From: Spirochaetes bacterium GWE1_32_154
GTDB taxonomy: Bacteria; Spirochaetota; GWE2-31-10
NCBI GenBank assembly: GCA_001829315.1
Contig: MIAY01000002.1
Coordinates: 1 to 54,309 of the forward strand
Length of the DNA: 54,309 bases
Reading direction: 5' to 3'
The notes beneath the pieces are model-generated. The model did no database searches. It had not been told where the DNA came from and saw only the letters and a program-made list of their open reading frames with translations. Position numbers and translations under genes: made by a program. Shown here in pieces: positions 1-54,309 of this stretch (position 1 is its first letter; every line of letters begins with the position of its first letter).

Positions 1-15
1 TCATATTAACCCCTT
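1..15 (-). promoter_or_regulatory. Ribosome binding site and start codon of a gene leaving the left edge
   Basis: Read on the minus strand, an AAGGGG Shine-Dalgarno-like run is followed five bases later by ATG (plus-strand cat at 2-4). A leftward gene therefore probably begins here, directly downstream of pbpC. Only its first codon is inside the window, so the product cannot be named. Confidence 0.35.
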
Positions 16-54
16 TTGTTGTTTATACTATAAACATTTGTTTTGATAAAGTCT

Positions 55-72
55 CCGGACTATCATGTCCGG
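55..72 (-). terminator. Hairpin after pbpC
   Basis: CCGGAC (55-60) and GTCCGG (67-72) form a perfect 6-bp stem with a six-base loop just after the pbpC stop codon. No long T run follows on the minus strand, so it is a weak intrinsic terminator or an mRNA 3'-end stabiliser. Confidence 0.4.
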
Positions 73-76
73 TTCT

Positions 77-2401
77 TTATGGGGTCATTATACTATCAAC
101 TTCAAATTTCAAAGTGATAGTATTTCCGTCTAAATCGACAGCCACAACTTCGTGTTTTCCTTTCGCCGGTGAAACTTGCATTTTGTGTATACCTTTCGTC
201 TCTCCCAGATATTCACCATCAAGATGCCAGTAAAGAGTTGAGGCTGAATTTCTATGAACAATTTCAAAAATACTTTTACCTTTCGATCCGTCGAGTTCAA
301 TTGGTATGAATACTTTGGGATTTTTTGTATTCGGGTAAACAAAACCCATAATCTGATTTACCGGTTTATCTTTTTCAGGAGGCGGTTTTTTATAGGATGG
401 ATTTTTCTTCCGGTAAAAATACTCCTCAATAGGCGGTAATATAAAATAATTTCGTTGAATCATTTTTGAAACCGGATAATTTTCACTTGTTACCTGATAT
501 TTTTCATCAGCGTCAAGGTGAATCGTTTTATGAAACTGGCAGGTATCAGAACGCTCACTGTTTCGGGGAACTTTTCTGACTTCAGAAGCATCACAAAATC
601 GTGAGGCGATAAACCCGGATTCCTTACAAACCGGCATTTCAATCATATCAGCAACCGGTTCAGAAAACCACCCTTTATCAGGTAAAATAGTATGTATATC
701 AAGAAGTATCGGGCCTGCTGCAGTTACACCGGTGATTTCCGGACGGCCTTCTCCCGATGCATTACCAACCCAAACGGCTATAATAAATTGCGGAGTCACT
801 CCAATTGCCCAGGCATCTTTATTCCCGTAGCTCGTTCCTGTTTTCCATGCAATGGGTTTTGAAGATGAAAAATCACGCCATCTGTTTTCTTCGTTCGGTC
901 TTGAAACTTCTTTCATTGCCTTAAATGTAAACCAGACGGCAGCCGGGGAAATGTGAGCATCAAATGTTTTATTGGTATGATGTGCAATATACTTATTAGC
1001 GTAAAAAAAAGGTTTATTATCAGTCTGATATTTCAATGTTCTCGCCATTCCGGCATATACTGCAGATAACTCCCACAAATTTGTTTCTGCACCACCTAAT
1101 ATCAGGGTTAATGAGTAATGGGATGGTGAATATGGCAGTGAAATACCGGTTTGCTTGAGGCGATGATGAAATTTCTGATAACCATACGAATGAAGCAGGT
1201 AAACAAATGGAATATTGAGTGATTTTGTCAACGCTTGAGAAGCCGGAATGACGCCTGAGAAATCATTGTTAAAATTCTGCGGGGCAAAACCTTGAAAATT
1301 TAATGGAATATCAGGAATCAACTGATCGGGTAAAAGTTCACCTTCATCAAGCATACATGAATATAACAATGGTTTCAAAATACTTCCGCTACTTCGTGCT
1401 GCTCTAATTATATCAACGGCATTGCCCCGGTTGTCCGATTGAGCCCCGGTGGTATTCCCGATATAAGCAAGAACATTACCGCTGTCAACATCCAACACAA
1501 GAGCTGCTGCATTAAAAATTCTTGAATTCGCCAGATTTTTTCCGTGTCTGTTGACAATCGAATCGACAGACAGTTGAATATCTCTATCAATCGTTGTAGT
1601 GAGCGACTTTCCTTTGAAACCTTCCTGTATTGCTCTTGAAAGTAAATGATATGTATTTTGTGGTATTGGATATGGCTTTTCGGGTAGTGGCTCAAAAAGT
1701 GCTGCCTGATATTCATTGTCAGTTATTGTTTTATTCTTTAGCAATCTCACAAGAAGCCGGTTTCTTTTATCTAAAAGCTGCTGATTATTTTTCCCGGGAT
1801 ATATCATCGCAGGATTATTGGGTAAAATTGCAAGCAGTGCCGCTTCAGCCCAGCTTATCGTGTCAGGCTCACGACCAAAATAACGCCAGGTAGCAGCATC
1901 TAATCCGACTACATTTCCGCCAAAAGGTGCATGAGAACTATAGAGTGACAATAAATATTTCTTAGAATAGTTAATTTCATATTTAACTGATAGAATTGCT
2001 TCTATCAGTTTTTCATAGAATATACGCTTTTTATTTTTTCTTGATAAACGAACAACCTGCATGGTAATGGTACTTCCACCACTGACAATTCGTTTTGCTT
2101 TTGAATTTAAAACTACAGCACGTACAACTGCAAACGGGTCAACACCGGGATGTATGTAAAAGTTTTTATCTTCATACGTTATTAATGCTTTACGATATTT
2201 TTCAGGTATATTTTTTGATACAGGAAAACGCCATTGTTGATCGTTAGAAATAGTTGCACCAAGCAAATATCCATTAGCATCTTTCATAACGGTTGAATAG
2301 CTTGTGTCTTGAAAAGGTTTATGTACCGGATAGAAAATAAACAAAAAAATTACAATGAGAAAAAAGAAAAATATTTTTGGTAATTTTTTTCTACAATTCA
2401 A
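77..2401 (-). CDS. pbpC: Penicillin-binding protein 1C (bifunctional peptidoglycan glycosyltransferase/transpeptidase)
   Basis: This is a 774-residue class A penicillin-binding protein that polymerises and cross-links peptidoglycan in the periplasm. A membrane anchor covers residues 8-25. The GT51 glycosyltransferase domain shows EDKNFYIHPGVD with catalytic Glu77 and GGSTITMQ near 108-115. The transpeptidase domain has the active-site SILK (Ser340-Lys343), SLN at 394-396 and KTGT at 520-523. A C-terminal beta domain (about 690-770) fits BiPBP_C, which is typical of PBP1C and absent from PBP1A/1B. The start is a TTG at 2399-2401 that abuts the stop codon of the upstream gene. The first in-frame ATG would remove the anchor, so the TTG is preferred and translational coupling is likely. 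No alpha-2-macroglobulin partner gene is visible in the window. Confidence 0.93.
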   Translation of the reverse strand: MNCRKKLPKIFFFFLIVIFLFIFYPVHKPFQDTSYSTVMKDANGYLLGATISNDQQWRFPVSKNIPEKYRKALITYEDKNFYIHPGVDPFAVVRAVVLNSKAKRIVSGGSTITMQVVRLSRKNKKRIFYEKLIEAILSVKYEINYSKKYLLSLYSSHAPFGGNVVGLDAATWRYFGREPDTISWAEAALLAILPNNPAMIYPGKNNQQLLDKRNRLLVRLLKNKTITDNEYQAALFEPLPEKPYPIPQNTYHLLSRAIQEGFKGKSLTTTIDRDIQLSVDSIVNRHGKNLANSRIFNAAALVLDVDSGNVLAYIGNTTGAQSDNRGNAVDIIRAARSSGSILKPLLYSCMLDEGELLPDQLIPDIPLNFQGFAPQNFNNDFSGVIPASQALTKSLNIPFVYLLHSYGYQKFHHRLKQTGISLPYSPSHYSLTLILGGAETNLWELSAVYAGMARTLKYQTDNKPFFYANKYIAHHTNKTFDAHISPAAVWFTFKAMKEVSRPNEENRWRDFSSSKPIAWKTGTSYGNKDAWAIGVTPQFIIAVWVGNASGEGRPEITGVTAAGPILLDIHTILPDKGWFSEPVADMIEMPVCKESGFIASRFCDASEVRKVPRNSERSDTCQFHKTIHLDADEKYQVTSENYPVSKMIQRNYFILPPIEEYFYRKKNPSYKKPPPEKDKPVNQIMGFVYPNTKNPKVFIPIELDGSKGKSIFEIVHRNSASTLYWHLDGEYLGETKGIHKMQVSPAKGKHEVVAVDLDGNTITLKFEVDSIMTP

Positions 2402-3205
2402 CTAGAAAAAATACCAGCACATTGAAATACCGAATTTAGATTGTGCTCCAAAAACCATTCCCGCAGCTTTAGCTTGTGCTACTTCTACATTTTCCCCGGC
2501 GTCAGTTAATGAGCTTGACATTTCACTCCACCAGCCTGAGAATTCTTCAAAGTCTTTAATAATATACTGATAATAAGCGCCGATAGAAAAAAGTTTAAAT
2601 TTAAAATCAAGCCCTGCTTTGATATTAATACCCGGTCTGAATGCAAAATTCTGGAATGTACCCCAGTTTGATTTCCATCTTTCAGCATTTGCAACACTTT
2701 CAGGATAAAACTGAAATGTAAAATTCACGCCACCCGTTATATACGGCATGATAAAATATGGTAGTCGTATACCGCCATTAAGTGAAACCATAAAATCAAG
2801 TCTTCCATTATAACTTCCATTCATCGGTAATAATGAAAGATCAACTTCTGTTATCATAAGATTCCATAAAGTTCGTAATTGAAGTGAATATTCCATACCG
2901 GCAAAAATATTAGCTATAATGATTGCTTTTTGATATGCTGTGCTTAAATTTTGTAATTTTTTAAAATCTGATTCACTCATAATCGCTTTTTGTTCGGTCG
3001 TTAAATTATCGTATGAAGTCCCTGTATTTAATGAGTCAACCGCTCCGGCCATTCTAAAGTTATTAGCAAGATTAAATATATTGGGAGTTGAAATTAAAGC
3101 TCCGAAACCGACCTGGAATCTTTTTTCAAAATTTTTCTTTGGTACAGAAAATGAAAAAAAAGTTATGAATGCAATTAATACAATTGCTAAATGTAATCTT
3201 TTCAT
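2402..3205 (-). CDS. Probable outer-membrane beta-barrel protein
   Basis: This 267-residue protein has a cleavable-type signal peptide (about 1-20), several alternating hydrophobic strands and a C-terminal aromatic ending (CWYFF), all usual for outer-membrane barrels. ATG at 3203-3205 is preceded by AGGAAGG at good spacing. It lies immediately upstream of pbpC with no gap, so the two form an operon. I do not recognise the family. A role in the envelope is inference from the signal peptide, the strand pattern and the pairing with a cell-wall synthase. Confidence 0.7.
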   Translation of the reverse strand: MKRLHLAIVLIAFITFFSFSVPKKNFEKRFQVGFGALISTPNIFNLANNFRMAGAVDSLNTGTSYDNLTTEQKAIMSESDFKKLQNLSTAYQKAIIIANIFAGMEYSLQLRTLWNLMITEVDLSLLPMNGSYNGRLDFMVSLNGGIRLPYFIMPYITGGVNFTFQFYPESVANAERWKSNWGTFQNFAFRPGINIKAGLDFKFKLFSIGAYYQYIIKDFEEFSGWWSEMSSSLTDAGENVEVAQAKAAGMVFGAQSKFGISMCWYFF

Positions 3206-3328
3206 TATAAAACCTTCCTTGTATATTTGTAATATAAAATATTATTTTAAATTTTGGTATATCAATGTTGATAATTCTAATTTAATTATATATTATTAAC
3301 AAGTATTTCATATAAAAAGAGGTAGAAT

Positions 3329-4348
3329 ATGAGAAAATTAATTGTTTTGATTGTAGCATTTGCAATTATGACCGGTTGTAAATTAGATATATATCAGATT
3401 AGAGACGGGAAAAGAAAAGAGAAATTTATACCTGAAGTGTTTAATAATAACAACGGACATCTTTTCTGGTACAATCAAAAAGATAATAAAGGAAGAAATT
3501 TAAAAAATAATAACAAACAAAATATAATTTTTGATTACGATAAAGATACTATTATTTTTGTTCATGGCTGGCAGGGTGTCGGTTTTTTCGGATGGCTTAA
3601 TCATTCCATGGTGAACGGGCCGGGCATTCTTTTTGCCCCAATATCAGGTTTAATTAGCTTTATGTATAATTTACCTAATAACGGAGCGAGTTTTCCTGAT
3701 TTTAAGAAAAAACAGCAAACTCATAATGTAGCTAATTTTGACTGGCAAAACTATAATAATACAGCAAAAGAACATGAAAATAGTGAAGATTTAGTGTATT
3801 TAGAAGAAAACTTAAAAAAACCTCCTTTTACATGGCCTTCAATTCCCAAAAACCTGACAGATGAGATTGAATTGCTGGTAAATGATACAAAATATAAGGG
3901 TACTATTTATATTGTTGCCCATTCAATTGGAAATCAGGTTGTAATAAGATCATATTCAATGCTTTCTGATAAAGCAAAAGAACGTGTAAAAAATATTGTT
4001 TTACTTGATCCTTTTACTACGGTTCATTATCAATATATGAGTACCCGGGTTAAAGGTGATCATACCTGGCTAACCGGTTTAACATCGCCATGGATTAAAG
4101 AAGACCTGACTTCACTTTTACAATCATCAGATATAATAGAAAAGACCATTGTTATTCCATCTTCTGATATTGGTGTTTCCTGGGTTGAAAACTTTGCGAA
4201 ACCGCTTAATATCACCGTAATAAATGAATATAAGAAAGGAATACCTGTTAATTTTTCATACGCAGGGACTACCAAAAAACTTCATAATAGTGTTTTAGAC
4301 TGGTTTTTTCTTGATGAACGATATGATGGTCGTATGGGATTCAGATAA
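3329..4348 (+). CDS. Lipase-like alpha/beta-hydrolase lipoprotein
   Basis: This 339-residue protein starts with a lipoprotein signal ending MTGC (Cys17). It carries an alpha/beta-hydrolase core: oxyanion region FVHGWQG (79-80 HG), nucleophile elbow AHSIG with Ser199 (Ala in place of the first Gly of GxSxG), VLLDPF with Asp227 and a late LHNSV with His319. This arrangement fits a triacylglycerol-lipase or PGAP1-like esterase. The substrate is unknown. AGAGG precedes the ATG. The gene is divergent from the pbpC operon, and the 123-base gap at 3206-3328 must hold both promoters. Confidence 0.72.
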   Translation: MRKLIVLIVAFAIMTGCKLDIYQIRDGKRKEKFIPEVFNNNNGHLFWYNQKDNKGRNLKNNNKQNIIFDYDKDTIIFVHGWQGVGFFGWLNHSMVNGPGILFAPISGLISFMYNLPNNGASFPDFKKKQQTHNVANFDWQNYNNTAKEHENSEDLVYLEENLKKPPFTWPSIPKNLTDEIELLVNDTKYKGTIYIVAHSIGNQVVIRSYSMLSDKAKERVKNIVLLDPFTTVHYQYMSTRVKGDHTWLTGLTSPWIKEDLTSLLQSSDIIEKTIVIPSSDIGVSWVENFAKPLNITVINEYKKGIPVNFSYAGTTKKLHNSVLDWFFLDERYDGRMGFR

Positions 4349-4413
4349 ATAGAGCATTATTTGCAAGAGGTTTAATAGCCATTTATTTTATATATCTCTC
4401 AAACAGGTAAAAA

Positions 4414-5916
4414 ATGCAAAAATATCATTCAATATCAGTAAAAATTATTTGTATAACAATAAAAGTTATATTTCTTATAATGTTATCAACAGGTATTGTA
4501 ACGTATCTGACAGAAACGAAACAATCAAAAATTCTTATGGAAAAAGATGATACTATTACCCTAAAAAGACTTGCAAACAGTTTACGCCAGCCATTATGGA
4601 ATTATGATAAAAAAGAAGTTGTTAACGTTGTTGAACTTGAAATGATGAATCCTGATGTTGTGTACATTTTGATTTATAATGATTGTGATGAATTTTATTA
4701 TGGTCAAATGAAAAATGCTACAAATCAGATTGTTATCATTGAAAGTGAGAATGAGTTAGCACTACATGATAATGTTATTTATTCATTAAAAGTTCTTGAT
4801 ATTATTCGGGATTCTCAAAAGGCGGGATATATTAAAATTGCATTCAGCAGCTTTTCAATGCAGCAACGTTTAAAGAAAATTATTAAAAATATTATATTTC
4901 AAATATTGATTCTTACATTTTTTATAGTAATAATAATTTATGCAACGATTAACAAAGTGATTTTACAGCCAATATATATTCTTAATAGGGTAGTCGGCAG
5001 GTTTGCAGAAAAGGATTTTTCAGCCCGATTAAATAATATTCGTTTAGATGAGATTGGTACTCTAGGAAATAATTTTAATGCAATGGCATCTATAATAGAA
5101 GAATATGGTACAAATCTTGAAAAACTTGTTGAAAACCGGACAAAAGAACTTCGATTAATCAATCAGGAAGTAATAGAGCTTAATCATCAGATGAAAAATG
5201 AATTAATAATGGCACGAAGAATTCAGCTTGCTATAATACCGGTAAAATTTCCGGGTATAAAAAACTTTTCATTTGCCGGTATGTATGTTCCGATGAGTGA
5301 TATTGGCGGTGATTATTATGATGCATTTGAAATAAGTGAGAATTTACTGGGGATCGTTATAGCTGATGTGTGCGGTCATGGTGTTTCTGCAGCGCTCATT
5401 ACGACAATGGTTAAAATGGCATTTTCAAGTAATTCATCGGTTAATAAAACGACTGGGGAAATAGTTCACCAGGTTAACAGGCAACTTTTTGAAGTTATTG
5501 GTGGTATGGAATATTTGACCGCTTTTTTCTGTATCATTAATACGGCTACCGGAGAGTTGCAATATACCAATGCCGGGCACCCGGATATTTATCTGCAGAG
5601 CCATACCAATGAGATGAAAAAATTCAGAACCAATTCTCCTATAATTGGGTTTGATACCAATATTGACTTTCATACAAATTATGAACGTTTTGAAAAAGGA
5701 GATCGTTTGATTTTGTATACTGATGGAATAACGGAAACAAGAAATAGTAAAGGTGAATTCTTTAATGATATTTTTATGGAACTTTTAGAAACTAAGAAAA
5801 ATGCAAAAGCAAATGAATTAATTGATGAAATTATTCTGAAAATAAATTTTTTCAGAGAGGATATTCCAACTTCAGATGATTTAGCATTATTGATAATTGA
5901 TATTGGACAGTCGTAA
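4414..5916 (+). CDS. Membrane sensor with HAMP and SpoIIE/RsbU-type PP2C phosphatase domain
   Basis: This 500-residue protein has two membrane segments (about 9-28 and 158-180) flanking a short periplasmic sensor region, a HAMP linker (about 182-235), a coiled coil and a SpoIIE-type Ser/Thr phosphatase domain. Metal-binding acidic motifs are present: GGDYYDA (Asp near 300), ADVCGHG, YTDGITE and TSDDLAL. Relatives such as RsbU dephosphorylate anti-sigma-factor antagonists in partner-switching pathways. No STAS or HATPase partner is encoded next to it, so its target is elsewhere. The ATG is preceded by a weak ACAGGT. Confidence 0.88.
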   Translation: MQKYHSISVKIICITIKVIFLIMLSTGIVTYLTETKQSKILMEKDDTITLKRLANSLRQPLWNYDKKEVVNVVELEMMNPDVVYILIYNDCDEFYYGQMKNATNQIVIIESENELALHDNVIYSLKVLDIIRDSQKAGYIKIAFSSFSMQQRLKKIIKNIIFQILILTFFIVIIIYATINKVILQPIYILNRVVGRFAEKDFSARLNNIRLDEIGTLGNNFNAMASIIEEYGTNLEKLVENRTKELRLINQEVIELNHQMKNELIMARRIQLAIIPVKFPGIKNFSFAGMYVPMSDIGGDYYDAFEISENLLGIVIADVCGHGVSAALITTMVKMAFSSNSSVNKTTGEIVHQVNRQLFEVIGGMEYLTAFFCIINTATGELQYTNAGHPDIYLQSHTNEMKKFRTNSPIIGFDTNIDFHTNYERFEKGDRLILYTDGITETRNSKGEFFNDIFMELLETKKNAKANELIDEIILKINFFREDIPTSDDLALLIIDIGQS

Positions 5917-5949
5917 GAATTTTAGTTAAAATCCACTTATGATAAGTTC

Positions 5950-5978
5950 TTGACCTTTTTACTATATTACTTTATAAA
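5950..5978 (+). promoter_or_regulatory. Sigma70-type promoter of purL
   Basis: TTGACC (5950-5955) is followed by a 17-base spacer and TATAAA (5973-5978), about 40 bases before the purL start. It lies inside what would otherwise be an N-terminal extension of the purL frame, which argues against that longer start. Confidence 0.7.
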
Positions 5979-6018
5979 TAACCATGCAAAAATACCTTAT
6001 TACTACAAGGAAAACGCT

Positions 6019-8970
6019 TTGAAAAGTACACGAATAGAAGTAAAAAACAGACCGGAGTTTCCGGAAGACTCATCAATTTTAAAAACTATTAAGGAAGATG
6101 CTCATATTATAATTGACGCAGTTGAAACTGTAAAAGCGTATAATTTGCAAGGTGATTTCAAAGAAAATGAAATCAACCTGATACGAAATGATCTGCTTTC
6201 AGATTTAGTCTATCAGGAAAATAAAAACGGATGGAGTTATTATCAGGAACTTGATTATAATTTCGGGGTTGAAGTTGCTTATAAAAACGGAGTGACTGAT
6301 AATGTCGGCAGGACAACTGCACAAGGAATCAGTTATATCCTTAATAAAGAGATTAATTTCAATTCTGTCAGAGCTTCAACAATGTATTTTTTTAAAGGAA
6401 AAGTAACTGAAGCCGAAATTAAAAAAATTGCTGAGAAAGTTCTATGCAACACATTAATAGAAGATTATTATATTTTCAATAAAGATTCATTTAAACCGGT
6501 TGAATATTTTAAAACAGCTCAAGCGCCGGAAATAACTGAATATTACAAAGGAATTGACTTAAATGTAACTGATGAACAATTAATGAAGATTTCTGAAGAC
6601 GGGGTTTTGTCTTTTTCCCTTGAAGAAATGAAAATTATAAGAGAATATTATCTATCCCCGATAGTCAGTGAAGCCCGGAAAAATCTTGGTCTTCCTGCAT
6701 CACCAACAGATATTGAATTGGAACTTTTTGCTCAGACATGGAGTGAGCATTGTAAACATAAAATATTTGCAGCTGATATAGAATATAAAAATGGTAGTGA
6801 AACAAAACAAATACATTCACTTTTTAAAACATATATTAAAGATTCTGCTGATAAACTCAGGAAAAACAGAAAAGATTTATTATCACTTTTTAAAGATAAC
6901 GCCGGTGTCGTGCAGTTCAACGATGAATATGCATACTGTGTAAAAGCGGAAACTCATAATTCACCGTCTGCTCTTGACCCTTACGGTGGTGCAATGACAG
7001 GTATTGTCGGTGTCAATCGTGATATTCTTGGTACCGGTATGGGTGCATATCCAATATATAATACTGATGTATTCTGTTTTGGTTCGCCATTTACAGAGGA
7101 TGAAAATGTACCGGAAGGTCTTATGCATCCACGAAGGATATTCAGAGGTGTTCACAGGGGTGTAAAAGACGGCGGTAATGAATCAGGGATACCAACGGTA
7201 AATGGTTCAATAACATTCGATGAATCATTTCTTGGAAAACCACTTGTTTTTTGTGGAACCGGCGGGATTTTACCGTTAAAATCAAATGGTAGAGATGCGT
7301 ATGAAAAATATGTTAATCCCGGTGATTTAATTGTTATGTGTGGAGGCCTTATTGGTAAAGATGGTATTCATGGAGCAACTTTTTCATCAGCGCATCTGAC
7401 AGAAGCATCACCGACTTCGGCGGTTCAGATCGGAGATCCCATAACACAGAAAAAAATGATTGATTTCACTCTTGAAGCACGGGATTTGGGTTTATACAGC
7501 GGACTTACTGATAATGGTGCCGGTGGTTTGGGCAGTTCTGTAGGTGAAATGGCTCAGTTTACTGACGGGGCAACTTTATATCTTGATAAATGTCCTTTGA
7601 AATATCCCGGTTTAAAACCATGGGAAATATTAATTTCTGAAGCACAGGAACGAATGACGATTGCCGTTCCAAAAGAAAGTATCGATCAATTTTTGGCACT
7701 TGCTAAAAGAAGATCGGTTGATTGTGCTGTTATAGGTGAGTTTACTGATAACGGAACAATTCAATGTTATTATAAAGATGCAATTGTATGTTATTTAGAT
7801 CTTGATATGCTTCATGAAGGTAATCCAAAATTACAATTAAAAGCTGAATGGAAAGAAACGGTCGAAGTTAAAGTTTCATCGAAAGAAACTGATTTTAATC
7901 TCATGTTGAAAAAATTACTTGGAAGACCGAATGTTGCATCGAAAGAAAGCTGGGTTCGTATATATGACCACGAAGTACAGGCAAGAACAGTAAATAAACC
8001 TTTTACCGGTAAAGATAATGACGGACCGTCTGATGGGGCAGTTTTAAAAATATTCCCTCATTCTAATGAAGGTCTTGCAGTTACTCACGGGATTGTTCCG
8101 CGATATTCAAAGTTTGATACATTTCAAATGGCCGCTAATGCAATCGATGAAGCGGTGAGACAGGCAATTATTCTCGGTGCTGACCCTGACGCCCTTGTGG
8201 GGCTTGACAATTTCTGCTGGCCTGACCCGGTAGAAAGTGCAAATACGCCTGACGGGAAATATAAAATGGCACAATTAGTACGGGCGTGCGAAGCTGTTCA
8301 TGATATTACCATTGCGTATAATTGTCCGTGTATTTCCGGTAAAGACAGTATGAAAAACGACTATCGTAAGGGAAGTAAAAAAATATCGGTATTACCGACT
8401 TTATTATTTACTGCAACAGGTATTGTTCGTGATATAACAAAAACAGTTTCTTTTTATTTTAAAAAACCTGAACAGTTAATATATGTAATTGGAGATACCA
8501 GAGCCGAGCTTGGGGCAAGTGAATATTTTGAAATGCTTAATATTAAGGAAGGCGCTGTTCCAAAAGTACTAAATCCTGAAGAAACATTTCTTGTATATAA
8601 AAAAATTGCAAAACTTATTGAAAAAAGATTGCTTGTGTCAGCTCATGATTTATCTGACGGCGGTTTATCAGTTGCTTTGTCAGAAGCAGCATTTTCAGGT
8701 AACACAGGTGCTGAAATATCACTTGATGCAATAAGTTCTCATTTGTCGGTTGAAGAAAAATTATTTAGTGAGACACCGTCAAGAATTCTGGTTACTGTTG
8801 ATAAAGCAAAAAATGAAGAATTTCTTCAAGTTATCGGTGAAAAAAATGTGTTCTTTCTTGGAAAGACAACAGCACATGATATGCTCGTGGTAAAATCAGG
8901 CAGTAAAACAGTAATTAATGAGAAATTATCTGAATTAAAATCAATCTGGAAAAATAGTTTAACATTCTAA
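6019..8970 (+). CDS. purL: Phosphoribosylformylglycinamidine synthase, synthetase subunit (large-type PurL)
   Basis: With PurQ this enzyme converts FGAR to FGAM using ATP and ammonia in purine synthesis. The 983-residue protein has the N-terminal PurS-like region, then the hallmark TWSEHCKHKIF, AETHNSPSA, DNGAGGLGSS and a second AIR-synthase-like half with SGKDSMKNDY and HDLSDGGLSV. The frame is open from a TTG at 5950, but that codon is the -35 of a strong promoter. TTG 6019-6021, with AAGGA seven bases upstream, gives a normal N-terminus (KSTRIEVKNRPEF). Long PurL proteins usually carry the glutaminase fused at the C-terminus. Here it is a separate gene starting four bases later. Confidence 0.93.
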   Translation: MKSTRIEVKNRPEFPEDSSILKTIKEDAHIIIDAVETVKAYNLQGDFKENEINLIRNDLLSDLVYQENKNGWSYYQELDYNFGVEVAYKNGVTDNVGRTTAQGISYILNKEINFNSVRASTMYFFKGKVTEAEIKKIAEKVLCNTLIEDYYIFNKDSFKPVEYFKTAQAPEITEYYKGIDLNVTDEQLMKISEDGVLSFSLEEMKIIREYYLSPIVSEARKNLGLPASPTDIELELFAQTWSEHCKHKIFAADIEYKNGSETKQIHSLFKTYIKDSADKLRKNRKDLLSLFKDNAGVVQFNDEYAYCVKAETHNSPSALDPYGGAMTGIVGVNRDILGTGMGAYPIYNTDVFCFGSPFTEDENVPEGLMHPRRIFRGVHRGVKDGGNESGIPTVNGSITFDESFLGKPLVFCGTGGILPLKSNGRDAYEKYVNPGDLIVMCGGLIGKDGIHGATFSSAHLTEASPTSAVQIGDPITQKKMIDFTLEARDLGLYSGLTDNGAGGLGSSVGEMAQFTDGATLYLDKCPLKYPGLKPWEILISEAQERMTIAVPKESIDQFLALAKRRSVDCAVIGEFTDNGTIQCYYKDAIVCYLDLDMLHEGNPKLQLKAEWKETVEVKVSSKETDFNLMLKKLLGRPNVASKESWVRIYDHEVQARTVNKPFTGKDNDGPSDGAVLKIFPHSNEGLAVTHGIVPRYSKFDTFQMAANAIDEAVRQAIILGADPDALVGLDNFCWPDPVESANTPDGKYKMAQLVRACEAVHDITIAYNCPCISGKDSMKNDYRKGSKKISVLPTLLFTATGIVRDITKTVSFYFKKPEQLIYVIGDTRAELGASEYFEMLNIKEGAVPKVLNPEETFLVYKKIAKLIEKRLLVSAHDLSDGGLSVALSEAAFSGNTGAEISLDAISSHLSVEEKLFSETPSRILVTVDKAKNEEFLQVIGEKNVFFLGKTTAHDMLVVKSGSKTVINEKLSELKSIWKNSLTF

Positions 8971-8974
8971 GGTT

Positions 8975-9757
8975 ATGGAGCATAAAGTGAGTATAAAAAC
9001 ATTAATATTAACCGGGTATGGCATCAATGCCGAGAAAGAATTGAAGTGGGCATTTGATCTTGCCGGTTCAGAAACTGATATTATTCATCTTGAAGATTTA
9101 ATAGAAAATAAATCAATTTTATCTAAGTATAATATTCTCGGGTTTGCCGGTGGTTTTTCATTTGGAGATCATATCGCCTCGGGAAAAGTTTTTGCAAATC
9201 TGATCAAGTATAATGTGTTTGAAGATTTAAAGAAATTTATTGATAGCGGTAAACTTGTAATAGGTATCTGTAATGGGTTTCAGGTTATTACAAAACTTGG
9301 TCTTTTACCTTCATTTGATAATTCGTATGAACCGGTTGTCAGTCTTACTGCAAATGATTCAGGACATTTTGAAGACCGATGGGTTACGGTAAAAGTTGAG
9401 AATAACAAATCGCCATGGTTACACGGTATTGATACATTGTATCTGCCTGTCAGACATGGAGAAGGTAAACTTATCACCAGAGATTCAGCGACATTAGAAC
9501 GACTTAAAAAAAACGGTCAGGTTGCACTGCGATATACCAATAAAAAGAACCCTGACGATATGTCATATCCTCATAATCCGAATGGTTCATATTATGACAT
9601 TGCAGGTATTACTAATGAAGCCGGCAATGTTTTCGGGCTTATGCCGCATCCTGAGGCGTATTACTGCAATGAATTACATCCTAATTGGACCGAAGGTGTT
9701 ATAGAAAATAAAATCGGGTTGGATATTTTTAAAAATGCTGTTAACTATTTTAAATAG
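8975..9757 (+). CDS. purQ: Phosphoribosylformylglycinamidine synthase, glutaminase subunit
   Basis: This class I glutamine amidotransferase of 260 residues supplies ammonia to PurL. It shows GFAGGFSFGDH near 56-66, the nucleophile elbow GICNGFQ with Cys99, and the MPHPEAY motif with His225 and Glu227, completing the triad. It follows purL at four bases and is surely co-transcribed. An alternative start is GTG 8987, four codons in, with TGGAG at 8976-8980 spaced six bases away. That start has the better ribosome binding site, and the ATG at 8975 is kept only as the longest option. Confidence 0.93.
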   Translation: MEHKVSIKTLILTGYGINAEKELKWAFDLAGSETDIIHLEDLIENKSILSKYNILGFAGGFSFGDHIASGKVFANLIKYNVFEDLKKFIDSGKLVIGICNGFQVITKLGLLPSFDNSYEPVVSLTANDSGHFEDRWVTVKVENNKSPWLHGIDTLYLPVRHGEGKLITRDSATLERLKKNGQVALRYTNKKNPDDMSYPHNPNGSYYDIAGITNEAGNVFGLMPHPEAYYCNELHPNWTEGVIENKIGLDIFKNAVNYFK

Positions 9758-9781
9758 TTAAATAGCTTTTTATTATTTATG

Positions 9782-9810
9782 TTGACCATATTAATCAATT
9801 TTGGTAAAAT
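9782..9810 (+). promoter_or_regulatory. Sigma70-type promoter of the radical SAM gene
   Basis: TTGACC (9782-9787), a 17-base spacer and TAAAAT (9805-9810) sit 31 bases before the ATG at 9842. The same TTGACC box and spacer length occur in front of purL. Confidence 0.55.
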
Positions 9811-9841
9811 CTTTTACAAATTTTAAAAATGGAATCTTATT

Positions 9842-11149
9842 ATGAAAATATTATTGGTTTACCCGCATTTCAAAAAGTATCTTGAAACAAATCCAAGAAT
9901 ATTGGAAGCACTTGATTTTCCGCTTTACGCATCGTTTAAAACAGCCCCTTCTCTCGGGATTCCTATTCTTACTGCATTAACTCCCGATGAACATGAGCTT
10001 CATTTTGCGGATGGTAATTTAGAAGAAATCCCATATGATCAACATTTTGATTTGGTTGCAATTAATTGTTTTACTCCTCAGGCAAAACATGCGTATGTCG
10101 TTGCAAGCGAATTCAAAAAAAGAGGTGTTTTAACCGTTATTGGTGGTATTCATGCGTCAAATATGAGTGAAGAATGCAAGTTATATGCAGACGCTGTATG
10201 CATTGGTGAGGCTGAACAAACATGGGGTGAAATACTTACAGATGCAAAAAACGGGAAACTGAAACCGTTTTACAGAGGTGATAATTCATTTAATTTAGAT
10301 AATTATGTTATGCCTGACAGAAGACTGTATAGAGAAAAAAAAGGCTATGACTGGAAACCTTTATTAATACAAAGCTTTAGAGGATGTAAATATAATTGTA
10401 ATTATTGTGCAATTCCTGAAGCACATGGTAAGTGTTTGAAAAAAAGACCGGTAGAGCATGTAATGAAAGAAATTTCAATGAACATGGATTTAGACGGTTT
10501 ATTTTTAGCTGAGGATCAATTTTTATTACCGGATCCTGAAATTGAAAAGTATGCATTTCAATTTTTCTCTGAGTTAAAAAAGATGAACTATAAAAAAGAA
10601 ATATTTTTTAATTCATCTGCATTGATAAATCAGAACACTGAGTTGTTAAAGTTGATTAAAGACTCAGGTGTTAATTCTACATATCTTGTAATGGGTTTTG
10701 ACCCGATTAGTGTTAAGGCTGTTTCTCATAATATGCCGGAAGAAGCCGAGCGGAATATTAAAATGATTCAGGATGCCGGTCTTGAAATATTTGCTTCAGT
10801 TGGTGTCGGTCTTGAGGCTGATGATACAAGTGTTTTTGAAAGACATATTGATTTTCTTGCACGGAATAATATAAAACATGTTGAATTCTGGATATTGACT
10901 CCATTTCCCGGAACACCGATGTGGCATAAATATATGAAGAAAGACAGAATGTTAATAAAAGATTTTGATTACTACAATGGAGCCCATACTGTTTTTCAGC
11001 CAAAGAAAATGTCTGTAAAAGAATTGGATGATGGATTTATCTGGTTATGGAAAGAATTTTTTACACGTTTCCCATTAGCACCGGAAGAGGCAGCTAAATA
11101 TTATAATTTAACTGATGATTTTAAGATGAAACATAATATAAAGAAATAA
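9842..11149 (+). CDS. B12-binding-domain radical SAM protein
   Basis: This 435-residue protein has an N-terminal Rossmann-type half (1-150, with IGGIHAS and IGEAEQTW) typical of cobalamin-binding radical SAM proteins. A radical SAM TIM-barrel follows, with the cluster motif CKYNCNYC (Cys182, 186, 189). The DxHxxG cobalamin ligand motif is not evident, so B12 binding is uncertain. Family members include BchE-like cyclases and methyltransferases, and the substrate here is unknown. The gene is monocistronic, with its own promoter and a strong terminator. Confidence 0.85.
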   Translation: MKILLVYPHFKKYLETNPRILEALDFPLYASFKTAPSLGIPILTALTPDEHELHFADGNLEEIPYDQHFDLVAINCFTPQAKHAYVVASEFKKRGVLTVIGGIHASNMSEECKLYADAVCIGEAEQTWGEILTDAKNGKLKPFYRGDNSFNLDNYVMPDRRLYREKKGYDWKPLLIQSFRGCKYNCNYCAIPEAHGKCLKKRPVEHVMKEISMNMDLDGLFLAEDQFLLPDPEIEKYAFQFFSELKKMNYKKEIFFNSSALINQNTELLKLIKDSGVNSTYLVMGFDPISVKAVSHNMPEEAERNIKMIQDAGLEIFASVGVGLEADDTSVFERHIDFLARNNIKHVEFWILTPFPGTPMWHKYMKKDRMLIKDFDYYNGAHTVFQPKKMSVKELDDGFIWLWKEFFTRFPLAPEEAAKYYNLTDDFKMKHNIKK

Positions 11150-11154
11150 TAGTT

Positions 11155-11193
11155 AAAACGCTAAGGATTGTAATAATTCTTAGCGTTTTTTTT
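11155..11193 (+). terminator. Intrinsic terminator after the radical SAM gene
   Basis: AACGCTAAG (11157-11165) pairs perfectly with CTTAGCGTT (11179-11187), followed by an eight-base T run ending at 11193. The upstream A run would pair with the T run in the opposite direction. Confidence 0.9.
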
Positions 11194-11265
11194 ATCAGGA
11201 TAAATGAATTTAAAACAAATAAAAACGATCAAATTGAAATTTATTATAAATTTACCAATCAAATT

Positions 11266-11292
11266 TAAATATTCCCTGATAAATACCGATTA
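11266..11292 (+). promoter_or_regulatory. Candidate sigma28 (FliA) promoter of the chemoreceptor gene
   Basis: TAAA (11266-11269), 15 bases and ACCGATTA (11285-11292) match the FliA consensus TAAA-N15-GCCGATAA at ten of twelve defined positions. The element sits 40 bases before the ATG of a methyl-accepting protein, the class of gene that FliA controls. Confidence 0.5.
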
Positions 11293-11331
11293 TCAAAGAG
11301 ATACTATATTCTATTAACGGAAGAGGTAAAC

Positions 11332-12708
11332 ATGGCTGTTGCAAAAAATAAAAATCTAATAAGTTCAGATCAGGAAAATAATATAAATAAGTTCTCATTA
11401 TATGTGCTATGGGGGACAATGATTTTTGGTGTTACTGTATATACAATTTCAAGAATTTCTCAGCATGTAGATATTACAATACTAATAAAAAATATAGTTC
11501 TTTTCTTAATTATTTTTGGTTCCCTTAACATCGTTTCAACACTGGCATTTCTCTTTATTAAGAAACATAAAGTAATTGTTAAGTATTGTATTACAACGAC
11601 TTATGCATTAATATTACCTTTGTATAGTTATGTTTCTTTGGGAACAAATCATCAAACATCAAGCATCGGTCTGGTTGTATTGATTTTCTCAATTTTACAC
11701 ATGAGAGTTGATTTAGTTGTTTATGCCGGGGTTTTATTATATTCACTTGATACCATATTTGTTTATACATTTAGAGAAACGATAATACCAACATTGTTTA
11801 ATCCTCGTTCTGAACTTGTTATTCGAGCAACTACGTATGTTATGTCTACAGTTGTGGCAGTATTTATTACAAATTTAATCAATAAGGTATTTAAAGCAGT
11901 ATTGGAAAAAGAAATAGAAGTTGCTGACGATAAGAATGCACTTGAAAAAACGCTGGGTGTCGTTAGAGATTTATCAAGTACATTAAAGAAGATTGGTGGT
12001 GAAAATACGGAATTCTCAGAGAAACTTTCTGACTCATCAGAGAATCAGGCATCAAGTGTTGAACAAATTGCATCTTCTACTGAGCAGTTAATGTCTTCAA
12101 TCGAGGAAATTAATAAAAATGCACTTATGGCTTCTGATGAAATGACAAAAATTGTATCTGCATCAAAAAATGGTATGGCTTCATTACAATCCAGTACTAA
12201 AGAAATGCTTGAGTTGGTTAAATTCAGTAAAATTATGTTAGAAAGTATAGAATCAATAAATGATATTGCTGAAAATACTAATTTACTTGCGCTGAATGCT
12301 GCGATTGAAGCAGCAAGAGCCGGTGAAGCAGGAAAAGGGTTTGCTGTCGTTGCAACCGAAATCAGAAAACTTGCGGAGAAGTCAACATCAGCAGCATCCA
12401 ATGTCAGCAATTTATTACGGGAATCAGAGATTAAAATAACAAACTCATCAAGTTTTAACGAACAAGTAAGCAGTATTTATCACGATATAGTAAATAAGCT
12501 TGAAAATATTTCAAAAGTGTTTCAGCAAATATCTTTTGCAACTCAGGAACTTGATAAAGGTGGGCGGGAAATCTCAAAGGGACTTGAAGTTATTAATCAA
12601 GCATCCAATGAAAACTTTGGAATTTCTAAACAAATTGAGAATCTTACAAAGAGTTTTGATAAGGAACTTAGAAGATTGAGTCAGATAACCGGGGTTCGAT
12701 CTAAATAA
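11332..12708 (+). CDS. Methyl-accepting chemotaxis protein with a polytopic membrane sensor
   Basis: This 458-residue protein begins with about six membrane helices (22-190) and no sizeable periplasmic domain. A cytoplasmic signalling domain follows, with the conserved hairpin tip, read as [20 protein letters not shown] then [10 protein letters not shown] (about 320-350). The tip contacts CheA and CheW. The sensor is not of the usual dCache or four-helix type, so the stimulus may be membrane-borne, such as lipid state or electron transport. AGAGGT precedes the ATG and a FliA-like promoter lies upstream. Confidence 0.88.
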
Positions 12709-12729
12709 TTTAAATGGGGTCAGAAGAAT

Positions 12730-13314
12730 ATGTTTGATTTTCTTAATAATTTTGATTATGTTAAGTGGATTTTACTTCCCGGTATGATTTTTTTTGCACG
12801 AATTTGTGATGTTTCTATCGGTACGATAAGAATTATGTTCGTTGCTCGGGGGCAAAAAAGAATTGCTCCGGTTCTAGGGTTTTTTGAAGTTTTAATTTGG
12901 ATAACAGTTCTTGGTACAATTATGAAAAACCTTGATAATCCTCTATCATATATTGCATATGCCGGAGGTTTTGCAACCGGAAATTATATCGGTATTAAAA
13001 TTGAAGAGCGAATTGCATTTGGAAAAGTATTATTACGAATTATTACTCGAAAATCTGCTGATGGACTAATCAAAGTTTTATCAGATAATAATTTTGGCGT
13101 TACTCATATACCAGCAGAAGGAAGTCGTGGTCCGGTTTCTGTAATTTATTCTGTTGTCGAAAGAAAGAATGTTGCAAAAGCAATTACTATAATAAAAGAT
13201 TTTAATCCAAAAGCATTTTATTCTATTGAAGATGTAAAATTAGTCAGTGAAGGTGTTTTTCAGGGAAAAAGCAACTCAATATTTCAAAGTGATAATTTTT
13301 GGAAAAGAAAATAA
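12730..13314 (+). CDS. UPF0316 family membrane protein (DUF5698/DUF2179)
   Basis: This 194-residue protein has three hydrophobic helices (about 12-95) and a soluble C-terminal DUF2179-like alpha/beta domain (about 105-185). It fits the UPF0316 family, whose C-terminal fold is also found in YitT-type proteins and may bind small ligands. The function is unknown. It follows the chemoreceptor by 21 bases on the same strand and may share its transcript. It converges with the next gene, leaving only three bases between stop codons. Confidence 0.8.
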   Translation: MFDFLNNFDYVKWILLPGMIFFARICDVSIGTIRIMFVARGQKRIAPVLGFFEVLIWITVLGTIMKNLDNPLSYIAYAGGFATGNYIGIKIEERIAFGKVLLRIITRKSADGLIKVLSDNNFGVTHIPAEGSRGPVSVIYSVVERKNVAKAITIIKDFNPKAFYSIEDVKLVSEGVFQGKSNSIFQSDNFWKRK

Positions 13315-13317
13315 ATA

Positions 13318-14424
13318 CTATTGTACTGGCTGAAAAATAATTTTTCCGATACTATTAATATAATAAATTTTTTTATAAAATATTTTATCAATTTCTGCTA
13401 AAAAAACAGTTTCAGTAATTCTATTTAATTTATCATATTCCGGTTTTATAATATAATTGCCCCGATTATCAATTAATCCCCAGAGACCATTATTTTTTAC
13501 CCGTGCCCTATTATTAATTAATTTACCGGCATTTTCAAAAATAAAAGGGATCACAGTATTATATTGTGCATTAATATATCCCCATTTATCTTTTTGTTTA
13601 ACACAAAATAGTTCTTCCGAGTATTCTTTTGCATTATCATACACTGCTTCAATTATCCATTTTCCAGATGTGTTTATATATCCCCATTTTTTATTAACTT
13701 TAACTGCCGCAATAGAATCACTAAACGATTCAACTTTATCAAATGTTGGTATAATTACATATTCACCATTCTTGTTTAGTAATCCCCATTTTTTATCAAC
13801 TCTGACAAAGGCAACTTTATTGTGAAAGTCGCTCACTTTTTCAAAAGTCGGGAGAATGGTAAACTCACCATCTGTATTAATAAAGCCCCAGGTTTTCCCT
13901 TTTTTTGCTTTAGCTAAACCTTCATTGAAAAAACCGCCACCATTTAATGTATGTGGAATTCTGATGGTATTATCAATATCAATATAACCAAAATTTCCTG
14001 AATTCCAAGATAATGCTAAACCTTCATTAAAGGGGAAAATATCATTGTAAGAAAAAGGGATAACCACATTCCCTTCAAAATCAATCATACCCCATTTATC
14101 ACCTTTTTTTACTCGAGCCAAACCTGATTCAAATTTTTTTGCTGCATCAAATTGTAGAGGAATAACAATATCACCTTTTTTATTTATATAACCGAATTTT
14201 TCAATTGCTCCGGTATCTGTTCTGTTACCAATTTCTGCCATATTTTCATTAAATTTATTACCTTTTAAAAATTGTGGTTGAATAATAACCACACCGTTTT
14301 CATCAATGTAACCGATTTTACCGTGTGATGAAAAAGGTAGTAGATTTTGAGATGAAAGAGAAAATAGTTGAACATATAAAAAAATCAAAAAACAAAAATT
14401 ATTTTTTCTTATCATTGCTTTCAA
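13318..14424 (-). CDS. Secreted WG-repeat protein
   Basis: This 368-residue protein has a signal peptide (about 1-26) and nine WG/KWG repeats of about 35 residues, each of the form KWGYIN-GK-VIP-FD-A-FSEGLA-VK. WG-repeat proteins are beta-rich and usually extracytoplasmic, and their biochemical role is not established. The first codon is TTG 14424, overlapping the upstream stop as TTGA. ATG 14415 is an alternative three codons in. The overlap implies coupled translation with the outer-membrane protein upstream. Confidence 0.82.
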   Translation of the reverse strand: MKAMIRKNNFCFLIFLYVQLFSLSSQNLLPFSSHGKIGYIDENGVVIIQPQFLKGNKFNENMAEIGNRTDTGAIEKFGYINKKGDIVIPLQFDAAKKFESGLARVKKGDKWGMIDFEGNVVIPFSYNDIFPFNEGLALSWNSGNFGYIDIDNTIRIPHTLNGGGFFNEGLAKAKKGKTWGFINTDGEFTILPTFEKVSDFHNKVAFVRVDKKWGLLNKNGEYVIIPTFDKVESFSDSIAAVKVNKKWGYINTSGKWIIEAVYDNAKEYSEELFCVKQKDKWGYINAQYNTVIPFIFENAGKLINNRARVKNNGLWGLIDNRGNYIIKPEYDKLNRITETVFLAEIDKIFYKKIYYINSIGKIIFQPVQ

Positions 14425-15479
14425 AATTTGAATGTTATTTCAGAAAATACCGTAACTGTTTTTAATTCATCAAGATTGAAATCAAGTCTTTTCATTGCCC
14501 AATAAACAGGTGATACTCCTAATTCAAATTGCATATTCTTATGACTTAATTGAAAAGAAGCTTCACCCTCAATTCGTGATTTTTGATCATATAAACTACC
14601 TGACTCATGTCCTCTATTAAGTGAATAATAAAATTTAACCGGATTTACAGTTAATTTAAATTGAGAAAAAGGCTTCCAATATACTCCACCGGTTGTTCTA
14701 CTTTGAAAGGCTGTACTGTAAAAACTTTTTTCAATAATAAATCGTTCTTCAAGTGAAAAATAAATATTAATGTTTTTATTAATAAAATTAAACGGTGCAA
14801 TTTCAGCAGAAAGATTTAAAGTGTTTTTTAGATATAAAGAAGAAGTTGTTCTATTTCCTGAAGGAACAGGCTCAACACCTGATAAAAACATATCATTAAT
14901 TTTAAACCGTGAGAAATATGAATTTAATTTAAAATCTGCTTCAATTCCAAAACCACCACCAATATAAAAAAAGGTAAAAAAATCTGCTTCATTAAAACCT
15001 GCTGGTCTTTCAGCTTCCTGATCTTTATCATTTGTATTGAAATTGATTAGAAAAGGAAATAATGCATATATTGAACTTCCTTTTAATAGATTTTTATTAA
15101 CTTCAAACCCGACTTTAAAACCTGCTAAACCGAGTCCTGAAAATTCTTTAGGAAAAAAATAAATTTTTCCGTCAGTAATAGCATATTTTGTAAGAGATAA
15201 ATCCGTTTCTATTAATGCAAATGGACCATAGATAATTGATTTGTAATCAATGTGATTGATTTTAATGAAGCCTGAAAGGTCAATGTAAAATGCCGGTGTA
15301 TTATTATCGAGTGCAAATTGTTTGTTTGGTGAGTTATCAATATCAGCAAATGTAACATCAGTACCTAGGTTTGCTTCAATCTCCGGGGATATTTCAAAAA
15401 TCGGATCATCGGATTCTGATTTTGCGTAGAAAAATGTAAAAGAAAAAAATAGAAAACAACATACCACAATTTTATTCAT
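14421..15479 (-). CDS. Probable outer-membrane beta-barrel protein
   Basis: This 352-residue protein has a signal peptide ending near YAKS (about residue 20), repeated amphipathic strands and a C-terminal EITFKF that suits a barrel end. GGGGTGA lies just upstream of the ATG. It overlaps the WG-repeat gene by four bases, so the pair probably acts together at the cell surface. I do not recognise a named family. Confidence 0.65.
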   Translation of the reverse strand: MNKIVVCCFLFFSFTFFYAKSESDDPIFEISPEIEANLGTDVTFADIDNSPNKQFALDNNTPAFYIDLSGFIKINHIDYKSIIYGPFALIETDLSLTKYAITDGKIYFFPKEFSGLGLAGFKVGFEVNKNLLKGSSIYALFPFLINFNTNDKDQEAERPAGFNEADFFTFFYIGGGFGIEADFKLNSYFSRFKINDMFLSGVEPVPSGNRTTSSLYLKNTLNLSAEIAPFNFINKNINIYFSLEERFIIEKSFYSTAFQSRTTGGVYWKPFSQFKLTVNPVKFYYSLNRGHESGSLYDQKSRIEGEASFQLSHKNMQFELGVSPVYWAMKRLDFNLDELKTVTVFSEITFKF

Positions 15480-15545
15480 TGATTCACCCCAAATTCAAAT
15501 GTTAATGCAATATACATTTTATTGAGTGTAAAATCAAGTACGTAT

Positions 15546-15575
15546 AAAATAAAAAGGAGGCTTTCGCCTCCTTTT
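15546..15575 (-). terminator. Intrinsic terminator of groL
   Basis: On the minus strand AAAAGGAGGC pairs perfectly with GCCTCCTTTT around a GAAA tetraloop (plus-strand 15552-15575). The T tract continues to about 15549. It lies directly after the groL stop codon and before the next leftward gene. Confidence 0.85.
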
Positions 15576-15607
15576 CGTTGAACAGGTATAAAACAAGCTA
15601 GAAGGAA

Positions 15608-17254
15608 TTAGTACATTCCGCCCATGCCTCCCATACCACCCATTCCGCCACCCATACCACCACCGGCAGGTTCAGCTTTATCAGATTTTTCTTCTGCAAT
15701 TAAAGTTTCAGTAGTAATTACAAGAGCAGCAACTGAAATCGCGTTTTGTAATGCACTTCGAACAACTTTAGCAGGGTCAATAACACCGTCATCGATTAAA
15801 TTAACAATCTTTAAAGTTTGAGCATTAAAACCCATTCCCCACTTTTCCTGTTGTAATTTGAAAATAATTACATTTCCATCTTCACCGGCATTTGATGCAA
15901 TTTGTCGTAATGGATATTTAACTGCATTGAAAACAATTTTAGCACCCAATTCTTCATCAGGATCATGTGATTTAAAAGTTTCCAAAGATTCTGCGGCGTG
16001 AATAAGAGTGATTCCACCGCCGGGTACGATACCTTCTTCAACAGCAGCTCTTGTTGCAGCAAGAGCATCTTCAACTCGTGCTTTTTTCTCTTTAAGTTCA
16101 ATCTCAGTAGCAGCACCAATAGAAAGTACAGCAACACCATTTGCAAGTTTTGCAAGTCTTTCCTGAAGTTTTTCTCTGTCATAATCAGAAGTAGTTTCTG
16201 AAATTTTGTTTCTGATAAGAGCAACTCGTGTATCTCTATCTTTCTCAGAACCGTTACCCTCAGAAATAGTAGTATTTTCTTTATCAACAGTAATTTTTTT
16301 AGCTCTACCAAGGTCTTCGATAGTTACTTTTTCAAGATTCATGCCGACTTCTTCAGAAATAACTCTACCACCGGTAAGAATAGCAATATCTTCAAGCATT
16401 TCTTTTCTTCTGTCACCAAAACCAGGTGCTTTAACAGCACACACTTTAAGACCTGATTGGATAAGATTAACAACTAATGTTGTTAATGCTTCGCCTTCAA
16501 CATCTTCAGAGATGATTAATAAAGGTTTTTGCATTTGAAGAACTTTTTCTAAGATAGGAACTAAAGGTTTCATTGTAGAAATCTTCTTGTCGTAAATTAA
16601 AATAAAAGCATCATCAAGAGTTACTGTACCGCTTTCAGATCTAACGGCAAAATATGGTGATATATAACCTCTGTCAAATTGCATACCTTTCACAACTTTA
16701 ACTGAGTTTTCTATAGTTTTTGACTCTTCAACAGTAATAACACCGTCATTTCCAACTTCCTTCATAGCGTTAGCAATAAGTTGACCAATTATAGAATCAT
16801 TGTTTGCACTTATTGTCGCAACTTTTTCAATGTGTTCTTCTTTAACCTTAATTGAATTTTTTTCAATTTCTTTTACAACGATTTCACACGCTTTTTGCAT
16901 ACCTCGTTTTAAAGACATCGGGTTTGCACCGGCAGCAACATTTTTTAGACCTTCTGCAACAAGAGCCTGGGCTAAAACTGTTGCTGTTGTAGTTCCGTCT
17001 CCGGCAACATCATTGGTTTTAGTTGAAACTTCTTTAACTAGTTGTGCACCCATGTTTTCATACGGGTCAGAAAGTTCAATTTCTTTTGCGATTGTAACAC
17101 CGTCATTTGTTACTAAAGGTGAACCGAATTTTTTTTCAAGAACGACATTTCTTCCTCGTGGCCCTAATGTTACTTTAACAGCATTGGCTACTGCGTCGAT
17201 ACCTCTTTTCAAAGCATCTCTAGCTTCAATTGAGTATAAAATCTGTTTTGCCAT
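15608..17254 (-). CDS. groL: Chaperonin GroEL (Hsp60)
   Basis: This 548-residue chaperonin forms the double-ring ATP-driven folding chamber. Typical motifs are all present: [38 protein letters not shown] near 405-415 and the Gly-Met-rich tail ([13 protein letters not shown]). ATG 17254, with GAGGGAG four bases upstream, gives the normal MAKQI start, and a longer frame to 17272 is not needed. No groES gene is adjacent and no CIRCE element (TTAGCACTC-N9-GAGTGCTAA) is visible in the 270 bases upstream. Heat control, if any, works another way. Confidence 0.98.
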
Positions 17255-17528
17255 AGTACTCCCTCTTTTCATTTATTTAAGTGATTTATTTATAAAATAT
17301 TTTCTCACGGAAGTTAAATTAATAAATTTTTTAAGAAACGACAACCTATTTTTATTAATTTTTTTAATAATTTTTAAAACGGACCGGTTTAAACTGAATT
17401 TTTTGAAAAAACTATAAATTCTAATAATCTTTCTCTTTCAATAATCTCATTTGCATATCACAAATAAAAATGTTAAACTCATTCTAATTGTATTTTGGAT
17501 ACTATTTATAATTAAATTAAGGGTAATA

Positions 17529-18452
17529 ATGGGAATAGCACGATTAAAAAGATTGGTTGCTGAAGATTTATATAGATCGTTTACAACTTCAGAATTACAA
17601 AAAATTCTATTTGAGATTGATAATAAAATAAATTTATATTCTCTTACCGGATATCCGGAAAATACAAATATCCCAAGAAAAGAAGCATCTGTTCAAATTC
17701 TTGATTTCTTCCATAAAAATAACACACTACCTCATTTTTTGTCTATGTATATGGATATGTCAGAAAGAGGTTATCGCGGTGAAAAACCAATATTTCATAA
17801 TATTAAATTAGTCAAAAAAGAATTGGAAGAATGTGGATATTCATATAATGAAGTTTTAAAACGAATAGTTACGAAAGATAATGACAGTAATGATTGGGGA
17901 TATCTTGAAGACGGTAAAACATACAATTTTTGTTTTGTTTCTGTTGATATATGTTCAAATTCACGACTCATTGTAACATACCCTCAGGAAGTAGTTAGAA
18001 ACACGTATAGTATGTTTAAAAAGTTTGTCCTGAACTTTGCCAAAAAACGGGATGGTCTTGTATGGAATTGGGAAGGTGACGGCGGAATTGTTGTTTTTCA
18101 TCTGGGCGATACGGTTAATCAGGCGGTTTTTTTTGCAATAGACTTATTAGAATCTATGCCGATTTTTAATGCAACCCTTAATTATATTGATGGTGAGGAT
18201 ATTAGAATTCGTGCGGGGATTCATGCTGGTAGTGCTGAGTTTAAAAATGAAACATCCCTTATTAATTCTGATTCAATAGAAAAAGTGAGGATGGTTGAAA
18301 AGAAAATGACATCCCCCCTAAGTATATCAATTACTCAAAGCAGTTTTTCTAATGTTAATAGAATTCTTAGAGATTATTTTACACCGCAGGATTTTAATGG
18401 TGAAACTGTTTATAAATATGAATTTTCAATACACTCGGGAGTTCATAATTGA
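17529..18452 (+). CDS. Class III adenylate/guanylate cyclase domain protein with N-terminal helical domain
   Basis: This 307-residue protein has an N-terminal helical region (1-115) resembling effector-associated (EAD-like) domains. A class III nucleotidyl cyclase domain follows (about 130-300). Both metal-binding aspartates are visible: FVSVDICSNS (Asp140) and WNWEGDGG (Asp184). IRAGIHAGSAEF follows as expected. It probably makes cAMP or cGMP. ATG 17529 has AAGGG upstream. The open frame extends back to TTG 17451 through a hydrophobic stretch that could be a membrane helix but has no ribosome binding site. It overlaps the next gene by four bases. Confidence 0.75.
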   Translation: MGIARLKRLVAEDLYRSFTTSELQKILFEIDNKINLYSLTGYPENTNIPRKEASVQILDFFHKNNTLPHFLSMYMDMSERGYRGEKPIFHNIKLVKKELEECGYSYNEVLKRIVTKDNDSNDWGYLEDGKTYNFCFVSVDICSNSRLIVTYPQEVVRNTYSMFKKFVLNFAKKRDGLVWNWEGDGGIVVFHLGDTVNQAVFFAIDLLESMPIFNATLNYIDGEDIRIRAGIHAGSAEFKNETSLINSDSIEKVRMVEKKMTSPLSISITQSSFSNVNRILRDYFTPQDFNGETVYKYEFSIHSGVHN

Positions 18453-19417
18453 AAGCAGTTGTAATAAGTTCAAATGTTGGTATAATCGAAAAGATTAAGG
18501 CATTAGAAGAAAAATTTGAGGATATGGATTTTACGTATTCTGATACATTTTTACATACAGAGTTTGACCTTTATTTAATTTCTGAAATAGTAAACTTTGA
18601 TCAGACACAGGATTTAATCGGTGATATAAAAAACATTACGAAGAAGAAAAGAGCAGTTATTATAATTATCGGGGACACTGAAAAACCATTTAATGTTGTT
18701 AAATGGATGCGCTCGGGTGTTGCAGATTATCTATTAATAGAAGATTTAGTTGAGGATATTTTAAAAGACTCAATAATCGGTTCATTTAAATATATTTTCG
18801 GAGAATTAAAATCGATACCGGGTATTAAAAATATAAATACTAATTATGGAAAAAGAGTTGTAGTCAAAAAGAATAATGATTGGAAAACCTTAATTAATAA
18901 TAAAACGTATACAATGTCATTAGTGCTTGTAAATATTATTTTTCCTGACGATGCTACAGGGCGGTATTCAAAAAAATCAAAAGAAATGGTTGTCAGTTTA
19001 ATTAAAGATGAAGTTAACAGGGTTGCTGAAAATTTCGGCGGTTCATTATGGTTTTGGAATGGGGATTCAGGGGTGATGTCATTTCATTTTGATGATTACA
19101 TAAATAGTTCAATTCTTGCTTCGATATACTTAATGGGGCATTTCTTTTTGTTCTGTGTTGAAAAACTTAAACTTAATGAAATATTGAAAATAAAAATTTC
19201 TGTTCATAAAGGAAGCTGTTTGTATAATAAACAGAATACTGAGCAAATCACGAGTGACTTGATAAATTCCATAGTTCATCTTCAAAATCAATATAACACA
19301 GCAGAAAATTTATATATCACAGAAGATGTTTATACCGGAACATCAACCCGATTATCCGAATATTTTGAAAAACTTGATTTTTTTGAGGGTAAGATGATTT
19401 ACCGATTAATGAGGTAG
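18449..19417 (+). CDS. Degenerate class III cyclase-like protein with receiver-like N-terminus
   Basis: This 322-residue protein has residues 1-115 that look like a response-regulator receiver fold (alternating strands and helices, IIIIGDTEKP). The usual phospho-acceptor context is not obvious. Residues 150-322 align with the cyclase domain of the preceding gene: LVLVNIIFPDD replaces its FVSVDICSNS, so the first metal Asp is Asn162, while NGDSGVMSF keeps Asp206. Class III cyclases work as dimers, so it may be a regulatory partner of the upstream cyclase. It starts at a TTG overlapping the stop codon (TTGA), with TCGGGAG at good spacing. Confidence 0.65.
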   Translation: MKAVVISSNVGIIEKIKALEEKFEDMDFTYSDTFLHTEFDLYLISEIVNFDQTQDLIGDIKNITKKKRAVIIIIGDTEKPFNVVKWMRSGVADYLLIEDLVEDILKDSIIGSFKYIFGELKSIPGIKNINTNYGKRVVVKKNNDWKTLINNKTYTMSLVLVNIIFPDDATGRYSKKSKEMVVSLIKDEVNRVAENFGGSLWFWNGDSGVMSFHFDDYINSSILASIYLMGHFFLFCVEKLKLNEILKIKISVHKGSCLYNKQNTEQITSDLINSIVHLQNQYNTAENLYITEDVYTGTSTRLSEYFEKLDFFEGKMIYRLMR

Positions 19418-19499
19418 ACGAAGTATTGAAGAAAACTATTGCATTCGTGATTAATATATATATACTAATTAGTAATGAGCAACATTATGGGAGAGTATT

Positions 19500-20354
19500 A
19501 TGAGAAAAGCAGTAATTATTTTCGGTATGATTTTCTTTGCAATTACTTTGTTTTGTTCGAGCAAAATGGAAGTTATTTATCCTAATAGAGATGGTATCGG
19601 CGAACAAGCATTTGGGTATCAGCTATTAAAATTAATTTTACCCAAAATAGATAAAGAGTATAGTGTAAAATTAGCTCCGGAATCATCAAATCAGGATAGA
19701 GCATTAGCTTTATTAGAAAATGGCACATACTCAGTTGTGGATACAGGGATCGGTCCCGATTTTGAAAATAGATTTGATGCTATCTATATTCCTATTGATA
19801 TGGGTCTTACCGGGTGGAGAATATTTATTATTAATAAAAATCAAAAAAATGATTTTGAAAAAATTAAAACACTGGAACAATTAAGAAATAAAAAAGCAGG
19901 TCAAGGAACAGGGTGGACAGATGGTTTAATAATAGAAAAATCAGGAATTACTGTATTAACTGCGCCAAATGTAGAGAATTTAGTACTAATGGTAAGTGGA
20001 GATAGATTTGATTTTTTTCCTTTAGGTGTTAATGAAACACATGGTTTTTTAAAAGAATATGGTAGGGATCTTCCTAATTTAATGGTTGAAGAAACTTTAG
20101 TTTTAGCATATCCTTTTGCAAGACTATTTTATGTTAAAAAAGGAAATGTTAATTTACATAAAGATATTCAGTTAGGATTAGAGAAATCATATGGAGATGG
20201 TAGTTTTAAAAAGTTCATAGAGGAACATCCGTTTTTTCAGGAAGGATTAAGAAAATCTGATCTAAAAAATAGAACTATTATTAGAATAGACAATCCATTT
20301 ATGACTGAAAAATTTAAAAAAATAGATTCTAAATGGTGGTATAAAATAGAATAA
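19500..20354 (+). CDS. Extracytoplasmic solute-binding protein (family 3-like)
   Basis: This 284-residue protein has a signal peptide with a possible lipobox (LFCSS, Cys19). Two alpha/beta lobes follow, in the pattern of amino-acid-type periplasmic binding proteins (for example LEQLRNKKAGQGTGWTDG, then a hinge near 150-200). No ABC permease or ATPase is beside it. It could instead be a sensor-associated binding protein working with the cyclase pair 82 bases upstream, but this is inference. GGGAGAG precedes the ATG. The ligand cannot be told from sequence. Confidence 0.6.
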   Translation: MRKAVIIFGMIFFAITLFCSSKMEVIYPNRDGIGEQAFGYQLLKLILPKIDKEYSVKLAPESSNQDRALALLENGTYSVVDTGIGPDFENRFDAIYIPIDMGLTGWRIFIINKNQKNDFEKIKTLEQLRNKKAGQGTGWTDGLIIEKSGITVLTAPNVENLVLMVSGDRFDFFPLGVNETHGFLKEYGRDLPNLMVEETLVLAYPFARLFYVKKGNVNLHKDIQLGLEKSYGDGSFKKFIEEHPFFQEGLRKSDLKNRTIIRIDNPFMTEKFKKIDSKWWYKIE

Positions 20355-20664
20355 ATGGAACTCTCAAAATATACCAGATTATAAATTCACTTATAATAAT
20401 TTTTATTCATCCGACAAATAGATTTTAAAAAAAGAAAGTAAAAATATAGATGGCTTTTTTAATCAAATAAATGATTTTTACAATGAATATAATGGTAAAG
20501 AGTATCCGGATTCAGAGATGTATTATACTGATATAATTGTAACTTATAACCAGGATTACGGATATCCCGAGAGTTGGTACTATAAATATCATTGTCCTGA
20601 AAATTTACAAGTGGATGGAAATTTCAGTTATAGTTTAACAAAATTTGATGTGACAAGTGATTAA
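20350..20664 (+). pseudogene. Broken DUF6174-like exported protein
   Basis: One reading frame runs through 20350-20664 but has no start codon and contains an in-frame TAG at 20419-20421. Upstream of the stop it reads PDYKFTYNNFY. Downstream it ends with IIVTYNQDYGYPESWYYKY and FSYSLTKFDV, which resembles the GYPxSI...YxVSNF ending of DUF6174 lipoproteins. Its head is missing because the frame begins inside the end of the preceding gene. I read this as a truncated, decaying gene. The family call rests on memory of the motif. Confidence 0.45.
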
Positions 20665-20775
20665 TTTGGTTTTCTAATAGATTCGTAGATAAAGAATAGA
20701 ACACGGATCAGGAGTTGTAATTTGTGTAAATCCGTCGAATTAGTGTTTTATAGATTATTTTGAGAGAGAGTAATC

Positions 20776-21888
20776 ATGAATAAGTATTTTCTATTAGGAT
20801 TTATGCTAATTTTTTTCATTGCGTGTATTAACGATTCTGAAAAAGGTGCTGAGAATGATACCCCGCGATCGTTTCTAATGGGATTCACTCCCTGGCCACA
20901 TAACGCAACAGAGGAAGCTGTCAACTGGACATATGAGAAAACTAATGAAAATGGTGATATTATCTCACATCATATAGAACAGGGTGTGCCATGGCCTGAA
21001 GCATACAACGGTATTTCATTTTCCGCTGAGTTTCAAACAGAGATTGATTCGCGAATCTTACGTTATCGTGCAGGTAAAAAAGTTTTGTTATCTGTTTCTC
21101 CGTTAAATATGGAACGCAATGGGTTGGCATTCTACCGCGGATCCTCAGAAAGTATGGTTTTACCATCACCCTGGGATAGTTATGCACTGAACAGCAGTGA
21201 GGTTAAGTCCGCTTTTTTTAATTATGTAGAAAGAATGGTTTTATCGTTTCAGCCGGATTATCTTATTATCGGTGTTGAGGTAAATCTGCTTATTCGTAAT
21301 AATCCGTCTTTATGGAAACCTTATGTTGAATTGCATGATGATGTTTATATTCGCTTGAAAAAAAAATATCCTGATTTATCTGTCGGTGTTTCAGTTTTCT
21401 GCGTACCGTTCTTTCCCGAATGGTCACCTGGTGACGATATTGTATCACAGCTTTCCGGGCTTACTGATCTTGAAAATACATCAGATTTTATTGCATTCTC
21501 GGTTCATCCGTTTATGAGTTCGTTAACAGCTGAATCATTTCCTGAGGATTACTTGAAAACATTATTTGCGATGACAGACAAGCCCGTCGCTGTTTCTGAA
21601 AGCAGTTATCCTGCACAAAACTGGAAAACAATAACTGAACCAATTATTGAATTTAATGGGACTCCGGAAAAACAGAACGCTTTTCTTTCCAGTTTGCTTG
21701 TAGAATCAAATAACGCAGATGCTCTTTTTGTAATCTGGTTTTCAATACATGACTATGACGCACTTTGGGAGGGATTACTGAATAAAAACCCTTTAGCACT
21801 TGTATGGCGTGACACGGGTTTGTTCGATGAGTCAGGAAACGGTCGAATATCATTAGCGCTATGGCAATCGTGGTATAAAAAGAAATGA
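20776..21888 (+). CDS. Glycosidase-like TIM-barrel lipoprotein
   Basis: This 370-residue lipoprotein (signal ending FFIAC, Cys17) has the look of a clan GH-A glycosidase. YLIIGVEVNL (Glu near 169) would sit at the acid/base strand and PVAVSESSYP (Glu near 274) at the nucleophile strand. They are separated by FSVHPFMS and followed by FVIWFSIHDYD. This is the GH53/arabinogalactanase-like order, but overall identity is unclear. TGAGAGAG precedes the ATG. An extracytoplasmic sugar-cleaving role is inferred. Confidence 0.55.
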   Translation: MNKYFLLGFMLIFFIACINDSEKGAENDTPRSFLMGFTPWPHNATEEAVNWTYEKTNENGDIISHHIEQGVPWPEAYNGISFSAEFQTEIDSRILRYRAGKKVLLSVSPLNMERNGLAFYRGSSESMVLPSPWDSYALNSSEVKSAFFNYVERMVLSFQPDYLIIGVEVNLLIRNNPSLWKPYVELHDDVYIRLKKKYPDLSVGVSVFCVPFFPEWSPGDDIVSQLSGLTDLENTSDFIAFSVHPFMSSLTAESFPEDYLKTLFAMTDKPVAVSESSYPAQNWKTITEPIIEFNGTPEKQNAFLSSLLVESNNADALFVIWFSIHDYDALWEGLLNKNPLALVWRDTGLFDESGNGRISLALWQSWYKKK

Positions 21889-21941
21889 TTATAAATTAGA
21901 TACCGGTCTTATCAATGCAGCAAAGTATTTAAGCAGTATAA

Positions 21942-22023
21942 TTGAATAGATGAGAGTAAATTATATATTCTCGAGGCTTTTACAGAAATACTCTTTTTAT
22001 CTTGAAGTTTTGCATGAGGTTCA
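21942..22023 (+). repeat. Dispersed palindromic repeat, copy A, with promoter-like sequence
   Basis: Positions 21973-22023 match, over about 51 bases, the reverse complement of 35876-35926. The middle 17 bases (AAATACTCTTTTTATCT) are identical and 17 of the next 21 agree. Just upstream lie TTGAAT (21942-21947), 16 bases and TATATT (21964-21969). The hairpin arms of this copy are decayed. See copy B at 35876-35959. Confidence 0.5.
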
Positions 22024-22030
22024 TTACTTT

Positions 22031-22113
22031 AAGATTTACTGATTAAAGGATTTTTCTATTTCTCGTTATAATTTGATTTAAATTTTCATTTATCATTCCA
22101 AAAACTTATATCC
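22031..22113 (-). pseudogene. Remnant of a second PHP-domain phosphoesterase gene
   Basis: This stretch closely matches plus-strand 23899-23981 inside the intact PHP gene on the same strand. Translated on the minus strand it reads INENLNQIITRNRKIL, then a TAA stop, then SVNL. The intact protein has INENLNRIITKNRELLESVNL at the same place. Both the protein-level conservation and the stop codon show a decayed partial duplicate, not chance. Confidence 0.65.
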
Positions 22114-22152
22114 TAATTATCATTAATTAGATCAAAATTATTTTTTCAATTC

Positions 22153-23319
22153 CTATAATGAATCTCTAATTATCCGGTCGTAAATAGAACCCCAGCTGAC
22201 AACATTCATTTTATTTCTTGTCATGTTTTCACTTCCGCCGTAGATGAGGTACATACGTCCCTCATCGTTTCCGGTGAGTTCTGTCCAGTACCTTAGTCCG
22301 TCAAAAAACTTCTCATGGATTGTCTCACTTGATTTTATTTCAACTCCATATTGTTTGTTGCCGTAATCGACAATCAGGTCAATTTTTTTCTGATGATTAT
22401 CACGATAGAAATATAAACTATACGGTTCGCCATAGTTGAAATTTATTTTTACAAACTCATTGATTATGAATGTTTCAAAAAGATTGCCTTTCAGAAAGTG
22501 ATAATCAATTTCTTCTTTTTTTCTGATGCCAAGTAAACTGCAGACAAGCCCGGTATCTGTAAAATATATTTTGGGATTTTTGACAATCCTTTTATTATAG
22601 TTCTTGTGAAAAGGTTTTAATTTATAAATCAGGAAACTTGCTTCCATAACGGATATCCATTCCTTAATTGTGTTATGTGAAACTCCGCATTCATCACCGA
22701 TAGCATTGGTATTTAATTCCTGCCCTGTCCGACCAGCCAGAATACGTATGAATTTCATGAATAGATCAAGTTTTGATATATGTTTAATTTGCCGTATATC
22801 TTTTTCTATATATGTTTCAATGTAGTTTTTATAAAAAACCTCAGGACGGATTCCCTGATCGTATATTCTGGGATATGCACCCTTAAAAATTAATTCCTTC
22901 CACTCCAGTTTAAATTCAGATAATTCTTGTAAAGAAAAAGGGAGGAGTTTAGTTATACCAACTCTTCCGGCGAGAGACTGACTAATTTGTTCCATAAGGA
23001 AGAAATTATGTGAACCTGTTATAACTATACCACCTTTTATAGGTAATCCGTCAACATGGGTTTGCAAATATGACATAAGATGCGGGACACGTTGAATCTC
23101 GTCAAAGATTACATTTTTACTGTACCGGTTGAGAAAACCACGAGGGTCGTTTATTGCAAAATCACGATAATCTATATCCTCAAGAGATACATACTCATAA
23201 GAAGGAAAAACCTTTTTTGCTAATGTCGTTTTTCCTGACTGTCTTGGCCCTAGTATTGCAATAATAGGGAATTCGTTCTTAAGAATATTAATATCCTGTT
23301 CAATTTGTCTGTTTATCAT
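22153..23319 (-). CDS. AAA-type ATP-binding protein with DUF4143 domain
   Basis: This 388-residue protein has Walker A GPRQSGKTT (about 24-32), Walker B NVIFDEIQ and ITGSHNF, the AAA_14 pattern, followed by the C-terminal DUF4143 domain (about 200-330). A PD-(D/E)xK-like segment, IDLIVDYGNKQYGVEIKSS, lies near the end. These proteins are widespread orphan ATPases of unknown function and often lie in variable regions. There is no Shine-Dalgarno sequence, and the -10 of a TTGACA promoter ends eight bases before the ATG, so the mRNA may be leaderless. Two further family members lie at 33751 and 44065. Confidence 0.85.
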   Translation of the reverse strand: MINRQIEQDINILKNEFPIIAILGPRQSGKTTLAKKVFPSYEYVSLEDIDYRDFAINDPRGFLNRYSKNVIFDEIQRVPHLMSYLQTHVDGLPIKGGIVITGSHNFFLMEQISQSLAGRVGITKLLPFSLQELSEFKLEWKELIFKGAYPRIYDQGIRPEVFYKNYIETYIEKDIRQIKHISKLDLFMKFIRILAGRTGQELNTNAIGDECGVSHNTIKEWISVMEASFLIYKLKPFHKNYNKRIVKNPKIYFTDTGLVCSLLGIRKKEEIDYHFLKGNLFETFIINEFVKINFNYGEPYSLYFYRDNHQKKIDLIVDYGNKQYGVEIKSSETIHEKFFDGLRYWTELTGNDEGRMYLIYGGSENMTRNKMNVVSWGSIYDRIIRDSL

Positions 23320-23326
23320 AGTAGAT

Positions 23327-23376
23327 ATAGTATGTTATTTTTGTACATATTGTCAATGGTAATTACAATTTGTACA
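23327..23376 (-). promoter_or_regulatory. Promoter with inverted-repeat operator for the DUF4143 ATPase
   Basis: On the minus strand TTGACA (plus 23351-23356), 18 bases and TACTAT (plus 23327-23332) form a promoter. TGTACATATTG (23342-23352) and CAATTTGTACA (23366-23376) are inverted arms matching at ten of eleven positions and straddle the -35. Autoregulation or a dedicated repressor is likely. Confidence 0.55.
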
Positions 23377-23379
23377 GTA

Positions 23380-24237
23380 TTATGTATCAAATAAGTTTCC
23401 TGTTTTTAACAGTTCTTGAGTTACGTGCATTTCACCGAGATTTGATTCACCAAAACTACCATGACAATCTGAACCGGATGTAATTAATAAATCATGTTCA
23501 TGACACAATTCTACACAAGTTTTAGTAATTTCATCATTATGTTGAGGATAATAACATTCTATACCGTCTATTCCATTATTGATTATTTTTTTGATTTCTT
23601 CCTTAAATTCTAAAACTGAGTTCTTTTTTACAGTCTTACCCGGATGTGCAAGTATTGCTTTACCTCCCGCATCGTGAATTAAAGTACAAATTTCCTTCAT
23701 AAAAGGGAAATTCGCAGATGAATACAAGTAATTATATTTTGAATAGAATCGTAATCCATCTGTTAAATCTTCTACTAAACCCTTTTCGAGTAAATAATGT
23801 AAAGCTTTCCATCCGCCTTTTCTTTTGTCGTAATTAAATAATTCATAATCACTTATTGTTACTTGAGGATATTCCTTTTCAATTTTTGTTATTAATCTAA
23901 GATTTACTGATTCCAGGAGTTCTCTATTTTTTGTTATAATTCGATTTAAATTTTCATTTATCGTATCAAATCCATATCCAAGTATATGATAATTTATATT
24001 GTTAAAAATTACATCGAGCTCTACACCGGATAAACATTTTATACCATAATCCATTCTTTCAGATAACTTCAGTAATTCTAATGAACCAGCTATACTATTA
24101 TGATCTGTAATTGCTATATATTTGACATTTTTGCTTAGGGCAGTTTCAATAATTTCTTCTGGTGACATAGTTCCATCTGAATAATAAGAATGAATATGCA
24201 TATCAATATATTTATTTTTGACTATAGTGATGATCAT
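23380..24237 (-). CDS. PHP-domain phosphoesterase
   Basis: This 285-residue metal-dependent phosphoesterase shows the PHP motifs in order: DMHIHSYYSDG near the N-terminus, AITDHNSI, SGVELDV, LAHPGKT and SGSDCHG. It resembles the TrpH/YciV group, which acts on nucleotide 3',5'-bisphosphates or short RNAs, but the substrate is not certain. ATG 24237 overlaps the GNAT stop codon as ATGA, with GGGTGA five bases upstream. The longer frame to 24264 is not supported. A partial decayed copy of this gene lies at 22031-22113. Confidence 0.85.
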   Translation of the reverse strand: MIITIVKNKYIDMHIHSYYSDGTMSPEEIIETALSKNVKYIAITDHNSIAGSLELLKLSERMDYGIKCLSGVELDVIFNNINYHILGYGFDTINENLNRIITKNRELLESVNLRLITKIEKEYPQVTISDYELFNYDKRKGGWKALHYLLEKGLVEDLTDGLRFYSKYNYLYSSANFPFMKEICTLIHDAGGKAILAHPGKTVKKNSVLEFKEEIKKIINNGIDGIECYYPQHNDEITKTCVELCHEHDLLITSGSDCHGSFGESNLGEMHVTQELLKTGNLFDT

Positions 24238-24650
24238 TTTTTCACCCATATATTCATACCGCACCCCATTCTGTCATTCGGGCGTTTTATAAACCCGAAT
24301 TTTTCATAAAACATTTCTTTTCCTGTAGCAGCCATTAGACCAACTATGCTGTTATTAACTGAGTTATTTTCAATATAATTCATCACATGCTGCATAATGG
24401 TTTTTCCAATTCCTTTCCCGCGGTAGGCTTCCAGTACGATAATATCCTGTATATAGAAAACCATTTTACCGTCACCGATAACTCTGCCCATTCCAATCGG
24501 GTTTTTGTTAAAATATGCAGTTATTATAAAAAGCGAATTTTTTAATCCCGCTTCAATTTCTTCCGTTGTATAACTTGACCATCCAATTTGTGTTCTTAAA
24601 AAATGATAATGTTCAGCATTCATCATTCCGCATTCATAACTTACTTTCAT
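24234..24650 (-). CDS. GNAT family N-acetyltransferase
   Basis: This 138-residue acetyltransferase has the acetyl-CoA pyrophosphate-binding motif RGKGIGKTIM (about 77-86), preceded by FYIQDIIVLEAY and followed by FYEKFGF near the end, as in small-molecule GNAT enzymes. The substrate is unknown. ATG 24650 has GGAG six bases upstream, and an upstream TTG at 24662 is part of the ribosome binding region. It is translationally coupled to the PHP gene. Confidence 0.88.
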   Translation of the reverse strand: MKVSYECGMMNAEHYHFLRTQIGWSSYTTEEIEAGLKNSLFIITAYFNKNPIGMGRVIGDGKMVFYIQDIIVLEAYRGKGIGKTIMQHVMNYIENNSVNNSIVGLMAATGKEMFYEKFGFIKRPNDRMGCGMNIWVKK

Positions 24651-24844
24651 TATATGCTCCAATAGTAGTGGCAGGGAAGAAATAGTATATGTAAATCATA
24701 CAATGAAGTCAATATTTTTGTAAAAAACCGTCAGTTAGTCAGTAGTTTTTTTTGAATATTATAAATATATGTTATACTCCGTAACGTAATGAAAGACCGG
24801 AATTTCTATCCGGCACTATTAATTGTATGAATTATAAGGACACA

Positions 24845-26638
24845 ATGCCTGGATCTATAAGAGTAAAAATATACATCTATTTAATTATAGTTACCATTAT
24901 CCCGATTTTTTTTATGGGACTGATTTTCACGTCTTTCTACAGGCAGAAACTTGAACACCAGTTGCTTGATGTTCAAAAGAATACTTTGATGACATTAAAA
25001 AAAGATATTATAGACAGGCATATTCAGGATATGAAAAAACTTTTAATTGCATTGGCTGATGAAAAAGACCTGTATAGAGTATTTGACGATGTTACAGTGA
25101 AACAGAGAATTACTGAAAAATGGGAGTTTTCGAGAAAAATATTTCCTGAAAGAGAATGGATTTACTATGGAAATAATCATAATCAGTTGTTTGTTATCCC
25201 TGAGTGGAAACCGCCCGTAGGATATGAAGTTTCCACAAGACCCTGGTATAAAACCGGTAAAGAGTCCGGGACTATACAATGGACATATCCATATAATGAG
25301 TATATTTCGGGTGATCTGGTTCTTTCAGCGACTATTGGTATAAAAAATGCCAATAATCAGTACACTGGAGTATTGTCACTCGATACAACTGCATTTGAAT
25401 TTTTAAAACTACTTCAGACTCACAGTCTTTTTGACTCGGAGAAAATCATTATTTTGTCTGACGCAGGTGATGCGGTAAGTATCAGCGGTAAAGATTCCAC
25501 TCTCACAAATCAGACAAAAAATTTTGACTGGAAAAATATTCTGAACAATGATAACACAAAAGATATAATTACAATACAAACTACAGATTATTATTATTCC
25601 ATCATTTCTTTACCTGAAATCAATCTGTTTGTTGTTAGCCTTTTACCCGCTCATGTACTTAATGAAAAAACTAATCATGTTTTTCTTCTATTATATTTAA
25701 CTCTATTAATTGGTCTATTTATAGCCACAGGTTTCGGATTTGTTTTATCAAAATATTTAATTACAAACGTTTTGAAACTTAATAATTATATTAATCAAGC
25801 AGTAAATCATAACTTTCCGGTTAAAAATGTCGTACGAGGAAATGATGAGTTTCATACAATTAATACGAATTTGAATTTTTTATTACAGACAATAAAAAAT
25901 CAGATCGATGAGCTGAAGCAAATGAATATAATGCTTGAGGAGAGTCTTGAAAATAAAGAGAAACTAATTGCATTACGAACGTCTCTTTTGCATATATACA
26001 GTCACAACGGCAATTCACCCATCACCTATTTATATAATACCTCAAAGGATTTGCTATATACAGAAAATACTGCAGATAATAGAATGCTGTTTACCGCATC
26101 AAAAGAATTAAAATCACTTAATGAAAATCTTATGACGTATTTAAAACTTGAAGATGGAATAAAGGGCAGTTACAAAGACATAGTTTGCTTATCTGAAATA
26201 ACAGAAATGATGGTTAATAATTACGAAATGATGTGTGAGTTTAAAGATATAACACTTATGTATAATTCATTAGAAATAAGCGACGTGGTAAGCAGTTATT
26301 TTTTTATAAAAATTCTACTTGAAAATCTCATTGATAATGCTGTTAAATATTCATATCCGGGTAGCTCTATAAAAATAAATATTTACACTGAAAATGATAC
26401 CATAATCTGGGAAATCATTGACGGAGGACCGGGTTTTACATTAAAAGATAAAACAATGCTCTATAAAAAATTTCAAACGTTGTCTGCAAAACCTACAAAT
26501 GGAGAATCATCAACCGGATTAGGTATGTATTTAGTCAAACAATTATCGGATTATCTGAAAGTAGATCTTTCATTGGTAAATAATCCGGATGAAACAGGAG
26601 CATATTTCAGATTAGCATTTAATCAAAATAAATTCTGA
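24845..26638 (+). CDS. Sensor histidine kinase with dCache sensor
   Basis: This 597-residue kinase has a membrane helix (about 9-31), a dCache periplasmic domain (about 35-270, with STRPWYK and SGDLVLSATIG), a second membrane helix (about 277-300), a HAMP-like linker and a kinase core. The N box is LLENLIDNAVKYS, with DGGPGFT and GLGMYLVKQL. The H box reads SHNGNSPI with His387, where most kinases have SHELRTPL, so it is an unusual HisKA variant. ATG 24845 has AAGGA four bases upstream and is preferred to ATG 24827. The cognate regulator follows at 54 bases. Confidence 0.87.
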   Translation: MPGSIRVKIYIYLIIVTIIPIFFMGLIFTSFYRQKLEHQLLDVQKNTLMTLKKDIIDRHIQDMKKLLIALADEKDLYRVFDDVTVKQRITEKWEFSRKIFPEREWIYYGNNHNQLFVIPEWKPPVGYEVSTRPWYKTGKESGTIQWTYPYNEYISGDLVLSATIGIKNANNQYTGVLSLDTTAFEFLKLLQTHSLFDSEKIIILSDAGDAVSISGKDSTLTNQTKNFDWKNILNNDNTKDIITIQTTDYYYSIISLPEINLFVVSLLPAHVLNEKTNHVFLLLYLTLLIGLFIATGFGFVLSKYLITNVLKLNNYINQAVNHNFPVKNVVRGNDEFHTINTNLNFLLQTIKNQIDELKQMNIMLEESLENKEKLIALRTSLLHIYSHNGNSPITYLYNTSKDLLYTENTADNRMLFTASKELKSLNENLMTYLKLEDGIKGSYKDIVCLSEITEMMVNNYEMMCEFKDITLMYNSLEISDVVSSYFFIKILLENLIDNAVKYSYPGSSIKINIYTENDTIIWEIIDGGPGFTLKDKTMLYKKFQTLSAKPTNGESSTGLGMYLVKQLSDYLKVDLSLVNNPDETGAYFRLAFNQNKF

Positions 26639-26679
26639 TATTTAAGATTTATTTAACATTGAAATACTACAGTAACGGT

Positions 26680-26694
26680 AAGGAGTAAAGTATT
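26680..26694 (+). promoter_or_regulatory. Shine-Dalgarno and AUU start codon of the response regulator
   Basis: AAGGAG (26680-26685) is spaced six bases from ATT (26692-26694). An in-frame TAA (26686-26688) lies between them, so the frame cannot begin further upstream. No ATG, GTG or TTG occurs in frame until 26746, which would delete the first receiver strand. Confidence 0.6.
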
Positions 26695-27387
26695 AACTCA
26701 AACACTATTCTGGTAATTGAAGACAGTGCTTTTATTCGGGCAAGTATGGTAAAAGCTTTAAAAAATGCCAATTATACTGTTATCGAAGCTACATCAGGTA
26801 AAGAAGGCATATCGCAATTAAAAAATAATCTTGCAGATCTCATTGTACTTGATTTAAATCTTGGCGATATGCATGGATCAGATATTCTAAGAAATCTTCG
26901 TAAGCAGAATATTTATACACCGGTAATTATTGTTTCAACAATTAACGAGATTGATACTAAGCTTGACAGTTTTGATAACGGCTGTGATGATTATTTAACC
27001 AAACCATTTTATATGGAAGAGCTTGTTGCCAGAGTGAAAAGAACTTTACATACTAATAAAAACGAAAGTGCTAAAATATTTAAAGAAAATGTAACCAATG
27101 GACCTTTTATGATAGATCTCATCAGTCATAAGATTTATAAATCAGATACATTTATTGAAGCAGGCAACAAATTATTTAATCTCTTTCTTTATTTTATGCA
27201 GAATCCAGACAGATATTTATCAAAAGAACAAATACATAATCAGGTCTGGGATTCCGATGAAGATTTTAATGATAATACGATATCAGTACATATACATTCA
27301 CTTCGATGTTTAATCGAGAATGATCCGAAGAAGCCTGTGTATCTGAGAACAGCAAAAAATATCGGTTTTATCTTTTCTACTCATTAA
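26692..27387 (+). CDS. OmpR/PhoB-family response regulator, apparent AUU start
   Basis: This 231-residue regulator (counting from ATT 26692) has a receiver domain with acidic pair Glu10-Asp11 (LVIEDS), phospho-acceptor Asp54 (IVLDLNL), IVST and Lys104 (LTKPF). A winged-helix DNA-binding domain follows (about 140-228, with TISVHIHSLR and RTAKNIGFIF). The ATG at 26746 would remove strand beta-1 and the acidic pocket, so the true start must be upstream. ATT at ideal distance from AAGGAG is the best candidate, and CTG 26710 is second. It pairs with the kinase upstream and may control the exported-protein genes from 27523. Confidence 0.85.
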   Translation: MNSNTILVIEDSAFIRASMVKALKNANYTVIEATSGKEGISQLKNNLADLIVLDLNLGDMHGSDILRNLRKQNIYTPVIIVSTINEIDTKLDSFDNGCDDYLTKPFYMEELVARVKRTLHTNKNESAKIFKENVTNGPFMIDLISHKIYKSDTFIEAGNKLFNLFLYFMQNPDRYLSKEQIHNQVWDSDEDFNDNTISVHIHSLRCLIENDPKKPVYLRTAKNIGFIFSTH

Positions 27388-27522
27388 TCAAAGCTATAAA
27401 ATGTCTATATTTTACAAAATTATTTAAACAATTAATATTTAATTAATATTCATTATTTAATATATACAATAGGGAGGTATAGTCAGAATTTTTACATATT
27501 TAAATTAAATCAGGAGTAAAGA

Positions 27523-27996
27523 GTGAAAAGAAATTTGTTAATAATCTTAGTTGGAGTGAGTATTTTAGGTTGTTCTTTTAATGATTCAGCAAAAAATACT
27601 AATGTTAATGATATAAAAAATGTAAAAAATGTAACTATACGAAGTGGCTCTCAAGTAACAAAATATCAAGTTAATTCCCACAATTTAATCACCAGCAGTT
27701 CTTATCAGAACACGTATGGTGCTGTTAACTCAAGATCATATCTATATGATGACACAAAAGAGTTGAACACTATCATAAAAGAAAATTCGGTTACAGGCCG
27801 GGATTACTTTTATATCACAACAGTGAAAAACAGAAGTAATAATCAGATAACTCAAAAAATTAAAAGCACCAGCGATTCAAGAGGTACAAAAAAGGAACTT
27901 ACTGTTAATTATATCTATGATGATAACGGAAAGTTGCTTGGAATGATACAAACTGATGCTAATGGGAACGTTATTGCCAAAGGAGTGAACAATTGA
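27523..27996 (+). CDS. Small lipoprotein with YD-like repeats
   Basis: This 157-residue lipoprotein has its signal ending SILGC (Cys17). The mature part contains two short stretches like YD repeats (SYLYDDTKELNTI and YIYDDNGKLLGMIQTDANGNV). The start is GTG with AGGAG six bases upstream. It is the first gene of a four-gene set of exported proteins. The function is unknown. Surface exposure in complex with the next three products is a guess from their shared location and signals. Confidence 0.7.
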   Translation: MKRNLLIILVGVSILGCSFNDSAKNTNVNDIKNVKNVTIRSGSQVTKYQVNSHNLITSSSYQNTYGAVNSRSYLYDDTKELNTIIKENSVTGRDYFYITTVKNRSNNQITQKIKSTSDSRGTKKELTVNYIYDDNGKLLGMIQTDANGNVIAKGVNN

Positions 27997-29270
27997 AATA
28001 TGTATTCACAGGTAAAATTAAGTCAGCAGTGTTTATAGTTTTTTTATTTTTATTAAATATCAGTGCATTTTCTAATTCAAGTTTGCGTGATACTATTATG
28101 GATTTTAATAATAATGTTATTGATTTCAGTGAAACAGGCTTGATGGATAATGTCAGAAGTGGTGAAATTGTACAATTATCGCCTCTTGATTTAAAAGTCG
28201 GCAGTATATTTATTGATGTTGATGGTATTGCAAAGAAAGTTGTACGAATTGAGGAAGTCGGTAATGAGATTATTATTGACACAATTCAACCGGAAATAAG
28301 AGAAGTATTTGAGTTTTATAGAATCCCTGAACAGACAATAAATCTTACAATAGATGACCATCTGCAAATGGACTCCCTTCCACAAGGTTCAGTTATACTT
28401 CAAGACACCAGGGGTGTGGCTGTAAGCAAAACAGTTTCTTTTAGTAAAGAAGTCGGAAATGATGATGTGTCAGTTGAACTGGAGGCTAGAGCAAATCTGG
28501 ATATCACTGCAAGTGTAGGTGCTGAATTACCATATGTAAAAATTGATACCCGTGGTACATGGAAACCCTGGAAATGGAAAATAAAACAATATAACGGATA
28601 TGCAAAAGGTGATTTTACTTATGATTTAGGTCTATTAGGGACACTTACCGTAAAGGCTGAATATGAAAAAGAAATTGATATACCAATCTTTGCATTAACA
28701 ACAGGCCCCGGGATAGATATCGGGGTTGGTCTTGCTTCAAAAACCTCTATCGAAGGAAGTATAACATTAAAAAATGAATTAACATTCAACTTAACCGGTA
28801 ATGTCGGTTTGACATGTGGTTTAGAAGGACTGGGTCCTTTTGCTAAACCAATTAATGTTAAAACTACGGGTTCTACAAATTTCCAAGTAAAAAATGAGCT
28901 TTCACTTAAAGCAGAAGTAGAATTAAAAGAAAAGGTTTATCTGGGATTATGGGTCAAAATGTTTGGTTTTTCAATAGTTGAAGCTGATGCCGGAGGAGGT
29001 CCATATCTTAGTTTTGAAGCTGAAGTAAAAGGGTGGGTAGAGTACAATACTGCAACTAATCCTAAGTTTACAAAAGGATGGAGTGCAAGTGGTTCAGGTG
29101 AAATAGGAGTATTCGCAGAGATCAACGCATCAGCATTTAACGGTGCAGTTGGTGGAGAAGTGTGGTCAACTAAATTTCCGTTTGTTACATTAGAGGCAAG
29201 CACCGGGAGTCCTTCAAAATCGATATTGCCAATAGAACAGCCTAATCTGATATCACCGTATAATTTATAA
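27993..29270 (+). CDS. Exported beta-rich protein of unknown function
   Basis: This 425-residue protein has a signal peptide (about 8-28). The rest is rich in alternating strands (for example KNELTFNLTGNVGLTCGLEG, then LKAEVELKEKVYLGLWVKM), as in secreted or outer-membrane beta proteins. The C-terminus does not end in an aromatic residue. The start is a TTG overlapping the previous stop codon, with AAGGAG seven bases upstream, so translation is coupled. I do not recognise a family. Confidence 0.65.
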   Translation: MKYVFTGKIKSAVFIVFLFLLNISAFSNSSLRDTIMDFNNNVIDFSETGLMDNVRSGEIVQLSPLDLKVGSIFIDVDGIAKKVVRIEEVGNEIIIDTIQPEIREVFEFYRIPEQTINLTIDDHLQMDSLPQGSVILQDTRGVAVSKTVSFSKEVGNDDVSVELEARANLDITASVGAELPYVKIDTRGTWKPWKWKIKQYNGYAKGDFTYDLGLLGTLTVKAEYEKEIDIPIFALTTGPGIDIGVGLASKTSIEGSITLKNELTFNLTGNVGLTCGLEGLGPFAKPINVKTTGSTNFQVKNELSLKAEVELKEKVYLGLWVKMFGFSIVEADAGGGPYLSFEAEVKGWVEYNTATNPKFTKGWSASGSGEIGVFAEINASAFNGAVGGEVWSTKFPFVTLEASTGSPSKSILPIEQPNLISPYNL

Positions 29271-29284
29271 TTAAGAGGGGTCAA

Positions 29285-30406
29285 ATGAATATAAATAAAA
29301 TAATTTTTACGATAACAGCCATTGTATTGATAACGACCGGTTGTGATACAGTAACTCCAACCAATGATGACGGTAGTATTAAGAAAGAAGAAAATACTCC
29401 GGTCAGCGAAAGAGTAAAATCGATGGTTGAAAAATATGTTGAAAGACAATATGATTCCGGGGCACCCGCGTATTCATGGGCATATAATGCAGAAAATGAG
29501 CTGGTTGAATTTAGTGAATACATCTATGATGAATTTGGAAGAAACAGTACAATAAAGTCATATTCCTCAGAACCGGCTTCAGTCGAGTCATCTCTTGGAG
29601 AATATGTATTTACCTTTGAAGATGGAACATATAACATTACAAAATGTGTACTCTATGACAAATCAAAAAATATAATTATGCAGTATGAAGCAACATATAA
29701 TGATAAAGGCAGATATTTAACCTATGTATCACAGGATTCTGATGGTACAGTTTTGGAGAGTAGAGTTTCCACCTATGATGCAAGCGGTGATAATTATCTT
29801 ACAGAAACATATTATGCCGATGTTGCCCGGACAGTTAAGCTTGAAGAATATATTTCCGAGTATGACCCGGTTTTTCCCGGAAGATATATAAGAGAAATGA
29901 GATATATCAATGTAAATGGTGGGACTACACTTTCAGGAGATACAACGAGTGACGACTATAAAAAGTCAGAAAGAACAATAGAATATTTGTTTTCATGGTC
30001 GAAGGGTAATGATAAGATGCATTACTTACAGCAAAGTTTTGATGATTCAGGTGTACTTCTTGACATTATTCAGTACCGGTTTAACGATTTCGGAGACAAA
30101 ATCTCTCGATCATATTTTTCTCACGGGAAACTTCAATCGTACTGGAACTATTCATATAGTGAAAGTTATACGTACCTTTCTGAGTTAACATATTATGATG
30201 AAAATGATGTCATTACAAATCTTATGGCCCAGAGAAAATATACTACTGAAAATGGAGCGAATATGTATGAAAAAATATCATATTCATACGCAAATGTGAA
30301 CTCCGTTGAGGCGCTTGCTTCGACAAGGTCCTTTGATAATGATGGAGTAAATTGGATTAACCCGGCAAAGCTAAAAACACCGGTGAAAAATAATCGATCA
30401 TATTAA
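29285..30406 (+). CDS. Lipoprotein with YD-like repeats
   Basis: This 373-residue lipoprotein has its signal ending ITTGC (Cys20). The body contains repeated YD-like units (VEFSEYIYDEFGRNSTIKSY, QYEATYNDKGRYLTYVSQD, DIIQYRFNDFGDKISRSYF), similar in style to the small lipoprotein at 27523 and to the middle of the next protein. It is not an Rhs toxin, since no core-ending motif or toxin tip is present. GAGGGG precedes the ATG by four bases. The role is unknown. Confidence 0.68.
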   Translation: MNINKIIFTITAIVLITTGCDTVTPTNDDGSIKKEENTPVSERVKSMVEKYVERQYDSGAPAYSWAYNAENELVEFSEYIYDEFGRNSTIKSYSSEPASVESSLGEYVFTFEDGTYNITKCVLYDKSKNIIMQYEATYNDKGRYLTYVSQDSDGTVLESRVSTYDASGDNYLTETYYADVARTVKLEEYISEYDPVFPGRYIREMRYINVNGGTTLSGDTTSDDYKKSERTIEYLFSWSKGNDKMHYLQQSFDDSGVLLDIIQYRFNDFGDKISRSYFSHGKLQSYWNYSYSESYTYLSELTYYDENDVITNLMAQRKYTTENGANMYEKISYSYANVNSVEALASTRSFDNDGVNWINPAKLKTPVKNNRSY

Positions 30407-30443
30407 GCGTTTAAAAGAATTCAAATAACTATGGAGGTTATGA

Positions 30444-33400
30444 ATGAGAAAAATTACTTATATTTTAAGCATAATTGCAATTTTTATGGTATTCGCCTGC
30501 TCGCAGACTGATGAACCTGCTCAATTAAATCCTGTAGATACCAATACCGGTAAAATCAATCCACCGTCTGCAGATACATTATTAGAGAATATGGTGTATG
30601 AGCTTGGGAATAAAATGTTAGCTACGGATACAATTAAAAATTCGAATACAACAAAAGTAGATGTTAACGCTCTTTTAGATTCTGCAAAGACAGAAGCAGA
30701 ACGAAGAGGTTATAAAGTAAGCAGCGATCCCTCAAAAATTATGCCTGCTGTTATCAGTGGTATTACTTCAGGACTTATTAAATCCGATGCATCTTTTGAT
30801 GATAAAGTCAAATTATCAAAAGAGATTGGTGCTTTATACCAGAAAGTTCTTGAAGAACCTTCCTTAAAACTTCCGGCACAAAGTCCTACTACATGGAATC
30901 AGAAAGAAATGACCAGCCAGGTTGCACCGGCTATAGTAGGACCTTTAGCAAACCACCGTGCTGAGGGTATGATGGGAGCTGTCAGCACAAGATCATCTAA
31001 TGGATCAAGATCACTTGAATTAGATGAAATAGATGCAATATTGGCTGCAACCTTGACAGGGTATATATCAGCACTTCCTGTTACAGATACTGCATCAACA
31101 CAGGAGCTTATTGATATTACTATTCAAAGTGGTATGGATAAACTTGCCCGATCCGAGGTAAGTGATTCCACGTTATACAAGACAATTTTAACAAGTACAA
31201 CAGAAGGGCTTGATATTCTTGCTGTAAATGAGACATCACTTAAAAATGATTTAAAAACAATGGTTGTGGATTCGGTAAAATCATCCGGACAAATTATGGA
31301 AGCTCTCAAAATAGATGGGGTATTAAACGATACAACGCTTATTTCAAGTATTAAAACAGATATATCTTCAAATATAAATACCATTACTTCTGATTGGGGA
31401 ACGAATAAAGTAGTAACGGCCGATGCGAACTCTTCCCTTGCCGAAGGCATTGCAGATCCTGTAACTATTCCCGATATGGTTATCAAATATGAAAGACTTG
31501 AAACAGATACAGAAGATGAATTTCTGGTTCTTAAGTTTTCAACAATTACAAAGGTTGAAAAAGAAGAATTCTGGAGAGGTGGTAACGTTACGCTCGATAC
31601 AGTAACGGGTATCGCTACCGGTACGGGTACTCTTGTTGGTGAAGTCCTTTATGCTTATGATGATCTTGGAAATATCATTTCAAAGACATGGAAGTATGGT
31701 GGAACAGTATGGAAAGTTGATGATGGGTTTAAATTTGATGGTCTTAAGATGATCGAAGATACTAATAAAGAGTACATTATATACGATGATCTTGGAAGGG
31801 TTATAGACTATAATGGGTATGCAAAATATGAATATAAGCCGGATGGTTCTTCTCGAAGAAATTACTATGGCGATAATAAAATCCAACTTGGATATATGGA
31901 TTATACTATAGATTATAAAATGGGAACGACGCCAGTTGGATCAGGTTATTACTGGTATGGTAATCATAGTACTATAAAATGGATGAGCTGGTATGATGAT
32001 GATCGATATGATATAGTATCGGGATTATACAGGCTAACATCAAAGGATAAAATTAAAACAATTACCAGTAAAGTTACCGGGTTAGATAAAGATGGAAAAG
32101 TTGTTTACACCGGGGATGAGGCAATGGACTTTAACGACATTGGTAAACTTGTGTCTTTCAGAGGCGGTTTAAAAAATGATGGGACGTCATCAACTGAAAA
32201 TTATTATGACCCTCTTCAACGAATAAAACTATACAGAAGACGGGCATGGGACACTGGTAAGGTTGTATTAGAAACATTCTACACTTACGATAATACCGGT
32301 AATGTTACGGCAGTTACTAAGCATTATGACACAGCAGGTCAAGTATTGTATGAAGCTTATTTTAAACCTGATATGGATGTAATAAATAATGGAGTTTACT
32401 CAGATCCTCGAGATACAATGAGAGCTATACGAACCGGGGTAAAAAATAATACAACTGATCCTTTAACTGTATATCCCGCAGCATACATCATTGGAAGTAT
32501 GTCAGAAAATTTTGCAAAGTTAGAGATAGTTGATGATACAACCCTTACCTATAAATTTACTTATAAAAATTCTATGGTTGCTTGGGAGGGTGGTAATGGC
32601 ACTATTAATTTTAAACTAGCACAAAAAGATAATTGGGACTACGGTCAGTTTGGAGTAGGAAAAAATCCTCTTGAATCAGGTAAAGGTTCTGTTGTTCTCT
32701 CATCAGAGAGTCAAGGTAATATTTCTGTTAATGGTCTTATTGATGGTAAGGATTATACAATAACTGTGACAACTAATGGAATATTGGTAGCGATAAAAAT
32801 TGAGTCTTCAGATGGTTCCGATGTAGTCGATACATCTCTTTTATCAACTGCATATATCATAGGGGATTTAACTGCTAAAGACACTTTTGTTCCACTTACT
32901 AAAATAAGTGATGGCATATTCACTTATACATTTACCTATGCAAACTCCATGGCTTCATGGGGTAACGGTGCAGGGTTGATGAATCTCAAAATTACAGAAC
33001 TTAACAGTTGGGCTGGTGTGATGTTTGGTGCCGGTTTTACGCAGCCGGTAATTGGTAGCGGAAGTGTGGATATTGTAAAGGACTCACAGTCGAATATCAT
33101 TGTAAATGGTCTTTCGGATGGAGTGAGTTACATGGTAACCGTGACGGATGACGGGACAAAGGTATCATTCAAAATTGAACAGGCAGGCGGTACTGATCCG
33201 GTTGTTGATCCGGTTACAGATCCGATTGTTGTAAGCGGGATTTATGGTGAATTAGTTACTGGAGCTCAACCGCTTACAAAAGTTAGTGACGGAGTATATA
33301 CCTTCCAATTCACTTATTCTTCTGCAACAATGAACTCATGGGGAAGCCCTGAAGGTAATGTTGTGTTTAAAGTGCTTGAAAATATGGATTGGACAGGAAG

Positions 33401-33587
33401 TCAGTATGGTGGCGGTACTCCGGTAACTCCCGGCAGTGGAAATGTTGTCCTATCAGAATTAGTCGATCCTGTTTTTGAAAATGATCCTCCAGTAGTACTA
33501 ACCGGTTTAACTGAAGGCGTAGAGTATATTATAACAATCACTACAACAAATGACACTATTTCGTGCACAATTGATACTGTTAAATAG
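30444..33587 (+). CDS. Large multidomain lipoprotein with three tandem C-terminal beta modules
   Basis: This 1047-residue lipoprotein has its signal ending MVFAC (Cys19). Residues 40-340 are mainly helical. Residues 360-670 hold YD-like units (YDDLGNIISKTW, YDDLGRVIDYN, YDNTGNVTAVTKHYD). Three homologous modules follow at about 680-790, 803-915 and 930-1047, each with an FTYxxSMxxWG-like core and a closing (V/L)NGLxDGxxYxxTVT. They recall carbohydrate-binding starch/SusE-type modules, but this is only a likeness. TGGAGG precedes the ATG, and a hairpin ends the operon. It is probably a cell-surface binding protein. Confidence 0.7.
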   Translation: MRKITYILSIIAIFMVFACSQTDEPAQLNPVDTNTGKINPPSADTLLENMVYELGNKMLATDTIKNSNTTKVDVNALLDSAKTEAERRGYKVSSDPSKIMPAVISGITSGLIKSDASFDDKVKLSKEIGALYQKVLEEPSLKLPAQSPTTWNQKEMTSQVAPAIVGPLANHRAEGMMGAVSTRSSNGSRSLELDEIDAILAATLTGYISALPVTDTASTQELIDITIQSGMDKLARSEVSDSTLYKTILTSTTEGLDILAVNETSLKNDLKTMVVDSVKSSGQIMEALKIDGVLNDTTLISSIKTDISSNINTITSDWGTNKVVTADANSSLAEGIADPVTIPDMVIKYERLETDTEDEFLVLKFSTITKVEKEEFWRGGNVTLDTVTGIATGTGTLVGEVLYAYDDLGNIISKTWKYGGTVWKVDDGFKFDGLKMIEDTNKEYIIYDDLGRVIDYNGYAKYEYKPDGSSRRNYYGDNKIQLGYMDYTIDYKMGTTPVGSGYYWYGNHSTIKWMSWYDDDRYDIVSGLYRLTSKDKIKTITSKVTGLDKDGKVVYTGDEAMDFNDIGKLVSFRGGLKNDGTSSTENYYDPLQRIKLYRRRAWDTGKVVLETFYTYDNTGNVTAVTKHYDTAGQVLYEAYFKPDMDVINNGVYSDPRDTMRAIRTGVKNNTTDPLTVYPAAYIIGSMSENFAKLEIVDDTTLTYKFTYKNSMVAWEGGNGTINFKLAQKDNWDYGQFGVGKNPLESGKGSVVLSSESQGNISVNGLIDGKDYTITVTTNGILVAIKIESSDGSDVVDTSLLSTAYIIGDLTAKDTFVPLTKISDGIFTYTFTYANSMASWGNGAGLMNLKITELNSWAGVMFGAGFTQPVIGSGSVDIVKDSQSNIIVNGLSDGVSYMVTVTDDGTKVSFKIEQAGGTDPVVDPVTDPIVVSGIYGELVTGAQPLTKVSDGVYTFQFTYSSATMNSWGSPEGNVVFKVLENMDWTGSQYGGGTPVTPGSGNVVLSELVDPVFENDPPVVLTGLTEGVEYIITITTTNDTISCTIDTVK

Positions 33588-33595
33588 TTTTTTAA

Positions 33596-33624
33596 ATAAG
33601 GCGATTCTTAATGAATCGCCTTAT
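33596..33624 (+). terminator. Hairpin terminating the exported-protein operon
   Basis: ATAAGGCGATTC (33596-33607) pairs perfectly with GAATCGCCTTAT (33613-33624) around a five-base loop, eight bases after the stop codon of the 1047-residue lipoprotein gene. The T run is poor, so termination may be partial. Confidence 0.65.
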
Positions 33625-33676
33625 ATTAAACAAAACATTCGTCCGTACTCGATTCTCTTGTGTAAAGTGCAAAGTA

Positions 33677-33694
33677 AATCTTGTTAACAAGATT
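33677..33694. promoter_or_regulatory. Perfect 18-bp palindrome upstream of a DUF4143 ATPase gene
   Basis: AATCTTGTTAACAAGATT is a perfect inverted repeat centred 65 bases before the ATG at 33751. It is a plausible operator for a dimeric repressor. No clear -35/-10 pair is visible around it. Confidence 0.4.
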
Positions 33695-33750
33695 GTTTTG
33701 TGCTAAACTACATTAGTTTCTTTTTAAGATGAATGTAATGTGGAGCAATT

Positions 33751-34965
33751 ATGAAAATCGCACGATCAGATTATATCAGTAAGATCTTACCCTACATGGA
33801 TAAACCGGTAATAAAAGTTATTACCGGCATGAGACGTGTTGGTAAAAGTACAATTATAAAGACTATTATTGATTATCTGATTAATACCGGAGTTCACGAA
33901 AATAATATTATTTATATAAATAAAGAATCTTTAAAATGGGATTTTATAACAAATTATCATGAACTATATAGTTTCATACTTGATTATTTCAAAAATAATA
34001 ATTCAGAAAAAAAGTATATATTTATTGATGAAGTTCAAGAAATAAAAGAATGGGAACGTGCAGTAAATAGTATTCTTTCTGATTCAATTGCTGACATAAC
34101 AATCACCGGTTCAAATGCACATCTTTTAGCGTCTGATTTAGCGACCTTTTTATCCGGAAGATATATTGAGTTTACGATTTATCCACTTACGTTCAGAGAA
34201 TTTTGTGAGTTCAGAGCTGATAGAAAGAGTGACATCAAAGAAAATTTCCGGCTTTTTCTGCGTTACGGGGGGTTACCCGGTATACATAATTTTGAATTAA
34301 ATGATGAGTTTGTTTTTCAATATCTTAATTCAATTTATAATACGGTTGTTCTTAAAGATGTTGTTTCACGCAATTATATAAAAGAACCGGCACAACTTGA
34401 TTTGATAATCCGGTATATTTTTGATAATTGTGGCAATATAACTACTGCGAAGCGCATATCAGACTATTTTAAAAACCAGAAAATTACTGCAACCATTGAT
34501 AAAGTTATTAATTATCTCAAATACCTTGAAACAGCTTTTCTTATTACAAAAGCTCATCGTTATGACATCAAAGGTTTACGTCAGCTTGAAATTTATGAGA
34601 AATATTATGCCGGTGATATAGGGCTACGACATGGTTTAATCGGGTATAAAGATAATGATGTTAACGGATTAATTGAAAATATTGTATATCTTGAACTTCT
34701 TCAAAGAGGGTATCATGTTCAGGTCGGTAAATTTGATGATCTTGAAATCGATTTTATAGCCGAAAAACAAAATGAAAAAATGTATATTCAGATTGCCTAT
34801 TCACTTTCTGCTCCGGAAACTATAGAAAGAGAATTTAGTGTTCTTGAAAAAATCAATGATAACTATCCGAAATATGTTCTGAGTATGGATGAGTTTCAAT
34901 TGATTAATAGAAACGGGATAAAAAGTATGTATTTATTAGATTATCTTTTGAAAAAAGATAGTTGA
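33751..34965 (+). CDS. AAA-type ATP-binding protein with DUF4143 domain
   Basis: This 404-residue protein has Walker A GMRRVGKST (about 26-34), Walker B YIFIDEVQ, ITGSNAHLL and the DUF4143 C-terminal domain. A PD-(D/E)xK-like tail (LEIDFIAEKQNEKMYIQIAY) is near 330-350. It belongs to the same superfamily as the genes at 22153 and 44065 but to a different subgroup (GMRRVGKS versus GPRQSGKT/GVRQCGKT). TGGAG lies before the ATG. It stands alone, with a palindromic operator candidate upstream. Confidence 0.85.
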   Translation: MKIARSDYISKILPYMDKPVIKVITGMRRVGKSTIIKTIIDYLINTGVHENNIIYINKESLKWDFITNYHELYSFILDYFKNNNSEKKYIFIDEVQEIKEWERAVNSILSDSIADITITGSNAHLLASDLATFLSGRYIEFTIYPLTFREFCEFRADRKSDIKENFRLFLRYGGLPGIHNFELNDEFVFQYLNSIYNTVVLKDVVSRNYIKEPAQLDLIIRYIFDNCGNITTAKRISDYFKNQKITATIDKVINYLKYLETAFLITKAHRYDIKGLRQLEIYEKYYAGDIGLRHGLIGYKDNDVNGLIENIVYLELLQRGYHVQVGKFDDLEIDFIAEKQNEKMYIQIAYSLSAPETIEREFSVLEKINDNYPKYVLSMDEFQLINRNGIKSMYLLDYLLKKDS

Positions 34966-35035
34966 AATTATTTCATAACTTTGTAAAAAAATAAACTATA
35001 ATCATCCTGTATAATAATGACAAAAGGATACAATA

Positions 35036-35860
35036 ATGAAAATTTTATTTATAATCGGATCTTCAAAAAACGGCAATACGACAGAAATTATTAGCTATTT
35101 TAAAAGTAAATTAACCGGTGATTATCAGATTGAGGATTTATATCTTTCTGATTATCCTATTGATTTTTGTATTGGCTGTCACAATTGTATAATGCTTGGA
35201 GAAGAAAAATGTCCACATTACGAAAGTGTTAAAAAGATAGAAGAAAAAATCCTTGAATCTGATATAACGGTTCTTTCTTCTCCCGGTTATATGTTCAGCA
35301 TAACAGGTATTATGAAAAACTTTCTTGATCATGTTGCTTATAATTGTCACAGACCAAAGTATTTCGGGAAAAAGATTTTTTATATTGGAAATTGTACTAA
35401 ATGGCAGAATAATAGTTTAATTACTCCGATGTCAACCTGGGGATCTGCTACCGGTTTTAAAAGTGCAGGTAAACTTTTTGTTGATATATATCCTTTCCCG
35501 CTTACCGATAAAGAACTTGATACTAGAAGAAAGACAATAGAAAAAGGTGTGGTGGAGTTTGAGAAAAACATAAAGAATAATGAGATAAAACCGGATTTCG
35601 GCAGTTTAATGGTTTTTCGGGCTTTCAGGACAATCAGTCAATTAGCACCGGGTATTATGAAAGCGGATAAACAGTATATGGAGAAAATCGGAGCTTATAA
35701 TCCTGAGAAGAAATGGTTTATTGACGTGAAAATTCCATTATTCAAGAGAATAATGGCTGATATAATTGAAAAATCTATGAAGAAATCAATTAATAGTATG
35801 ATTGATAAAGACCGTCTTTCATCTGCAAAATCGGGTATCTTCAGGAATAAACTGATGTAA
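35036..35860 (+). CDS. NADPH-dependent FMN reductase / iron-sulfur flavoprotein-like protein
   Basis: This 274-residue flavodoxin-fold protein has the N-terminal GSSKNGNT phosphate-binding loop. Its cysteine-rich stretch, IDFCIGCHNCIMLGEEKCPH, recalls the cluster-binding motif of iron-sulfur flavoproteins. SSPGYMFSITGIMKNFLDH matches the FMN-binding region of the family. The C-terminal 80 residues are basic and helical. It probably reduces quinones or other acceptors in the cytoplasm. AAAGGA precedes the ATG. Confidence 0.8.
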   Translation: MKILFIIGSSKNGNTTEIISYFKSKLTGDYQIEDLYLSDYPIDFCIGCHNCIMLGEEKCPHYESVKKIEEKILESDITVLSSPGYMFSITGIMKNFLDHVAYNCHRPKYFGKKIFYIGNCTKWQNNSLITPMSTWGSATGFKSAGKLFVDIYPFPLTDKELDTRRKTIEKGVVEFEKNIKNNEIKPDFGSLMVFRAFRTISQLAPGIMKADKQYMEKIGAYNPEKKWFIDVKIPLFKRIMADIIEKSMKKSINSMIDKDRLSSAKSGIFRNKLM

Positions 35861-35875
35861 TAAAACAAATATCAC

Positions 35876-35959
35876 CTGAGCCTCAAGCAAAAATTCGAGA
35901 TAAAAAGAGTATTTTTGCTTGAGGCTCTACTATTTTACTTAATATCTTTAAAATGTCAA
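35876..35959 (-). repeat. Dispersed palindromic repeat, copy B, with promoter-like sequence (candidate small RNA)
   Basis: GAGCCTCAAGCAAAAAT and ATTTTTGCTTGAGGCTC form a perfect 17-bp stem with a loop of about 13 bases. The loop is conserved in copy A at 21973-22023. On the minus strand TTGACA (plus 35954-35959), 16 bases and TAAAAT (plus 35932-35937) lie four bases before the stem. Copy A has a promoter-like sequence at nearly the same distance. This suggests a transcribed hairpin RNA, but no strong terminator T run follows. Confidence 0.5.
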
Positions 35960-35960
35960 T
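35936..35960 (-). repeat. 25-base promoter-like motif, copy 1
   Basis: On the plus strand the motif runs TACTT-N-ATAT-YTTT-RAAA-W-GTCAAT. It recurs at 39908-39932 and 41664-41688 in the same orientation, with two or three differences between copies. On the minus strand it begins with TTGAC, so it carries a -35 box and most of the promoter spacer. Confidence 0.55.
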
Positions 35961-35985
35961 AGAGCCTTTTATAAAAGACTCTATT
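35958..35985 (-). terminator. 28-base near-perfect palindrome after the epimerase-like gene
   Basis: AATAGAG and CTCTATT arms enclose CTTTTATAAAAG, which is itself self-complementary. The only non-Watson-Crick pair is a possible G-T wobble on one strand. It lies eleven bases past the stop codon of the leftward gene and is probably its 3'-end hairpin. Confidence 0.45.
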
Positions 35986-35996
35986 AACTTTTTTTG

Positions 35997-37478
35997 TTAT
36001 CTGATTGAAATCCCTTCAAAATCAACTCTGACTTTATGAAGTTCAGTTCCACCAATTGTAATTACTCCAAGATCGGTTCTTGAAACTTCTGTTCCTTCAA
36101 ATATATATGGTTTAGCAATGAATGTGTTTACATCCGTTTGCGGAACTGCAAAATAAAGTGATAGCGTTTTTTTCTCATAGTGACATCCGTGAATATACAT
36201 AATAAGAGCATGTTCAACCGAGTGAAATCCGTTTTTCCATTCTGATGTTTTCCAACCGGACGTATTTGACGGAGTGCCGTTCGTACCGATATCGCTATAC
36301 ACTTCCTTGTTTGTTTTATCAACAAAGTTAAACCAGTGTTTCGCTGTATTGGACAAAATTTCAGTGTATCTGCCATCTGCCATATTCAGTGTAGCAGTTA
36401 TCTGATCTTCTTCAGACCATATCCACCAGCTGTTGCCCCATTGAGAAGCAGGTTGTGTAAGACTGGTAAATGTATTAGCCCAGCGTTTTTGAGTGTCAAT
36501 ATACGCAAGATCAATAATTTCATGAACATTATCTTTTATCTGATTATTAAGAGTTTCATTACCGGCACGTGAAGCAGTTCTAAGTATCATCCAGTAACTC
36601 TTCAGGGTGTGTCCAAAATCATTATGTCCTCTCGTAAATCTGTTAATATCACCGACTGATCCCCAGAAAATTTTGTCCTTATAAAAATGCTTTATCATTG
36701 CATCAGAGAAAACCCCAAGATCGTTCAAAAACTGTGTTTTGCGCTGCTCTTCAGTAAGAACCGGTTGAACAAGCGTCATGTATGCATTCACCTGATCAAG
36801 AATTGAAACCAGATCATATCCCGGATGAATTGCATCATACTCTGTGCTGAGTGTTACATCAAAACCGTCAATCACGCGGTCATTCGTCTCATCCCAGAAA
36901 GTGCTGAAAATCAGATCACGTGTTTTAAGAACTATGTCCTGTGCATTTTTATTTCTGCTTATAAAGTAATATGCAGCCGGCCCTTGCGCACCATACGATA
37001 TATCCTGTGCAGTTTTTTTCGTATTGGTTGATATCGGATTTCCATTAATATCAAGTTCGGCATGATAACCACCGTATTGTGAATCCCATGCGTTATTAAT
37101 AATGTACTCGGAGCCTTTATGTGCAAGTTCGAGAAGTTTCTCATCTCCTGTCATAAGATATGATATGGCGTATAAAAATGTTTGTCGTGACAACATTCGG
37201 GGGCGACGGTTCGTGTTGCTTGAAACAATTGCGCCTGTTGAATCACGGTTCTGGGTGAAATTACCGACATTGCCGGGACCGAGGGCATTTGTATGTGTCC
37301 AAAATGGTAAAAGATCATCGGTAAGATGCGTATACCATACCGATGAAAGTAAATATGATGAATCAATACTAATAGCAGGTTCTTCAGCTGTTTTAGTGTT
37401 TTCACCACTATTTACACATGAAAATAAAGACAGAATTAAAAATAGCAGATACATTTTAGATGTCATTTTAGTAATCAT
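35997..37478 (-). CDS. N-acylglucosamine 2-epimerase-like (AGE family) lipoprotein
   Basis: This 493-residue lipoprotein has its signal ending LFSC (Cys21). The mature protein resembles the (alpha/alpha)6 barrel of the AGE/cellobiose 2-epimerase superfamily: RMLSRQTFLYAISYL, FGHTLKSYWMIL, WWIWSEEDQITA and GFHSVEHALIMY fit the conserved His/Trp/Glu positions lining the active site. About 80 extra residues follow, probably a beta domain. Extracytoplasmic location is unusual for an epimerase, so it may instead be a glycan-cleaving or binding relative. GGAGG precedes the ATG and a CRP-type site lies upstream. Confidence 0.75.
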   Translation of the reverse strand: MITKMTSKMYLLFLILSLFSCVNSGENTKTAEEPAISIDSSYLLSSVWYTHLTDDLLPFWTHTNALGPGNVGNFTQNRDSTGAIVSSNTNRRPRMLSRQTFLYAISYLMTGDEKLLELAHKGSEYIINNAWDSQYGGYHAELDINGNPISTNTKKTAQDISYGAQGPAAYYFISRNKNAQDIVLKTRDLIFSTFWDETNDRVIDGFDVTLSTEYDAIHPGYDLVSILDQVNAYMTLVQPVLTEEQRKTQFLNDLGVFSDAMIKHFYKDKIFWGSVGDINRFTRGHNDFGHTLKSYWMILRTASRAGNETLNNQIKDNVHEIIDLAYIDTQKRWANTFTSLTQPASQWGNSWWIWSEEDQITATLNMADGRYTEILSNTAKHWFNFVDKTNKEVYSDIGTNGTPSNTSGWKTSEWKNGFHSVEHALIMYIHGCHYEKKTLSLYFAVPQTDVNTFIAKPYIFEGTEVSRTDLGVITIGGTELHKVRVDFEGISIR

Positions 37479-37505
37479 ACAAAACCTCCATTTACTGAAA
37501 ATACT

Positions 37506-37545
37506 ATAGTATACTCAATAAAGAAAAGATGTGATTTATATCACA
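37506..37545 (-). promoter_or_regulatory. CRP-type operator and promoter of the AGE-family gene
   Basis: TGTGATTTATATCACA (37530-37545) contains the exact TGTGA-N6-TCACA consensus of the CRP/FNR superfamily. On the minus strand a TACTAT -10 (plus 37506-37511) puts the centre of the site about 41 bases upstream of transcription, the class II activator position. There is no good -35, as expected for an activated promoter. Confidence 0.65.
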
Positions 37546-37566
37546 TTGTATGGTCTGCCAATTCTT

Positions 37567-38286
37567 TTACCCGCATTTTTTAATAAATTTCCTTAAAAAT
37601 ATATATGTCCATAGTATATTCACCGATAATCCGGCAGTTGTTTCAATCACAACGCGAAGGTAATTAACCTCGGTCATTCTCACGGTCTCAAAAACTCGTG
37701 CAACCCAGTAATAGGGAAATATGAAACCGGCGATGTATTGAATCGGTTCAGGCAGAAAGAACGCAAATAATATTGAAAGGAATAATACACCGCTTCCTTT
37801 GGCATAGGCTAAACCTTCAACTTTGTTATTAGCAAAACCTGCTAGAAATAACGCAAACAGCGGAACTCCCGAGGCTGAAACAAGTGCGGGAAATACAAGA
37901 AGAAATCCGTGAACCGGACTTAAACGGGATACGGGAACAGAAATTAGTGTAATCAAAAAAGACGCCACAACAGGAATAAACATCTTGCGTGATAAATATC
38001 CGCCTTTTCCTGACGGAGTAATCGAAATATACGAAAGGAGCTGTTCATCACGATCTTCGAGAAGCATAAACCCGATAACCATACTGTATAACATGGGTGA
38101 CAGGATTATAACAAAAACGGCAAAGATATGATAATATTCTTTAATGGCAAAAAAAGTGTTGATATAAGGAATCAGGTAACTTAATGCAAATGCGGCAAGA
38201 ACCGGCACAAAAGGGATAATACTGATCATCGGATCACGAAATATATTTTTACTGTCTGCTTTAATCTGTTCTATAAAAGTGCTCAC
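37567..38286 (-). CDS. ABC-2-type transporter permease
   Basis: This 239-residue protein has six hydrophobic helices, typical of small paired ABC-2 permeases such as those annotated as fluoroquinolone exporters. A GTG start overlaps the stop codon of the preceding permease (GTGA), so it is the last gene of a coupled three-gene operon with ATPase first. It probably forms the membrane channel together with the 235-residue permease. The substrate cannot be told from sequence. Confidence 0.83.
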   Translation of the reverse strand: MSTFIEQIKADSKNIFRDPMISIIPFVPVLAAFALSYLIPYINTFFAIKEYYHIFAVFVIILSPMLYSMVIGFMLLEDRDEQLLSYISITPSGKGGYLSRKMFIPVVASFLITLISVPVSRLSPVHGFLLVFPALVSASGVPLFALFLAGFANNKVEGLAYAKGSGVLFLSILFAFFLPEPIQYIAGFIFPYYWVARVFETVRMTEVNYLRVVIETTAGLSVNILWTYIFLRKFIKKCG

Positions 38287-38990
38287 GTTACCCCCCCTAT
38301 TTTTTCGATTATATATTTTTTGAATCTATACCGTGCAAATATAAACGCAAGTACTACCATACTAAAACCATATAGACTATTTATCAAACTGTCTGTAAAT
38401 GTAAACTCTCCACGCAAGCTGTAATCAAGAAGTCGTATAATTGACATCGCGGGTAAATATTCAAATACAAAAAAATGAATCTGTGGAATATAATTAACTG
38501 CCGGTAGAGTAAAAAGCATTACAAATCCAATTGACGGATAAATAAAACGGTTTATTGTCGGTGATTTCACTGATATTGCAATACCTGCGAGTGTGTAAAA
38601 AGCTGATGAAAGTATGACGGCAATGCAGAGCATGAACGGATTATAATCAAAACCATACGACGCCGTAATAATAACAAAGCTTGTAAATAGACTGATCGCC
38701 CCGAGCGACAAAACCTTATTAATAAGGTAGAGATTAATACTCATCGAGCTTAGAAATACAGAATCAAGAGTTTTTTCATTCTTTTCGAGTAATATCATAC
38801 CGGCAACAAAATAAAAAGTGATGATTGACGGATCACTGTAAATAATAAAGACGGCGAGTATATCTTTAAAACCTGATGGAATTGAGCGTAAGAATGCGAT
38901 ATAAAGTATGGTAACAAATATGTAGGCGAAATAAAATCCGCCCCTGAACTGAAGTTTTATCTCATAAAAAAGCGGTCTGATGTACTTCAT
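38283..38990 (-). CDS. ABC-2-type transporter permease
   Basis: This 235-residue protein has six predicted membrane helices. The LLEKNEKTLDSVFLSSMS segment resembles the LLEDRDEQLLSYISITP segment of the next permease, which is the conserved cytoplasmic coupling region of this family. It overlaps the ATPase stop codon as ATGA and the following permease as GTGA. It is the second gene of the exporter operon. Confidence 0.83.
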   Translation of the reverse strand: MKYIRPLFYEIKLQFRGGFYFAYIFVTILYIAFLRSIPSGFKDILAVFIIYSDPSIITFYFVAGMILLEKNEKTLDSVFLSSMSINLYLINKVLSLGAISLFTSFVIITASYGFDYNPFMLCIAVILSSAFYTLAGIAISVKSPTINRFIYPSIGFVMLFTLPAVNYIPQIHFFVFEYLPAMSIIRLLDYSLRGEFTFTDSLINSLYGFSMVVLAFIFARYRFKKYIIEKIGGVT

Positions 38991-39850
38991 ACAAGCCCCC
39001 TTCCGGTTGCTTTTATAAAAACATCCTCAAGTGTCGCCTCCATTGAATGAATTGTTTCAAGTTGTCCGGTTTGAAGCAGCTGTATGAAAACCTGATTTGT
39101 ACCTATCGCATCAATAAGAAAATCCTGTGAATGCAGAACACCGGAGTTTCTATATTCGACACGAACCTTTTTTTCACCGGCTGATAATTTCATAGCCCGC
39201 GGTGAATCAATAAGCGGGATTTTACCGTCAACGATAAATGCAACCCGGTCGCATAATTCATCGGCATCATGCATATTATGTGTGGTAATGATAATTGTTT
39301 TGCCTTCAGACTTTTTCTTTAGAATGATATCCTTCATAAGCCGTGCATTTACCGGGTCAAGTCCCGACGTTATTTCGTCGAAAAACAAAATATCAGGATC
39401 ATGAAGAAGTGACCGGATAAAGTTAAGTCGCATTTTCATACCCTTTGAATAATTGTTAACCCGCTCATGCATAGCATCTTCAAGATTAACCATTTTGAAT
39501 AACGACGGAATGTCTTTATGCGGTTTTTTATATAACGAATTGAAAAAGTCAAGATTTTCAAGACCTGTTAATTTGGAATAAAAATTGGGAAACTCAAATG
39601 CGACGCCGATTTTCTCGTAAAAATCGCGGTTTTTATCTCTTACTTCCTGATTTGCAATGACAACACTTCCGGTATATTTCCTGAGTAACCCGATGAGGAT
39701 TTTTTGAGTTGTACTTTTACCCGCACCGCTCGGACCCAAGAAACCGAATATTTCACCTTTTTGTATTGCAAAGTCAATTCCGTGAATAGTTTCATGTTCT
39801 GCTTTTGGATAGGTGAATTTTAGATTTTGTACTGTTATTATGTTATTCAT
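38987..39850 (-). CDS. ABC transporter ATP-binding protein
   Basis: This 287-residue ATPase shows Walker A GPSGAGKST (39-47), signature NYSKGMKMR, Walker B ILFFDEITSGLD and the H-loop ITTHNMHD. It energises export by the two permeases encoded downstream. ATG 39850 gives the usual MNNIITVQNLKFTYP start. The frame continues up to 39952, but that stretch contains the promoter-like 25-base motif. The ribosome binding site is weak (CGGAAC). Confidence 0.93.
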   Translation of the reverse strand: MNNIITVQNLKFTYPKAEHETIHGIDFAIQKGEIFGFLGPSGAGKSTTQKILIGLLRKYTGSVVIANQEVRDKNRDFYEKIGVAFEFPNFYSKLTGLENLDFFNSLYKKPHKDIPSLFKMVNLEDAMHERVNNYSKGMKMRLNFIRSLLHDPDILFFDEITSGLDPVNARLMKDIILKKKSEGKTIIITTHNMHDADELCDRVAFIVDGKIPLIDSPRAMKLSAGEKKVRVEYRNSGVLHSQDFLIDAIGTNQVFIQLLQTGQLETIHSMEATLEDVFIKATGRGLV

Positions 39851-39907
39851 GCAATGTGTTCCGTATTTTTTGGGGATTTCTATATTCTGGTATATCATTA
39901 AATATGA

Positions 39908-39932
39908 TACTTCATATTTTTGAAATGTCAAT
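39908..39932 (-). promoter_or_regulatory. 25-base promoter-like motif, copy 2, upstream of the ABC exporter
   Basis: On the minus strand it reads TTGACATTTCAAA then AATATGAAGTA, and the next bases complete a TATCAT -10 at a 16-base spacing. Nearly the same spacer occurs upstream of the nitrilase-like gene at 41664-41688. The shared dyad TTTCA/TGAAG suggests that one regulator binds both. Confidence 0.55.
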
Positions 39933-40000
39933 AAAGACAAAAATAAAAACACTTAATTTTAATGATTAGAGAAAAATAGGCTTTTTTGAAATATTGAAAA

Positions 40001-40777
40001 TTATAGTTTCCAGCCAATATCAAAATTTAAAGTTGGAATGATAATAAACAGTTCCGGGTATGGAGACATATACAAACCTGCTCCGGGTGATGTATGTTCT
40101 AAACTTGACCAGCTACAACTTGCTATAGTCATATTCATTCTTAAATCAATAAGTATATGACCAATCTTGAATAGATATCCAAATGTAACATAAGGTACGA
40201 TATGAAAAAAATGTATTTCTGTTTTATAATTATAAAGATTAATGTATTTCAAAAATGTACCGGAATATAGCCCGTAATCTAATGGGTCAAAATAATTATA
40301 TATATTCTGAATGCTTTGTTTTTCTTTCATTCGTTTATAAACTATTTTATTTTTTAAATAGTTATTCTGAGTGATTAAATTTATAAAAAATAAATTTCCA
40401 CCACAATGATATTGGAATACAAAAAATATATCTGAGAGTGTTCCTATTGAAACTCTATTCTCCAGTGAAATATAAGGTGTAAAAAAATATCCTAAATTTA
40501 TTGATACACCATTTTCCATATTAGTAAGAAAAGCCATAGTGAATGAAAAAAGAGATTCCTGATAAAAATTTAATGGTGCAAGAATATTGTTTGAAATGAA
40601 CATACCTTTTGTATTAGAATTTTGATTCCACTTTGAAACGTGAGTATTAATTGTATTTGATAATTTATCCGAAGTTACATCGTTTTCTATTCCATATAAC
40701 TTTAAACTAAATACGATTAACATTATACTAAAAATAATTTGTTTATTTTTTATGAACCCCGATGTTATGAACAACAT
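40001..40777 (-). CDS. Probable outer-membrane protein of unknown function
   Basis: This 258-residue protein has a signal-like N-terminus (KNKQ followed by IIFSIMLIVFSLKLYG) and alternating strands rich in Tyr and Phe. It ends TLNFDIGWKL, a barrel-like C-terminus. ATG 40777 has AAGGA five bases upstream, and an ATG at 40792 lies before the ribosome binding site. It overlaps the end of the nitrilase-like gene by about 35 bases. No family is recognised. Confidence 0.6.
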   Translation of the reverse strand: MLFITSGFIKNKQIIFSIMLIVFSLKLYGIENDVTSDKLSNTINTHVSKWNQNSNTKGMFISNNILAPLNFYQESLFSFTMAFLTNMENGVSINLGYFFTPYISLENRVSIGTLSDIFFVFQYHCGGNLFFINLITQNNYLKNKIVYKRMKEKQSIQNIYNYFDPLDYGLYSGTFLKYINLYNYKTEIHFFHIVPYVTFGYLFKIGHILIDLRMNMTIASCSWSSLEHTSPGAGLYMSPYPELFIIIPTLNFDIGWKL

Positions 40778-41594
40778 ATCCTTCCTTACCATTTTTATTA
40801 CCTGCTACCTGACTGCCAACAGGATTATAAATCCCGAAATGTCCCTCATAATAATTTGCCCCTTCATATCCTGTTTTATTTGATTTTACAACCCAGGAAT
40901 TAAGACATCGGGATAAAAAATCAATTTCCGTTTCTAATGACATATCTGCCAAACTGCTTAATACAATATCTATTTTATTTTCAGAATACTTATCTATTAA
41001 CCACTTACTATTGCTATCTGCACAAATTATTAATCCAAATTTTATTTCATCAATAGTAACAATTGTATAATTTTCAACTGATTGAAATCCAGATTTTTTG
41101 TCAAATGCAACAAAATTATTTTTTCTATGAACAGCTTCAATATTCCCGGATGGATTAATTAAAACCTGTGAATTGTAAAGTATTTGATTGTTTATTTCTG
41201 CCATTCCGAAGCAAATATATACATTATACTTGAAAGCAAGATCTCCTATAAAATTTGTAGCATTTCCTGGTATAGTTTCAGCAACGCTCATTTGATACTC
41301 TTCAGGACTGTTCTCATCATAATATAAACCTAATGCAGTTTCGGGAAATAAAATGATTCTTGTTTTTTTATCCGATAACATAATATCTGTTATGAAATTC
41401 TTAATATTTAATAAATTTTCATCTTTATCTCTTGATGATTTTAAACAAACAGAAGCAATCTGAATATTTTTATCAGGATTCGAATCATCATATTTGATTT
41501 TTGCTCCCATATCAATTAATGGATTATTAAAAGTATTTGAACAGGAAATAAGAATAAATAGAAATGACATATAAATTATATTTTTATAATTCAA
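40743..41594 (-). CDS. Carbon-nitrogen hydrolase (nitrilase superfamily) lipoprotein
   Basis: This protein has the nitrilase-superfamily triad in order: LFPETALG (Glu), VHRKNNF (Lys) and GLIICADS (Cys). A lipoprotein signal, FILISC, places it outside the cytoplasm, like the exported members of the vanin/biotinidase and Lnt branches. Start choice is uncertain. TTG 41594 gives a good signal peptide and has GGAG eleven bases upstream, while ATG 41570 lacks a ribosome binding site. The open frame to 41726 runs through a promoter-like motif. The substrate is unknown, with amide or nitrile bonds expected. Confidence 0.78.
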   Translation of the reverse strand: MNYKNIIYMSFLFILISCSNTFNNPLIDMGAKIKYDDSNPDKNIQIASVCLKSSRDKDENLLNIKNFITDIMLSDKKTRIILFPETALGLYYDENSPEEYQMSVAETIPGNATNFIGDLAFKYNVYICFGMAEINNQILYNSQVLINPSGNIEAVHRKNNFVAFDKKSGFQSVENYTIVTIDEIKFGLIICADSNSKWLIDKYSENKIDIVLSSLADMSLETEIDFLSRCLNSWVVKSNKTGYEGANYYEGHFGIYNPVGSQVAGNKNGKEGYVVHNIGVHKK

Positions 41595-41663
41595 TTTATT
41601 TTCAGCTCCAATTTCAGTTTTTGTAACAATTATAGAATTTCTGGTAAATTTACATAAACATTC

Positions 41664-41688
41664 TACTTCATATCTTTGAAAAGTCAAT
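41664..41688 (-). promoter_or_regulatory. 25-base promoter-like motif, copy 3, upstream of the nitrilase-like gene
   Basis: On the minus strand it begins TTGACTTTTCAAAG and continues ATATGAAGTA, followed by a TAGAAT-like -10. It differs from copy 2 at two of 25 positions. The gene it serves starts about 70 bases downstream. Confidence 0.55.
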
Positions 41689-41715
41689 AGAGTTACTATT
41701 GAATAGAAAAAATAG

Positions 41716-41744
41716 TTGCATACCACGTGTACATGTGTTATATT
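41716..41744 (+). promoter_or_regulatory. Promoter and operator of the VapBC-like pair
   Basis: TTGCAT (41716-41721), 17 bases and TATATT (41739-41744) form a promoter. The spacer holds CACGTGTACATGTG (41724-41737), a 14-base near-perfect palindrome. This is the usual place for autorepression by a toxin-antitoxin complex. Confidence 0.6.
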
Positions 41745-41763
41745 TATACGTATGAGGTGGCTT

Positions 41764-42018
41764 ATGTTAACAAAACTTACCTTAACTATTGATAAATCAA
41801 TAGTTCAAGAGGCAAAAGAATACGCTCGAAAAAAAAATAGAAGCGTGTCCCGTATAGTCGAGGAATATTTGCAAAATATTGCTATGAATCGTGAATCATT
41901 CACATTATCGAATGAAATAAAATCTCCAATTACCGATAGTATTTCGGGAATGTTTCATGATAATGGAAAATCGTATAAAGAGTTATTGGATGAATCTTTG
42001 CAGGAAAAATACTTATGA
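41764..42018 (+). CDS. Antitoxin of a VapBC-like pair (DUF6364-like, ribbon-helix-helix type)
   Basis: This 84-residue protein has an N-terminal LTLTIDKSIVQEAKEYARKK, then SVSRIVEEYLQN, which fits a ribbon-helix-helix DNA-binding antitoxin. The C-terminal half should cover the toxin. ATG 41764 follows GAGGTGG. Earlier in-frame starts fall in the promoter. It overlaps the PIN toxin gene by four bases (ATGA), the classical antitoxin-first order. Confidence 0.82.
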   Translation: MLTKLTLTIDKSIVQEAKEYARKKNRSVSRIVEEYLQNIAMNRESFTLSNEIKSPITDSISGMFHDNGKSYKELLDESLQEKYL

Positions 42019-42431
42019 TAAAAAAAGTGTTTATAGATACTGATGTCGTATTAGATGTTGCTCTGGCACGAGAGCCTTTTTTTTCTGCAAGTAAAATGAT
42101 CCTGGCAATGGCGGAAAATAATATTGTAATTGGAAATACATCATCAAATTGTATCGCTAATATTTATTATATACTAAGAAAAATTGGCGGTGATGATAAC
42201 GCACGAAAATTTATAACAAATATTATTCAATATATTTCTATAATAACAATTAATCATCAAAATGTATTAGAGGCACTAAAATCAAAGTTTACGGATTTTG
42301 AAGATGCTTTACAACATTATTCAGCAATTGAAAACCAATGTGAATATATAATCACACGGAATATTGAAGATTATAAAAGTTCAAAACTAAAAGTTATTCT
42401 CCCGGAAGATTTCATTAAACTTTTTCAATAA
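42015..42431 (+). CDS. PIN-domain toxin (VapC-like ribonuclease)
   Basis: This 138-residue protein has the PIN-domain acidic residues: FIDTDVVLD (Asp8, Asp10, Asp14), TDFEDALQHYSA (Asp/Glu/Asp near 95-99) and a late RNIEDYK. These proteins cleave RNA, often tRNA or rRNA, when freed from the antitoxin. It overlaps the antitoxin gene by four bases. The GNTSSNCIANIYYILRK segment is typical of the PIN_3 subgroup. Confidence 0.85.
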   Translation: MIKKVFIDTDVVLDVALAREPFFSASKMILAMAENNIVIGNTSSNCIANIYYILRKIGGDDNARKFITNIIQYISIITINHQNVLEALKSKFTDFEDALQHYSAIENQCEYIITRNIEDYKSSKLKVILPEDFIKLFQ

Positions 42432-42447
42432 AAATTAAAAAAACCTC

Positions 42448-42478
42448 TTGACTCTCCCCTTACGGCAGGGTGTATTTA
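42448..42478 (+). promoter_or_regulatory. MerR-type promoter with 19-base spacer
   Basis: TTGACT (42448-42453) and TATTTA (42473-42478) are separated by 19 bases that hold the dyad CCCCT-TACGGC-AGGG. A spacer this long is inactive for sigma70 alone and is the hallmark of promoters untwisted by MerR-family activators. It implies that the downstream regulator controls itself. Confidence 0.82.
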
Positions 42479-42507
42479 TTAATTATTCTTACATCAAAGG
42501 AGATACC

Positions 42508-43323
42508 ATGTTTCAAATCGGCACTTTTTCCAAACTTTGCAAAGTAACCGTTAAGGCCTTGCGTTACTATGAAGAGCTTGATATTCTGAAACCGGAACTG
42601 ATCAATCCGGAGTCGGGATATAGAATGTACAGCACACTTCAACTTGCAAAGGTTAGTGAAATTGTCCGGTTAAAGGAAATGGGATTTTCACTTGATGAGA
42701 TTCATTTTATTCTAAAGAATTCTCTACCTCCTGAAAAGTTAGCGGACTTACTGGAGAAAAAGAGAAAATATATCCAACAGGATATAATAAAAGAAGAAAT
42801 GAAGATTGTGAGAATAACAGATTACATCCACAAAATTAAAGAGGAGGCATTTATGAGCGAATGTTTTATCAAGGAATTACCTGAGGTTATTGTTGCTTCT
42901 ATGAGAAAGGTTATATCAAAATACGATGATTTATTTGAAATTGTACCACCAATGGGAAAAATAATGGAAAAACACGGTGCAATTTGCCGTGAACCTGCTT
43001 ACTGTTTTAATATTTATCATGATGAAGAATACAAAGAGGAAAACATTGATGTGGAAGTTTGTGAGGCGGTAACTAAAAAACTTGAAAACAAAGACGGGGT
43101 TATTTACAAAAAAATTGAAGGTGTCAGCACTGCTGCTTGTATCTATCACAAAGGTCCATACAATTTACTCGGAAATTCATATTCTATACTTTTAAGTTGG
43201 GTTGAGAAAAGCGGTTATACGATTGCCGGACAGCCAAGGGAGTCGTATATTGACGGATGCTGGAATAAAGAAAGTGAAACGGAGTGGTTAACTGAGATTC
43301 AAATACCGGTTCGAGTGAAGTAA
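42508..43323 (+). CDS. MerR-family transcriptional regulator with GyrI-like effector domain
   Basis: This 271-residue regulator has an N-terminal MerR helix-turn-helix (IGTFSKLCKVTVKALRYYEELDIL, 3-26), a coiled coil (about 80-110) and a C-terminal GyrI-like ligand-binding domain (about 120-270, ending GYTIAGQPRESYIDG). It resembles BmrR-type multidrug sensors. ATG 42508 has AAGGAGA at good spacing, and the frame upstream starts inside the -35 box. A decayed fragment of a related gene lies at 45372-45440. Confidence 0.92.
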   Translation: MFQIGTFSKLCKVTVKALRYYEELDILKPELINPESGYRMYSTLQLAKVSEIVRLKEMGFSLDEIHFILKNSLPPEKLADLLEKKRKYIQQDIIKEEMKIVRITDYIHKIKEEAFMSECFIKELPEVIVASMRKVISKYDDLFEIVPPMGKIMEKHGAICREPAYCFNIYHDEEYKEENIDVEVCEAVTKKLENKDGVIYKKIEGVSTAACIYHKGPYNLLGNSYSILLSWVEKSGYTIAGQPRESYIDGCWNKESETEWLTEIQIPVRVK

Positions 43324-43364
43324 TGTGATTTTTGCCCCGGTGTTTATGATGCCGGGGGATATTA

Positions 43365-43673
43365 TTATAAGATAAGCAAATAATCGCGTTTACCATAGAG
43401 GAAGCGATGTATTTGTATTTCATCGTTTACAATTACATAAAAAACTAAAAAATTATCTATGGGATACATTCTATATCCAAGTTGATTTAAATATGTATCT
43501 TTTACTAAAGAATGTATAGTAGGATTAAATTCTAATAGATCCAGGCTGTCATAAAATTTTTGGAATAAATTATTGGGAGAAGTTTTCAGCTTATTTACAA
43601 AGTACTCTTTAATTTCCAGTAAGTCTTTTTCAGCACTCGGGTAAATGTTTATTTTGTATTTCTTTACTGTCAT
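43365..43673 (-). CDS. RelE/ParE-family toxin
   Basis: This 102-residue protein has the RelE/ParE fold pattern: KINIYPSAEKDLLEIKEYF at the start, then RMYPIDNFLVFYVIVNDEIQIHRFLYGKRDY at the end. Such toxins act on ribosome-bound mRNA (RelE) or gyrase (ParE), and the spacing favours the ParE/RelE_StbE group without deciding. It overlaps the antitoxin gene by four bases. Confidence 0.88.
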   Translation of the reverse strand: MTVKKYKINIYPSAEKDLLEIKEYFVNKLKTSPNNLFQKFYDSLDLLEFNPTIHSLVKDTYLNQLGYRMYPIDNFLVFYVIVNDEIQIHRFLYGKRDYLLIL

Positions 43674-43927
43674 TTAGTCATTAACTCTCTTACAAAAGTA
43701 CGTGCATCTTTCCCTTTAGCACCATTTAGAATCTCCTCACGGGCTTCATTAAGTTTCTGGTAAAGCTCAATTCGTGCAAGTTGTTTTTCATAATAATCAA
43801 GAGACATAACAACCATATCACCAAGGCCATTTTTTGTAAGAAAAACAGGTTCATTATAACTGTGTACGGCCTCAGAAATACTGGTAAAATTATTACGAAG
43901 ATCAGAAATCGGGCGAATTATTGGCAT
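43670..43927 (-). CDS. Phd/YefM-family antitoxin
   Basis: This 85-residue antitoxin has the Phd/YefM N-terminal DNA-binding region: IRPISDLRNNFTSISEAV, then PVFLTKNGLGDMVVMSLDYYE. A helical toxin-neutralising tail follows. ATG 43927 is seven bases after GGAGG. An ATG at 43939 overlaps that ribosome binding site and is rejected. It precedes the toxin gene, as usual, and its promoter contains a 34-base perfect palindrome. Confidence 0.88.
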   Translation of the reverse strand: MPIIRPISDLRNNFTSISEAVHSYNEPVFLTKNGLGDMVVMSLDYYEKQLARIELYQKLNEAREEILNGAKGKDARTFVRELMTK

Positions 43928-43934
43928 ATAAACC

Positions 43935-43976
43935 TCCATATATTATCATTATAATGATAATATATGGATAAGTCAA
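43935..43976 (-). promoter_or_regulatory. Consensus promoter inside a perfect 34-bp palindrome (toxin-antitoxin operator)
   Basis: On the minus strand TTGACT (plus 43971-43976), 17 bases and a perfect TATAAT (plus 43948-43953) form a promoter. Plus-strand 43935-43968 is a perfect palindrome centred at 43951/43952 with half-site TCCATATATTATCATTA. It covers the -10 and most of the spacer and ends at the Shine-Dalgarno sequence. Confidence 0.85.
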
Positions 43977-44064
43977 ATGATATTAAATTATTTTATAAGA
44001 ATGCAATTATCATATACCGGTATTGTAAATAACTTACATCGTGAAAGTTTAGTCATTTGAAAGT

Positions 44065-45297
44065 CTATAAACAAAAACCGAATGGTATGCATATTATTTT
44101 TTCATCAAGAAACACTACTTTTTCTCCGTTATTAACAACAATACCAATCGGACAATCGTTAACTTTAACAAATTCTTTGAGCGTTATTATATCCTTTTTA
44201 CCAATGTGTTGCGAATATTTAATTTCAATAGGAATTATACCGAAAGTACCTTCCAGTATAAGATCAATTTCGCCTCCATTAGAAGTTCGGTAATAATAAT
44301 AATCAAAAATAACACCACGTGCATTAAGATTTCTTATAATTTCTTCGATAACCATAGATTCAAACGATAAACCCATTTTTGGATGAGTCAAAAGTTGACT
44401 GAGATTATTTATTCTCAAAAGATGATGAAGAATTCCGGAATCTCTTACATATCCTTTAGGATGTTTTGTTATTCTTTTTTCTGTATTTTTATCATAAGGT
44501 AGAATTTCTCTCCATATAAAGGTTCCATGTGCAATTTTAAAATATTCTCTGACTGTTGGTTGAGACACTTGAAGAGATCGGGCGATATCGCTATAATTTA
44601 TTACTGTACCGGAATAATATGCAAGGGTTTGAATAAACTGTTTAAATCGCATCCGGTTAAGAGACGGAAAAAGTCGGGAAATATCTCTTTCAACATAGGT
44701 ATTGATATAGTTTTCTTTCCAATGATCGTAAAAACCACTATCGTTACGAATAAAAGGCTCAGGATATCCACCTTTTAACCAATAGTGATGTATCATTTCA
44801 AGATCAGCGGTTTGTTTAAATAATAACGTATCCTTGATTAGCGAAGGATCATTTATGAGAGAATATAAGTTAGCAGGAGAATTAATGATGGTTTCTGAAA
44901 GTAAAAGCGGGGAAACTTCGATTATACCAATTCTTCCTGCAAGGGTTTCTGAAATTGACTGAATAAGTTCAGGCGAGCTTGAACCGGTAATAATGTATCT
45001 GCCGTATTTATTTCTATCATTATCAACCGCTACTCGTAATGCAGAAAAAAGAGATGGTAACAGTTGTGCTTCGTCGATGGCAATTTTGTTGTTATTTAAC
45101 CGTAAAAAAAGATCAGGATCAAGAGATATATAATTGTAGTCAGATATTTTTTCAAGATCAAATAATTTCCACTCTTCATCAAGAGTTTTTAAAAGAGTTG
45201 TTTTTCCGCATTGCCTCACCCCGACAAGTGCAACAATTGGAAAATAAGAGCAATATCTTTGAATAAGATCGCAATATGATCGTTTAATACCATGCAT
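44065..45297 (-). CDS. AAA-type ATP-binding protein with DUF4143 domain
   Basis: This 410-residue protein has Walker A GVRQCGKTT near residue 26, Walker B KIAIDEAQLL, IITGSSSPEL and a DUF4143 domain. The tail, SNGGEIDLILEGTFGIIPIEIKYSQ, keeps a PD-(D/E)xK-like D...ExK pattern. It is the third orphan ATPase of this superfamily in the window. ATG 45297 follows GGGAGGG at seven bases, while ATG 45324 lies inside the promoter. It sits between a toxin-antitoxin pair and the integron integrase. Confidence 0.85.
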   Translation of the reverse strand: MHGIKRSYCDLIQRYCSYFPIVALVGVRQCGKTTLLKTLDEEWKLFDLEKISDYNYISLDPDLFLRLNNNKIAIDEAQLLPSLFSALRVAVDNDRNKYGRYIITGSSSPELIQSISETLAGRIGIIEVSPLLLSETIINSPANLYSLINDPSLIKDTLLFKQTADLEMIHHYWLKGGYPEPFIRNDSGFYDHWKENYINTYVERDISRLFPSLNRMRFKQFIQTLAYYSGTVINYSDIARSLQVSQPTVREYFKIAHGTFIWREILPYDKNTEKRITKHPKGYVRDSGILHHLLRINNLSQLLTHPKMGLSFESMVIEEIIRNLNARGVIFDYYYYRTSNGGEIDLILEGTFGIIPIEIKYSQHIGKKDIITLKEFVKVNDCPIGIVVNNGEKVVFLDEKIICIPFGFCL

Positions 45298-45315
45298 TTT
45301 CAAACCCTCCCTTTG

Positions 45316-45344
45316 AATATACATGGTAAAATCACAAAGGTCAA
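45316..45344 (-). promoter_or_regulatory. Sigma70-type promoter of the DUF4143 ATPase
   Basis: On the minus strand TTGACC (plus 45339-45344), 17 bases and TATATT (plus 45316-45321) stand just before the GGGAGGG ribosome binding site. Confidence 0.6.
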
Positions 45345-45371
45345 TAGAAAATTATAAGCGTCCACACTAAA

Positions 45372-45440
45372 ATTGTCCGGATAAAGGAAATGAGCTTTGC
45401 TCTTGAGGAAAGCGGTTATATGATTGCCGAAGATTTGTAT
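45372..45440 (+). pseudogene. Remnant of a MerR/GyrI regulator gene
   Basis: The plus strand reads IVRIKEMSFALE then ESGYMIAEDL in one frame. The intact regulator at 42508 has IVRLKEMGFSLDE in its DNA-binding part and EKSGYTIAGQP near its C-terminus. At DNA level 32 of 38 bases match 42661-42698. The fragment is thus the two ends of a MerR/GyrI gene joined after loss of the middle, lying next to the integrase stop codon. Confidence 0.65.
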
Positions 45441-46658
45441 TTAATTATCAAGCGGACTTTTCACCCCGAGTTTATTCTTACTTGCAACATGAGTATAAAT
45501 CATTGTAGTTTCAAGATTTGAATGCCCGAGAAGCTCTTGTATAGTTCTGATGTCATACGAACTTTCAAGCAAATGAGTGGCAAAACTATGACGAAGCGTA
45601 TGCACACTTGCCGCTTTGGTTATACCTGATTTATCCAGCGCCTGCTTAAATGCTTTTTGAAGTGTAGACGGGCTTATGTGATAGCGCCGGATACAGTTTT
45701 CTTCCTTATCGACGGATACTGATTTTGCAGGAAAAAGCCAGAACCAACGCCACTCTTTTGAAGCATTTGGATATTTACGGACTAATGCTTTCGGTAGCAT
45801 AACTCCCGGTATATTTTGCTGACGGTCTTTTAAGTAATATTTTTTTGTATTTTCTATATGCTTTTTAATATCGGATATGAGTGATTCTGATAGTATAGTT
45901 GCTCTGCTTTTGTCACCTTTTGAAGCATTTATATTAATAACGCTACGTTCAAAATCAATATCTTTAATTCTGAGAGTTATACATTCATTTAGTCGAAGTC
46001 CACCGCCATAAATTATTGATGCCATTAATTTATTCTCGCCATTTAAATGATTGAAAATTGTTTTGATTTCTTCTTTTGATAACACAACAGGCAAGAAATG
46101 GCTTTGTTTTGCTCTGTGTGAATTTGCAATATCTTCAATAGGTATGTTTAGAATATTTCTATATAAAAATAGCAATGCACTGAATGCCTGATTTTGAGTT
46201 GATGACGATACTTTCTGTTTTATAGCGAGAAATGCGAGGTAGTCTCTTACGTTATCAGATGATAATTCATCAGGTGGTATGATGTTGTTGAATGTAATAA
46301 AATTTCTGATCCATACTCTATATGATTTAATCGTACTGGATGAAAGGTGTTTTATTTTTGATATTCTTGAAAACTCTTCGTATGCCTGTGTCCAGTCATT
46401 TATTTTTTCGACGGAATTGCTTTTTATTTCTTTTGTATACTGAATATAAAATTGTATTGCTGTTTCAGCCTGATTGATTTGCCATGGCTCTTTTTTATCC
46501 GCTAATGAATTGAGATAATATTCTAGTGTTGCGTGTGATGTAATATCTCTCTTATTTCTTTCTGCATATTTATAGAACATTTCTGCCCAGTTGTTAAGGA
46601 AGAGTGCTTCCTGGGGCGGATAATGCAACCGTCTTTCTACAAACTCTAAAAACTTCAT
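45441..46658 (-). CDS. intI: Integron integrase (tyrosine recombinase)
   Basis: This 405-residue recombinase joins cassettes at attI. Catalytic residues are Arg222 (GGGLRLNE), Lys near 248-250, HTLRH (His353, Arg356), LLGH (His379) and Tyr388 (MIYTHV). The segment LPKALVRKYPNASKEWRWFW (289-307) is the extra patch found only in integron integrases, where it helps bind folded attC. ATG 46658 has AAGGAG eight bases upstream, and the frame to 46700 is not needed. About 70-90 residues precede the usual core-binding domain, making it longer than the roughly 320-340 residues of class 1-3 integrases. Confidence 0.95.
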   Translation of the reverse strand: MKFLEFVERRLHYPPQEALFLNNWAEMFYKYAERNKRDITSHATLEYYLNSLADKKEPWQINQAETAIQFYIQYTKEIKSNSVEKINDWTQAYEEFSRISKIKHLSSSTIKSYRVWIRNFITFNNIIPPDELSSDNVRDYLAFLAIKQKVSSSTQNQAFSALLFLYRNILNIPIEDIANSHRAKQSHFLPVVLSKEEIKTIFNHLNGENKLMASIIYGGGLRLNECITLRIKDIDFERSVININASKGDKSRATILSESLISDIKKHIENTKKYYLKDRQQNIPGVMLPKALVRKYPNASKEWRWFWLFPAKSVSVDKEENCIRRYHISPSTLQKAFKQALDKSGITKAASVHTLRHSFATHLLESSYDIRTIQELLGHSNLETTMIYTHVASKNKLGVKSPLDN

Positions 46659-46680
46659 ATTTTTTTCTCCTTTTTTTACG

Positions 46681-46722
46681 GATTCCACATAATAAGACAT
46701 AGAAATGTGTTATGTGGAAATC
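46681..46722. repeat. Inverted repeat between the integrase gene and attI
   Basis: GATTCCACATAA (46681-46692) faces TTATGTGGAAATC (46710-46722), with a smaller ACAT/ATGT pair inside. GGATTCC recurs at 46798-46804 near the recombination point. It may be a control site for intI or an accessory integrase-binding site. Confidence 0.45.
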
Positions 46723-46736
46723 TCATTACTATTTAT

Positions 46737-46764
46737 TTGATTTTTTTGTTTTTTATGTTATGAT
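46737..46764 (+). promoter_or_regulatory. Candidate cassette promoter (Pc)
   Basis: TTGATT (46737-46742), 16 bases and TATGAT (46759-46764) point into the first cassette from the integrase side. In such AT-rich sequence other pairs are possible (for example TTGTGA with TTATAC just downstream), so the exact boxes are tentative. Confidence 0.4.
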
Positions 46765-46789
46765 TTTGTGAAATTTTTATAATTTTTTT

Positions 46790-46823
46790 TATACGGTGGA
46801 TTCCGTATAAGAATTGTTAGACG
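46790..46823. other. attI recombination site
   Basis: Cassette 1 joins at G46816/T46817 in GTTAGACG. The crossover is fixed because CGTCTAAC, its exact reverse complement, occurs at the inner end of this cassette's attC (48752-48759). The left part contains the dyad ATACGG/CCGTAT (46792-46808). The full attI extent cannot be defined from sequence alone. Confidence 0.75.
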
Positions 46824-46856
46824 GACGCTATCGCGCGTGTAAAATAGGAGTTATAA

Positions 46857-48668
46857 TTGTCTGCTATAATAGAACAAATAATTAAAGAATATTTGCTATG
46901 CACTAATTCTGATTATGCATATTTAATGACAGGCTCGTGGGGGGCAGGGAAAACTCATTTTATTAAAAATGATATATTAAAAAATAAAGAGATAAACAAA
47001 GAACACAAAATAATATATTATTCTCTTAATGGTGCTGAAGATATTAATAAAGTAATAAGATCAATTTATTTTTCTATTATAAGTTTTGGTAAAATTAACC
47101 CTGAAAATGAAGATTTAGTACAAAATACATTTGATATTTTGGAAAATATAGATGATAAGAGTTTTAATATTTTCTTAAGCGTTATAAAAAACTTTAAAGA
47201 TAAAACAATTGAATCTCTGTTTAAAAAAATGAAAAATTCAAAATTTCTCATAATATTTGATGATTTAGAGCGAAAATCTGAAAAAATAGATTATACAGAC
47301 CTGCTAGGGCAAATATATAGTAAATTAATTGAAAAAAATATTAAAGTTATTTTTATTTCGGATGAATCAAAAATAGAATGCAACTCATATAAAAGTGAGA
47401 AAGAAAAATACATAAGAAGAACTTTAAAATTTGAAATAAATAAAAAATCAATATTCGAATATTTACTAAATAAAAATTCGTTATATAATGAAAGATTAGT
47501 TAATACACTTCTTGATATCTTTTCGGATGATGAAACGCAACCAAATTTGAGATCAATAATTTTTGCTCTTGATGTGTATGAAAAACTACTTAATGAGTAT
47601 TCAAAAATCACAAATAAAGAAGATTATTACAATATTGAAGATTATTTTTATTCAATTGTAGTTTTTTGTAACGAATATAAAAATGGAAAGATACCGGATA
47701 ATGAAATTAATAAAATAATTGGTATTAATAAAACTTATTCGCTTGATAAACTTATCAAAAGTGTTACAGCCAGTGATACTCAGAAAGAGTGGTATACTCT
47801 TTTTTATGAAAAAAATAATAAAATTGAACATCCATTCGATTTGCCAGAAGTAATCATTAATTATATAGTAGAAGGATATTTTGACGAGAAAGAATTTATT
47901 AAAGAAATAAAAAAAAATAATATTGAACCTCAATATGAATTAATCAATGAAATAAGAGATTATTATTATTATTATGAAATTGATGATTTAAAAAGAAAAG
48001 TGAATATGATTGAGCAATTCATTAAAGATAATAAATATAAAGTTTCTGACATTTCGAATATTTATTCAGTAGTTATTGAATTAAATAATAAAATTGGTTT
48101 AGAATACAATATTTCTGCTTTTGAAACCTTATTACTTAATTTTATTGATAAAAACGAGGAACAAATTAAGGAACTTGTTAATGAATATAATTATAAGGAA
48201 TCATATTCATTAACAAGGAATGTTATAGAGAAAAAAATAAATGAAATTCACATTAAATATTATAAAGAAAAAGATCATGATACATATGATAGATTTATTA
48301 CTTCTATATTAAAAGATGATATTGAATCATTTGCAAAAATATACAGAAATACAGATAAAAAAGATCTTTTTAAAAAAATAATAGAATATAAATTGTTTGA
48401 AAGATTTAGTAAACTATCAAATAAATCAATTAACTTATTAATTAGAGTTATTTATGAAGAAGTATTAAACATATCTAATGCTGGAAAAGTTCTTAATGAT
48501 CAAATTGAATATTTAGAACAGTTAAAATCTTTTTTTTGTTCTGATAAGAAAAATATTATATCTGATAAACTTAAAACTGTACTTTATGAAGACTTAATTG
48601 ATACAATTAAAAAAGCGATAATTCATATTGAAAACACAGGAAATCGAGCAAGAAATAATAGTATTTAG
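46857..48668 (+). CDS. KAP-like P-loop NTPase (cassette 1)
   Basis: This 603-residue protein has Walker A GSWGAGKT (26-33) and Walker B FLIIFDDLER (Asp135, Asp136), the pattern of KAP-family and related STAND-like P-loop NTPases. The rest is helical, Lys- and Asn-rich, with no recognised effector or clear membrane helices. Some KAP-type NTPases (for example PifA) block phage growth, so a defence role is plausible but inferred. The start is TTG 46857 with AGGAG six bases upstream. It is more AT-rich than the flanking core genes, consistent with acquisition. Confidence 0.72.
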   Translation: MSAIIEQIIKEYLLCTNSDYAYLMTGSWGAGKTHFIKNDILKNKEINKEHKIIYYSLNGAEDINKVIRSIYFSIISFGKINPENEDLVQNTFDILENIDDKSFNIFLSVIKNFKDKTIESLFKKMKNSKFLIIFDDLERKSEKIDYTDLLGQIYSKLIEKNIKVIFISDESKIECNSYKSEKEKYIRRTLKFEINKKSIFEYLLNKNSLYNERLVNTLLDIFSDDETQPNLRSIIFALDVYEKLLNEYSKITNKEDYYNIEDYFYSIVVFCNEYKNGKIPDNEINKIIGINKTYSLDKLIKSVTASDTQKEWYTLFYEKNNKIEHPFDLPEVIINYIVEGYFDEKEFIKEIKKNNIEPQYELINEIRDYYYYYEIDDLKRKVNMIEQFIKDNKYKVSDISNIYSVVIELNNKIGLEYNISAFETLLLNFIDKNEEQIKELVNEYNYKESYSLTRNVIEKKINEIHIKYYKEKDHDTYDRFITSILKDDIESFAKIYRNTDKKDLFKKIIEYKLFERFSKLSNKSINLLIRVIYEEVLNISNAGKVLNDQIEYLEQLKSFFCSDKKNIISDKLKTVLYEDLIDTIKKAIIHIENTGNRARNNSI

Positions 48669-48712
48669 CCGATTTCTGAAAATGGTACTGCATTAAACCA
48701 ATTAAAGAATAT

Positions 48713-48733
48713 AAGAATCAAGAATAGATTCTT
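48713..48733 (+). terminator. Weak hairpin at the end of the KAP-like gene
   Basis: AAGAATC (48713-48719) pairs with GATTCTT (48727-48733) around a seven-base loop, 45 bases after the stop codon and before attC1. There is no T run, so a terminator role is uncertain. Confidence 0.3.
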
Positions 48734-48752
48734 AGTAAGAAAATAATAAATC

Positions 48753-48925
48753 GTCTAACAACCGATTTAACACCGACTCGGCTATTGTCACACAAATTGC
48801 TAAACTGGTTATTAAATGTTCAAATTTTTGGTTTAACCGGAAGATTTCTTGTTAATCACTAAGAACCGGGGTGAATAAGCAATTTATGCGCCAATTACGC
48901 CTCACGGGTTAATCGGGCGTTAGCC
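48753..48925 (+). repeat. attC site 1 (173 nt)
   Basis: The outer cores are GTCTAAC (48753-48759) and GTTAGCC (48919-48925). The inner arms AACAACCGATTTAAC and GGGTTAATCGGGCGTT are complementary apart from a few extrahelical bases. Further in, AAATTGCT pairs with AGCAATTT. The central 60 or so bases form the variable structure. Confidence 0.9.
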
Positions 48926-48966
48926 AGACCCTTTCGGGCAAAAATATTAAATAATACGGAAAAACA

Positions 48967-49365
48967 ATGAAAAAGATTGCAATAATAAGTTTTTATATTT
49001 CATTCATTCTAATATTAAGTTACTCACATAGTGGAAAAACTGATGCTAATGGTGGTCATTGGAATCGGAAAACAGGAACTTATCATACACATAATGGAGG
49101 TTCAACTAATACCTATAATGGAAACTCAATTAAAGCTAATACATCTTATTACAATTCAACCTTTACAAATGAAGATGCGGGAAAATATGCGTATGTAACT
49201 CAAAATGCTAATCTAAGAAAAGGATCTGGAAAAAAATATGAAATAATTAAAGTACTACTTAAAGATTCATCAGTAAAAATAATTAAAATCGAGGGTGATT
49301 GGGCAAATGTTGAACTAGATAATAGTACTCATGGTTGGATATCAAAGATATTTCTAAGAAAGTAA
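48967..49365 (+). CDS. Exported protein with YHYH-type motif and SH3b domain (cassette 2)
   Basis: This 132-residue protein has a signal peptide (about 1-21). A short SGKTDANGGHWNRKTGTYHT stretch follows, resembling the YHYH motif of small exported bacterial proteins (here YHTH). A bacterial SH3 domain occupies about 75-132 (AYVTQNANLRKGSGKKYEII and WANVELDNSTHGWISK). SH3b domains often bind peptidoglycan or peptides. The ribosome binding site is weak. The function is unknown, and pairing with a channel gene suggests an envelope role. Confidence 0.72.
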   Translation: MKKIAIISFYISFILILSYSHSGKTDANGGHWNRKTGTYHTHNGGSTNTYNGNSIKANTSYYNSTFTNEDAGKYAYVTQNANLRKGSGKKYEIIKVLLKDSSVKIIKIEGDWANVELDNSTHGWISKIFLRK

Positions 49366-49386
49366 ATTTTAAATGAGGTACATACA

Positions 49387-50163
49387 ATGCTGAAAAAAAT
49401 ATACAATATTCTTGAAATTACGGAAGATAAAAATAAATTAGCAAAAATAATTGATTGGTTATTAATTAGTTTAATTGTACTTAATGTCGTTTCTGTAATT
49501 GTCTCTTCATTTAATAATTTATCCGCAACGGCAGAAAAAATATTGAATGGATTTGAGATTGTATCAGTTATAATATTTACAATAGAATATGTATTGAGAT
49601 TAATGACTTCAAAATATAAATATGAAAATAGTAGATTTCCATATTTTAGATATATGTTCTCATTTTTGGCAATTATCGATTTATTTGCAATATTACCTTT
49701 TTATTTACCATTAATAATACCATTTGATTTGCGTTTTTTAAGAATGTTGCGTTTATTCAGATTATTTAGAATATTTAAATTAAATAGATATAACGATGCT
49801 ATGCAAGTTATTGGAAAAGTATTAAAAAATGAAAAAGAAAAACTTTTCACAACAATATTTGTAATGACAATATTAATAATATTTTCATCATCAATAATGT
49901 ATTATGTTGAAAATACAGCACAACCAGATAAATTTCCAAATATAGTTGCTTCAGTTTGGTGGGCAGTTGCTACATTAACAACTGTAGGATATGGAGATGT
50001 TTACCCGATAACAGCATTGGGTAAAATATTAAGTGGAATAATTGCAATTCTTGGAATTGGTTTAGTTGCTCTTCCAACAGGTATAATTAGTTCCGGTTTT
50101 ATTTCTGAAGTAACGAATAAAAATAATAAAAAAATATGTCCACATTGTGGAAATGTAATATAA
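49387..50163 (+). CDS. Voltage-gated potassium channel (cassette 2)
   Basis: This 258-residue protein has six transmembrane segments, with an S4 helix of regularly spaced arginines (RFLRMLRLFRLFRIFKLNRY). The pore helix and selectivity filter are TLTTVGYGD (filter TVGYGD 199-204). It ends with a short zinc-ribbon-like CPHCGNVI. It is a Kv-type ion channel of the inner membrane, probably selective for potassium. GAGG precedes the ATG by seven bases. Such channels are uncommon integron cargo. A role in stress or membrane-potential response is inference. Confidence 0.9.
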   Translation: MLKKIYNILEITEDKNKLAKIIDWLLISLIVLNVVSVIVSSFNNLSATAEKILNGFEIVSVIIFTIEYVLRLMTSKYKYENSRFPYFRYMFSFLAIIDLFAILPFYLPLIIPFDLRFLRMLRLFRLFRIFKLNRYNDAMQVIGKVLKNEKEKLFTTIFVMTILIIFSSSIMYYVENTAQPDKFPNIVASVWWAVATLTTVGYGDVYPITALGKILSGIIAILGIGLVALPTGIISSGFISEVTNKNNKKICPHCGNVI

Positions 50164-50172
50164 TAATTTTGT

Positions 50173-50346
50173 GGCTAACAACCGATTTAACGCCGACTCG
50201 GCTATTGTCACACAAATTGCTGAAATGTTTTTTATAGGTTCTAATTTTGTGTTAAACTGGAAGATTTCTTGTTAATCACAACGAACTGGGCTGAAAAAGC
50301 AATTTATGCGCCAATTACGCCTCACGGGTTAATCGGGCGTTATATT
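50173..50346 (+). repeat. attC site 2 (174 nt)
   Basis: Inner core GGCTAAC (50173-50179), outer core GTTATAT (50340-50346). It is very similar to attC1 across the whole length, including the central region, with scattered changes. AACAACCGATTTAAC and the last 36 bases before the crossover are the same as in attC1. Confidence 0.9.
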
Positions 50347-50457
50347 GCTAAGAATTTTGAAATAAAATAATATAGGAAGGAACAATCCTTTTTAATTAAG
50401 AGAAAATATGGTTTAACTATTAAAAAAAATTATGATATAGTTAATTAAGTTAAAATA

Positions 50458-52644
50458 ATGGCGGATTATATGAGCGATAATTTATCAATTTTTTTTAAAG
50501 AATTCGATATCAAATTTCCAAATTTGGAAATAATAGATAAAGATTGGTATAAAAACAATATAGGCGTTAGTTCTTTTTGTTCCTCTGCAAAAGCAAAAGA
50601 TGCAAAAGGAAATTATAGCGAAGAGTATATAAGAGCTAGATTTGTTTGGAGTTTAGTAAACTCAGGAATGTATAATAAAGAGTATATTTGTGTTGAATTT
50701 GGTTTTCCAAAAGGAAATGGAGGTAAAAGTCTCAATCCTGATATCGTTGTTTTCAAAAATAAAGACTGGTTTCATGATTATGCGCAGGCAAAGGCAAGTA
50801 AAAATTTTGCAAAAATACGTAAAAATGTATTAGTGATATTTGAAACAAAGAAAAATAATAAATCTGTAGAAAGCGCCATTGAAAATCAGCTTCGTTCAGC
50901 AATGGAGCTGAATACTTCACAAGATAGAATCTTTGGAGTATATTTTGATGATCAATCAGATATATTAATCTTCAAGAAAATTGGAAACTCTGAAATTAGA
51001 AGATTTAACGAAACTAATGAATTACAGCAAGATGGCATAATTGGTTGGAATTTAGAGAAAAGAGACTTACTTATAGAACTTCCGAGTCAACAAGATTTTA
51101 TTGAAAACAATGAAAGTATTTCTGATCTTGCCAAACTAAAACTTGATTCTCTGGATGCAATAGATGAGGCAAATTTTAATGATTTAATGAACTCCCTTAA
51201 AAGAGCAAATGATAGTATCCGCCCGGAAAGTCCTCTTCGTGAGATGATTGTTGAATTCTTGACTCTTAAAGTTTTTGATGAAAAGCGAAGTAAAAGAGAT
51301 AAGACTTATTTGCAATTCTATATTGTATCAGAAGAAAAAAGAAAAGACGGACTTGCCGAAAAAAGTTTTCGTGAAAGAATAAATAACCTTTATAAGGAAG
51401 CTCAAAAAGAATATCCAAAGGTACTAGGTAGAGAAAAAAGGCTTTTTACTTATGATAGCGAGTTTAGACCATCAAAAAGTAATGATGAAAAATTTCTTGT
51501 CGCATTAGTTGAGACATTTCAACAAAGAGCAATTCTGAAAGCTAAAAACGAAAGTTTTAATCAAATTATTTTTAATAATTTTGGAAGCGAACAACAGAAA
51601 GCTGACAAAGGACAGTTTTTTACTCCTATACCAGTTGTTAAAAATATGATAAAACTTTTAAACCCAATCAAGGGAGAAGAGCTTTGTGATCCTTGTTGCG
51701 GTATTTGTGATTTTCCAGCTATGGCTTTTCGTCATGCTAACAAAGAAGCATTAAAAAAAGAAGATTTTTTTCAAACAGGAGAGCATTACTACGGTTTTGA
51801 TATTGAAGGAAGTAATTTAAAACTTGCAGAATTAAATTTGGTTTTAAATGGAGATGGCGGGGCTATATTAGAGCAAATGAACTCACTTTCACAAAAACTT
51901 TTGCAAGATGGAATAACTGTTTTAAAAGAAGGTGAATTCACAACCCAAAATTATAACTCAGAAACATGGAATCACCTTTCTGATTCAAATAAAGACTTAA
52001 AAAAGTTTAAGATGATAGCCACTAATCCACCTTTTGGAAAGGGACGAGACCTTAAAACCGGGGCTAACGGAAAATGGGATTTACCGAAAGAAACAATAGA
52101 ACTCTACGAAACCTTTAAAGAAAAATCTGATCTTGACAGCAAAGGAAATAAAAATTATCCAAATTCTATGGATATGGGAGTTTTATTTTTAGAAAATGCC
52201 TACAAATGCCTTGAAGATGGTGGAAGAATGGCAATCGTTCTTTCAAACTCAATTGCAAGCATCAAAGAATGGCAAAATATTCGTAAATGGTTTTTATCAA
52301 AAATGAGGATTGTAGGAACTTTTGATTTGCCAAGTAATACTTTTGGAGAAACAGGAGTTGCAACAACTGTTATTATCGCCTACAAACCTAATAGAAACGA
52401 GCAATATTTACTGTGTGCGGATTATGAAGTTTTTGTAAAGGATATTGTAAATATCGGTTATGAAGTTAAAACAGTTAAAAGATCGGTTCATTTTGCTCCG
52501 CAATATATCATTAATGAAGAAACTTTTGAGAAAACAGGAAAACTAAACGAAGATTTTTCGGCGATGCAAAGAGAATGGAAAGAATTTTTACAAAGGCAAG
52601 AAGAAGAAATAAAAAACGCCTTTCATTTATCACAAATGGATTAA
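50458..52644 (+). CDS. Fused endonuclease-methyltransferase (HsdR_N nuclease plus N6-adenine methylase; BcgI A-like)
   Basis: This 728-residue protein joins two activities. Residues 45-185 form a PD-(D/E)xK nuclease domain like the HsdR N-terminus, with NPDIVVF (Pro94-Asp95) and VLVIFETKK (Glu129, Lys131). Residues 330-700 form an HsdM-type adenine methylase with motif I DPCCGICDF (411-419) and motif IV NPPF (523-526). Motif I has Cys where Gly is usual (CGxG becomes CGIC). No HsdR translocase gene is present, so restriction would depend on this nuclease together with the adjacent specificity subunit. The ribosome binding site is weak, and ATG 50470 is an alternative. Confidence 0.82.
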   Translation: MADYMSDNLSIFFKEFDIKFPNLEIIDKDWYKNNIGVSSFCSSAKAKDAKGNYSEEYIRARFVWSLVNSGMYNKEYICVEFGFPKGNGGKSLNPDIVVFKNKDWFHDYAQAKASKNFAKIRKNVLVIFETKKNNKSVESAIENQLRSAMELNTSQDRIFGVYFDDQSDILIFKKIGNSEIRRFNETNELQQDGIIGWNLEKRDLLIELPSQQDFIENNESISDLAKLKLDSLDAIDEANFNDLMNSLKRANDSIRPESPLREMIVEFLTLKVFDEKRSKRDKTYLQFYIVSEEKRKDGLAEKSFRERINNLYKEAQKEYPKVLGREKRLFTYDSEFRPSKSNDEKFLVALVETFQQRAILKAKNESFNQIIFNNFGSEQQKADKGQFFTPIPVVKNMIKLLNPIKGEELCDPCCGICDFPAMAFRHANKEALKKEDFFQTGEHYYGFDIEGSNLKLAELNLVLNGDGGAILEQMNSLSQKLLQDGITVLKEGEFTTQNYNSETWNHLSDSNKDLKKFKMIATNPPFGKGRDLKTGANGKWDLPKETIELYETFKEKSDLDSKGNKNYPNSMDMGVLFLENAYKCLEDGGRMAIVLSNSIASIKEWQNIRKWFLSKMRIVGTFDLPSNTFGETGVATTVIIAYKPNRNEQYLLCADYEVFVKDIVNIGYEVKTVKRSVHFAPQYIINEETFEKTGKLNEDFSAMQREWKEFLQRQEEEIKNAFHLSQMD

Positions 52645-52647
52645 ACT

Positions 52648-54120
52648 ATGAGAAGTTATATTATTAAACCAAAATCTGTAAAGAAAAGCGAGATAATCAA
52701 AAATGATTATATTTTCTCAGCATCTAGACATAATAATATTCAAATAAATTCAAACTTTGATTATCTAGTAAATTTAATAAAGATTTCAAAAAAAAGCGTA
52801 AGTTTAACAAATCAAAAAAAATATTTTAACTATGTAGAAATTGGAAGCATAAACACAACGACAGGCTATATTGAGCCTACTCTTAAAAAATCAATAGATA
52901 TTTCTACTGATTCAGTTTTTCAATTAGAAAAAGATGATATTTTAATTTCAACCGTAAGAACTTATCTTGGTGGGATTGGTATTATAAATCAAAAAGATCA
53001 ATATTTAGTGGCCTCAAAAGCACTAATAGTTTTAAGAGAATTAAAAAAAGATATTAATAAATATTATTTATTTGGAATTTTAAGAACTGGTTTTTTTATA
53101 GAACAAACAAATTTAATTCTAAATGCTTCAATGTACCCAAGAATGGATAAGGATAGTTTTGATAAATTAAAAATCCCATTTCCAACCAATACCAACCATC
53201 AAAATCCAGAAAAAGTAGAGAATCATATTTCTAACATAGTGCAAAACATAATCGATAAAGAAGAACAAATCAAACTAAAAAATAAACAAATCGATGAACT
53301 GATAGAAAAAGAGCTAAAAGAAAAACAAAAAGCAGGAAGTTTTAGTTATAGATATCCGAAAATTAGTGAGATAAGAGAAGAAACAAGGCTTGATACAGGA
53401 CTATATGAAAGAAATTTTAAAGAAATTGATTTTCTAATTCGGAATTATGAAGGAGGTATTTTTCAAATACCACTTGATAAATTCAAAAGCGGATCAACTC
53501 CTAAAGTTAGAGTATTTGATCCTCAAAATAAAAAATATAAATGGGTAACTCCAACCTTAATTACCGATCAGGGTAATTATCAACCATCGGCAACTATTAA
53601 TATGGATTCTAAAAACAATTTATCAAAAGATTGTATTCTAATTATAAATAGAACATCAAAAGGCAAAAAGGGCGAATATGTTGGTATTACATGTTTTTAT
53701 GAAGTCAATAGTTTTGGTTTAGGACAACACAATCAAGGTTTATATCAAATTAAGGATTATTCAAAATTTGAAAAATTATTCATTATTTGTTTATTGAACT
53801 CAAAGCTTTATAGAAAATTATGCGGTTGTATTTCTATTGGGTCTAAAATGAAAGAAATGAAATCTTTGGATTTTGCTTTTCTAAAATTTCCTAATTTTCC
53901 TGATTCCAAACAAAAAGAAATCGTAAACCTCTATTATAAATCACTTGAGAAAAATAAAAATTTAAATATTGAAAATTATTTAGAAATAGAGAAAATAAGA
54001 AATCGTAAATTAGGTATTTTTCAACTTAATCTTGAAATATTTTCTCTTCAAGAACAATTAGAAACTTTGGTTCATAAAATTGTGAGTGAAGAATATATTG
54101 AAATAGATTTCGCATATTAG
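52648..54120 (+). CDS. hsdS: Specificity subunit (HsdS-like) of the cassette 3 system
   Basis: This 490-residue protein has two target-recognition halves (about 10-200 and 240-440). They are separated by a long coiled coil (about 205-235, NIVQNIIDKEEQIKLKNKQ) and closed by a second helical repeat at the C-terminus, the usual HsdS architecture. MYPRMDKDSFDKLKIPFP is the characteristic end of the first half, and DFAFLKFPNFPD matches it in the second. It starts three bases after the methylase stop codon. It should direct the complex to a bipartite DNA target. Confidence 0.87.
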   Translation: MRSYIIKPKSVKKSEIIKNDYIFSASRHNNIQINSNFDYLVNLIKISKKSVSLTNQKKYFNYVEIGSINTTTGYIEPTLKKSIDISTDSVFQLEKDDILISTVRTYLGGIGIINQKDQYLVASKALIVLRELKKDINKYYLFGILRTGFFIEQTNLILNASMYPRMDKDSFDKLKIPFPTNTNHQNPEKVENHISNIVQNIIDKEEQIKLKNKQIDELIEKELKEKQKAGSFSYRYPKISEIREETRLDTGLYERNFKEIDFLIRNYEGGIFQIPLDKFKSGSTPKVRVFDPQNKKYKWVTPTLITDQGNYQPSATINMDSKNNLSKDCILIINRTSKGKKGEYVGITCFYEVNSFGLGQHNQGLYQIKDYSKFEKLFIICLLNSKLYRKLCGCISIGSKMKEMKSLDFAFLKFPNFPDSKQKEIVNLYYKSLEKNKNLNIENYLEIEKIRNRKLGIFQLNLEIFSLQEQLETLVHKIVSEEYIEIDFAY

Positions 54121-54138
54121 ATAAAATATTAAACAGCA

Positions 54139-54248
54139 ATATAACAACCGATTGAACCCGACTCGGCTATGTCACACTTTTTGCTTTCGTTAGCACTCAA
54201 GGCAAAAAATGCGCCAATTACGCCTCACGGGTTAATCGGGCGTTATCT
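54139..54248 (+). repeat. attC site 3 (110 nt, shortened centre)
   Basis: Inner core ATATAAC (54139-54145), outer core GTTATCT (54242-54248). The flanks match attC1 and attC2 (AACAACCGATT, CCGACTCGGCTAT, GCGCCAATTACGCCTCACGG), but about 60 central bases are replaced by a short TTGCTTTCGTTAGCACTCAA segment. The loop side is therefore much shorter than in the other two. Confidence 0.88.
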
Positions 54249-54309
54249 GTTTTTCTAAAAAATGTTACAAAAATGCTTAACCAGGACAAAATAAATAATA
54301 AAACAGACT
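54243..54309 (+). mobile_element. Start of integron cassette 4 (cut by the window edge)
   Basis: TTATCTG follows the attC3 crossover, so another cassette begins here. The remaining 67 bases hold no recognisable gene. Confidence 0.6.

Follow-up and report, generated by a model that had tools for sequence, protein, structure and literature searches.

A response regulator gene of a Spirochaetes bacterium for which AUU is the best-supported initiation codon

Where does translation begin in a response regulator gene whose frame offers no canonical initiation codon until the receiver domain is already under way? The question arises in the window analysed here, the whole 54,309-nucleotide stretch of contig MIAY01000002.1 from Spirochaetes bacterium GWE1_32_154, in which the regulator frame on the + strand is bounded upstream by a TAA stop (26686..26688) and reaches its first ATG only at 26746..26748, the default choice of a gene finder and the codon from which the ORF was listed. 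Directly ahead of the stop lies the Shine-Dalgarno (SD) sequence AAGGAG (26680..26685, + strand), followed at a distance of 6 nt by an ATT (26692..26694, + strand), which a sequence-only reading had put forward as an AUU initiation codon. Our analysis identifies AUU 26692 as the best-supported start and probably the one from which the regulator is translated, a case that can be made from the sequence because spacing, homology and the absence of a usable canonical start agree.

Translated from the ATT, the gene (26692..27387, stop included; + strand) would encode a protein of 231 amino acids with a receiver domain (PF00072, residues 6-116, 92.2 bits, beginning at profile position 1) and a C-terminal winged helix (PF00486, residues 155-228, 68.3 bits), both over the Pfam cut-offs, which places it among the OmpR/PhoB-type response regulators. 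The translation retains E10/D11, D54 and the lysine of LTKPF, which we take to be, respectively, the metal-binding acidic pair and the remaining residues of the phosphorylation site. Starting from ATG 26746, the receiver match begins at profile position 16 of 111 and drops to 77.0 bits; the first 15 profile positions, including E10 and D11, are lost and strand beta-1 is gone. The claim that the receiver needs residues encoded before the first ATG is thereby borne out.

The TAA had also been taken to confine the start to a short interval, and indeed no ATG, GTG or TTG occurs in frame between it and ATG 26746. The codons of interest follow one another in the order TAA 26686, AGT 26689, ATT 26692, CTG 26710 and ATG 26746; further in-frame ATT codons at 26707, 26716 and 26734 have no SD site close to them. 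Measured from AAGGAG, AGT lies at 3 nt, ATT 26692 at 6 nt and AAC at 9 nt, making this ATT the sole near-cognate codon at 5-8 nt. In a 454-kb sample of the same genome, canonical starts preceded by an SD show a main spacing range of 5-8 nt with the mode at 6 nt (42 cases), so that the ATT, described earlier as the only well-placed codon behind AAGGAG, stands at the genome's commonest spacing. The RNA of the start region does not fold unusually (z scores of 0.87 and 0.17) and Rfam gave no match within 24200-27600, so that nothing points to a riboswitch or other structured element in the RNA here.

The gene lies behind a sensor histidine kinase (24827..26638, + strand) with a Cache-type sensor region (PF22673 over its cut-off; a PF02743 match below its own) and a HATPase_c domain (PF02518, 4.5e-15). 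The kinase stop is situated 53 nt upstream of ATT 26692, in a different frame. Between 24600 and 27600, covering kinase to regulator, no + strand terminator was found and promoter-like matches were near chance (24 found versus 19.5 expected in shuffles), leading us to reject an internal promoter or terminator between the two genes, which are likely co-transcribed partners. The Pfam HisKA profile has no match in the kinase, where an H-box-like HNGNSPI is present; the kinase adjoining the paralogous regulator L002 carries HNSASPI. No relatives of the kinase were found among viral contigs.

Homologues provide the second line of evidence on the start. The best relatives of the regulator are L033 in genome G008 (52% identity) and the paralogue L002 in its own genome (48%), each of which follows immediately on a kinase of this type. 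In L002, AAGGAG is followed by a TTG that overlaps the stop of its kinase (TTGA) and that, in the alignment, falls on exactly the residue of ATT 26692. The distance from start to beta-1 is 4-6 codons in 11/11 relatives and 5 codons in the regulator when counted from the ATT; the codons 4-6 positions before its beta-1 are AGT, ATT and AAC, among which only ATT is near-cognate. The proposal of an AUU start is thus upheld by the SD spacing, by the TTG of L002 at the same residue and by the start positions of the 11 relatives. Family members at E <= 1e-42 were found in 7/392 genomes, 5/7 and 4/46 for three sets, which overlap. A scan of genome contigs returned 24 loci, which at 26-35% identity are all too distant for a comparison of starts. 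One relative, L053 in G360, has a repeated segment and an ORF that reads in two frames, pointing either to faulty assembly or to a disrupted gene, and was left out of the count of start codons.

The identity of the start codon is another matter. Among the 12 clade members, judged by eye, ATT serves once, TTG once, GTG three times and ATG seven times, the nearest three members starting with ATT, TTG and GTG. Conservation of AUU in relatives, which had been suggested as a check, is accordingly not found, and neither a weak start conserved across the family nor a conserved regulatory role for AUU is supported; the regulator lacks one mark expected of an IF3-repressed gene, the conservation of its non-canonical start in relatives. 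The five non-ATG starts in the family of 12 do not amount to a convincing excess over the own genome, where ATG opens 409 of the 512 ORFs whose canonical start has an SD before it, and other codons open ~20%.

How exceptional the ATT is within the genome was assessed by counting the 105 in-frame codons found 5-8 nt behind AGGAG in the genome sample. Canonical codons are strongly enriched there, with ATG at 49 versus 2.4 expected (20-fold), TTG at 10 versus 1.1 (8.8-fold) and GTG at 3 versus 0.6 (5.4-fold), and CTG was seen twice versus 0.7 expected. ATT, with 3 occurrences (two of them adjacent codons of one gene) versus 5.9 expected, reaches only 0.5-fold, and AUU as a general start in this genome was rejected. 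A wider scan took in 854 kb, or 21% of the genome, made up of the window and 40 stretches. It collected 643 non-overlapping ORFs with at least 100 codons, 131 of which lack an SD-preceded canonical start as we defined it; 135 ORFs reach their first canonical codon no sooner than 12 codons past the stop. Inspection by eye singled out four cases of a near-cognate codon behind an SD with no usable canonical codon nearby, namely the ATT of the regulator, an ATT in L076 (position 462), an ATC in L070 (position 8433) and a CTG in infC. Unrelated codons (AAA, TGT, TCA, TAT, AGT and others) also appear at SD-like sites in the same 135-ORF table and represent the background; SD context alone therefore does not prove a start, and an SD plus some near-cognate codon, taken by itself, is weak evidence.

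Apart from the regulator, the 21% sample thus yielded one AUU and one AUC candidate. The former (L076:462; G000:C11:100462, + strand) is a 943-codon ORF with GAGGAG 5 nt ahead of ATT ATT and without ATG, GTG or TTG for 65 codons past the stop; we call it a CHASE2-like cyclase by eye from its sequence, with no profile result behind the name. Three of the ten relatives tabulated for it were examined: two have an ATG start no more than a few codons away from the corresponding position, and in L140 a clear ATG start was not seen. The latter (L070:8433, minus strand) is a 229-codon ORF with a hydrophobic N-terminus, in which GGGAGGGGATT is followed by ATC and the first canonical codon comes 58 codons past the stop; a start at AUC (or AUU) is possible.

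The gene for IF3 itself is present in the genome (G000) as a single copy of infC, at L061 / L081:10981 (minus strand). Its frame reads AAAAGGAG TTA ATT CTG GCA AGC AAA GAA, and no ATG, GTG or TTG start occurs in the first part of the gene. Thirty-one infC loci were examined with a motif that recognised the N-terminus of 18 but not of the other 13. At 4/18 loci (G000, G002, G003 and G006) a CTG stands 6 nt behind AAGGAG, preceded by ATT in three of them and by GTT in G006; this variation in the preceding codon makes the CTG the likelier start. Elsewhere in the phylum, in G021 and G032, an ATT behind an AGGAGG-like site is found instead. The infC gene of this genome thus appears to start at CTG, and autocontrol of the IF3 type through a near-cognate codon is likely in the lineage, which would make IF3-sensitive starts plausible there.

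Against this background the alternatives can be weighed. The main alternative, a sequence error or strain variant, with base 26694 really a G and an ordinary ATG at the same place, would be in keeping with the rarity of AUU starts and with the ATG used by 7/12 clade members, and a single base at the exact start position would account for everything else. However, in this assembly (43 contigs, 97.6% completeness) a consensus error is unlikely to have struck precisely that position, and the second AUU candidate together with the probable CUG start of infC suggests that such starts recur in the genome; on balance, we regard this explanation as unlikely. A decaying gene that has recently lost its start codon, so that the cell makes either no product or one cut short at ATG 26746, is a very unlikely reading: loss of an ATG could be a first step of decay and the genome holds the paralogous pair, but the ORF downstream of the start is intact, a complete SD stands at the optimal spacing and both domains exceed their Pfam thresholds.

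The receiver profile, which speaks against ATG 26746, hardly separates ATT 26692 from CTG 26710 (26710..26712, in frame, + strand): read from the latter, the domain stays almost whole, matching from profile position 2 onwards with 90.0 of 92.2 bits, a loss of 2.2 bits. Initiation at this CTG, or at a different codon in the stretch between ATT 26692 and residue 10, would give a receiver shorter by ~6 residues, and CUG is a near-cognate codon with which infC of this genome appears to start. It is disfavoured because CTG 26710 has no SD in front of it and because the start positions of the relatives differ, all 11/11 lying 4-6 codons ahead of beta-1 whereas the CTG falls one codon inside it; we give this reading very little credence. 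Least credible of all, and close to dismissible, is that the frame is reached by readthrough of TAA 26686 or by coupling to translation of the kinase, which ends at 26638, since, although the overlap in L002 makes coupling possible in the family, the kinase stop lies 53 nt upstream and out of frame here, no SD-preceded in-frame start lies upstream of the TAA (TTG 26659 has no SD) and coupling would need a start codon anyway, again the ATT.

Under the preferred reading, initiation at AUU 26692, the ribosome would bind AAGGAG and initiate in an SD-dependent manner with initiator tRNA at the AUU, the complete AAGGAG at 6 nt partly offsetting the weak codon-anticodon pairing. The product would begin fMet-NSNTILVIEDS..., and the N-terminal peptide expected from this start is MNSNTILVIEDSAFIR or NSNTILVIEDSAFIR. 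By analogy with AUU and AUA starts that have been measured, the yield should be about a tenth of that of an AUG start and translation should be sensitive to the level or activity of IF3. The codon would then cap the amount of regulator at a low level compared with its kinase. We infer that the AUU is used in the cell, at low yield and in an IF3-sensitive manner, as we infer any physiological role; IF3-sensitive control of the two-component pair is plausible, given that the genome encodes IF3 and that its infC appears to start at CUG behind a similar SD. We consider unlikely the broader notion that near-cognate starts behind strong SDs in a small set of signalling genes (the regulator and the L076 cyclase) and in infC form an IF3 regulon of the lineage, with the condition of the translation machinery governing how much regulator its kinase can draw on.

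The classic example of such a start is infC of E. coli, which begins at AUU and is under autocontrol by IF3. It shares with the regulator a near-cognate start behind a strong SD, which in infC gives IF3-dependent repression; the gene considered here differs in encoding a response regulator, for which IF3 dependence is proposed only by analogy. In E. coli pcnB, an AUU start, which Binns and Masters reportedly described in 2002, limits a chromosomal gene as proposed here, albeit a different one.

In Staphylococcus aureus, infC starts at AUA, and cvfC1 (AUU) and ccpN (AUA) have non-canonical starts behind strong SDs, expression from such AUU/AUA starts being ~10% of that from AUG in poor medium (PMC13009471). 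There ccpN encodes a regulator and cvfC1 a possible one, each with its weak start behind a strong SD as in the present case, but both the start and an extended SD are conserved in relatives there, whereas here the start is not conserved and the SD, of 6 nt, is unextended. The Streptomyces sigR gene, whose GTC start is repressed by IF3 and sets the sigma/anti-sigma ratio (PMC5472188), offers a parallel in that a transcription regulator whose gene adjoins that of its partner begins at a weak codon; it differs in concerning a sigma/anti-sigma pair, in the codon, in conservation across Streptomyces and in having been shown experimentally. The Borrelia burgdorferi pncA gene (bbe22) starts at AUU and is carried in databases in truncated form (PMC13398362), and the annotated later start would, as here, remove a piece needed by the fold; pncA encodes a metabolic enzyme, and its AUU rests on experiment and the longer protein on a crystal structure. 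In rcsD-Hpt of Yersinia pestis, an AUU start is found in a phosphorelay protein (PMC10191623); it is an internal start in a frameshifted gene and yields an HPt domain rather than a response regulator. Literature matches for two-component systems with an ATT start codon were the Yersinia rcsD paper and a Xanthomonas study.

Taken on its sequence features, the regulator is a well-supported candidate that would add a believable case to the short list of known AUU starts (infC, pcnB, pncA, rcsD-Hpt and cvfC1). A gene finder restricted to ATG, GTG and TTG would leave both beta-1 and the metal-binding acidic pair out of its annotation, and the protein would seem to be non-functional. Should the start be confirmed, the gene would exemplify AUU initiation of a response regulator, for which our literature search found no report, and would allow IF3-linked control to be tested on a two-component pair. 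If the reading is true, a rare, weak start would hold the level of the regulator low and could tie it to IF3.
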